The translations under genes were made by a program, and so were the position numbers. A stretch of 38,528 nt of DNA from Nitrospinaceae bacterium (lineage in GTDB: Bacteria; Nitrospinota; Nitrospinia; Nitrospinales; VA-1): contig JAJDAV010000081.1 in the NCBI GenBank assembly GCA_029261695.1, positions 1-38,528 of the forward strand. The letters are read 5' to 3'. The notes under the pieces were generated by a model. It had not been told where the DNA came from. It worked only from the letters and a program-made list of their open reading frames with translations, and made no database searches. Of the stretch, positions 1 through 38,528 are shown in pieces (positions within the stretch are counted from its first letter, which is position 1; each line of letters opens with the position of its first letter).

Positions 1-1
1 G

Positions 2-67
2 ACGCTGGTGCGAAACGGCACGTGTTTAAAATGCATGACCTGCGGAGCAACCTCAGGTTGTTCCTGA
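2..67 (+). CDS. nrdJ: C-terminal end of a vitamin B12-dependent (class II) ribonucleotide reductase, partial (5' end outside window)
   Basis: Frame 2 reads TLVRNGTCLKCMTCGATSGCS*, the C-terminal Cys-rich motif I associate with class II RNRs (CxxCxTCGATxGCS). Missing from the ORF track because it has no start codon in the window. Confidence 0.75.
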   Translation, partial: TLVRNGTCLKCMTCGATSGCS

Positions 68-109
68 TTCAAACCCGCCTAGTTTGAATGAAATGTTTGT
101 AGGAGCTCG

Positions 110-130
110 GCCGGCGAGTTCTTCGCCGGC
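110..130 (+). terminator. Hairpin downstream of the RNR stop, possible terminator or processing site
   Basis: gccggcga-gttct-tcgccggc: perfect 8-bp stem about 40 nt after the stop codon; only a weak pyrimidine tract (ctctcttcc) follows. Confidence 0.4.
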
Positions 131-342
131 CTCTCTTCCCCACTCTGGCGAAAAAGCTTTGCATAGCCCCGAAATTACCCGTTCCGGGTACGAAGGCTTA
201 GGTGAGATATCACGTCTTCGTCACGTTTTTTGTTTCCAAGTAAGGAATTTTGAGAAAAGCAATTATGCCTTCCCGGATGAATCACCTTTCATAAAAGTGG
301 CCGGGAATAAGAAATAAAGTTTAATTATAGGGGGAAAACTTT

Positions 343-810
343 ATGAGAAAAATAGTGATCGTAATTGGCCTATTATTTTCCGTTGGGCTAGGCATTAATT
401 CTTCAGCTGAAGATAAAACTCATAGGGTGGATGAAGGAAGCCATCATAAAATGCACTTCGTTGAAGATAGTCGAATCTCTTTGGGCCTTTCTCCGGCCAT
501 GAAACAACATCAATTGGCAAACATGAGAGCTCATGTTGAGGCGGTGCAATCAATTATTGGGTTATTGTCAGAAGGTGGATTTGATAAAGCATCTGATATA
601 GCCTATTCAAAACTGGGCTTAACAGAAGAAATGAAAAAAATGTGCAATAGTTTTGAAAACGAGACTTTCAAGAATTTAGGATTGGCCTTTCACAAAAGTG
701 GAGATGCGCTAGGAGAAACATTGAAAACAAAGGATATGACTAAATCTCTTCGCGCATTGCAAACCACCATGACCTATTGCGTCCAATGTCACGCCACTTT
801 TCGCCAATAA
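343..810 (+). CDS. Exported cytochrome c'-like (class II) protein
   Basis: N-terminal signal peptide (MRKIVIVIGLLFSVGLGINSSAE) and a single C-terminal haem motif CVQCH, the class II arrangement; helical composition. Confidence 0.7.
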   Translation: MRKIVIVIGLLFSVGLGINSSAEDKTHRVDEGSHHKMHFVEDSRISLGLSPAMKQHQLANMRAHVEAVQSIIGLLSEGGFDKASDIAYSKLGLTEEMKKMCNSFENETFKNLGLAFHKSGDALGETLKTKDMTKSLRALQTTMTYCVQCHATFRQ

Positions 811-935
811 AATTCTTATTAAAGATAAAGAATTTTTCAAGCTCCGTCCCTATTTTTATATTTTTCAAATAGTCCTTATCCAAACATGTCCTCCAAATTT
901 TTCTTCAAAGTCAAACATAGGGAACAATCAGAATT

Positions 936-1808
936 TTAATTGGATTTTAAAACCTTCTCTCTAGACTTAAAAGCTTCTTCTTTTATTCTCCCAGAGGCAA
1001 TGGTCTCATAATGTGGCCTTTCTACTTCATTCCCATCGAAATCAAAATCTAATTGAATCACAGAATTTTCATCCACATGAATTTTCTGGCTTCTGATCTT
1101 CATTAAAAAATGCCAGGCGTTGACCACATAGTCTCCCGGAGGAATATCATTGATCTGAAAAGCTCCATTTTTACCGGTAATGAAATAATAGGGGTTTTGT
1201 ACCCGATAGCCCCAGGATTGCATAAACTCATGCATACCACAGATTAATTGAAATATTTTTTGCTTGCCCGTAAATTGAATTTTGCTGGAGGATACCTCCT
1301 CAGCTGGAATCGGAAGATTGGAAATTATCTTTCCTTTTTTACTCTCGTACACTTGGCTGTTGTGCATTACAGGATCAACGTTGTTTATATGAATTGTCTC
1401 CCCTTGCCGCACCACATGAACGCTTGGAGAGAATTTGCAGGCCTCGGAGAGTATGCTGACCGGTTCCTTGTGGAAAATTTTCCCTGCATCCACGTGCTCA
1501 ATAGAAATGACCACATCTTTTAAGCTGCCACCTGAATCTACTAGGAAGTCATTTAAAATCCTATTCATATTGTCATCCGTATCGACCTCGGCACACAAAT
1601 CCATGTTTGGGAAAAGGACCTCATGATAAATACGTGGAGGGGGAATTTTTCCGCTTAAAAAAGCTTTCCCCTTGATAACGCCACCATTTTTAATTTCTAT
1701 TTCCTGATACGCTAATCCTTGAGTTGAGAAAAGCTGAAGAAACCCCAATGAAACAAACAATAAAAATGAAATAGATGTTTTCATAATTTTTTCAACTCCC
1801 TTTTTCAA
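936..1808 (-). CDS. Exported protein with cupredoxin-like and carboxypeptidase-regulatory-like segments
   Basis: Signal peptide; HNSQV followed by CGMHEFM (type-1 copper-like C-x2-H-x2-M spacing); then GKNGAFQINDIPPGDYVVNAWH, typical of carboxypeptidase-regulatory-like domains. Confidence 0.6.
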   Translation of the reverse strand: MKKGVEKIMKTSISFLLFVSLGFLQLFSTQGLAYQEIEIKNGGVIKGKAFLSGKIPPPRIYHEVLFPNMDLCAEVDTDDNMNRILNDFLVDSGGSLKDVVISIEHVDAGKIFHKEPVSILSEACKFSPSVHVVRQGETIHINNVDPVMHNSQVYESKKGKIISNLPIPAEEVSSSKIQFTGKQKIFQLICGMHEFMQSWGYRVQNPYYFITGKNGAFQINDIPPGDYVVNAWHFLMKIRSQKIHVDENSVIQLDFDFDGNEVERPHYETIASGRIKEEAFKSREKVLKSN

Positions 1809-1989
1809 GAACCTATTTCAGTCCTTATTAATATCGCTGCGAGGACAACAGCTTGTGGCTTTAACAAAAATAATTTTCCCTCTATTTATTAATGTTAACT
1901 TTTGAGAGTTAAAAAATGATTAATTCAAAATTAAAGAAAATTAATGCTAATATTTTAATTTTAAATTAAATTTGTCTTTTCAGGTGTCA

Positions 1990-2847
1990 CTAGGAGCCAT
2001 AGCGGGCGCAGCGGAAACCGAAGGTGGGGTTTTTTAGTTTTGGGTCGACGGCATTGCGGAAGTCTATTTTAGATTGGCCCATATAACTGGTCCAGCCGCC
2101 GCCTTTAACAACTCGCAAATTTGATTTTTCTGTTTTCACCCATTCCCAAACATTGCCGGACATATCCATCACCCCATAAGGGCTTGCGCCACTCGGAAAA
2201 GAGGCTACGGGGGCGACTGATAGATGCCCGTCTTTTTCTCCAAATGTGTTGGCATTTTGAGGTAGAAATTCATTTCCCCACGGCCAGGTGAATGTGGTGC
2301 TGCCTCGTGCTGCGGCTTCCCATTCCATTTCGGTTGGCAGACGCTTCCCCGCCCATTTGCAATATTTGCTGGCTTGAATCCAGTTGATTCCCATGACCGG
2401 ACATTGAGGGCAGGGCTTGCCATTGGTGTAAGGTTTTTCATTGTACCGGGGTTGGAACTTTTTAAAATTTTCTACGGTGGTTTCTGTTCTATCAATATAG
2501 AAAGCTGGTAGCGCTACGAATTGGGAGCCATTTTTGTCAGGACTCAATGTTCCACTGCTAGCCATTTTTTTTATCCCGACCAGATATTTCCCTTGATTGA
2601 CCAGGATCATCAGGGTCTGATCTTTTTTGTTTAATATTGTGGGCAGGAGGGAACTGTCAACTTCAACGGGGGGCAGGCTTTTTAGCTGGTAGTTTTTTTT
2701 CTTTTTAACTTGAACGGGTCGTTTGCGGGATTTTTTTTTGTAGCGTTCGGAGTAGTCTGGTTTGGCGTATCGTTTACGATGTTTCTTGGCAGGCGCACAG
2801 GCATTCACCCAGACAAATATAAAGATGAAAAGTATAATGAGTCTCAA
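1990..2847 (-). CDS. Lipoprotein with FGE-sulfatase (SUMF1-like) domain
   Basis: Lipobox-like VNAC; YIDRTETTVENFKKF, PVMGINWIQASKYCKWAGKRLPTEMEWEAAARG, GVMDMSGNVWEWV, VVKGGGW, FGFRCAR are classic FGE-sulfatase motifs. Confidence 0.85.
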   Translation of the reverse strand: MRLIILFIFIFVWVNACAPAKKHRKRYAKPDYSERYKKKSRKRPVQVKKKKNYQLKSLPPVEVDSSLLPTILNKKDQTLMILVNQGKYLVGIKKMASSGTLSPDKNGSQFVALPAFYIDRTETTVENFKKFQPRYNEKPYTNGKPCPQCPVMGINWIQASKYCKWAGKRLPTEMEWEAAARGSTTFTWPWGNEFLPQNANTFGEKDGHLSVAPVASFPSGASPYGVMDMSGNVWEWVKTEKSNLRVVKGGGWTSYMGQSKIDFRNAVDPKLKNPTFGFRCARYGS

Positions 2848-3260
2848 TGTTTTTCCTGGCTCATGAGCGAATCGATTTGACCTTTCAGGCGGCGGTATTT
2901 TTTATAATATTCTTCCGCCTCTTCTTTTTTCCCCATCAGTTCGTAGGTGTACCCCAGACTATACCAGGCGTTATGATGGGTGGGGTCGATTTCTAATACA
3001 GATTTAAATGCTCGCTCAGCATCTTCGTATTTTTTTTGATAATTATAAATGCCTCCGAGACCATAATGCCCTTCTGCATTTTTGGGATCTTTTTCAATGG
3101 CTCTCAAAAAGGATTTACTGGCAGAGCTATATTGTTCCTGGCTTAATAACTGCAACCCTTCCTCAACATATTCGTTACTATTTTTCTCACTGCATTGGGT
3201 TAAAATTAAAACCAGAAGAACCAGCAGTTGGAGTTTAAGGAAGCGGCGAGTCATCTTCAT
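2844..3260 (-). CDS. TPR-repeat lipoprotein
   Basis: Lipobox-like LTQC; TPR motifs (AEGHYGLGGIYNYQKKYEDAERAFKSVLEIDP, HNAWYSLGYTYELMGKKEEAEEYYKKY). Overlaps the start of the downstream FGE-like gene by 4 nt. Confidence 0.8.
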   Translation of the reverse strand: MKMTRRFLKLQLLVLLVLILTQCSEKNSNEYVEEGLQLLSQEQYSSASKSFLRAIEKDPKNAEGHYGLGGIYNYQKKYEDAERAFKSVLEIDPTHHNAWYSLGYTYELMGKKEEAEEYYKKYRRLKGQIDSLMSQEKH

Positions 3261-3363
3261 TTACCTTTAAGGGATTATTTAGCTGCTCCCAAACCACTGG
3301 AACATATATGGTAAATATAACACCAATGTTTAATCCCTTTTACATTAAAAACGCGGGTGCGAA

Positions 3364-4566
3364 ATGACACCCTTTGATATTTTTCTATCTCTTTTGCTAG
3401 GTATCATCATTGTGGGGGGAGCCTTTGTTCTCTGCATGGCAAAAGAGCTAGCTGGGATCAACCGTCTTTTATTGTGGTCGCGTGGGCAATTGGATTCTTT
3501 TACCGCACGCGGCCAGACAACGACTTCCGAAAAAGAGAAACGGGCTATCGAGGAAGTTTTAAGCAGGTGTGAAAAGCTTAAGCAGGTGAGTTTGGAGGAT
3601 TGGGATTTTAAGTCTGAAAACTTTTCTTTAATTGAAAAAATTTCTTCTATTTATCATCCCGATGCCTCGGTCCCTTTAGAACAAGCAAGGTTGGGGGATA
3701 TTCTCGATGCGATTCAGGAAGCCAACCAAAAAGTATTGAGTGTAATTCATCTGCCGAGAATTAATTCTGTAACCCAGTTCCGGCTGATTCAGGTTCTCGA
3801 GAATTTAAATTCATCTTCTAACAACAAAAATAGCGATAGAGAAAAGAGCCGGGGAATATGGAGTCGTTTGCTCAAGCCTGTTTTTTTAATGGGGCAAACA
3901 AGGGTGGTTCGATCTCTTTTAACTCAATGGGTGTTATTGGTGGGAGAGGCAGCGATAAAAGTATATGGAACCCGCTCTGAAGAGAGTGATGTAGAAGCGG
4001 AAGCTATTCTAGCCGAATGGGATACCTTGCAAGATGAGCCGAGTGTGCCTCTTTCTGAAAATGTGGAACAGATTGTGAGTTCTTCAAAAAAGGAAATTCT
4101 TTTTTCAGCGACTTCGATTTCGTGGAAGAGAGCCAGAAAAATTTATATTTCGCTGGCAGATCAAATTGCCCGACACTACCACTCTGACTCCCCTTTTCCA
4201 ATTTATGAAGTGCGCGTTTGTGACTTGCTTAAATCGGTTGCTGATACTCTGGAGGCAATAGGACGTTTGAGTCAAAAACCTGTGCTGAACAAGTTGTTAA
4301 GAGTCCGAGTCTCACAGTTAACTCAGGCAAGGGACTTTGCCTTGCCTCTCGGGCAGAATAAAATTATGGAATGGGTGAACAGGTATCAGGTGGGCAGTGT
4401 CGCTAAATGGTCCCATACCTTATATAAAACTTTGCAAAAAAAACAGCCGGGAGTTTTGTTGCGCGATGTCGTGTTTTCTGTTGTTAAAGAGGGCGGGAAA
4501 CGCTGGCTGGTATTGCATCTCCACAGAAAAATAGCTGTTGAAGCAAACAAGCTTTACGGTCGTTAA
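3364..4566 (+). CDS. N-terminally membrane-anchored hypothetical protein
   Basis: 400-aa ORF with one N-terminal hydrophobic helix (FDIFLSLLLGIIIVGGAFVLCMA); long codon-consistent frame; family not recognised. Confidence 0.65.
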   Translation: MTPFDIFLSLLLGIIIVGGAFVLCMAKELAGINRLLLWSRGQLDSFTARGQTTTSEKEKRAIEEVLSRCEKLKQVSLEDWDFKSENFSLIEKISSIYHPDASVPLEQARLGDILDAIQEANQKVLSVIHLPRINSVTQFRLIQVLENLNSSSNNKNSDREKSRGIWSRLLKPVFLMGQTRVVRSLLTQWVLLVGEAAIKVYGTRSEESDVEAEAILAEWDTLQDEPSVPLSENVEQIVSSSKKEILFSATSISWKRARKIYISLADQIARHYHSDSPFPIYEVRVCDLLKSVADTLEAIGRLSQKPVLNKLLRVRVSQLTQARDFALPLGQNKIMEWVNRYQVGSVAKWSHTLYKTLQKKQPGVLLRDVVFSVVKEGGKRWLVLHLHRKIAVEANKLYGR

Positions 4567-4597
4567 CATGCCTATGTGATGTTTGCCCCTTGTCTTC

Positions 4598-4661
4598 ATG
4601 TCCGGCACGGGCATTGTCGGACATTAATCTTCCCCCTGTTAAGGGGGACTGAGGGGGTTGC
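4598..4661. repeat. Palindromic intergenic element (two adjacent inverted-repeat units)
   Basis: atgtccg...cggacat (4598-4604/4618-4624), followed by ccccctgttaagggggactgagggggtt, between convergent genes. Confidence 0.4.
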
Positions 4662-4718
4662 CTTTTCTGCTCGCAAAAAAAACTTACCGTTTTATGTGCT
4701 CGACCTGCTTTCTCTAAT

Positions 4719-5546
4719 TTATTTATGCAATGTGTAGGAAACCCGGATGCCGCTGGTATAAACATCGGCCCAGTGTGAGGCTTTTTTATGATCGGGTGTG
4801 AACAGGTCGTGATAGGTGCATGGGCGTGTGCTGTGGGCCGACCAGTCGAGTTTCTTAAATTTAGCATCCAAGGACTGAAACCAGATTTCGAGTAACGCTG
4901 CACTGGGCAGGGTGATCAGGCTGAGGTCTTTGCTACGATAATCAAAGGAATGCGGCAGGGTGTAATCTTTTTTTTCAGGTTGTGTCAATGCCGTTAGAAG
5001 TATTGGAAGCTCAAGAGTTTCTTCATTGATACTTTTATAAACTTGCGGAGCATCTTTTCCTTGAACGGCTGCATAGGCAGCAGTGAAAGTATCAATTATT
5101 ACCGTTTCTTTCGCTGCTCTTAGCATGAGTTTCAATAAACGGTAAGGTTCTGTTGTGTAATAAAGCATGCCCAGGCAAAGCACGGTGTCAAAACTTCCTT
5201 CCTCCACGTTCTCCAGAAATTGTATGGCGTCGCTGACTGCCATCGAATATTTTTCTTTAGCAACATTCAATTCCTGAAACAACTCCATTCCAAGTTGGAT
5301 CATTTTTTCTTCTGTATCTATTCCTTGAATGAAACTTGCGCCAGATTCTAGGGCTGCATAGGCAAACGTTCCCATATGCGACCCGACATCAAGAATTCTT
5401 TTTCCCTGAATGTATTCCAGGTTATTGGTCAGCAGTTGATCGATTCTGGCGTTAAGGCATTCGGGATGGTAAGGAATTGCCCATCTGCTTTTACGGGTTT
5501 CGTGGACTAGAAAAGGTGAATCGTCGGATATTAGAGTTTTTTTCAT
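4719..5546 (-). CDS. Class I SAM-dependent methyltransferase (CmoB/DUF1698-like)
   Basis: Motif I ILDVGSHMGTFAYAALESGA, followed by IQGIDTEEKM and FDTVLCLGMLYYTTEPYRLL. Confidence 0.7.
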   Translation of the reverse strand: MKKTLISDDSPFLVHETRKSRWAIPYHPECLNARIDQLLTNNLEYIQGKRILDVGSHMGTFAYAALESGASFIQGIDTEEKMIQLGMELFQELNVAKEKYSMAVSDAIQFLENVEEGSFDTVLCLGMLYYTTEPYRLLKLMLRAAKETVIIDTFTAAYAAVQGKDAPQVYKSINEETLELPILLTALTQPEKKDYTLPHSFDYRSKDLSLITLPSAALLEIWFQSLDAKFKKLDWSAHSTRPCTYHDLFTPDHKKASHWADVYTSGIRVSYTLHK

Positions 5547-5903
5547 TTGGAGGTAAATGTTTCATTTTGGTGCTGTTGAGGCGTAACTTGCCTTGGTTTT
5601 TTAATGTAGCAGAAAAACCCAAACTATCCAATTTTAAAGGGGTTTGGGTGCTTTTAGAGGGGGCGATATTGGTTAAAATGTAAGCTATTGATTTTATTGG
5701 TTTAATCTGTTTTAATAATCAAAGTTCTTTGATTTATTTGATGTTATGGCGGTTGAGATCTGGTGGGAAAAAGTAGGGAATATTACAGTTTTACAGACCA
5801 AATATTGATTACTTTTTGAACACCCTTATTAACAGTTTCCTTGTTTTATCAGGGGCAACGCCCGATAATAAATTAACCCCGGTTAACAAAAATTAGTGAG
5901 TGA

Positions 5904-6677
5904 ATGATGTCATCTGTTGTTCAGATATTAAGTCCTCAAGCTGAAGAGTTGCAGGCCAAGCGCCGCGAACTGGCTCAGCTGCGTAAAAATTTAGCAGATA
6001 TGGAATTGCAACTTTCCACTGAGAAAGCTGAATTGAATTTGTTTGAAATTCGCTATCAGGAGGTTGTCGGGGCAAAGTATGCGGAAATGGATATTGTCAA
6101 GGCTCAGGTGTTGAGTCTGGCATCAAAACTTTACCCTAAGGCAGACACGTTTCGCGAAGAAGCTGAATCAGCTCGCGAGCACGCAAAAGAATATTCTGAA
6201 AAAAATGAGAAGGTAACAAACGCTCAAAAAGAATTTAGTCCCCCGGAAAATCTTAAGAAATTGTTTCGTCGTGTCGCAAAAAAAATTCACCCTGACTTGA
6301 GTTCTTCAACTGAAGAAAGGGAAAAGCGCAACGAATTGATGGCCAAACTCAATCAGGCTTACGACAAACTTGACGAAGAAGGCATTCGTTCCATTCTGAT
6401 TGAGTGGGAAGCAGAGAGTCCTATAGAAGATACTTTGGAGTTAGGGGAACAACTGGAACGTGTTGTTCGTCAATTAGCACAGATACGTGGACGCCTCTAT
6501 AACATTTCGGGTGAATTGGAAGACTTGAACCTTTCTGAAATGTTCCAATTAAAAAATAATATTGAGTTGGCTGCGAAAGAAGGTCGAGACCTGTTGCAGG
6601 AAATTGCCAATGACATTGAAGAGAAGATCCTCAAGGCCAAAGCGCGTATACGCGATTTAGCGCATGAATTTATTTAA
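5904..6677 (+). CDS. J-domain (DnaJ-like) coiled-coil protein
   Basis: LKKLFRRVAKKIHPDLSSSTEEREKRNELMAKLNQAYDKL contains the HPD tripeptide; flanked by coiled-coil-like segments. Confidence 0.8.
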   Translation: MMSSVVQILSPQAEELQAKRRELAQLRKNLADMELQLSTEKAELNLFEIRYQEVVGAKYAEMDIVKAQVLSLASKLYPKADTFREEAESAREHAKEYSEKNEKVTNAQKEFSPPENLKKLFRRVAKKIHPDLSSSTEEREKRNELMAKLNQAYDKLDEEGIRSILIEWEAESPIEDTLELGEQLERVVRQLAQIRGRLYNISGELEDLNLSEMFQLKNNIELAAKEGRDLLQEIANDIEEKILKAKARIRDLAHEFI

Positions 6678-6688
6678 ATAGACGAGAT

Positions 6689-9013
6689 ATGCAAGAATTG
6701 AAAGTTAACCTTCCCGTTAAACAATCCTCCTCTGACAGCCCAGCGACTGTTATCCCCTGGAATTCTTCTGTTGCTACAGATCATCTTCCCGACGTTCTTT
6801 ATAAAACAGGATCGGGCGCGATGGGTAAATTAAAACGGAAGAAAATTGAAAGCTGGTTTAACGAGGCGCGTTCTGGAGAAACCCAAGCTCAGTATAACTT
6901 AGGGGTAGCTTACTTTAAGGGGGCGGGTGTTTCCTGTAACCACAAGGAAGCGTTTAAGTGGTTCGAAAAGTCCGCAGAAAAGGGTTCAGCAAAGGGACAA
7001 GGTTTTCTAGCTCTGATGTACGAAAATGGAATGGGCGTGAAACAAGATCTTGAGCAAAGTCTGCATTGGTACCAAAAGGCTGCGGAGCAGGATGACAGTG
7101 CCGCGCAGTTTAATTTGGCTCGTATGTATTATCAGGGTAAAGGAACAGAAAAAGCATCGGACCAGGCCGCAATATGGTTTGAAAAGGCTGCTGATAAAAA
7201 TAACGACACAGCACAAAATATGTTAGGGGTCCTTTTCGAAAAAGGAGAAGGTGTCCCGCAAGATTATGATAAAGCCATTTCATGGTATCGAAAGGCTGCC
7301 CTCAATGGTAATGAAGCGGGGCTTTATAACCTGGGTGACTTGTACGACCGTGGTGAAGGGGTGAGGAAAGATTCAGCCAAGGCCGCACGATGGTTTAAGA
7401 AAGCTGCGCTGAAAGGTTTGGATCTTGCCCAATTTAAATTGGGCACGCTTTACTATTGTGGTGAAGGGGTCTCACAGGCTCCACAAAAGGCTTTGCAATG
7501 GATTTGTCGGGCTGCCGAACAAGGCCATGCACATGCGCGGCATTTTTTAAGAACAACTTCTTCCGACTTTAAACCTACAGGTGAAGATCTTTACCAAAAA
7601 GGAAAATACTTTTTTGAACAGAAAGAGTATGAAGAAGCTTTCTTGTGGTTGCAGCGAGCTGCTAACGAAAACCATGCGGAAGCGCAAAACTCTTTAGGTC
7701 TGCTCTGCGACTATGGTAAGGGGTGTAAGCGAGACCCTCTGCAAGCATTTCATTGGTATCAAAAAGCGAAAGATCATCCTCAAGCTCTTTTCAATATTGG
7801 CATGCTTTATTTTCTGGGAGAGGGTGTGGCGCAAGATGATAAACAATCTTTTAGTTACTTTGAGCGTTCTGCAAAAGAAAATGAAACTCGCTCGCAGGTG
7901 TTTTTAGGAATCCTCTATGAAAATGGAAAAGGCGTTATCCAAGATCTGACCAAGGCTGTAAATTGTTATCGCAAGGCAGCCTGGCAGGGGGATGTCTTTG
8001 GTCGTTTCCATCTTGCAAGAATGTATTACCACGGCAAAGGCGTTCCCGCGGACCATTCGGAATCTTTAAACTGGTATCACAAGGCAGAGGGTTATGTTCT
8101 CGCTCAATACAATTTAGGCAGAATGTATCTCAATGGGGATGGGATAAAACAAAATCTTAAAAAAGCCGTTCACTGGTTTGAAAAGGCTGCCGAGCAGGGT
8201 CATGATTACGCTCAATTCAGTCTGGGAAAAATTTATAGCACTGACAAAAAATTGGACGAAGCTAAGAAATGGTTTCTGTTGGCAGCAGAGCAGGGCAACC
8301 ATCTGGCACAATATCATCTCGGATTATTATTCGAAAATCTGGGATGCGAAAAAGATAGTGCGCATTGGTATCGACAGGCAGCAGAGCAAGGAAACTTACA
8401 AGCGGCTCAGGCTTTGGGTCGTATGTTTTTTGTGGGCAAGGGCGTAGAGAAAGATTTTGAAGAAGCCGCTAAATGGTATCGTAAAACATCACAAAAGAAA
8501 TCACACGACGATGGGACGGAATCATCCGATATTTTGTGGTTGAGAAAGGCTGCGGGAAATGGGCATTCGCGGGCGCAAAATCATTTGGGAGAACTTTATG
8601 AGCGTGGCGAAGGAGTCCCGCCTAGTTTGCACGAGTGCATGAAATGGTACCGGCGGTCAGCAGAGAAAGGCAATGATCTGGCGCAATATAATCTCGCCCG
8701 ATTGCTGGATGAAGCCGATGAAGCTTTGAGTTGGTATCACAAATCAGCAGACCAGGGAAATGTTCTGGCGCAAGTGGAACTGGGATGCCTTTATCAAAAT
8801 GAAAATCCAACTGCCGCCTTCAAATGGTTTCGTTTAGCTGCAGAGCATGGTCATAGCGAGGCACAATATCAACTCGGTTTAATGTATCGAAATGGAAGGG
8901 GAACACCCATCCACTTCACCGAAGCCATCCACTGGCTGAGACGCGCCGCAGAGCAGGATCATCTTTCTGCCATCGGCGCTCTGCAAAAATTAGAGCACGC
9001 TTTGCAGGTTTAG
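6689..9013 (+). CDS. Large Sel1-repeat protein (SEL1/TPR-like solenoid)
   Basis: Many about 36-aa repeats of the form A-x2-LG-x-LY-x2-G-x-GV-x2-D-x3-A-x2-WYRKAAEQG; no clear signal peptide. Confidence 0.9.
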   Translation: MQELKVNLPVKQSSSDSPATVIPWNSSVATDHLPDVLYKTGSGAMGKLKRKKIESWFNEARSGETQAQYNLGVAYFKGAGVSCNHKEAFKWFEKSAEKGSAKGQGFLALMYENGMGVKQDLEQSLHWYQKAAEQDDSAAQFNLARMYYQGKGTEKASDQAAIWFEKAADKNNDTAQNMLGVLFEKGEGVPQDYDKAISWYRKAALNGNEAGLYNLGDLYDRGEGVRKDSAKAARWFKKAALKGLDLAQFKLGTLYYCGEGVSQAPQKALQWICRAAEQGHAHARHFLRTTSSDFKPTGEDLYQKGKYFFEQKEYEEAFLWLQRAANENHAEAQNSLGLLCDYGKGCKRDPLQAFHWYQKAKDHPQALFNIGMLYFLGEGVAQDDKQSFSYFERSAKENETRSQVFLGILYENGKGVIQDLTKAVNCYRKAAWQGDVFGRFHLARMYYHGKGVPADHSESLNWYHKAEGYVLAQYNLGRMYLNGDGIKQNLKKAVHWFEKAAEQGHDYAQFSLGKIYSTDKKLDEAKKWFLLAAEQGNHLAQYHLGLLFENLGCEKDSAHWYRQAAEQGNLQAAQALGRMFFVGKGVEKDFEEAAKWYRKTSQKKSHDDGTESSDILWLRKAAGNGHSRAQNHLGELYERGEGVPPSLHECMKWYRRSAEKGNDLAQYNLARLLDEADEALSWYHKSADQGNVLAQVELGCLYQNENPTAAFKWFRLAAEHGHSEAQYQLGLMYRNGRGTPIHFTEAIHWLRRAAEQDHLSAIGALQKLEHALQV

Positions 9014-9132
9014 GATCCCCTAAATACATTCAATAAATTTTGTAAGGTTGAGCGTTTTCGCCCGACTTATTTGGGAGATTTTTTTGTTGGTTTTTATATG
9101 TAGATATCTATATATTAAGATATAGGTATTTT

Positions 9133-10005
9133 GTGATTCGATTTCTAACATTTCCCCAAAAGATTGCTCCAATGATTCGACTCTTATTTTTTGTTTTGGT
9201 TATTGTTGGTGTGGTGCCACTTCCTGTAAGCGCAAATCATCCATCAAAAATTGAGATTGTTGGTTCCACCACAGTTTTGCCTATTGCCTCTTTAGCGGCT
9301 GAAAGGTTTAAGTCCCCACACCATTTACGAATTCTTGTTAATGCAGGTGGATCAGGGGTTGGCATCCATTCGGTGGCCCGAGGAAGATCGGATATTGGTA
9401 TGGCGTCCCGCGAATTATCCGGCTCAGAGCGCAGGCGGTTTGAGGGTTCTCACCTGAAGGTTCATACGGTGGGAGTCGATGCAGTAGCCTGCGTCGTCTC
9501 GTCAGAAATTTACAATTCGGGAGTCAAATCATTAACACGCCAGCAAATTGGTGATATTTATTTGGGAAAGATAACGAACTGGAAAGAGGTGGGAGGGCCG
9601 GACCGAAAAATCGTAGTTGTGGATAAAGAAAGGCATCGGGGAACTCGCCATGTTTTTATGAATTTTATATTTGGAAAGCCTACCCAAAAAACCCCAGGAA
9701 CGCTTCTAGTCACTGGATCAAACAACGAGGAGCAAGCAAAAATCGCTCAAAGTGATTCGGCAATAGGCATGCTGTCCTACGCCTGGGCAAATGATGAAGT
9801 GAAGGCCATAGCAATACGGGGTAAAAATTATCTTATTGCTCCCACCCTTGAAACTATAACGAAAGGTGATTACCCGATTGTTAGAAAATTGAATTTTATA
9901 ACTGCAGGGGAACCAAAGGGAGAAGTTAAAGAATTTTTGGAATTTGTAAAGAGTCCGAAGGGGCAGAGGGTAGTCAAAGAAAGTGGTTATCTCCCTTATA
10001 AATGA
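9133..10005 (+). CDS. pstS: Phosphate ABC transporter substrate-binding protein (PstS-like)
   Basis: Signal peptide; KIEIVGSTTVLPIASLAAERF, GSGVGIHSVARGRSDIGMASREL, LTRQQIGDIYLGKITNWKEVGG; upstream of pstCAB. GTG start at 9133 or ATG at 9172. Confidence 0.88.
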   Translation: MIRFLTFPQKIAPMIRLLFFVLVIVGVVPLPVSANHPSKIEIVGSTTVLPIASLAAERFKSPHHLRILVNAGGSGVGIHSVARGRSDIGMASRELSGSERRRFEGSHLKVHTVGVDAVACVVSSEIYNSGVKSLTRQQIGDIYLGKITNWKEVGGPDRKIVVVDKERHRGTRHVFMNFIFGKPTQKTPGTLLVTGSNNEEQAKIAQSDSAIGMLSYAWANDEVKAIAIRGKNYLIAPTLETITKGDYPIVRKLNFITAGEPKGEVKEFLEFVKSPKGQRVVKESGYLPYK

Positions 10006-10844
10006 TGTGGATTTTTGCGGGTCTGAATTTAATTTTTTTAAGTTGCGCGGTAGGATTGTTTCTTTTTCTTGTTCTGGAATCGTATCCAATATTAAAGTTG
10101 CAGGGTTTTGATTTTTGGCTAGGGCAGGATTGGTGGGTGGGGGAATCCTATGGGGCATTGCCTATGCTTTACGGGTCCTTTATTGTTACTGCTTTGGCCT
10201 GTCTTCTAGTTTTACCGCTTGCGCTGGCAGTAGCGCTTTTCACTTCTGAGTTTTTAAGTTCTTCCTACAGACGATTTGTGAAGGCCATATTAGAACTTCT
10301 AGCGGGAGTTCCTGGTATTATTTATGGCCTCTTGGGTGTTTCCTTTCTTTCTCTCTGGGTAAAAAATATTTTTGGTTTGGTGGATGGTAATACTCTGCTC
10401 ACCGCAGGTTGTTTGCTTTCGATCATGATCCTGCCTACTGTATTGACTTTGTCTGAAGATGCCATGCACGCAGTTCCTGCAGAGTACCGGGAAAACGCAT
10501 TAGGTTTGGGTTTGAGTAAATGGCAAGCGGCTATCTCTGTGGTCTTGCCGCAGGCATTACCGGGAATTGTGGGAGCGGTTCTGCTAGGCATCGGGCGAGC
10601 CATGGGAGAAACCATTGCTGTAATGCTAGTTGTCGGCAGTCTCGATCGCATCCCTGCCCCCTGGTTTAATATTTTTACATCGGCACAAACGATTCCTTCC
10701 AAATTAGGGCGTGAAGCTGCAGAAGCCATTGGAGAAGGGACTCATTGGAGTGCATTGATGGCTTTAGGGTTGACCTTGTTCCTGATGGTTTTCGTAATTA
10801 CTTTGTTGGGAAATCATTTCCTCAAGCGGGTGAATGGCTCATGA
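10002..10844 (+). CDS. pstC: Phosphate ABC transporter permease PstC
   Basis: Membrane protein with LLAGVPGIIYGLLGVSFL and the EAA-type motif ALGLGLSKWQAAISVVLPQALPGIVGAVLLGIGRAMGETIAVMLV; overlaps both neighbours. Confidence 0.9.
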   Translation: MMWIFAGLNLIFLSCAVGLFLFLVLESYPILKLQGFDFWLGQDWWVGESYGALPMLYGSFIVTALACLLVLPLALAVALFTSEFLSSSYRRFVKAILELLAGVPGIIYGLLGVSFLSLWVKNIFGLVDGNTLLTAGCLLSIMILPTVLTLSEDAMHAVPAEYRENALGLGLSKWQAAISVVLPQALPGIVGAVLLGIGRAMGETIAVMLVVGSLDRIPAPWFNIFTSAQTIPSKLGREAAEAIGEGTHWSALMALGLTLFLMVFVITLLGNHFLKRVNGS

Positions 10845-11689
10845 ACGCGACCACTTTTGAAAAAGTCATGTTTATTGTCCTTTCTATTTTGACTCTGTTA
10901 ATTACGAGTTTACTTCTGGTTATTCTTGCGACTGTTTTTGTTAAAGGTTTGCCAGCTATCCACTCTGGATTTTTTACTGAAGCCTCCAAAGATTTTGGTC
11001 GGACGGGAGGAATTTTTTATCAAATGGTCGGAACTATAATTTTAATGTCAGGTGCTGTTCTTGTCAGTTTGCCGGTCGCTTTGGGGTCTGTTATTTATCA
11101 AACACAATATTTAAAATCAAAGAAAGCCAAAGAGTTTTGCCGTCAGTCTGCACAGATATTGAATGCCACACCAACAATATTGTTTGGGCTGGTGGGTTAT
11201 TTGTTTTTCGGAGTTTATTTGGAAACAGGAGTTTCATGGGTGACGGGATCACTGATTCTTTCTGTAATGATTTTACCCACCCTGCAAATCAGCATTCGGG
11301 AAGCAATAGAGGCTTTACCAGAGAAATATAAAGATACGGGGATGGCTTTGGGTTTGTCACAATGGAACCAAATCAAAGCGGTTATTATTCCACAAAGTTA
11401 CTATGGGATAATCACAGGAGTTTTGCTGGGCTTGGCTCGTGCGGCGGGAGAAACGGCTGCAATAATGTTTGCGGCGACCACTTTTTCGGGAGTTAGAATT
11501 CCAGAGTCCTTTTCAGATCCAGTTCCAACTTTACAAACGCATATGCTGGTTCTGGCACAAGAAGCCGCGAACCCCGCTGCAATTGCTCAAGCTTGGGGCG
11601 CAGGATGGGTTCTTTTGTCACTTGTTTTTTTAATGACTTTAATAGCGTGGTTACTAAGAAGTAAATTGAAAATGGAATCAGAGTTATGA
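10841..11689 (+). CDS. pstA: Phosphate ABC transporter permease PstA
   Basis: MALGLSQWNQIKAVIIPQSYYGIITGVLLGLARAAGETAAIMFAA; ATG at 10841 overlaps the pstC stop (ATGA), better than the longer ORF from 10745. Confidence 0.88.
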   Translation: MNATTFEKVMFIVLSILTLLITSLLLVILATVFVKGLPAIHSGFFTEASKDFGRTGGIFYQMVGTIILMSGAVLVSLPVALGSVIYQTQYLKSKKAKEFCRQSAQILNATPTILFGLVGYLFFGVYLETGVSWVTGSLILSVMILPTLQISIREAIEALPEKYKDTGMALGLSQWNQIKAVIIPQSYYGIITGVLLGLARAAGETAAIMFAATTFSGVRIPESFSDPVPTLQTHMLVLAQEAANPAAIAQAWGAGWVLLSLVFLMTLIAWLLRSKLKMESEL

Positions 11690-12357
11690 GACCTGCTATT
11701 CAAATAAAAAATCTCAATGTTACCTATGATTCCATAAAGGTAATCGATGATTTTAGTTGTGAGGTTAAAGAAAACTCTGTGACCGCAATTGTTGGCCCGT
11801 CGGGTTGCGGAAAATCTACTTTACTTAGATGTTTATGTCGAATGAACGATCACATCGAAAGCTTTCACCTTGCAGGAAAAGTATTGGTGAAAGGCGAGGA
11901 TATTTATCATCCTGATGTCGATGTTTATAAGTTGAGGAAAAGGGTAGGGCTGATATACCAAAAACCTTGTGTTTTTCCTAAAAGCATTTTGAAAAATGTT
12001 TTGTTTGGCGTAAAGCATATAAAAGAGATTGATAAAAAAGATTACAGTGAAATTGCTGAGCGTGTACTAAAAGAAGTGAATCTTTGGGAGGAGGTCAAAG
12101 ACAGGTTGGGCAATCTTGCAACGACACTCTCGATGGGGCAGCAACAGCGTTTGGCAATGGCTCGCACTCTTGCTGTAGAGCCAGAAATTCTACTGATGGA
12201 TGAGCCGACCTCCTCGCTGGACCCTGAGTCTACAGCTGTTATAGAATCACTCATTCAAAAACTGAAAACCCACCGAACACTTCTTCTTGTGACTCACCAA
12301 CCCGAACAGGCTGAAAAGGTTTCTGATAATTTGATATTTTGCAATATAATCAAGTAA
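11686..12357 (+). CDS. pstB: Phosphate ABC transporter ATP-binding protein PstB
   Basis: Walker A GPSGCGKST, LSMGQQQRLAMARTLA signature, Walker B ILLMDEPTSSLDP; ATGA overlap with pstA. Confidence 0.88.
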   Translation: MRPAIQIKNLNVTYDSIKVIDDFSCEVKENSVTAIVGPSGCGKSTLLRCLCRMNDHIESFHLAGKVLVKGEDIYHPDVDVYKLRKRVGLIYQKPCVFPKSILKNVLFGVKHIKEIDKKDYSEIAERVLKEVNLWEEVKDRLGNLATTLSMGQQQRLAMARTLAVEPEILLMDEPTSSLDPESTAVIESLIQKLKTHRTLLLVTHQPEQAEKVSDNLIFCNIIK

Positions 12358-12378
12358 GCGCATCTCCAAAAAATATTT

Positions 12379-13974
12379 TTGAGGCTGGATTTGGCAAAGA
12401 ATAAAGTAAAGAAAAGTCAGGGCAAGACGGAGGCAGATGGTGTTGCCCTTTCCACGCTTGGCGAAAAGTTGAAGAGCAGCAACCCCAAGGTGGCCGAGCA
12501 TTTTGAAGCTATTCAGAGTATGGAACTTTCCGTTCCTCGTCTGGTGCAGGTCATTGAAGACCTTTTACCTTATCCCTGGGAAGACCGGGCGTTATTTGAG
12601 GAAGGTATCAAGCTCACCGCGCAGGGGTTTTATAACGAAGCGATTGCAGTGCTTGGTGACGTCTTACGTGTGAGTCCGAATGCTTATCCGGCCTATCATT
12701 TGTTGGGCCATGTCTACATGGCTTTGGGGAATCGAAAAGAAGAAATTGAAAACTATCGCAAAGCGGCACGTCTCAAACCTAATTACCCACAAATTTATAT
12801 TGATTTGGGAACAGCCTACTGGATGCAGGGGAAAGAAAAAAAATCTTATGCCGCTTTCAAAAAAATTATTCCCATGGCCCCAGACTTTGCCATTGCTGAT
12901 TATTGGTTGACGTTTATTTTTGATCGATTAGGGCGAAACCGCGATGTTTATGAGATGAATCAAAATAACACGGAGGCTCCACTTAAGGTGTTTGCTGGTA
13001 TCTGTGGGCTGATAGGTCAAGCTTACCTTGAGTTTGGTTATCATACTGCCGCACGGCAGGCTTTTAAAAGAGCGATTAGAGTTTGGTCGGAATATGCAGA
13101 GGGATATTATTTGCTGGGTTCATTGCATCTTAAAAAATTGCGGAACCCCAAACGTGCGGTGAAATATTTGGAAACGGCAGAGCAACTTTATATTCGTAAA
13201 AACGATTTTCAAAGAGCGGCGATGGTGCATCAGCTTTATCGACCGAAAGATGAAGTGCAGGAAAAAGAAAAGGCGGCCGAGGAATGGTTGAAGGAAGGAT
13301 TGCGTTTGCAAAATTTGACTTGGTATCAGGCCGCTGTGGATGCTTATCAAATGGCGCGTGGGTTCAAGCCAGATTTTCTAGATGCTTATTACAACATGGG
13401 TGTGGCTTATGGCTGTATGGAAGAGAATGGTATTGATGCCTTGCATAAAGCGGTTTGGGTTTTTAAAAAATCCATAGATCTCAACCCAGAATTTATTCAT
13501 GCTTACACTGCTTTAGGAGCTTCTTACATCAAACAAGGTGAAACGGAAGAAGCTATTGAAGTTCTAAATCGCGCTGAAAAGGTGTGCCCGAGTGACTCAA
13601 ACGTTTATTTCTATTTAGGAATTGCCAGTCGGATAAACACTCGTTTTAAGGAAGCTGTGGAGTATTTAAAAAAAGCCGTAGCCTTGAAACCGGATTCCGT
13701 GCAGGTTCAATTTTACCTGGGGCTGTCTCTAATTGATGCTGAACAATTTGATGACGCTTGTTCCGCTTTTCGTGATGTTATAAGGATAAAACCTGATTTT
13801 GCAGATGGGCATATGATGCTGGGGAATTTATATCGTGAAAATATTCCAGAACCGGAAAAAGCTATTTATCATCTAAAAAGAGCAGAGAAATTATTTATGA
13901 AAATGGAGGATTTTCAGCGGGTCGGTTATATACGCCAGCTTTTGTCCCGTTATGCTGCCAGTTCAGGAGCCTGA
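12379..13974 (+). CDS. TPR-repeat protein
   Basis: Multiple TPR motifs (e.g. AYPAYHLLGHVYMALGNRKEEIENYRKAARLKPNYPQIYIDLGTAYWMQGK); TTG start at 12379 or 12391. Confidence 0.85.
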   Translation: MRLDLAKNKVKKSQGKTEADGVALSTLGEKLKSSNPKVAEHFEAIQSMELSVPRLVQVIEDLLPYPWEDRALFEEGIKLTAQGFYNEAIAVLGDVLRVSPNAYPAYHLLGHVYMALGNRKEEIENYRKAARLKPNYPQIYIDLGTAYWMQGKEKKSYAAFKKIIPMAPDFAIADYWLTFIFDRLGRNRDVYEMNQNNTEAPLKVFAGICGLIGQAYLEFGYHTAARQAFKRAIRVWSEYAEGYYLLGSLHLKKLRNPKRAVKYLETAEQLYIRKNDFQRAAMVHQLYRPKDEVQEKEKAAEEWLKEGLRLQNLTWYQAAVDAYQMARGFKPDFLDAYYNMGVAYGCMEENGIDALHKAVWVFKKSIDLNPEFIHAYTALGASYIKQGETEEAIEVLNRAEKVCPSDSNVYFYLGIASRINTRFKEAVEYLKKAVALKPDSVQVQFYLGLSLIDAEQFDDACSAFRDVIRIKPDFADGHMMLGNLYRENIPEPEKAIYHLKRAEKLFMKMEDFQRVGYIRQLLSRYAASSGA

Positions 13975-13981
13975 GTATTTT

Positions 13982-15217
13982 ATGAAAAGAAAAATTATAA
14001 TTATTATTAGCGTTTTTATTTTGCTGGTTGGCGTAGAGGTTTCAGGTCGACCTCTTTCTTCAGAACTTGACAAAATGACAGCGGATGAAATGGCACCTCT
14101 GGCTTTAGAGGATTCCATGTACTACCATTTTGACGAATGGTTTGGACGCTTCCAGGGAGAAATCAATCGTTTGGAATCTTCTCCTCCTTCATTAGAAAAC
14201 CGTGTCGAATTGATGAAGTATTATTTTAATTACACGGGTTTGTTGGGGGAGTTGACACATGCTCTCGCTTTTACCAGTAAGTATAAAATTAAAAAAGTAT
14301 CTGCAGATTTTTTAGCCTACAGTAATCGTGTGAAAGATCTTGCTCATGAAATATTAGACGACGATTCAAAAACGCTCGGTCAGGAAGCTCAGGCAGCATT
14401 ATTTTTGGGCGCCGCCGAAGGCTATATTGGGATTTTTGAATACGGGCAGGGAAATTTATTTGAGGCTTTGGTAAATGGTTTTCAAGCAGATAATCATCTA
14501 GAGCAGGCTTTGCAGCTAAACCCGAGTCTGGTCGATGGATACTTTGGTCTGGGAATGTACCGTTACGGAAATAGTCGTTTAGGAGGGATCGGTAATTTTC
14601 TCATGCAAGGAGGTAAAGATTTGAGGCAGGTGGGTTTGAACCATATTGAACACGCTATCCTAAAAGGCGCATCGGCTCTTCCTTTGGCGATGAAAACACT
14701 CGCTTGGTTTTATATCTCTGAACAGATCAATCCGAAAAATAAAGACCTCCCGGTGGAGCATCCTTTGTCTCAGACGAAAACTCGTCAAAATGCATGGGCG
14801 TTGCTGATAGAGTTGGAAAGCCGCTATTTTAAAGGTCCAGCCCCATATCCCCACTTCAAGGGGAATAAGGAAATTGCAATGATGAAGGCTTTGCAGTATG
14901 TATTGGATAAAAACTATACCGAGGCCGGAGTAGAATTTAAAAAAGTCTTGAAAATCAGTGAGCATTTGAAAAGTAGAGGGCTCGCTATCAATCCTCAGTT
15001 AACTAGTTCGGTGGAAGCAGGCATCAAATTTTGTGAATTGATGCAGTGGGAAAAACAGGACGATACCCAAAACAGTTGCTTAAAAGTTCAGGAACAAATT
15101 GATTTCCTTAAAAGTGGTGGCTCAATGGTGGAATATGACTCCAAAAAAATCCGTAGTGAACTGCATGCAATCTTTTCAGATGCCCTCCAAGAATTGACTG
15201 AAAAAATGCACTGTTAG
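13982..15217 (+). CDS. Exported hypothetical protein with TPR-like helical content
   Basis: ATG at 13982 gives MKRKIIIIISVFILLVGVEVSG, a signal peptide; long ORF directly following the TPR gene. Confidence 0.7.
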   Translation: MKRKIIIIISVFILLVGVEVSGRPLSSELDKMTADEMAPLALEDSMYYHFDEWFGRFQGEINRLESSPPSLENRVELMKYYFNYTGLLGELTHALAFTSKYKIKKVSADFLAYSNRVKDLAHEILDDDSKTLGQEAQAALFLGAAEGYIGIFEYGQGNLFEALVNGFQADNHLEQALQLNPSLVDGYFGLGMYRYGNSRLGGIGNFLMQGGKDLRQVGLNHIEHAILKGASALPLAMKTLAWFYISEQINPKNKDLPVEHPLSQTKTRQNAWALLIELESRYFKGPAPYPHFKGNKEIAMMKALQYVLDKNYTEAGVEFKKVLKISEHLKSRGLAINPQLTSSVEAGIKFCELMQWEKQDDTQNSCLKVQEQIDFLKSGGSMVEYDSKKIRSELHAIFSDALQELTEKMHC

Positions 15218-15290
15218 GCTCCTCAGGATAAATCGGTGTAAGGTTAGTAGGCTTGGATCGACTAATTTGCAATGTATGGGGAGTCGATTT

Positions 15291-16229
15291 ATGAGAGTAA
15301 GAAAAGCAGGAGGGCCCCTATTTGTAATAGCCCTTGCCAGCCTGTTTATTGTCTCTTTATCCGGTTTCGATTATTCCCGGCACAGCATACCTCTAGATGA
15401 AATTTCAGATGGCGGTCCAGGCAAGGACGGCATCCCCTCCATAGATAACCCCCGTTTTTTGACTGCGGAAGAAGCGGATGGTTCTATGTTGCGAGATGCA
15501 GATCGTGTTCTCGGGTTTTCCTATAACGGACACACGCGAGCTTACCCTGTAAAAATTTTAAACTGGCATGAAATTGTAAATGATCAGGTGGGTGGGCAGC
15601 CGGTGGTGGTTAGTTTTTGTCCTTTGTGTGGTACCGGAATGGTATTCGATGCAAATGTGAAAAACCGTAAGCTGAAATTCGGTGTTTCAGGACTGCTTTA
15701 TCAAAGCGATATGTTGCTTTATGATCATCAAACGGAAAGCCTTTGGTCGCAAATAAAATCGGAAGCGGTGACAGGGCCAATGACCGGAACCCGCTTAAAA
15801 CTATTGGCATCGATGCATACGAACTGGGGCTCCTGGAAGAAAAAACATCCTCAAACTATGGTGTTGTCAGAGAAAACCGGGTTTCAACGTCCGTACGATC
15901 GTGATCCCTATCAGGGTTATGAGTCAAACTCACGATTGATGTTTGATGTCGGTCTCATGAATTCGAAATATCCTCCGAAGGAAAAAGTAATTGGTATTGA
16001 AATGGATGGGAAGGCCAAAGTCTACCCGTTTTCAGAACTCAGTAGAACCCGGTCGCCGGTACAGGATGTTTTCAACAATATTAAAATACAAATATTTTAT
16101 GATAAGGTAACCAGGACGGCCGTTATTAAAGACAGTAAAAATAAGGAGTTACCATCAGTAGTGGGATTTTGGTTTGCCTGGTTTGCGTTTCATCCAGAAA
16201 CCAAGGTTTTTGTCGCCGAGAAGAGATGA
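15291..16229 (+). CDS. DUF3179 domain-containing protein
   Basis: YPVKILNWHEIVNDQVGGQPVVVSFCPLCGTGMVFDANV and SDMLLYDHQTESLWSQI are characteristic; N-terminal hydrophobic segment. ORF track start is 15267. Confidence 0.85.
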   Translation: MRVRKAGGPLFVIALASLFIVSLSGFDYSRHSIPLDEISDGGPGKDGIPSIDNPRFLTAEEADGSMLRDADRVLGFSYNGHTRAYPVKILNWHEIVNDQVGGQPVVVSFCPLCGTGMVFDANVKNRKLKFGVSGLLYQSDMLLYDHQTESLWSQIKSEAVTGPMTGTRLKLLASMHTNWGSWKKKHPQTMVLSEKTGFQRPYDRDPYQGYESNSRLMFDVGLMNSKYPPKEKVIGIEMDGKAKVYPFSELSRTRSPVQDVFNNIKIQIFYDKVTRTAVIKDSKNKELPSVVGFWFAWFAFHPETKVFVAEKR

Positions 16230-16245
16230 GGGAGACGACCACAAG

Positions 16246-16650
16246 TTAAGTTGTTTCAGCTTTTTTTAATTCTAGAGAAGCGGAATTGATGCAATAACGA
16301 AGCCCCGTGGGATCGGGGCCGTCTTCAAATACGTGGCCGAGATGCGCATCACATTTACTGCAAAGAACCTCCACTCTTCTCATGAAAAATTTGGTGTCTT
16401 CTTCGGTAGTAATGGCTTTTGGATCGACTGAATTATAAAAACTTGGCCACCCGGTGCCTGAATCGAATTTTGTGATAGAAGAAAAAAGAGGTTCGCCGCA
16501 GCAGGAGCAGTGGTAGGTTCCTCTTTCATGGCAGTCCCAATATTTCCCAGAAAAAGCGCGCTCGGTTCCTTTGTTTCGACAAACTTCAAATTGCTCGTCC
16601 GTCAACTTTTCTCGCCACTCGCTGTCCGTTTTTTGGATTTTTTCAGTCAC
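16246..16650 (-). CDS. msrB: Peptide-methionine (R)-S-oxide reductase
   Basis: [55 protein letters not shown]: canonical MsrB with Zn-binding CxxC pairs and catalytic RYCINSAS. Confidence 0.95.
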
Positions 16651-16668
16651 AATAAAATCCTCCTTCTC

Positions 16669-16944
16669 TTAGATATTTTCCTTAATATAATTCTTTAATT
16701 TTTCTTTAGTTTCAGGCTTTAAAGCAGCTATTTTGATAGCTTCGGTATCTTCTTTGCTCAGTCTTTGGGCTAGATTTCGTAAGACCTGAAGTTGCTTTCT
16801 GTATATTTCACACAGGCCGCAGATTGCAAGGTGCATTTTTAAACGTATCTTTCCCCCTAAAGATAATGGACGATCCATCTCTTGAGAAATCAACGGATAG
16901 ACATCTTTGCAGGTCATCTTAAAAATGGACAGGAGCAATTTCAT
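16669..16944 (-). CDS. Anti-sigma factor-like zinc-finger protein (zf-HC2)
   Basis: HLAICGLCEIYRKQL (HxxxCxxC); directly downstream of an ECF sigma gene. Confidence 0.75.
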   Translation of the reverse strand: MKLLLSIFKMTCKDVYPLISQEMDRPLSLGGKIRLKMHLAICGLCEIYRKQLQVLRNLAQRLSKEDTEAIKIAALKPETKEKLKNYIKENI

Positions 16945-16960
16945 AATTTACTTTCTAAAC

Positions 16961-17521
16961 TCATTCTTTGCTTAACCAGTTTGACTCCAGGCATGTCTTG
17001 AGCTGGTTTCTCGCGCGATGCAGCATTACCCATAAGTTGGTCGGTTTGACATTGAATTCTTTACAAATTTCCTCTGAGCTTAAACCCTCTATTTCTTTTA
17101 ATACAAATAGACGGTGAAATTTTTCTGACAACCCATTCATGCACTCTGCCAGCACCTGCGCGAGTTCATTGTTTTCAGCGGCTTTTTCTGGGTTCAAGTT
17201 CCAGTTGTTGGGGGGAGGCATCATATGCCCGTTTGTATCGAACTGAATATGGTCTGTATCGGATTCAGAAATATCCAGGGTAACGTTTTTTTTCGCGTTC
17301 CTGAAATGATCCATGGTCTTATGTTTTAAAATTCCAAATAGCCAGGTTTTTTCTGTCGATTTTCCTGCAAAGGTGTGTTGGGATTTTAATGCAGCAAAGA
17401 ATGTAACCTGAACCAGCTCATCAGCAATATCGGGGTCTTTGACACGGACCAAGGTGTACCGATATAGCATGTCACCATAATTTTCAACCCATTTATCTGG
17501 TTCTAGCGTCTCTTCGCTCAT
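16961..17521 (-). CDS. ECF-type sigma-70 family RNA polymerase sigma factor
   Basis: Region 2 (DIADELVQVTFFAAL, TWLFGILKHKTMDHFR) and region 4 (FHRLFVLKEIEGLSSEEICKEFNVKPTNLWVMLHRARNQLK). Confidence 0.9.
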   Translation of the reverse strand: MSEETLEPDKWVENYGDMLYRYTLVRVKDPDIADELVQVTFFAALKSQHTFAGKSTEKTWLFGILKHKTMDHFRNAKKNVTLDISESDTDHIQFDTNGHMMPPPNNWNLNPEKAAENNELAQVLAECMNGLSEKFHRLFVLKEIEGLSSEEICKEFNVKPTNLWVMLHRARNQLKTCLESNWLSKE

Positions 17522-17587
17522 CCCTCTAGGGTCCTTGTATTGGGTTTTAACTTGAAGGTTCTTGAAGGAGTCAATATACTGGAATTT

Positions 17588-17902
17588 ATGAGTAACGCAA
17601 CTACAGATTCTGGTGAATGCGCTCGCATATTAAAGGCTCTGGGGGATGAAACCCGCTTGAAAATAGTTCAGTTGTTGCTCAAGGGTGAAAAAAGCGTGTC
17701 AGAAATTGTAAAGAGTTTGAGAATGGGCCAACCCCAGGCTTCTCACCATTTATCAATTTTGCGGTCATCCGGTTTGGTGGGAACGCGCAGGGAAGGGAAT
17801 AAAATAATCAACTTCATCCATCCGGGTAAATATTTCTTAACTAAAAAAGAAACAGGCCTCGACCTGGGTTGCTGCTCGGTTAACTTCGATAAGTCTTCCT
17901 AA
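17588..17902 (+). CDS. ArsR-family transcriptional regulator
   Basis: ILKALGDETRLKIVQLLLKGEKSVSEIVKSLRMGQPQASHHLSILRSSGLVGTRREGNKIINF; ATG at 17588 preferred over the ORF start at 17540. Confidence 0.88.
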   Translation: MSNATTDSGECARILKALGDETRLKIVQLLLKGEKSVSEIVKSLRMGQPQASHHLSILRSSGLVGTRREGNKIINFIHPGKYFLTKKETGLDLGCCSVNFDKSS

Positions 17903-18864
17903 TTAAAAGCATCTCTTTTTTCTTTAATCCCGACTTCATAAAATTGTTTAAGGAATGACTTCATAATCCGGTAAGGATTGAATGATATATCCATTGCTCT
18001 GGCCGGTTCAAAGTCTGAAACCGTAAGGCTGGATAGGTTTTCCACACCAGAGATTTCTATTTTTTCCAGTTCGTAATTCCCATAGCCTTTAAGTTTAGCT
18101 GCCTCAAGCGCATATACATTGGAGAAACTTAAAAGCTCAGCGGCTATTCTGTCCAAGGCTGTCATATCGGTAGAGGCGAGAAGCACTCCAAGGGGATAGG
18201 GGCTGCCATGAATCGGCCCTTGGCCCTGCATAGCTTCAATACCATCTGCTATGGTTAGGCAGGGATTCACATGCCTCGCAATATCAATCAGCATTTTTCC
18301 AAATTTAACCTTATCGTTTTTAACCAAGCAATGCAGTATCGGCTTACGCTTGCCGATGACGAGTCCGAATAAGTTTTTGATGGCTAGAGTCATTGCCATT
18401 TGGCAATGCGATTTAACTTTAGGTAGATTGACGATACGGTCAAACTCGCTTAGACAACCGGCAATTTTTAAATGAGGAACCCCTTCTTCATTTTTAAATG
18501 GAATTGGATCCGATAAGGGGACAATTTTACAACCATATTTTTTCTTTAACGGATCGTAACCTGCTTTTTTAGCAACCGCTTCCAGACTGCCCAGAGCGGG
18601 ACTGTCACTGATAGTGATTTGACCTACTGAAAAATCCTTGAGCACTCTGCATACTGCTTCAACAACCATTGGATGAGTGGTTACGCAATATTCAGGGCCG
18701 AATCCTCTTAGAAGATTGGGTTTTAGCAAAACTTTTTGCCCGGTTGAAAACAGAGAATTCTTTTCGTCTATTACCAATAAAGCTTCGCGGACAAAGGCTT
18801 CGATTTTCTCGATCGAATAGCTATCAACTTTCTGTAAGTGAACTTTTGATTTCATGTCATCCAT
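17899..18864 (-). CDS. DUF362 domain-containing protein
   Basis: VLLKPNLLRGFGPEYCVTTHPMVVEAVCRVL, DRIVNLPKVKSHCQMAMTLAIKNLFGLVIGKRK, LTIADGIEAMQGQGPIHG match DUF362 style. Confidence 0.8.
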   Translation of the reverse strand: MDDMKSKVHLQKVDSYSIEKIEAFVREALLVIDEKNSLFSTGQKVLLKPNLLRGFGPEYCVTTHPMVVEAVCRVLKDFSVGQITISDSPALGSLEAVAKKAGYDPLKKKYGCKIVPLSDPIPFKNEEGVPHLKIAGCLSEFDRIVNLPKVKSHCQMAMTLAIKNLFGLVIGKRKPILHCLVKNDKVKFGKMLIDIARHVNPCLTIADGIEAMQGQGPIHGSPYPLGVLLASTDMTALDRIAAELLSFSNVYALEAAKLKGYGNYELEKIEISGVENLSSLTVSDFEPARAMDISFNPYRIMKSFLKQFYEVGIKEKRDAFN

Positions 18865-18911
18865 TATAGCTATTCCAGAGGGAGTATTTAAATAATAGTT
18901 TGCCGAGAAAT

Positions 18912-21900
18912 TTAAGAAGGAGAATAAAGCGCTTTGTATATCCCTCGGTTTCTCAAAACATGTTTTACGTACCGTCGTGTTTCAGGGTAAGGGATGGATT
19001 CAATAAACACATCCAGATCATTTAAATGACCGAACCTTTTCAGCCATTTTTTTAGAACATGGGGACCGGCATTGTATGAAATTAAGATATGTGTGCCGTT
19101 TTCTCCAAATCGTTTGTTCAGTTGACTGACATATTTGACGCCCAGCCTGATGTTTAAATCGGGTTCGAATAACACATCGGCTTCAAAGGGTTTTTTTAAT
19201 TTTGTCTTGGGGTAAAGCTTTTTTCCCGTGGCCGGCATGATCTGCATGAGACCTCGAGCACCAGCCGGTGACAATGCCTTATGGTCAAACAGGCTCTCTT
19301 GCCGGATGATCCCATTTACAAAATAAGGATCAACTTTTCGATATTCTGAATTAGAAGTTACCTCTTCGTGGTAGGCAAGCGGGAAAAAATATTTCCAAAA
19401 TTTGGGGGATAACGAACGCTCACCCGATTTGGTGGCAAAGTCCTTATACAATTGCAGTAGCTTGAGCGACTCAGAGTATCCATTGGCATTATGGTAAAGG
19501 TTTGAAAGCCATAATACTCCTGTCAGGTTCTTTCGGATGGATTTTTCAAGGCGTTGTATTTCGTTTCGCGCTTCCGTTGTAAGTCCAATTGCTGACAATT
19601 CTTGTGCGCGGATGTGGTGAAATTTTTCTCGGGCATCCAACGGTCGGTCAAGCGTGACCGGGGTTATTTTTGCGGTGTCCTCTGATTGGTTTGCAGGGAA
19701 AGAAACTCCGGCTTTCAGCATTTTTTCTTTTGCACGAATTCCATGAAATGTATAAGGATACTGATTTGCTACATCCGTAAAAATTTCTTTGGCTTTTTCT
19801 TTTTCGCCGAGCTTTTCTGCCGATTTGGCACTCCAATATAGATTGTATTCAATGAAAGGTCCTTTTGGAAACCGGCGCGCAACATCCTGAAATCGTTCAA
19901 AGGCTTTTTGAAATTTTCCATCGATATAATTAACCCATCCAAGCCGCCATCCGGCCCACTGACCGTAAAAATTTTCAGAGTATTTGCCCAAAACCTGTTG
20001 GTAGAAATTTAGCGCTTCGGGATAATTCTTTCTTTCTTCATAAATTTTCCCCACAAAAAATAAGGCCTTAATAGCGTAGTCTGATGATGGATCAGCGGCA
20101 GCTACTTGTTCGAAATATTTTGCTCCAGGCATAGGTTTGCCAAGGTTCCAAAGGTTTCGACCGATGTTGAACTTGGCTTTTTGAATTTGTGCGTGATTTG
20201 GATAGAGCTTTGAAAACTCTTTTAATGCGACATTTGCAGTTCTTCTATCACGTAACCCGCGGTGAGCATTTGAGAGGAAAAAGAAAAACCTTCCGGGCAT
20301 GGGGTTGTTTGTTTTTTGAATTTCTTTGATCTCAGATATGATTTCTTTATATCGTACCCCTTTAAACAGTTTTTCAATTCTTACCGTATGCTCCCGTAAA
20401 GTTAAAGGAACTTCTTTAATATCCGGTGAAGCTCCGAGTCTTTTTATTGCAGCTTCGGCCTCGGGGGTAAGTTCGTGATTGGGGTATTTGATATGAAGTT
20501 GCCGGAAATTTAAATAGGCCTCGTTTTTTTTTCCAAGCTTCTCTTGATGTGTGGCTAATTTGAAAATGAGCTCAGGTAGATAAGGACGAAATCCTTTGTG
20601 ATAAAAAGAATTTTTCAATGTCGCGATTGATTCCTGCAATACTTCTTCCGCTTTAATTTCATCTTTGCTTTGAATATAAGTATCGGAAAGAATGATTTGG
20701 GCTTCCGGGTAAAGTTGCGTGTCTGGGAAATTCTTAAGAAGCTGAAGTACATTTTCTTGAGCCTGTTTATACTTTTTGCTTTTTGATTCTGCTTTTGCAA
20801 GGTTGAGTAAAATATAATCTGCAATTTCTGGATATTTTTTTACCAGAGGTGATAATGCCTCAATAGCCTTGTCGTATTTTTTATTCTCGATGTGTAGGAG
20901 GCCGAGCAAAAAACGAGAACGCTTACTTTCTATTGAATCTGGCGCGGCATTTTGAATGCCGAGGAGTTGGTTTTTTGCCTTGCTCCATTCTTTTTTTAGA
21001 AAATGATTTTTGGCTTGTTCGAAATCATTAGAAATATTTTTGGCTTCCGATTTAGAGCCGAAACCTAAAACAAGAAAAATTGAGAAAAGGCAGGCTGCTA
21101 CATTGGGTAGGCGAGAGAGCAGTCTGTTGCTGAGTGTTTCGGGAGTATCTTTTTTGTCGGTAGCGATGATTTGCGCTTCGGGCATTTTTCGAAACCAGGT
21201 GAGTTGACGTTTTGCGTAATGGCGGGTTTCCCGCTTGATTTCGTAAATCGCTCTTTCTAATGTTAAATCGCCTTGATGATAACGTGTCATTTGGGTATAG
21301 CCGATGCTTTTAAACGGTTTTAAATCGGTGGAGAAACCTCGATCAAGAAGGTTTTTTACTTCGTTTGCGAGTCCACCCTCGATCATGTTGTCAACTCGTT
21401 GGTCAATTTTTGCATAAAGCTCCGCCCGATTCCATTCGAGTATAAACGTGGAAATGGGGAATCGGTTTTCGGAGGTTGAGTCTTCTTTGTGGAATTCTGA
21501 AAATGGTTTTCCTGTTTCCATAAAAACCCCCAATGCTCTTTCAATTCTCAGGGAATCTGTTTCCGAAATTTTTTCTGCGAAATCAGGATCTACAGTTTGT
21601 AGTTTTTTGTAGACTTGTTCGACCCCAGACTCAAGGATATCTTGTTGAATATTTTTTCGGGTTTTATCGGATATTTCGACGGCGCAGTCATAATCCTGTG
21701 TAAGAACTTTGAGATAGAGAGCAGTCCCTCCAACTAGGATGGGGATTTTATTTTGACTCATCAGGTTTTGGATCGCATCCAGAGCCTTTGTTTTAAAATC
21801 AAATGCATTAAATTCCTCATCGGGTTCCAGAATGTCAATGAGATGGTGGGGGATGGCTTGCCGATCTTTCGCCGACGGCTTTGCTGTGCCGATGTCAAAG

Positions 21901-22022
21901 TATTTGTAAACCTGCATTGAGTCGGCGCTGATAATTTCGGTGTTGAGTTTTCGAGCCAATGCCAGGGCGGTTTCACTTTTCCCAGAGGTGGTGGGTCCCG
22001 TCAACACAATTAAAGGAATCAT
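18912..22022 (-). CDS. miaA: tRNA dimethylallyltransferase (MiaA) continuous in frame with a TPR-containing SLT lytic transglycosylase
   Basis: N-term VLTGPTTSGKSETALALARKL...ISADSMQVYKYFDIGTAKPS...RETRHYAKRQLTWFRKMPEA (MiaA); C-term NGIIRQESLFDHKALSPAGARGLMQIMPATGKKLYP...LGVKYVSQLNKRF...SYNAGPHVLKKW (SLT). No stop between. ORF-track start 22070; ATG at 22022 (MIPLIVLTGPTTSGKS) fits better. Confidence 0.85.
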   Translation of the reverse strand: MIPLIVLTGPTTSGKSETALALARKLNTEIISADSMQVYKYFDIGTAKPSAKDRQAIPHHLIDILEPDEEFNAFDFKTKALDAIQNLMSQNKIPILVGGTALYLKVLTQDYDCAVEISDKTRKNIQQDILESGVEQVYKKLQTVDPDFAEKISETDSLRIERALGVFMETGKPFSEFHKEDSTSENRFPISTFILEWNRAELYAKIDQRVDNMIEGGLANEVKNLLDRGFSTDLKPFKSIGYTQMTRYHQGDLTLERAIYEIKRETRHYAKRQLTWFRKMPEAQIIATDKKDTPETLSNRLLSRLPNVAACLFSIFLVLGFGSKSEAKNISNDFEQAKNHFLKKEWSKAKNQLLGIQNAAPDSIESKRSRFLLGLLHIENKKYDKAIEALSPLVKKYPEIADYILLNLAKAESKSKKYKQAQENVLQLLKNFPDTQLYPEAQIILSDTYIQSKDEIKAEEVLQESIATLKNSFYHKGFRPYLPELIFKLATHQEKLGKKNEAYLNFRQLHIKYPNHELTPEAEAAIKRLGASPDIKEVPLTLREHTVRIEKLFKGVRYKEIISEIKEIQKTNNPMPGRFFFFLSNAHRGLRDRRTANVALKEFSKLYPNHAQIQKAKFNIGRNLWNLGKPMPGAKYFEQVAAADPSSDYAIKALFFVGKIYEERKNYPEALNFYQQVLGKYSENFYGQWAGWRLGWVNYIDGKFQKAFERFQDVARRFPKGPFIEYNLYWSAKSAEKLGEKEKAKEIFTDVANQYPYTFHGIRAKEKMLKAGVSFPANQSEDTAKITPVTLDRPLDAREKFHHIRAQELSAIGLTTEARNEIQRLEKSIRKNLTGVLWLSNLYHNANGYSESLKLLQLYKDFATKSGERSLSPKFWKYFFPLAYHEEVTSNSEYRKVDPYFVNGIIRQESLFDHKALSPAGARGLMQIMPATGKKLYPKTKLKKPFEADVLFEPDLNIRLGVKYVSQLNKRFGENGTHILISYNAGPHVLKKWLKRFGHLNDLDVFIESIPYPETRRYVKHVLRNRGIYKALYSPS

Positions 22023-22716
22023 AAATCTGTTGCATCTCCATAGTATAGCTTCCATCTCTATTATAGACATAGAGTGGCGAATCGACTATTAAATCGCATT
22101 TCTTTTCTTTGATAGCATCCACCAAAAATATTTTTGCTTCTGCATTTTTGTGGCCGTGAATAAACCGGATTCGGCTGGGAAATAACCTTCGTTTCTCTAG
22201 CTCGCGCATGGTTTCAAGCAATCGGATGGGCGGATAGGTCAGAATAATATGTCCGTCTTTTTTTAAAAGAGCCTTCGCTTTGTCGAGCAGGCCTTGCATA
22301 TTTAGTTTCAACTCGTGTCTGGCAATGGCTTTCTCGGGATCGGGATTCGTGCGTCCCGAATTTATTTTTCGGTAGGGCGGATTGGATACGATCAAATCAA
22401 ATTGCTCTGGGGGGGGATTTGAGTCCATATCGAGAAAATTGCCCTTGATAATTTTTACTGGCATTTGATTTTTAGAGACATTTTTTTTGGCTATTTCGGC
22501 TGCTGAATCTTGAATTTCTATACCCGTAATTTCTAGCTTGGGTTCTCGAAAAATCATCAGGAGGGGGATGATGCCGCAGCCAGTTCCAACATCGAGCACT
22601 TTATGCCCTGGGGCTAAAGTGGAAAAATGGGCCAGCAAAAAGGGTTCAATAGAATAACGATAACCGGAGTCATTCTGATCAATGCACAGATCTTTTGTCG
22701 TTCGAGCAGAGTTCAT
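21973..22716 (-). CDS. tRNA1(Val) adenine-N6 methyltransferase-like (TrmN6/YfiC type) SAM methyltransferase
   Basis: VLDVGTGCGIIPLLMIFREP, IVSNPPYRKINSGRTNPDPEKAIARHE (NPPY motif plus ARHE). Confidence 0.8.
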   Translation of the reverse strand: MNSARTTKDLCIDQNDSGYRYSIEPFLLAHFSTLAPGHKVLDVGTGCGIIPLLMIFREPKLEITGIEIQDSAAEIAKKNVSKNQMPVKIIKGNFLDMDSNPPPEQFDLIVSNPPYRKINSGRTNPDPEKAIARHELKLNMQGLLDKAKALLKKDGHIILTYPPIRLLETMRELEKRRLFPSRIRFIHGHKNAEAKIFLVDAIKEKKCDLIVDSPLYVYNRDGSYTMEMQQIYDSFNCVDGTHHLWEK

Positions 22717-22758
22717 GAAGTTTTTTTCTGTTTTTATAGCCGATGAAAATTGATGTGG

Positions 22759-24555
22759 CTAGGGAGCGGCAGTAGTCCGAGTCATATTCAAAATTTCTTC
22801 TTTGCCATAATGGTCGAGATAAAGCAGGAAATGTTCGCGTGACAGGTAGTTCCAGATTTTTCGGGATGGGAAATGCTGTTCAATTACAGAATTGAAATTT
22901 TCGTATACATCCATCACTTCTTCCCGTGGCATTCCGGCTTTTATTTCATAATCGAATACGATAGCCATATCGCGTTCCGGGTCCTGAATGATTCGGTCGA
23001 TTTTAAATTTGGCAGGGTTGTGGTATATCGCCGAATCTTTTTCCAGTGCAAAAATTGACTGGCCTACTGAGTGAATGATGCCGCTTTCCACTTCTGAATT
23101 CTCAATAGTAAATTGAATAGTGTCTTCTGCTTCGGCCCTTTCTTCTGTGGGGAAGCCAAAAAACAGGTAAAGATGGTTCCATATACCTGCTTCCGAACTA
23201 TGCCGCAATACCGCTCTTTCAGTTTCTTGATCACAGCCCTTATCTATAATGGAAAGGATGCGGTCATTGGCACTTTCTAATCCGAAAAAGAGCATGAGGA
23301 AACCCGCGCGATAAATATCGTCAAAAAGTTCAGGAGATTCTTTTTCGCTGGATTCAAATTTAAGCATTCCTAATGAACGCATTTCAACCCCACGTTTGAG
23401 AATTTCTTTCGACATGCGGTTAAACGCATTGGGAGAAATAGCCTCATCTGAAAAGGTGAAATATTTGGTTTTGTATTTTTTCGAAAGGTGGTCCAGTTCT
23501 TCGGCAACCCTTACCTCATTTTCCTTTCTATAATGGGAGTCGTAAATAAAGCTGTGGGTGCAAAAGGTACATTTCCCCCAATAACACCCTCGGCTCGACA
23601 TATAGGGAAGCACTGGGTAGGGCATTAGATATTTTTCCAACGGTAATTGATCGAATGTTGGACAAACCAGTTGTTCGTAGGGCAAAGCCTCAGCTTTTGG
23701 ATTGCGAATGACCTTGTCGCCTTCAAGATGAACCAAGTTGGGCACCGTATGTAGTGGCTTTTTTTCTTTTAGGTGTTTGACGAGCTCATCCAAAGGCAGT
23801 TCACCTTCGGAAACTATCAGGCTGTGAAAGAATTGCTTAAACAACTCTTGCTTATCATCGAGCAAATCGGCGTGACGGTTGAAAACACTTCCTCCGACCA
23901 CAATGTGTAAATGTGGGTAACGTTGTCGAAGTTGTCGTGCGAGTGTGAGGCCCGGTATTACCTGCCCGATATGAATGATGGATAACCCGACAACTCCATA
24001 GTCGTCCCAAGGTATTTTTGGGGTCAGATACTCATCAAACAAAAACAGGAAGGGATTTCGTACGGTATCTTTTGTGGCACTTAAAATTCCTGACAGGTTT
24101 TCTTCTGGATTGCCTTTCATGAAAAAGGAATCGAGATCCAAACGGCTCGGATGGTGAGCGTAGGAAATCAATTGCATGGCAATTTTCAGGTTGGTGTAGG
24201 CCTTGCTGTATGTTTCAAATTGGAAAAAGCGGTTCTCATCCCTCAGTACACTTTTTGCATCTTCTACTTCATTGAGAACGGATTCTAAAAATGCGGTATC
24301 GGAAAGGATGTCATTATAAACCGGTCTGACTTCCTGATCTTCCATCGCACGTGTGGGGTCTGCGAGACGCTTTCTGATAATTTCGACACAACGTTCCAGA
24401 TACTCTCTCGATAGAAAGATATCGTAGCATTCTATATTCAGATCAAACTGGTCCACTTCGTGGCCCCGCGACTCTAAATGTGCCTTTAGAGTGGGTAAAG
24501 CCAGATAAGGTTGGCTGGGATACCACTGCGGCGGAAAAAGGAGAGCGACCTTCAT
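22759..24555 (-). CDS. B12-binding domain radical SAM protein
   Basis: SRGCYWGKCTFC (CxxxxxCxxC-type variant containing the radical SAM cysteines) and N-terminal VALLFPPQWYPSQPYLALPTLKAHLESRGHEVDQFDLN typical of cobalamin-binding radical SAM proteins. Confidence 0.85.
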   Translation of the reverse strand: MKVALLFPPQWYPSQPYLALPTLKAHLESRGHEVDQFDLNIECYDIFLSREYLERCVEIIRKRLADPTRAMEDQEVRPVYNDILSDTAFLESVLNEVEDAKSVLRDENRFFQFETYSKAYTNLKIAMQLISYAHHPSRLDLDSFFMKGNPEENLSGILSATKDTVRNPFLFLFDEYLTPKIPWDDYGVVGLSIIHIGQVIPGLTLARQLRQRYPHLHIVVGGSVFNRHADLLDDKQELFKQFFHSLIVSEGELPLDELVKHLKEKKPLHTVPNLVHLEGDKVIRNPKAEALPYEQLVCPTFDQLPLEKYLMPYPVLPYMSSRGCYWGKCTFCTHSFIYDSHYRKENEVRVAEELDHLSKKYKTKYFTFSDEAISPNAFNRMSKEILKRGVEMRSLGMLKFESSEKESPELFDDIYRAGFLMLFFGLESANDRILSIIDKGCDQETERAVLRHSSEAGIWNHLYLFFGFPTEERAEAEDTIQFTIENSEVESGIIHSVGQSIFALEKDSAIYHNPAKFKIDRIIQDPERDMAIVFDYEIKAGMPREEVMDVYENFNSVIEQHFPSRKIWNYLSREHFLLYLDHYGKEEILNMTRTTAAP

Positions 24556-24910
24556 TTTATCTCCTTTTTGAAAACTGTTATTTTTTTCCAGTTGAGAGAT
24601 GGCACACGCTTTAACTTAAAGAATTATAGGTGGTTACGAGATAAGCATATATCCAATGAGAAACTCCTGTCAACCACTAGGCCACAGACTGTAGGGTTGA
24701 TCCTCAGAAGGCTTGCAGTTCAATTAAATCTTTAAATCAAAATGGCTTCCAAAATAATTTGAGGTGGGTCGGTTTGAAACCTTCTTTAAAATGTGCATTT
24801 TATTGGCCTGGGTAGGGTTTGGGGGGAATTTTTTACAGAAAATAGGGCTGGACTTATATTAAAAGGAATAGCAAAATCGTTGGCATTTCGGAAATTGCCC
24901 TATTGGGTGC

Positions 24911-24953
24911 AGTGTCACGCTGGTTGACACTGTTTGCGGAAAAGGATTATACT
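24911..24953 (+). promoter_or_regulatory. Sigma70-like promoter with overlapping dyad operator
   Basis: TTGACA (24924-24929), 18-bp spacer, TATACT (24948-24953); the -35 lies inside agtgtca-cgctggt-tgacact (24911-24931). Followed by aaggaaggag RBS and the 25021 ORF. Confidence 0.6.
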
Positions 24954-25020
24954 TACGAGATTCCCAGAACTCTTTTAAAAATATTGGTTTATTGTTTTAC
25001 CCCTGTAAGGAAGGAGATTT

Positions 25021-25626
25021 GTGTTGAGCGACCAAGATACTGAAACAAAAGAAAACCCGGATTCCTCCGAGGCCCCTGAAGAAAAAGAGGTCGACCATCT
25101 TTCCGATTTGAGTGAACTTGAGAAGATCAAGGCAGAGCTCCAAAAGGAAAAAGAGAAAGCGGCTCAGGAACTCGCAGAAGGTGAAGATGAAGAAGAAGAT
25201 TTAAGAGAGGTAGATTATCTTCAAAAGCTAATCACTCTTTCTGTAAAATTCGACCATCATATCGGTATGTACTTGATGCCCTCGTTCATTGATTGCGGAC
25301 TAAAATACGATCATCGTTTGGCTGAAAGCTACACGGTTCAGTTGACAACGATCCAGTCGTTTTTGCGTCTTCTTGAAAAAGTGGATGGTGTGACTCGTGA
25401 AGAAGTGACTAAACAATGTATTCTGAATTTGAGAAACATTCTTCAGTTGGTTCATAAGAATATGGTCAAGCCGCTTTATCGTGAAGTGGAGCTAATGAAA
25501 AAGAAACCTAAATCCGAAAGTCTTGATAATTTCAAAAAGCACTGGAATGAGCGGATTGATGAACTCCAAAAAACCTGTGATTTTGAATATCAAATTCTCG
25601 ATGTAAAAGGATTTCTACTGAAGTAA
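25021..25626 (+). CDS. Hypothetical protein with acidic/coiled N-terminal leader
   Basis: GTG start with strong RBS (aaggaaggagat); N-term rich in E/D/K, then a compact helical-looking domain. Confidence 0.7.
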   Translation: MLSDQDTETKENPDSSEAPEEKEVDHLSDLSELEKIKAELQKEKEKAAQELAEGEDEEEDLREVDYLQKLITLSVKFDHHIGMYLMPSFIDCGLKYDHRLAESYTVQLTTIQSFLRLLEKVDGVTREEVTKQCILNLRNILQLVHKNMVKPLYREVELMKKKPKSESLDNFKKHWNERIDELQKTCDFEYQILDVKGFLLK

Positions 25627-25706
25627 GGTACATGGTAGGTGATAGATTGTATTCTTGTAGAATAAAGTAAATTCCCTATAGTGTCTGCTATTAGACATAT
25701 GGCTTC

Positions 25707-25729
25707 AAGAGCCCCTTCGGGGGCTCTTT
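25707..25729 (+). terminator. Rho-independent-like terminator
   Basis: aagagcccc-ttcg-ggggctctt then ttc; GC-rich stem with UUCG loop after the 25021 ORF. Confidence 0.7.
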
Positions 25730-25781
25730 CCTATTGGAGTCTTATTGTTTTTCACGTGGTATGAAGGAAAGGGCTTAAAAA

Positions 25782-26780
25782 TTGGCTGAAGAAAAAACCG
25801 GTGAAAGCGAATTAGAAGATTCAAGTGGCCTCGATGTTGTTACGACTGAAGAGACACTTCCTGCAGAACGTCCGCAGGTAGATCATAGTAAACTTTACGT
25901 CTGGGTTGCCGATTCAGGAAATGACCGGATACAAAAATTCGATGGCAATGGCAAGCTGCTGACACAGTTTGGATCTTCTGGGGGAACCCGTCCTCCTTAT
26001 GTGCCTGGAGAGTTTAAAACCCCAAGTGGAATTGCAGTCGACCTCGAGGGCTATATCTGGGTAGTGGATACAGGTTGTCATCGTATTCAGAAGTTTGACC
26101 CTGAGGGTGATTTCTTTTTCGAATTTGGTTCAGAAGGCTGGGGGCAGGAAAAGTTTTATATGCCTGAAGAAATTGTAGCCGAGCCTACGGGGACCATACT
26201 TGTCGCGGATACTTCCAATCATTGCGTGAAGCGGTATGACGATGATGGTGAGTTTATTTTGAGCTTTGGTTATGCAGGAAACTTTGACGGCTTCATGAAA
26301 TTTCCTGTGGGTCTGGCTTTGGACCGAGAAGGAAATATTTACGTGGCGGACCGTGATAACCAACGCATTCAAATTTTCAACGAGGATGGACAGTTTTTGT
26401 CAAAGTTTGGGGAATATGGTTTTGAACCGGGTAGGCTGAACTTCCCTACTGGAATTACTGTCCGTCGGGATGGAACACTCATCGTGGCGGAAAAAAGTCA
26501 AAACCGTCTGCAACTTTTTGATCGCGAAGGGCACTCCCTTGGAGTAATTGGGGAGGGTGGAAAACGTGATGGTCAATTTAATTGTCCCTCATCCGTAGTG
26601 GAAGATCCCTATGGATATGTTTTTGTAGTTGATACTATTAATCAGAGAATTCAGAAATTCGACCCCGATTTAAATTTTATGGCCAAGTGGGGAATTGTTG
26701 GTAAAGACCCTGGTCAATTTTATAATCCTTCTGGAATTTGCTTGTCTTGGGAACCCGATTGGGCGCCCCAGGAAGAGTGA
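25782..26780 (+). CDS. NHL-repeat beta-propeller protein
   Basis: Repeats such as VWVADSGNDRIQKFDGNGKLLTQFGSSG, IWVVDTGCHRIQKFDPEGDFFFEFGS, IYVADRDNQRIQIFNEDGQFLSKFGEYG. TTG start; no signal peptide. Confidence 0.9.
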   Translation: MAEEKTGESELEDSSGLDVVTTEETLPAERPQVDHSKLYVWVADSGNDRIQKFDGNGKLLTQFGSSGGTRPPYVPGEFKTPSGIAVDLEGYIWVVDTGCHRIQKFDPEGDFFFEFGSEGWGQEKFYMPEEIVAEPTGTILVADTSNHCVKRYDDDGEFILSFGYAGNFDGFMKFPVGLALDREGNIYVADRDNQRIQIFNEDGQFLSKFGEYGFEPGRLNFPTGITVRRDGTLIVAEKSQNRLQLFDREGHSLGVIGEGGKRDGQFNCPSSVVEDPYGYVFVVDTINQRIQKFDPDLNFMAKWGIVGKDPGQFYNPSGICLSWEPDWAPQEE

Positions 26781-26782
26781 CC

Positions 26783-27400
26783 ATGAAGAATTCATTCAAA
26801 AATACAATCTCCAAAAATTTGCGCCGTCAATGCGGTTTTGTACTTCTTCTTGCAGCCACTTTTTTTGCCGGCCTTCAAGTGGTGCATGCTGAAAACAGCA
26901 AAGATGAAATTTTTGGTGGCCAGATATTATCCCTCACCGAAGAAAAGCCAGAACTAGAGCCTTCCAATGACCCAAGATTCCAAGACAATAAAGACGGTAC
27001 TGTAACCGACTTGCAGGAAGGGTTGATGTGGAAAAAAATTGATATCTACCAGGAAAAAAAGATATGGATCAATTGGGAAGACTCTCAAAAATACCTCGAG
27101 AAATTTAATAAAGAAGCTTATGCCAGTTACTCAGACTGGCGCCTGCCCACACGGAAAGAACTAGAATCTCTTTACGAAGAAGAAAAAGATATTCCGTGGA
27201 AATATTATTGGACTGAAAATGTTATCCATATAGACCCTATCTTCGGTTATTCCAGCTGTTGTTTTTGGTCCAGCGAGCTTTATAAGGATAAATATGCTTG
27301 GGGGTTTAATTATATTCGTGGCAAAGATTACCCCAGTATCAAAGGAGGGGCGAGCCTGTCATTATCAACGATTCGCCCAGTCCGAACTGTTGCAAAATAA
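26783..27400 (+). CDS. Exported DUF1566 (Lcl C-terminal-like) protein, copy D1
   Basis: ATG 26783 gives signal peptide MKNSFKNTISKNLRRQCGFVLLLAATFFAGLQVVHA; DNKDGTVTDLQEGLMWKK...YSDWRLPTRKELESLY...IHIDPIF...IRPVRTV. Confidence 0.8.
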   Translation: MKNSFKNTISKNLRRQCGFVLLLAATFFAGLQVVHAENSKDEIFGGQILSLTEEKPELEPSNDPRFQDNKDGTVTDLQEGLMWKKIDIYQEKKIWINWEDSQKYLEKFNKEAYASYSDWRLPTRKELESLYEEEKDIPWKYYWTENVIHIDPIFGYSSCCFWSSELYKDKYAWGFNYIRGKDYPSIKGGASLSLSTIRPVRTVAK

Positions 27401-27476
27401 ATTTTGTAGAGAGAAGATTTGAAAATCTTTCTTTACATGTGAAATTTTTAAAATGTGTTTGAACTGAGCGAATTAT

Positions 27477-28301
27477 ATGAGCGAAGAAGAAAAGGAAGAA
27501 ACTCCAGATTCTGAATCCGCCGAAGGAGCTTCAGAAGAAACCTCAGAAGATTCTGCCACTCCCATAGAATCAGAAGAAGGCGAGTCTGCCGAATCTGAAG
27601 AAGAGGAATTGGAGGATGAAGACGAGGAGGAGATTGAATTTGACCTGGAAGCTCAGGTCGAAGAATTTCGCCGGATGATCGAAGAAGACCCGGATAGCTG
27701 CGTTAATTTTTATAATCTGGGGGAGGCCCTGGCAGAACTCGGTCAAACAGGTGAAGCCAAAGAGGCCTTTGAGCAGGCCTTGGTTCTAGATGAGAATCAG
27801 GAGTTCAGTTCAATAATTCATCTTGGCATCGGTAATATTTATTTTCATCAGTTGATGTCGGGTATTCAATCTACCGTAGTTAAAAGCTCAGTAGGAATGC
27901 TTTCCCAGCACAAACAGCAAAATACGATTAATTCTGTCAGTGGTAATGATTATTCAATTCCCATTGCTGAGTTTGAAAAGGCCATTCAGTTTCTTCCCAA
28001 GCTAAATGCGGATGAAGAAATTGTAGACTATGTTAGCAAAAATGCGCCTCAACAAATTTCCACCATTTATTACAAATGGGCTTCCGACTTGTTCGATAAG
28101 GCACGACAGCTCGAAAACTACGGGGATGAAGTCAAAGATATTAAGCAGGGACTAAAGTTTCTGAAGAAGACGATTGAGATAGACCCCAACCACGCTCAGG
28201 CCAATTTAATGGTCAAGTATGGGAAGAAAATGTTGCTGGAGGGGTTCAGCATTTATGATGAATATGGTTTTGAAGCAAAAATAATCCCAGGATCCGGATA
28301 A
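27477..28301 (+). CDS. TPR protein with long acidic N-terminal region
   Basis: N-term about 60 aa almost entirely E/S/D; then SCVNFYNLGEALAELGQTGEAKEAFEQALVLD. Confidence 0.8.
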   Translation: MSEEEKEETPDSESAEGASEETSEDSATPIESEEGESAESEEEELEDEDEEEIEFDLEAQVEEFRRMIEEDPDSCVNFYNLGEALAELGQTGEAKEAFEQALVLDENQEFSSIIHLGIGNIYFHQLMSGIQSTVVKSSVGMLSQHKQQNTINSVSGNDYSIPIAEFEKAIQFLPKLNADEEIVDYVSKNAPQQISTIYYKWASDLFDKARQLENYGDEVKDIKQGLKFLKKTIEIDPNHAQANLMVKYGKKMLLEGFSIYDEYGFEAKIIPGSG

Positions 28302-28328
28302 TTTATACCCGATCTTTCACCGGAGCAA

Positions 28329-28727
28329 ATGATGCCGAATATAGATGATTTGATACGTGACAAATTGAGTAAAGATGGGCAGGTGCTCAATCTAAAGGCC
28401 CAGTTCCTGAGAGAAGTCGGGGCTAAAGAGTTGTCTAAGAGGGAAGAGTTAAAAGAGGTGAGGGCAATGGATTTATCGCAAAATGGTATTGGCGATGAAG
28501 GGGTGAAGGCGATTGCAGAGTCCAGCGTTTTTACTAACTTGAGAAACTTGAACCTGGCATCAAACAATATCAGTGATGAAGGGGCTAAAACCCTGGCCAA
28601 CTCGAAAAAGCTAGGCAAACTCCGAAGTTTGCAGTTAGTCGTCAACGATATTTCTGAAGAAGGTGAGAAAATATTGAGAAACTCTACGGATTTGACAAGC
28701 CTGACATCTTTAAAGTTCAGGGTTTAG
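28329..28727 (+). CDS. Leucine-rich-repeat protein (ribonuclease-inhibitor-like LRR)
   Basis: VRAMDLSQNGIGDEGVKAIAESSVFTNLRNLNLASNNISDEGAKTLANSKKLGKLRSLQLVVNDISEEGEKIL. Confidence 0.75.
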   Translation: MMPNIDDLIRDKLSKDGQVLNLKAQFLREVGAKELSKREELKEVRAMDLSQNGIGDEGVKAIAESSVFTNLRNLNLASNNISDEGAKTLANSKKLGKLRSLQLVVNDISEEGEKILRNSTDLTSLTSLKFRV

Positions 28728-29064
28728 AGTATATTGTGACCTATTCTGGTGGGTTGGATTGATGAAAATGGCGGAAACGAGAGGCTATTTTTCCTGGGCT
28801 GCAAACTATTGAAAATTCAGGGGTTTTCGGGTGAGAAATTATAGTTTTATTAAAGGCTTGACTTCGCCGAGGGGTTTTGATATTTTCGGTCCACTCTAGT
28901 CAGACCAGTGGGTTTGCTGGGTAGGTTCTGTCATTTTTTAATTTAAGGCAAAACCGGAATCTAATTAATGCTTTGAGCACTAATCACCGTTTAGGTTGAT
29001 GGATTTATAAAGTTTTTTGGTTGTTTCAGGTTTACTTTAAATCAAGCTTCGAAAGGGGGAGCAA

Positions 29065-29562
29065 ATGAGAAAGACCGTTGTAGCTTTATTGGCTGTATTT
29101 TTTATGTTTTCTGTATCAGTAGCCAGCGCAAACGTTTCAACCGTAAAAGCTGGTAGCTCTGCTGACTGTGTAAGATCTAGTTGGGTAATTGAGAATTTGA
29201 GTGAGACAAAAGGAACCACCGTTCACATTGATATCGGGAAAATGGCATATTCTTGGACCAAGAATTTTGACCGTACTCTTGAGCCTGGTGGATTTTTGGC
29301 AAATGCTCTAGAAGAGAAAACCACTTTTACGAACAAAGGCCCTGGCGACATTTTGATGAACTGTCAAGCTCATCGTGTTGAAAATGCCAACCGTGTTGAG
29401 TGGAAAAAAGATGCTGGTTCTCATAAGACCTATCAATCGAACTACCATCTGGACCATGTTACACCTGGAACTTATATTGAGCCAGGTATGGGCCAACCTG
29501 AAGGCACCGAGCGTGGTCTCTTCAGTCAAACAAATGGTCAGAACAGAGAAGTTGAGCGTTAA
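29065..29562 (+). CDS. Small exported protein of unknown family
   Basis: Signal peptide MRKTVVALLAVFFMFSVSVASA, strong RBS (aaagggggagc), two mature cysteines; own terminator. Confidence 0.75.
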   Translation: MRKTVVALLAVFFMFSVSVASANVSTVKAGSSADCVRSSWVIENLSETKGTTVHIDIGKMAYSWTKNFDRTLEPGGFLANALEEKTTFTNKGPGDILMNCQAHRVENANRVEWKKDAGSHKTYQSNYHLDHVTPGTYIEPGMGQPEGTERGLFSQTNGQNREVER

Positions 29563-29583
29563 AATCTGATTTGAGTTTTATTT

Positions 29584-29616
29584 GCCGGGGGGCTTTGGCC
29601 CCCCGGCTTTTTTTTT
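29584..29616 (+). terminator. Strong rho-independent terminator
   Basis: gccggggggctttggccccccggc followed by a run of 9 T. Confidence 0.9.
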
Positions 29617-29692
29617 GGTTTTTTTTGCTATTGACTGGTCGGGGCTATAAAATAAGGACTCCAAATGCAGAATAATCTTTGATGAGGGAAAA

Positions 29693-30187
29693 ATGAGCGA
29701 GAACAGGTTTGTGGACAATGGAGATGGTACTGTAACGGATACCTTCACCCAGCTAATGTGGGTGCAGAAAGATTCTTATCTCGATCTGTTGCGTTTTGTC
29801 ACTCATAAGGGTTCTCTGAAATACATGAATGAAAAAAATGAGGAAGCTTTTGCCGGGCACACGGACTGGCGTTTGCCGAACAAACGCGAGGCGCACTCTC
29901 TTTTTGATGTGAACAAAGAGGTTAGGGATAAATACGATTTGGTTATTCATATTGACCCGGTTTTCACTGCTGGTTGTGGCTACGATACTTGGACCAGCAA
30001 TGTAAGAGGCAAAATAACCGCTTATTGTTATTCCTACAATAGTGGGTCGGGCGGCCATAAAGAAGCGGAAGATACATTGAACTCCAGTGCGCGGCTGGTC
30101 CGTGGCGAATTTGATAATTCTAAAACTAAAATTACTTTTGTTCCTGAGATCAGAGATAAAATCACTCAAGGGGGTGGCTGGAGGTAG
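29693..30187 (+). CDS. DUF1566-like protein, copy D2
   Basis: DNGDGTVTDTFTQLMWVQKDS...FAGHTDWRLPNKREAHSLFD...IHIDPVFTAGCGYDTWTS...SARLVRGE. Confidence 0.85.
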   Translation: MSENRFVDNGDGTVTDTFTQLMWVQKDSYLDLLRFVTHKGSLKYMNEKNEEAFAGHTDWRLPNKREAHSLFDVNKEVRDKYDLVIHIDPVFTAGCGYDTWTSNVRGKITAYCYSYNSGSGGHKEAEDTLNSSARLVRGEFDNSKTKITFVPEIRDKITQGGGWR

Positions 30188-30526
30188 TTTCTTTGCTTAT
30201 CTGAAAAAACATTAGAAACCCTGGTTTTGAAATTCCCTGCCAATTGAATCGTCAAATTAAACTATAGATGGAAAATCAGGAGTTTCCAGAACCACCAAAG
30301 CCTTGATTTGAGTTGAAAATAAAGATGCTGGATGGTATTTTGTACTATTAAATAAAGCAGGTTATTTATAGATTCAAAGAGAGTAAACACTCTATCTCCT
30401 TGTCTCATTTTGTTGGGTCAGTGCTTATCCTGAATCTCCTTCTTTTGGGACTGAGGAATTAAAAGCAAAGTCTCTTTGAATAGACGGGATGGGCAGGGTG
30501 TTTTTTTATTTCTGTTAATTTGAGGT

Positions 30527-30970
30527 ATGGATTTGTCGCAACCAAACTGGAAAAAAAACGACAATGGTACCATTGAAGATCTGGATACTGATCTGATGTG
30601 GTCTGTAAAAGATTCGCGGCAGGAATTGGGTAAATGGCTCAACTGGGACGAGAGTGTTGCTTACGTCCAAGCGTGTAACGATCAAAAATATCTGGGCTAC
30701 AATGATTGGCGGTTGCCGAGTAAAAGTGAGGTGCGTTCCATATTTAAAAATAAAGATCCTTACCGGGAAATGTTTCTGAACCTCCCTAAAAAACCGGCGC
30801 GGCGTGTTTCTAATTATCAGGCGGGTGGAGAAACCAGTGTATGGACTTCAGAAACCCGGTACGACTCTTATGCTTGGAAATGTTATTTTCCTGACTTAAA
30901 AGAAGTCTGTGTTGATCAATCGGTTTCGACTACAGGAACTTCGGTTCGCATGGTCCGCGACCTGGATTGA
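30527..30970 (+). CDS. DUF1566-like protein, copy D3
   Basis: NDNGTIEDLDTDLMWSVKDS...YLGYNDWRLPSKSEVRSIF...SVWTSETR...SVRMVRDLD. Confidence 0.82.
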   Translation: MDLSQPNWKKNDNGTIEDLDTDLMWSVKDSRQELGKWLNWDESVAYVQACNDQKYLGYNDWRLPSKSEVRSIFKNKDPYREMFLNLPKKPARRVSNYQAGGETSVWTSETRYDSYAWKCYFPDLKEVCVDQSVSTTGTSVRMVRDLD

Positions 30971-30994
30971 ATATTATATTAGACGAGGTAATAA

Positions 30995-31600
30995 ATGTCT
31001 GACGAAAAGGAAGAATTTGAAGAAGTGTCAGAGCCTGAGGCTCTCGATGATGAGGCCGAAACAGAATGGGTGGGTGAAGAGGAATGGGGCGATGAAGAAG
31101 AAGAAAATGTCGCTCTGGTTGAAGATGAAGTCCCCACCTTCGTTGATAATGGAGATGGTACTATTAGCGATACCCGGGCAAACCTAATGTGGAAACAGGA
31201 TGATTCCTTTAAAGAATTTGGATATGGAATCACCTGGTTTGAAGCACAGGATTATTGTGAATTGTTAAATGAAAAAAAATTCGCCGGTTACGATGACTGG
31301 AGACTGCCCAGTGGTGAAGAAGCGAAAAGTGTTTTTTCTTTTACACAATCTAACTCCGATAAAGATGGAGCTGAAACCCATATCTCTGATCTGTTTGAGC
31401 CGGGCGGCGGTCACAACACATGGACCTACGAAGAAAAACCGGATTACCAACAGTATGCGCAGAAATTCAGTTTTATCACAGGAAATGATATGTGGGAACA
31501 CAAGGATAATGAATATTCTCATTGCCGGGTTATCCGTGATGTTATTCAGGAGGATTGGGAACCTGAATGGAGAAAAGAAACAAAAACATTTGAACGTTAA
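30995..31600 (+). CDS. DUF1566-like protein with acidic leader, copy D4
   Basis: Acidic N-term (MSDEKEEFEEVSEPEALDDEAETEW...); DNGDGTISDTRANLMWKQDDS...FAGYDDWRLPSGEEAKSVF...CRVIRDV. Confidence 0.85.
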   Translation: MSDEKEEFEEVSEPEALDDEAETEWVGEEEWGDEEEENVALVEDEVPTFVDNGDGTISDTRANLMWKQDDSFKEFGYGITWFEAQDYCELLNEKKFAGYDDWRLPSGEEAKSVFSFTQSNSDKDGAETHISDLFEPGGGHNTWTYEEKPDYQQYAQKFSFITGNDMWEHKDNEYSHCRVIRDVIQEDWEPEWRKETKTFER

Positions 31601-31644
31601 TTTTTATTTGTCTGTAGATTTGTGTAGGACAGAATTGGAGCTTT

Positions 31645-31863
31645 GTGAGCCATTACATGATTTTTGGGAAAGACGATTGCCCTCATACGCAAAAAGCAAT
31701 ATCTGACTTTAAAGAAAAGCATCGATCGTTTATTTATATTAATGTTGATAAAGATCCGCATGGTTTGAAAAAATTATTGGAATATTCTAATGATCAGTAC
31801 ATTGTTCCGGTTATCGTAAATGTAGACGAAGACAGTGTAGAGATAGGATATACCGGAGAATAA
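31645..31863 (+). CDS. Small glutaredoxin/thioredoxin-fold-like protein
   Basis: MSHYMIFGKDDCPHTQKAISDFKEKHRSFIYINVDKDP...VPVIVNVDEDSVEIGYTGE: beta-alpha-beta with an N-terminal CPHT redox-site-like motif and a cis-Pro-like VPVI. GTG start. Confidence 0.65.
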   Translation: MSHYMIFGKDDCPHTQKAISDFKEKHRSFIYINVDKDPHGLKKLLEYSNDQYIVPVIVNVDEDSVEIGYTGE

Positions 31864-31909
31864 AGCTATTTTATACTAACTACCGGACACCCGGTTAACA
31901 GGCGCTATT

Positions 31910-32458
31910 ATGGAAGAAAATTTACCACAAAAGACAGAACAACAACCGCCGGAAAAAGCGGAACAACAACTGCCGGAAAAAGCGGAACAACAACTGCCAG
32001 TAAAAAAAGATGACAAACCTAAAAGGTTTGTTGAAAAAGGCCGCGATGTTGTGTTCGATAGCAAAACCCGTCTCTACTGGTTGAAAAAAGATTCATGGCA
32101 GGATAAGGGGAAATTTTTTAACTGGCATGAAGCTGTTACCTTTGCAGAAAATAAAAATTTGCGAAAAATAGGGGGGTTCGAGGACTGGAGGCTTCCTAAT
32201 ATCGACGAAGCTACTTCTCTATATGATGAAAATTTTGAGGTTCCGGGAAAGGGCGGTACAAATCTTCATGTTGATCCTATTTTCCCTGAAGGGGCTTTTA
32301 AAACTGGGTGGATCGCTGGGGATACTTCAACAAGGAGACCTCGGTTTGATTATTGTGAAGGGAAGGTTGTGAGCGTGGAAGAGTATTCCTTTGGCTCAGT
32401 ACGGATTTGCCGAAAAGACACGGTAATAAAAAAACAAGTCGCTCCACGAAGAAAGTAA
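31910..32458 (+). CDS. DUF1566-like protein with repeat-containing leader, copy D5
   Basis: VFDSKTRLYWLKKDSWQDKGKFFNWHEAVTFAENKN...FEDWRLPNIDEATSLYDE...LHVDPIFPEG...SVRICRKD. Confidence 0.8.
   Translation: MEENLPQKTEQQPPEKAEQQLPEKAEQQLPVKKDDKPKRFVEKGRDVVFDSKTRLYWLKKDSWQDKGKFFNWHEAVTFAENKNLRKIGGFEDWRLPNIDEATSLYDENFEVPGKGGTNLHVDPIFPEGAFKTGWIAGDTSTRRPRFDYCEGKVVSVEEYSFGSVRICRKDTVIKKQVAPRRK
31937..32008 (+). repeat. In-frame 24-bp tandem repeat, three copies
   Basis: gaacaacaaccgccggaaaaagcg / gaacaacaactgccggaaaaagcg / gaacaacaactgccagtaaaaaaa, encoding EQQPPEKA-EQQLPEKA-EQQLPVKK. Confidence 0.9.
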
Positions 32459-32464
32459 CTCCTT

Positions 32465-33346
32465 ATGACAGAATCAACAAAGCTAAAGTACATTGATAAT
32501 GGCGATGGCACTGTGACAGATGCCAAGCACGGAATCATGTGGATGAAAAACGACACTTGGTTGGAGTTGGGCGAACTAATTACTTGGCATGACAGCTTGG
32601 AGCTTGCTCGTAAAAAGAACGAAGAAAAGTTTGCCGGCTATAACAATTGGCGAATTCCTTCGGCTTCGGAAGCCAAATACCTATTCGACTTGGAAACCAC
32701 CAATACAGATGTTGAAGGATGCGAAATTCATATCGACCCTGTCTTTCCAGCTGGGTGTGGATTCACAACTTGGACCAGCCAGACCCGGGGTGCTAAAGCG
32801 GCCATGTCTTATGATTTTCGATCGGACTATGAATATTGGCTTGCAAAAGAGAACGATGGCTTCCCCAGTGCCGTTCGGTTGGTTAGGGCCGATGAGAGTG
32901 AGGAAGAAGACCCCGAATTCATCCGAATCGAAAAAAGAAAAGACGGGACGATTGTAGACCATAAAACAGGCCTTCTTTGGAAAGCAGACGACTCTTATAT
33001 GGATTTAGATAAGTGGGTGACTTGGGAAGAAGCGAAAACTTATATGATTGAGTTAAACCGGAAACAGTTTGCCGGTTATCAAGACTGGAGAATGCCAACA
33101 CGAAAAGAGGCTCAATCCATTTATGATCCCTCTAATCCTATAACAGACAATTATGGTGATACGATATTTCTGCTTAAGGGGTTTTCCCCAGGAGCTGGGC
33201 AGACATCTTGGACTAAAACTTTACACAAGACCGAAAGGGGGACGGCTATTCGGTTTCATTATTATAATGGTGATTTTAAGTGGAATCCAATGGGTTTGAG
33301 AAGTCATGGGGTGCGAGCTGTCCGTAACTTGGATAAAGATTCTTGA
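32465..33346 (+). CDS. Two-domain DUF1566-like protein, copies D6 and D7
   Basis: DNGDGTVTDAKHGIMWMKNDT...NNWRIPSASEAKYLFD...IHIDPVFPAGCGFTTWTS...AVRLVRAD, then KDGTIVDHKTGLLWKADDS...YQDWRMPTRKEAQSIYD...GAGQTSWTK...GVRAVRNLD. Confidence 0.87.
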   Translation: MTESTKLKYIDNGDGTVTDAKHGIMWMKNDTWLELGELITWHDSLELARKKNEEKFAGYNNWRIPSASEAKYLFDLETTNTDVEGCEIHIDPVFPAGCGFTTWTSQTRGAKAAMSYDFRSDYEYWLAKENDGFPSAVRLVRADESEEEDPEFIRIEKRKDGTIVDHKTGLLWKADDSYMDLDKWVTWEEAKTYMIELNRKQFAGYQDWRMPTRKEAQSIYDPSNPITDNYGDTIFLLKGFSPGAGQTSWTKTLHKTERGTAIRFHYYNGDFKWNPMGLRSHGVRAVRNLDKDS

Positions 33347-33816
33347 GCGAAAGTATGAGCGAAAACCCTGAAAACAAATCCGAAGAACGGTTCGTTGAAG
33401 GTGATAGCGATACGATAATTGATTGCGCAAAGCGACTGGTTTGGCTGAAGCAGGACACTTGGCAGGTTACCGGAAAATGGATGAGCCAGCTTCAAGTTAG
33501 AGAGTTTGCTGAGGTGTTGAATAGAAAACGGTTTGCCGGATTTTCTAACTGGCGGTTGCCAACAGCAAATGAAGCAAAAAGCCTTTTTGATAAGAACTCG
33601 AAAAACTCAGATAATTCCGGGCAAGCAATTTTCTTGTCAGAATTGTTCGATTCGGGATGTGGGTTTCTATGCTGGACCAGTGACATAAGACATAAAGTAC
33701 AAGGTGTCCGTTTAAGTTTTCGAAAAGGGGTAACCATGTATGATGATATCTATCGAACTTCAAGAGGTGCTTCGCGTCTGGTTCGAGATATAGAGAAAAA
33801 TGATGATTTAATCTGA
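33343..33816 (+). CDS. DUF1566-like protein, copy D8
   Basis: DTIIDCAKRLVWLKQDTW...FAGFSNWRLPTANEAKSLFD...SGCGFLCWTSDIR...ASRLVRDIE; TTG start overlapping upstream stop, or ATG 33355. Confidence 0.82.
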   Translation: MSESMSENPENKSEERFVEGDSDTIIDCAKRLVWLKQDTWQVTGKWMSQLQVREFAEVLNRKRFAGFSNWRLPTANEAKSLFDKNSKNSDNSGQAIFLSELFDSGCGFLCWTSDIRHKVQGVRLSFRKGVTMYDDIYRTSRGASRLVRDIEKNDDLI

Positions 33817-33850
33817 ATTTTTTCGGATTTAGAATTTTAAGGAGCAGCAA

Positions 33851-34342
33851 TTGGAAGCAGAGAAAAGATTTGTCGATAATGGAGACGGAACTGTTACCGA
33901 TCTGGAAACAAAACTAATGTGGAAGCAGACGGATTCGTTTCAGGACACGAGCCAATGGACGAACTGGTTCAAGGCGCAAGAATATATTCGTAGTCTGGAA
34001 CTTAAGAAATTCGCAGGTTATACAGATTGGAGAATGCCTACTTTAGAAGAGGCCGAAAGCCTTCATGATGAGAACCATTGTATTAAGGATATGGATCGAA
34101 TGGATATTTTCATCAGCGAAGCATTTTCTCCCGGGGGCGGCTTTACTTCTTGGACCTCAAATGAGATGCCGCATTCAACAGCGGTGATTTTTTATTATCG
34201 TTACGGCCATGCCAATTCAAACCACAAAGAAGATATTACAAAAGACTCGGTTCGTGCGGTTCGTGATGTAGAAAAACGTGAAAGAGACAGAGGGGTTCTG
34301 AAAAAGTTCCCTGGTTTCTCTGATTCTCCTCTTCCGCGCTGA
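33851..34342 (+). CDS. DUF1566-like protein, copy D9
   Basis: DNGDGTVTDLETKLMWKQTDSFQDTSQWTNWFKAQEYIRSLELKKFAGYTDWRMPTLEEAESLHDE...GGGFTSWTS...SVRAVRDVE; TTG start with aaggagc RBS. Confidence 0.85.
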   Translation: MEAEKRFVDNGDGTVTDLETKLMWKQTDSFQDTSQWTNWFKAQEYIRSLELKKFAGYTDWRMPTLEEAESLHDENHCIKDMDRMDIFISEAFSPGGGFTSWTSNEMPHSTAVIFYYRYGHANSNHKEDITKDSVRAVRDVEKRERDRGVLKKFPGFSDSPLPR

Positions 34343-34446
34343 TATTGGTTTTAAAAAGGAATGAGTATTTATTAGCAACGATCGATTCTGTTGATGCGGA
34401 ATGGTTTTAATTTTTGTGAAGGGAAATTATCATCGAAAGCTATAAG

Positions 34447-35268
34447 GTGGTTAACAAGCAGGAAAGTGAAAACTCGGTACTAACCTATCGTTTCGAAGAA
34501 GAGGATTACAGAAGTACCTATATCCTTGAGGACTATTATCATACGAGCCCCTTCTTTGATTACAATTATGTTGTTGTCTATTTGCGTGATAAGGACAACA
34601 TAAAAAATTCATTTGCCTTTCAAGTTAATTTCAATAAAACCTTTAATACAATTCCTGACCATCCTAAACTCACCGAAGTGCAGACTCAGATAGCCAAAGG
34701 TTTTGCTAAAAATGCTGCGGATGAGTTGATTCTACTATTTAAGCAAAGAGCTGTTGAAGCAAAAGCGTATGGTGAAAAAAACCCGATGACTTATCTGGAG
34801 TTTGAGCCTGGCCGTTTTTTTAATTATATTGAATTGCTTCCCAAAACGAAGGAGATGTTGGATTTTAATTATGGTGATGATCAGTATTTCGCCGAAGATT
34901 CTTATGATATCGATCCTAGAAATGATAATAAATGTTTGCAACTGGCCTTTTTTAAGTTTCAGTTAGATAACGCAGACCAAGCCCCCATTTTTTCTACGAC
35001 TTATTATTTTGATGAAGAAATAAGGGAAAGGGAGGATGCAAAACTATCTCCTAAAAATAGCGATATGCTGATTGCGATGAATCAGTTTATTCCAGATTTA
35101 AATGATCGACTGAAAAAGAGATATAAGAATGCAAAAAAACTCGGCAAAGAGCTTCTTGAAAGTCAAGCTCCCGTGGAAGTCCGACAGGAAAAAGCAAAAC
35201 CTAACGAGCCTTGTCCATGTGGTTCGGGTAAAAAATATAAGAAATGTTGTGCGTTAATGTTGAATTGA
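34447..35268 (+). CDS. Hypothetical protein with C-terminal SEC-C zinc motif
   Basis: C-terminus KPNEPCPCGSGKKYKKCCALMLN is a SEC-C motif; N-terminal body not recognised. Exact start uncertain. Confidence 0.75.
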   Translation: MVNKQESENSVLTYRFEEEDYRSTYILEDYYHTSPFFDYNYVVVYLRDKDNIKNSFAFQVNFNKTFNTIPDHPKLTEVQTQIAKGFAKNAADELILLFKQRAVEAKAYGEKNPMTYLEFEPGRFFNYIELLPKTKEMLDFNYGDDQYFAEDSYDIDPRNDNKCLQLAFFKFQLDNADQAPIFSTTYYFDEEIREREDAKLSPKNSDMLIAMNQFIPDLNDRLKKRYKNAKKLGKELLESQAPVEVRQEKAKPNEPCPCGSGKKYKKCCALMLN

Positions 35269-35316
35269 TTTTTTAATAAACCATTGAGGCTTGTCCTCAT
35301 TTACTGGTATTTAATA

Positions 35317-35889
35317 ATGGCAAAAGAAAGAAAAGTTAAAAAAGTTCAAGCCCGACATATTCTTGTAGGCTCGAAGGAGCTTGCTGAGGAATTGAAGGTG
35401 AAAATAGATGAGGGCGCAGAGTTTACAAAGTTAGCAGAAGAGCATAGTGAGTGCCCCTCTAAAAAGCGCGGTGGTGATCTGGGCTGGTTTGGTAAGGGAG
35501 CTATGGTTCGCCCTTTTGAGGTAGCTGCATTCACAGCGCAGGAAGGGGATGTCGTTGGCCCCGTTAACACCGAGTTTGGTTGGCATTTGATTTATGTTTA
35601 TGAAATTCAAGAAGACGTTGATGCTGACGCCGGACCTCCAACTGGAGATGAAGATGCGGATGAAGATACTTTACGTCTGGTAGCAGAGAACTACGCTCAT
35701 GAATTTATGATGTTGGGTTATACCAGTAAAAAGGTATTGAGTCTTTTTACCAGCCCTCATTTTAAATCAGCGAACACTGTATATAATATTCTCGGGGTAG
35801 ATGCTATTAATGAAGTAATAGCGCAGGTTTTTGGACAAAAAGTTGAGAAGTCAGAAAGTTCGAAATCGGAAGAAGAAACCCAAAAATAG
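35317..35889 (+). CDS. PpiC-type (parvulin) peptidyl-prolyl isomerase
   Basis: VQARHILVGSKELAEELKVKIDEGAEFTKLAEEHSECPSKKRGGDLGWFGKGAMVRPFEVAAFTAQEGDVVGPVNTEFGWHLIYVYE. ATG 35317 preferred over 35284; no signal peptide. Confidence 0.92.
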   Translation: MAKERKVKKVQARHILVGSKELAEELKVKIDEGAEFTKLAEEHSECPSKKRGGDLGWFGKGAMVRPFEVAAFTAQEGDVVGPVNTEFGWHLIYVYEIQEDVDADAGPPTGDEDADEDTLRLVAENYAHEFMMLGYTSKKVLSLFTSPHFKSANTVYNILGVDAINEVIAQVFGQKVEKSESSKSEEETQK

Positions 35890-35908
35890 AGTAAACCAGA
35901 AATTAAAA

Positions 35909-35945
35909 AAGCGTGGTCCCCTCAAAGGGAGCCACGCTTTTTTTG
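35909..35945. terminator. Rho-independent terminator between convergent genes
   Basis: gcgtggtccccTCAAAgggagccacgc followed by 8 T, preceded by an A-run on the other side; could serve both strands. Confidence 0.88.
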
Positions 35946-35963
35946 TATGCGCTACTATTTGTA

Positions 35964-37544
35964 TTAAAGTGTAACGCTGTGAACGTTAACGATATTAGCT
36001 GTTTCTCGCAGTTCCTGCACTGTTTCTTGGGTTGGTGGGCCATCAATATTGATGATTGCCACTGCTTTTCCACCATCTTCCACCCTTCCAAGATGGAAGC
36101 CTGCAATATTAAGATTATGTTTACCGAGAATATTTCCCAGATTGCCAATTACGCCAGGAACATCCGTATTATTCAGCACCAACATGTTTTTTGATAGAAC
36201 GGCTTCAAGGCTATATTCTTCGAGCTGGACAATCCTGGAATCGCCTTTCCCGAAAATGCTTCCTGTCACCCGATGGGTTCCATTTTGTGTGGTTACTTGA
36301 ACTTGTACGGTGCTGGTGTATTCGTGGACTTCATTGCTTTTTGATTCCTGAATTTCAACTCCTCTTTCTTTGGCAATGAAAGGTGCGTTGACCATATTAA
36401 CGCCATCAATAGATCTGTTGAGCAGTCCCTTTATTATCGCTATTGAGATGGGTTCCACAGTCAGACCGGCCACTTCCCCGTTGTATTGAATTTCGATACG
36501 GGTGAGGGCCCCATCTATTATCTGGGATAAAAAGCTCCCCAGATCTTCACCTAATACAAGGTAGGGATTGATTTGTGCCAGAGTCTCGGCATCGATGGAA
36601 GGCACATTGACTGCATTACGAACATTGCCTTCTTTCAAGAAATCTTTTATTTGATCGCAAATAGCGATGGCCACTTTTACTTGGGCTTCTCCAGTGGACG
36701 CTCCCAAATGTGGAGTACATGTGATTTCATCTACTTTTAGTAGTGGGCTTTCCAAATCCAAAGGTTCTTTTGAATAAACATCTAATGCAGCTCGTGCCAC
36801 TTTCTTTTCTTTAATAGCTTCTATCAGAGCATCATCATCGATCAAACTACCGCGTGCGCAATTTACAATGCGGATGCCGGGTTTCATTTGGTTGAATTCT
36901 TCTTTTCCTAAAAGTGCTTTTCCATCAGCGAGCCCAGGAGTGTGAAGGGTGAGGAAGTCAGCTCTTCCCAGTAAATCTTTCATCTCAACAAGTTCTACAC
37001 CTGCTTTTTCAGCACGCTCCTGAGAGATGTATGGATCATGGACAATTATCTTCATCTGGAAAGCGCGGGCACGATCTGCCACAATTGAACCTATCCGACC
37101 AAAACCTATAATTCCCAAAGTTTTTTGGTAAAGCTCAACGCCCATAAATTCTTTCGGAGCCCATTTTTCATTTTTTAGTTTCCAACTGGCCTGTGGAATG
37201 TTTCGAGAAATGGACAATAATAAGGCCATCGTATGCTCTGCTGTAGTAATCATATTTCCTTCAGGAGCATTCATTACAATCACGCCTTTTTGTCCTGCTG
37301 CATCGAGGTCAATATTGTCTACGCCAATACCGGCTCTTCCTATTACTTTTAAATTTGTAGCGGCCTCAATGATTTCTGCTACCACTTTGGTGGCACTTCG
37401 GACAATCAAACCATCATATTCAGGTATAATTTTGATCAGTTCTTCCTTAGAGAGTCCGGTGTTTACATCTACCTCCAGGCCTGATTCTTTTTCGAGGATC
37501 TCAACTCCGGCTGGGGAGAGGTTGTCTGAAACTAAAACTTTCAT
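35964..37544 (-). CDS. serA: D-3-phosphoglycerate dehydrogenase
   Basis: MKVLVSDNLSPAGVEILEKE..., GRAGIGVDNIDLDAAGQKGVIVMNAP, LGIIGFGRIGSIVADRA, C-terminal ACT-like DVPGVIGNLGNILGKHNLNIAGFHLGR; 526 aa long form. Confidence 0.95.
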   Translation of the reverse strand: MKVLVSDNLSPAGVEILEKESGLEVDVNTGLSKEELIKIIPEYDGLIVRSATKVVAEIIEAATNLKVIGRAGIGVDNIDLDAAGQKGVIVMNAPEGNMITTAEHTMALLLSISRNIPQASWKLKNEKWAPKEFMGVELYQKTLGIIGFGRIGSIVADRARAFQMKIIVHDPYISQERAEKAGVELVEMKDLLGRADFLTLHTPGLADGKALLGKEEFNQMKPGIRIVNCARGSLIDDDALIEAIKEKKVARAALDVYSKEPLDLESPLLKVDEITCTPHLGASTGEAQVKVAIAICDQIKDFLKEGNVRNAVNVPSIDAETLAQINPYLVLGEDLGSFLSQIIDGALTRIEIQYNGEVAGLTVEPISIAIIKGLLNRSIDGVNMVNAPFIAKERGVEIQESKSNEVHEYTSTVQVQVTTQNGTHRVTGSIFGKGDSRIVQLEEYSLEAVLSKNMLVLNNTDVPGVIGNLGNILGKHNLNIAGFHLGRVEDGGKAVAIINIDGPPTQETVQELRETANIVNVHSVTL

Positions 37545-37737
37545 TTGTTAACTCCAAAACCCTCTAACGAGGGGTGTAGTGTTTAACCTTACAGTAAAAG
37601 GCTAAACGTTATTAAATTTGCTTTTCTAGTCTTGACCACCCGCTAGGGTGACTCCAAAATCATCCTGCACTTTTTCTAACAACACCGTGATGAATCAGGC
37701 CGATAACATAAAATAGCCATAGATCAAAATATAAGTC

Positions 37738-38528
37738 TTAGGCCTTATGCTTTTCAAAATCTTTCATATAACCAATCAGAGCATCAACGCCAGCTTCAGG
37801 CATGGCGTTATAGATACTTGCTCGCATTCCTCCGACTGAACGATGACCTTTTAGGGTGGTTAATCCAAGATCCTCAGCGCCTGCTAAAAATTCTTTGTCT
37901 AAGTCGGCATTGGCCAGCACAAATGGCACATTCATCCAAGACCGCGAAGCTTTTTCCACGGGATTACTATAGAAACTCGAATTATCAATCGCGGCATACA
38001 ATTTATTGGCTTTGTTTTCGTTCAATTTTGCTATAGCGGAAAGCCCCCCTTGTTTTTTCATCCATTTGAAGACCAAACCCGCTAAATAGAGCGTATAGGT
38101 CGGAGGAGTATTCAGCATCGAATCCGCTTCAGCTTGTTGCGCGTAATCGAAAACACTCGGGGTCGTGGGTAATGAATTCCCAATGAGATCATCGCGAACA
38201 ATTACTAACGTGACGCCCGCGGGTCCAATATTTTTTTGCGCACCCGCATAAATCAGCCCAAAACGATTCACATTCAATGGGCGGGAAAAAATCGTCGAGG
38301 AAAAATCGCCAACCAGTGGTACATCCCCGGTATCAGGAATCCAATGAAACTCCACACCACCGATTGTTTCGTTTGGAGTATAGTGCACATAAGCAGCATC
38401 TGAATTCAAAGACCAGTTCTCAAAGGGAGGAATGGTGGTGAATTTATCAGCTTCAGAGGAAGCCGCAACGTTCACCTCGCAATATTTTTTTGCCTCACTA
38501 ATGGCTTTCTTACCCCAAGCACCAGTCC
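37738..38528 (-). CDS. serC: Phosphoserine aminotransferase, partial (N-terminus outside window)
   Basis: AAYVHYTPNETIGGVEFHWIPDTGDVPLVGDFSSTIFSRPLNVNRFGLIYAGAQKNIGPAGVTLVIVRDDL; frame stays open to the window edge. Confidence 0.93.
   Translation of the reverse strand, partial: TGAWGKKAISEAKKYCEVNVAASSEADKFTTIPPFENWSLNSDAAYVHYTPNETIGGVEFHWIPDTGDVPLVGDFSSTIFSRPLNVNRFGLIYAGAQKNIGPAGVTLVIVRDDLIGNSLPTTPSVFDYAQQAEADSMLNTPPTYTLYLAGLVFKWMKKQGGLSAIAKLNENKANKLYAAIDNSSFYSNPVEKASRSWMNVPFVLANADLDKEFLAGAEDLGLTTLKGHRSVGGMRASIYNAMPEAGVDALIGYMKDFEKHKA

Follow-up and report, generated by a model that had tools for sequence, protein, structure and literature searches.

A miaA–slt gene fusion with an internal export-signal-like segment is retained across an order of Nitrospinota

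How can one uninterrupted reading frame serve a tRNA-modification enzyme of the cytoplasm and a cell-wall hydrolase of the periplasm? The question is raised by a gene in a MAG of a Nitrospinaceae bacterium (GCA_029261695.1, 220 contigs), which belongs to an order of marine nitrite-oxidising bacteria within the Nitrospinota. The window, by which we mean the whole stretch of DNA analysed (38,528 nt of contig JAJDAV010000081.1), carries on its minus strand a miaA–slt fusion gene (18912..22022) that starts at an ATG at 22022, ends at a TAA at 18914-18912 and encodes 1036 aa with no internal stop. The continuous MiaA-to-SLT frame described in an earlier note on this DNA is thus real, and its coordinates and quoted peptides proved exact. 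Briefly, a tRNA A37 dimethylallyltransferase (MiaA) with a complete C-terminal helix (aa 1-303, 21114..22022) is followed, with almost no linker, by a hydrophobic segment laid out like a signal peptide (aa 304-326, 21045..21113; NVAACLFSIFLVLGFGSKSEA, then K), by TPR-type helical repeats of a Slt70-like protein (~aa 327-880, 19380..21044) and by an SLT (lytic transglycosylase) catalytic domain (18912..19379), all on the minus strand. Immediately upstream on the same strand, a TrmN/HemK-type methyltransferase gene (21973..22716) overlaps the start of miaA by 50 nt. An AlphaFold2 model of the fusion protein (mean pLDDT 81, pTM 0.57) reproduces this layout, with a MiaA-like domain closing in a predicted helix at 294-303, a low-confidence stretch at 308-328 that covers the hydrophobic segment, all-helical repeats and the SLT domain.

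The MiaA half has the features of a complete enzyme. Residues 4-285 match TIGR00174 (E 3e-95, profile positions 1-282 of 288) at 318.6 bits against a curated cut-off of 148.65, and the P-loop (G9/K15/S16), catalytic Asp (D34), conserved Arg (R209) and WF pair (276-277) are present here and kept in all or nearly all relatives. Foldseek aligns this half to E. coli MiaA (2zm5) with a TMt of 0.83. Stand-alone MiaA proteins (E. coli 2zm5/3foz, B. halodurans 2qgn) share the same full-length domain, catalytic motifs and fold, but the fused MiaA has no stop codon and continues from its C-terminus straight through an export signal to a second enzyme. Within-genus comparisons gave pN/pS values of 0.13-0.20. 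Every genome of the order with a match carries one miaA, with the sole exception of G030, and no second, separate miaA was found in any of them. MiaB requires the product of MiaA; because miaA is single-copy and a MiaB gene is present in the genome of the window, i6A37 would have to come from the fused MiaA. Four individual cases deserve mention. G030 (a Nitrospinaceae OFTM191 MAG) holds two fused miaA–slt genes (L017 on C12 and L050 on C39, 77% identical), reflecting either duplication or a mixed bin. G001 has a frame break within its MiaA part (L008, C6:13444-13486), probably through an error or because the gene is damaged, with the junction still open. One locus (L026, G011) matches TIGR00174 over a shorter length because a stretch of its MiaA part translates as unknown residues (X). 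Lastly, G024, a 92% complete genome of the same family, lacks a miaA match, through either a missing contig or a true loss of i6A.

The second half resembles the Slt70 type of lytic transglycosylase. PF01464 matches aa 892-1002 (E 3e-25) with 88.7 bits against a gathering score of 21.3, and the ES, GLMQ and YNAG motifs of family 1 lytic transglycosylases are all in place, with the catalytic-type Glu909 lying in RQES. E909, Q927, N984, A985 and G986 are invariant in all 48 aligned rows that cover those positions. The SLT part finds Slt70 (1qsa) by phmmer at 1e-23, Foldseek aligns Slt70 1qte over 689 columns (TMt 0.60), and the repeats ahead of the domain are matched by Pfam TPR_6 and related profiles. 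The fusion shares with Slt70-type enzymes (1qsa/1qte, P. aeruginosa Slt 5ohu) the helical superhelix, the C-terminal SLT domain with its Glu and an export signal; it differs in that the signal is internal, after ~303 aa of cytoplasmic enzyme, and that the superhelix is TPR-rich and scores below two NCBIfam cut-offs, namely the Slt70 equivalog NF008631 (115.9 vs 536 bits) and the BB0259 flagellar lytic transglycosylase NF047373 (175.7 vs 234 bits). Since NF008631 falls below its cut-off, we describe this half as Slt70-like and do not file it as Slt70. Its within-genus pN/pS is 0.06-0.20. Taken together, both halves look functional, as judged from their conserved active-site residues and the presence of MiaB.

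To place the fusion in its lineage, we examined 77 Nitrospinota genomes, a set returned identically by class-level and phylum-level searches, of which 64 (families f1-f4, genera g1-g16) make up the order of the window. An uninterrupted frame spans the junction in 58 of these 64 genomes and an interrupted one in none; the 58 are separate assemblies, their fused genes are 37-80% identical, and three (G009, G010, G037) are single-contig assemblies. The remaining six have no readable junction, either because the contig ends before it (G016, G027) or because no miaA match was found (G024, G045, G060, G067). Two genomes (G012, G017) carry the fusion as two contig-end pieces, one of which retains an intact junction. 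Separate miaA and slt genes were found in none of the 64 genomes. The fusion is therefore a fixed feature of the order: no close relative has the separate genes that the earlier note named as a refutation, and such genes occur only in sister orders. The upstream methyltransferase gene is linked to the fusion in almost all loci examined and to miaA in some sister loci, so that the order methyltransferase–miaA–slt is kept.

The sister orders (13 genomes, f5-f9) show how such a gene may have arisen. Here miaA and slt are separate wherever they can be read: they are adjacent in eight genomes (G057, G058, G069-G073, G075) and on different contigs in three (G055, G056, G059). In five of the adjacent pairs (G057, G071-G073, G075) the genes and their order are the same as in the fusion, as is the upstream methyltransferase where readable, yet the two are separate frames with a stop and a start of their own, the slt ATG lying inside the end of miaA with an overlap of 1, 8 or 17 nt that is always out of frame. 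A 13-nt gap separates the genes in G069. Within the overlap, f9 genomes carry a Shine-Dalgarno (SD)-like GGA or AGGA ahead of the slt ATG, and the overlap of one sister-order locus (L105) pairs an SD-like sequence with the ATG (AGGATGTGTCATG). The separate slt genes encode a signal peptide at the position that matches the internal segment of the fusion. In trees, a single branch (89/96) separates all fused MiaA sequences from the rest, and the same holds for all fused SLT sequences (100/100). Sampling beyond the Nitrospinota took in six outgroup loci (L097-L102, from Thermodesulfobacteriota, Clostridia and others), whose retrieved flanks contained no slt homologue, either fused or adjacent. 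The separate arrangement of the sister orders is likely ancestral. The sister-order genes, separate but mostly neighbours and in many cases overlapping, point to a coupled gene pair as the source of the fusion, and the simplest history would be that this translationally coupled pair fused once, in the order's common ancestor.

The junction itself bears the marks of translated sequence. Insertions and deletions across it comprise whole codons only, and six within-genus comparisons gave pN/pS values of 0.07-0.43 for the MiaA tail and 0.28-0.43 for the hydrophobic segment, which indicates constraint on amino-acid replacement there. Furthermore, 848 of 3037 junction codons lie one substitution away from a stop, and none is a stop. 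By simple arithmetic, the chance that 60 random codons contain no stop is ~0.056 per independent saturated lineage, and the observed open junction is far beyond chance. Around the junction the fraction of identical codons is near the gene mean and not consistently raised, which gives no sign of a hidden RNA element or an overlapping start signal. The MiaA part lacks a stop codon, so a ribosome reaching its end has no choice but to read on into SLT.

What, then, might the segment between the two enzymes do? In all 52 aligned junctions, no other 14-mer of the protein is as hydrophobic (mean 2.40, compared with 1.58 for the best elsewhere), and the eight residues before the core average 1.9 K/R against 0.35 D/E. 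A strict [AVST]xA follows the core in 46 of 52, compared with 26% of 20-aa windows taken from the rest of the same proteins, a contrast between related rows that is not to be read as a probability. With a basic n-region, a hydrophobic core and small residues at -3 and -1, the segment has the predicted layout of a Sec signal with a signal peptidase I site, and the candidate site in the window falls between SEA and K. A signal peptidase I gene is present in the genome. A lipoprotein (signal peptidase II) signal was rejected on the absence of a lipobox: by eye, no lipobox Cys follows the core, the Cys of VAACLFS sitting at the start of the core. Strict A-x-A is absent from six loci (L011, L019, L025, L049, L051, L063). 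In genus g6 (L022-L025, L063), VMG or TIG replaces A-x-A in the c-region; these signals may be cleaved poorly or not at all, or may be anchor-like.

We favour, as the more probable account, a single ancestral joining of miaA and slt that yields an obligate single product, in which the SLT half would be exported by an internal Sec signal and then probably parted from MiaA by signal peptidase I. Hydrophobicity, the [AVST]xA motif, the preceding basic residues, the signal peptide of the sister slt proteins and the signal peptidase I gene are the grounds for this preference. Under this polyprotein model, neighbouring, overlapping miaA and slt genes would have been joined once, in the common ancestor of the order to which the Nitrospinaceae belong, and the joined frame kept since. 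Each ribosome completing MiaA would go on into SLT, the old N-terminal Sec signal of which would now lie inside the chain and bring the ribosome or the chain to the Sec translocon, while MiaA stays on the cytoplasmic side. The TPR–SLT half would cross into the periplasm, and signal peptidase I would most likely cleave after A-x-A, releasing a periplasmic Slt70-like lytic transglycosylase and leaving at the cytoplasmic face a MiaA whose C-terminus retains the signal segment as a hydrophobic tail. The predicted cleavage rests on the motif and on core length. Counting against it is the n-region, here an entire folded enzyme, an unusual arrangement among cleavable signals.

The main rival to the polyprotein model is an uncleaved bitopic protein, in which the segment would act as a permanent signal-anchor in the inner membrane, holding MiaA on its cytoplasmic side and SLT on its periplasmic side. 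Such a protein is compatible with the continuous frame, with basic residues ahead of the core that suit an N-in topology, and with the members that lack strict A-x-A; we nevertheless hold it unlikely, given that the core often spans only 13-18 residues, below the typical length of a transmembrane helix, and that the strict motif is kept so much more often after the core than elsewhere. Of the earlier note's proposal of a real fusion whose internal segment directs SLT as a signal-anchor, the fusion and the targeting role gain from order-wide fixation, whereas short cores and frequent A-x-A suit a cleavable signal peptide better than a possible anchor. Whether cleaved or not, MiaA may be held in the membrane at the Sec translocon, either within an intact bitopic enzyme or by way of a retained signal tail; we regard this tentatively, as a reasonable possibility short of an even chance.

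The other explanations fare worse. The earlier note had also offered an SLT product initiated within the MiaA tail at the in-frame ATG at 21183..21185 (minus strand), which would give two products, full-length fusion and SLT, from one frame. This ATG is indeed the sole in-frame ATG, GTG or TTG between WFRK and the core in the window, and an ATG occupies that codon in the window's genus and in g8 and g14 members, but it is not conserved and no SD-like motif was found upstream of it. Among 52 aligned junctions surveyed for ATG, GTG and TTG between the WF-K/R-K motif and the core, at least nine (L018, L020-L025, L045, L063) have no such codon, though rare starts such as AUU or CUG may occur, and a start accompanied by an SD-like motif occurs in just four (L035, L038, L046, L049). 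Sister orders show both elements within the overlap, which suggests a loss of the internal start in the fused order. Initiation in phase would moreover yield no free MiaA, because no stop is met before the end of SLT. An internal promoter for SLT was likewise rejected, no promoter-like site having been found near the junction on the minus strand. We consider two starts improbable, and reject an internal start as a conserved mechanism, since the codon is not kept among relatives. It is more improbable still that one half is active and the other a passenger: vestigial domains can persist in fusions and the TPR part is the faster-evolving one, but both active sites are kept, pN/pS is low in both halves, and a single-copy MiaA coexists with MiaB. 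Finally, the loss of a stop codon between two genes through a sequencing or assembly error might be suspected in a MAG of many contigs, but the same open junction in 58 diverged, separately assembled genomes, three of them single-contig, rules this out for practical purposes.

Gene fusions and internal signals are known kinds of arrangement. The closest mechanistic precedent is the fbcH cytochrome b/c1 polyprotein of Bradyrhizobium, in which one frame with an internal signal is cleaved by signal peptidase into two proteins; its parts are membrane subunits of one complex, whereas here the partners are a soluble tRNA enzyme of the cytoplasm and a hydrolase of the periplasm, and their roles are unrelated. 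No earlier report of a MiaA–SLT fusion was found in the open-access literature, and as far as could be checked an order-wide, obligatory fusion of a tRNA-modification enzyme to a periplasmic hydrolase is undescribed.

Fusions between cytoplasmic and periplasmic enzymes are expected to be rare because their halves must end on opposite sides of a membrane, and yet an entire order keeps one that carries its only copy of MiaA. For annotation, this means that Nitrospinota "MiaA" genes of ~1040 aa encode two enzymes. The order also offers a natural test of how a bacterial polyprotein may be split by an internal signal and signal peptidase, and of whether a tRNA-modification enzyme works at the membrane. 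If MiaA is indeed membrane-held, a tRNA-modification enzyme would be the N-terminal part of an exported polyprotein, and tRNA A37 modification and the export of a cell-wall hydrolase would be tied together as an obligatory 1:1 product.
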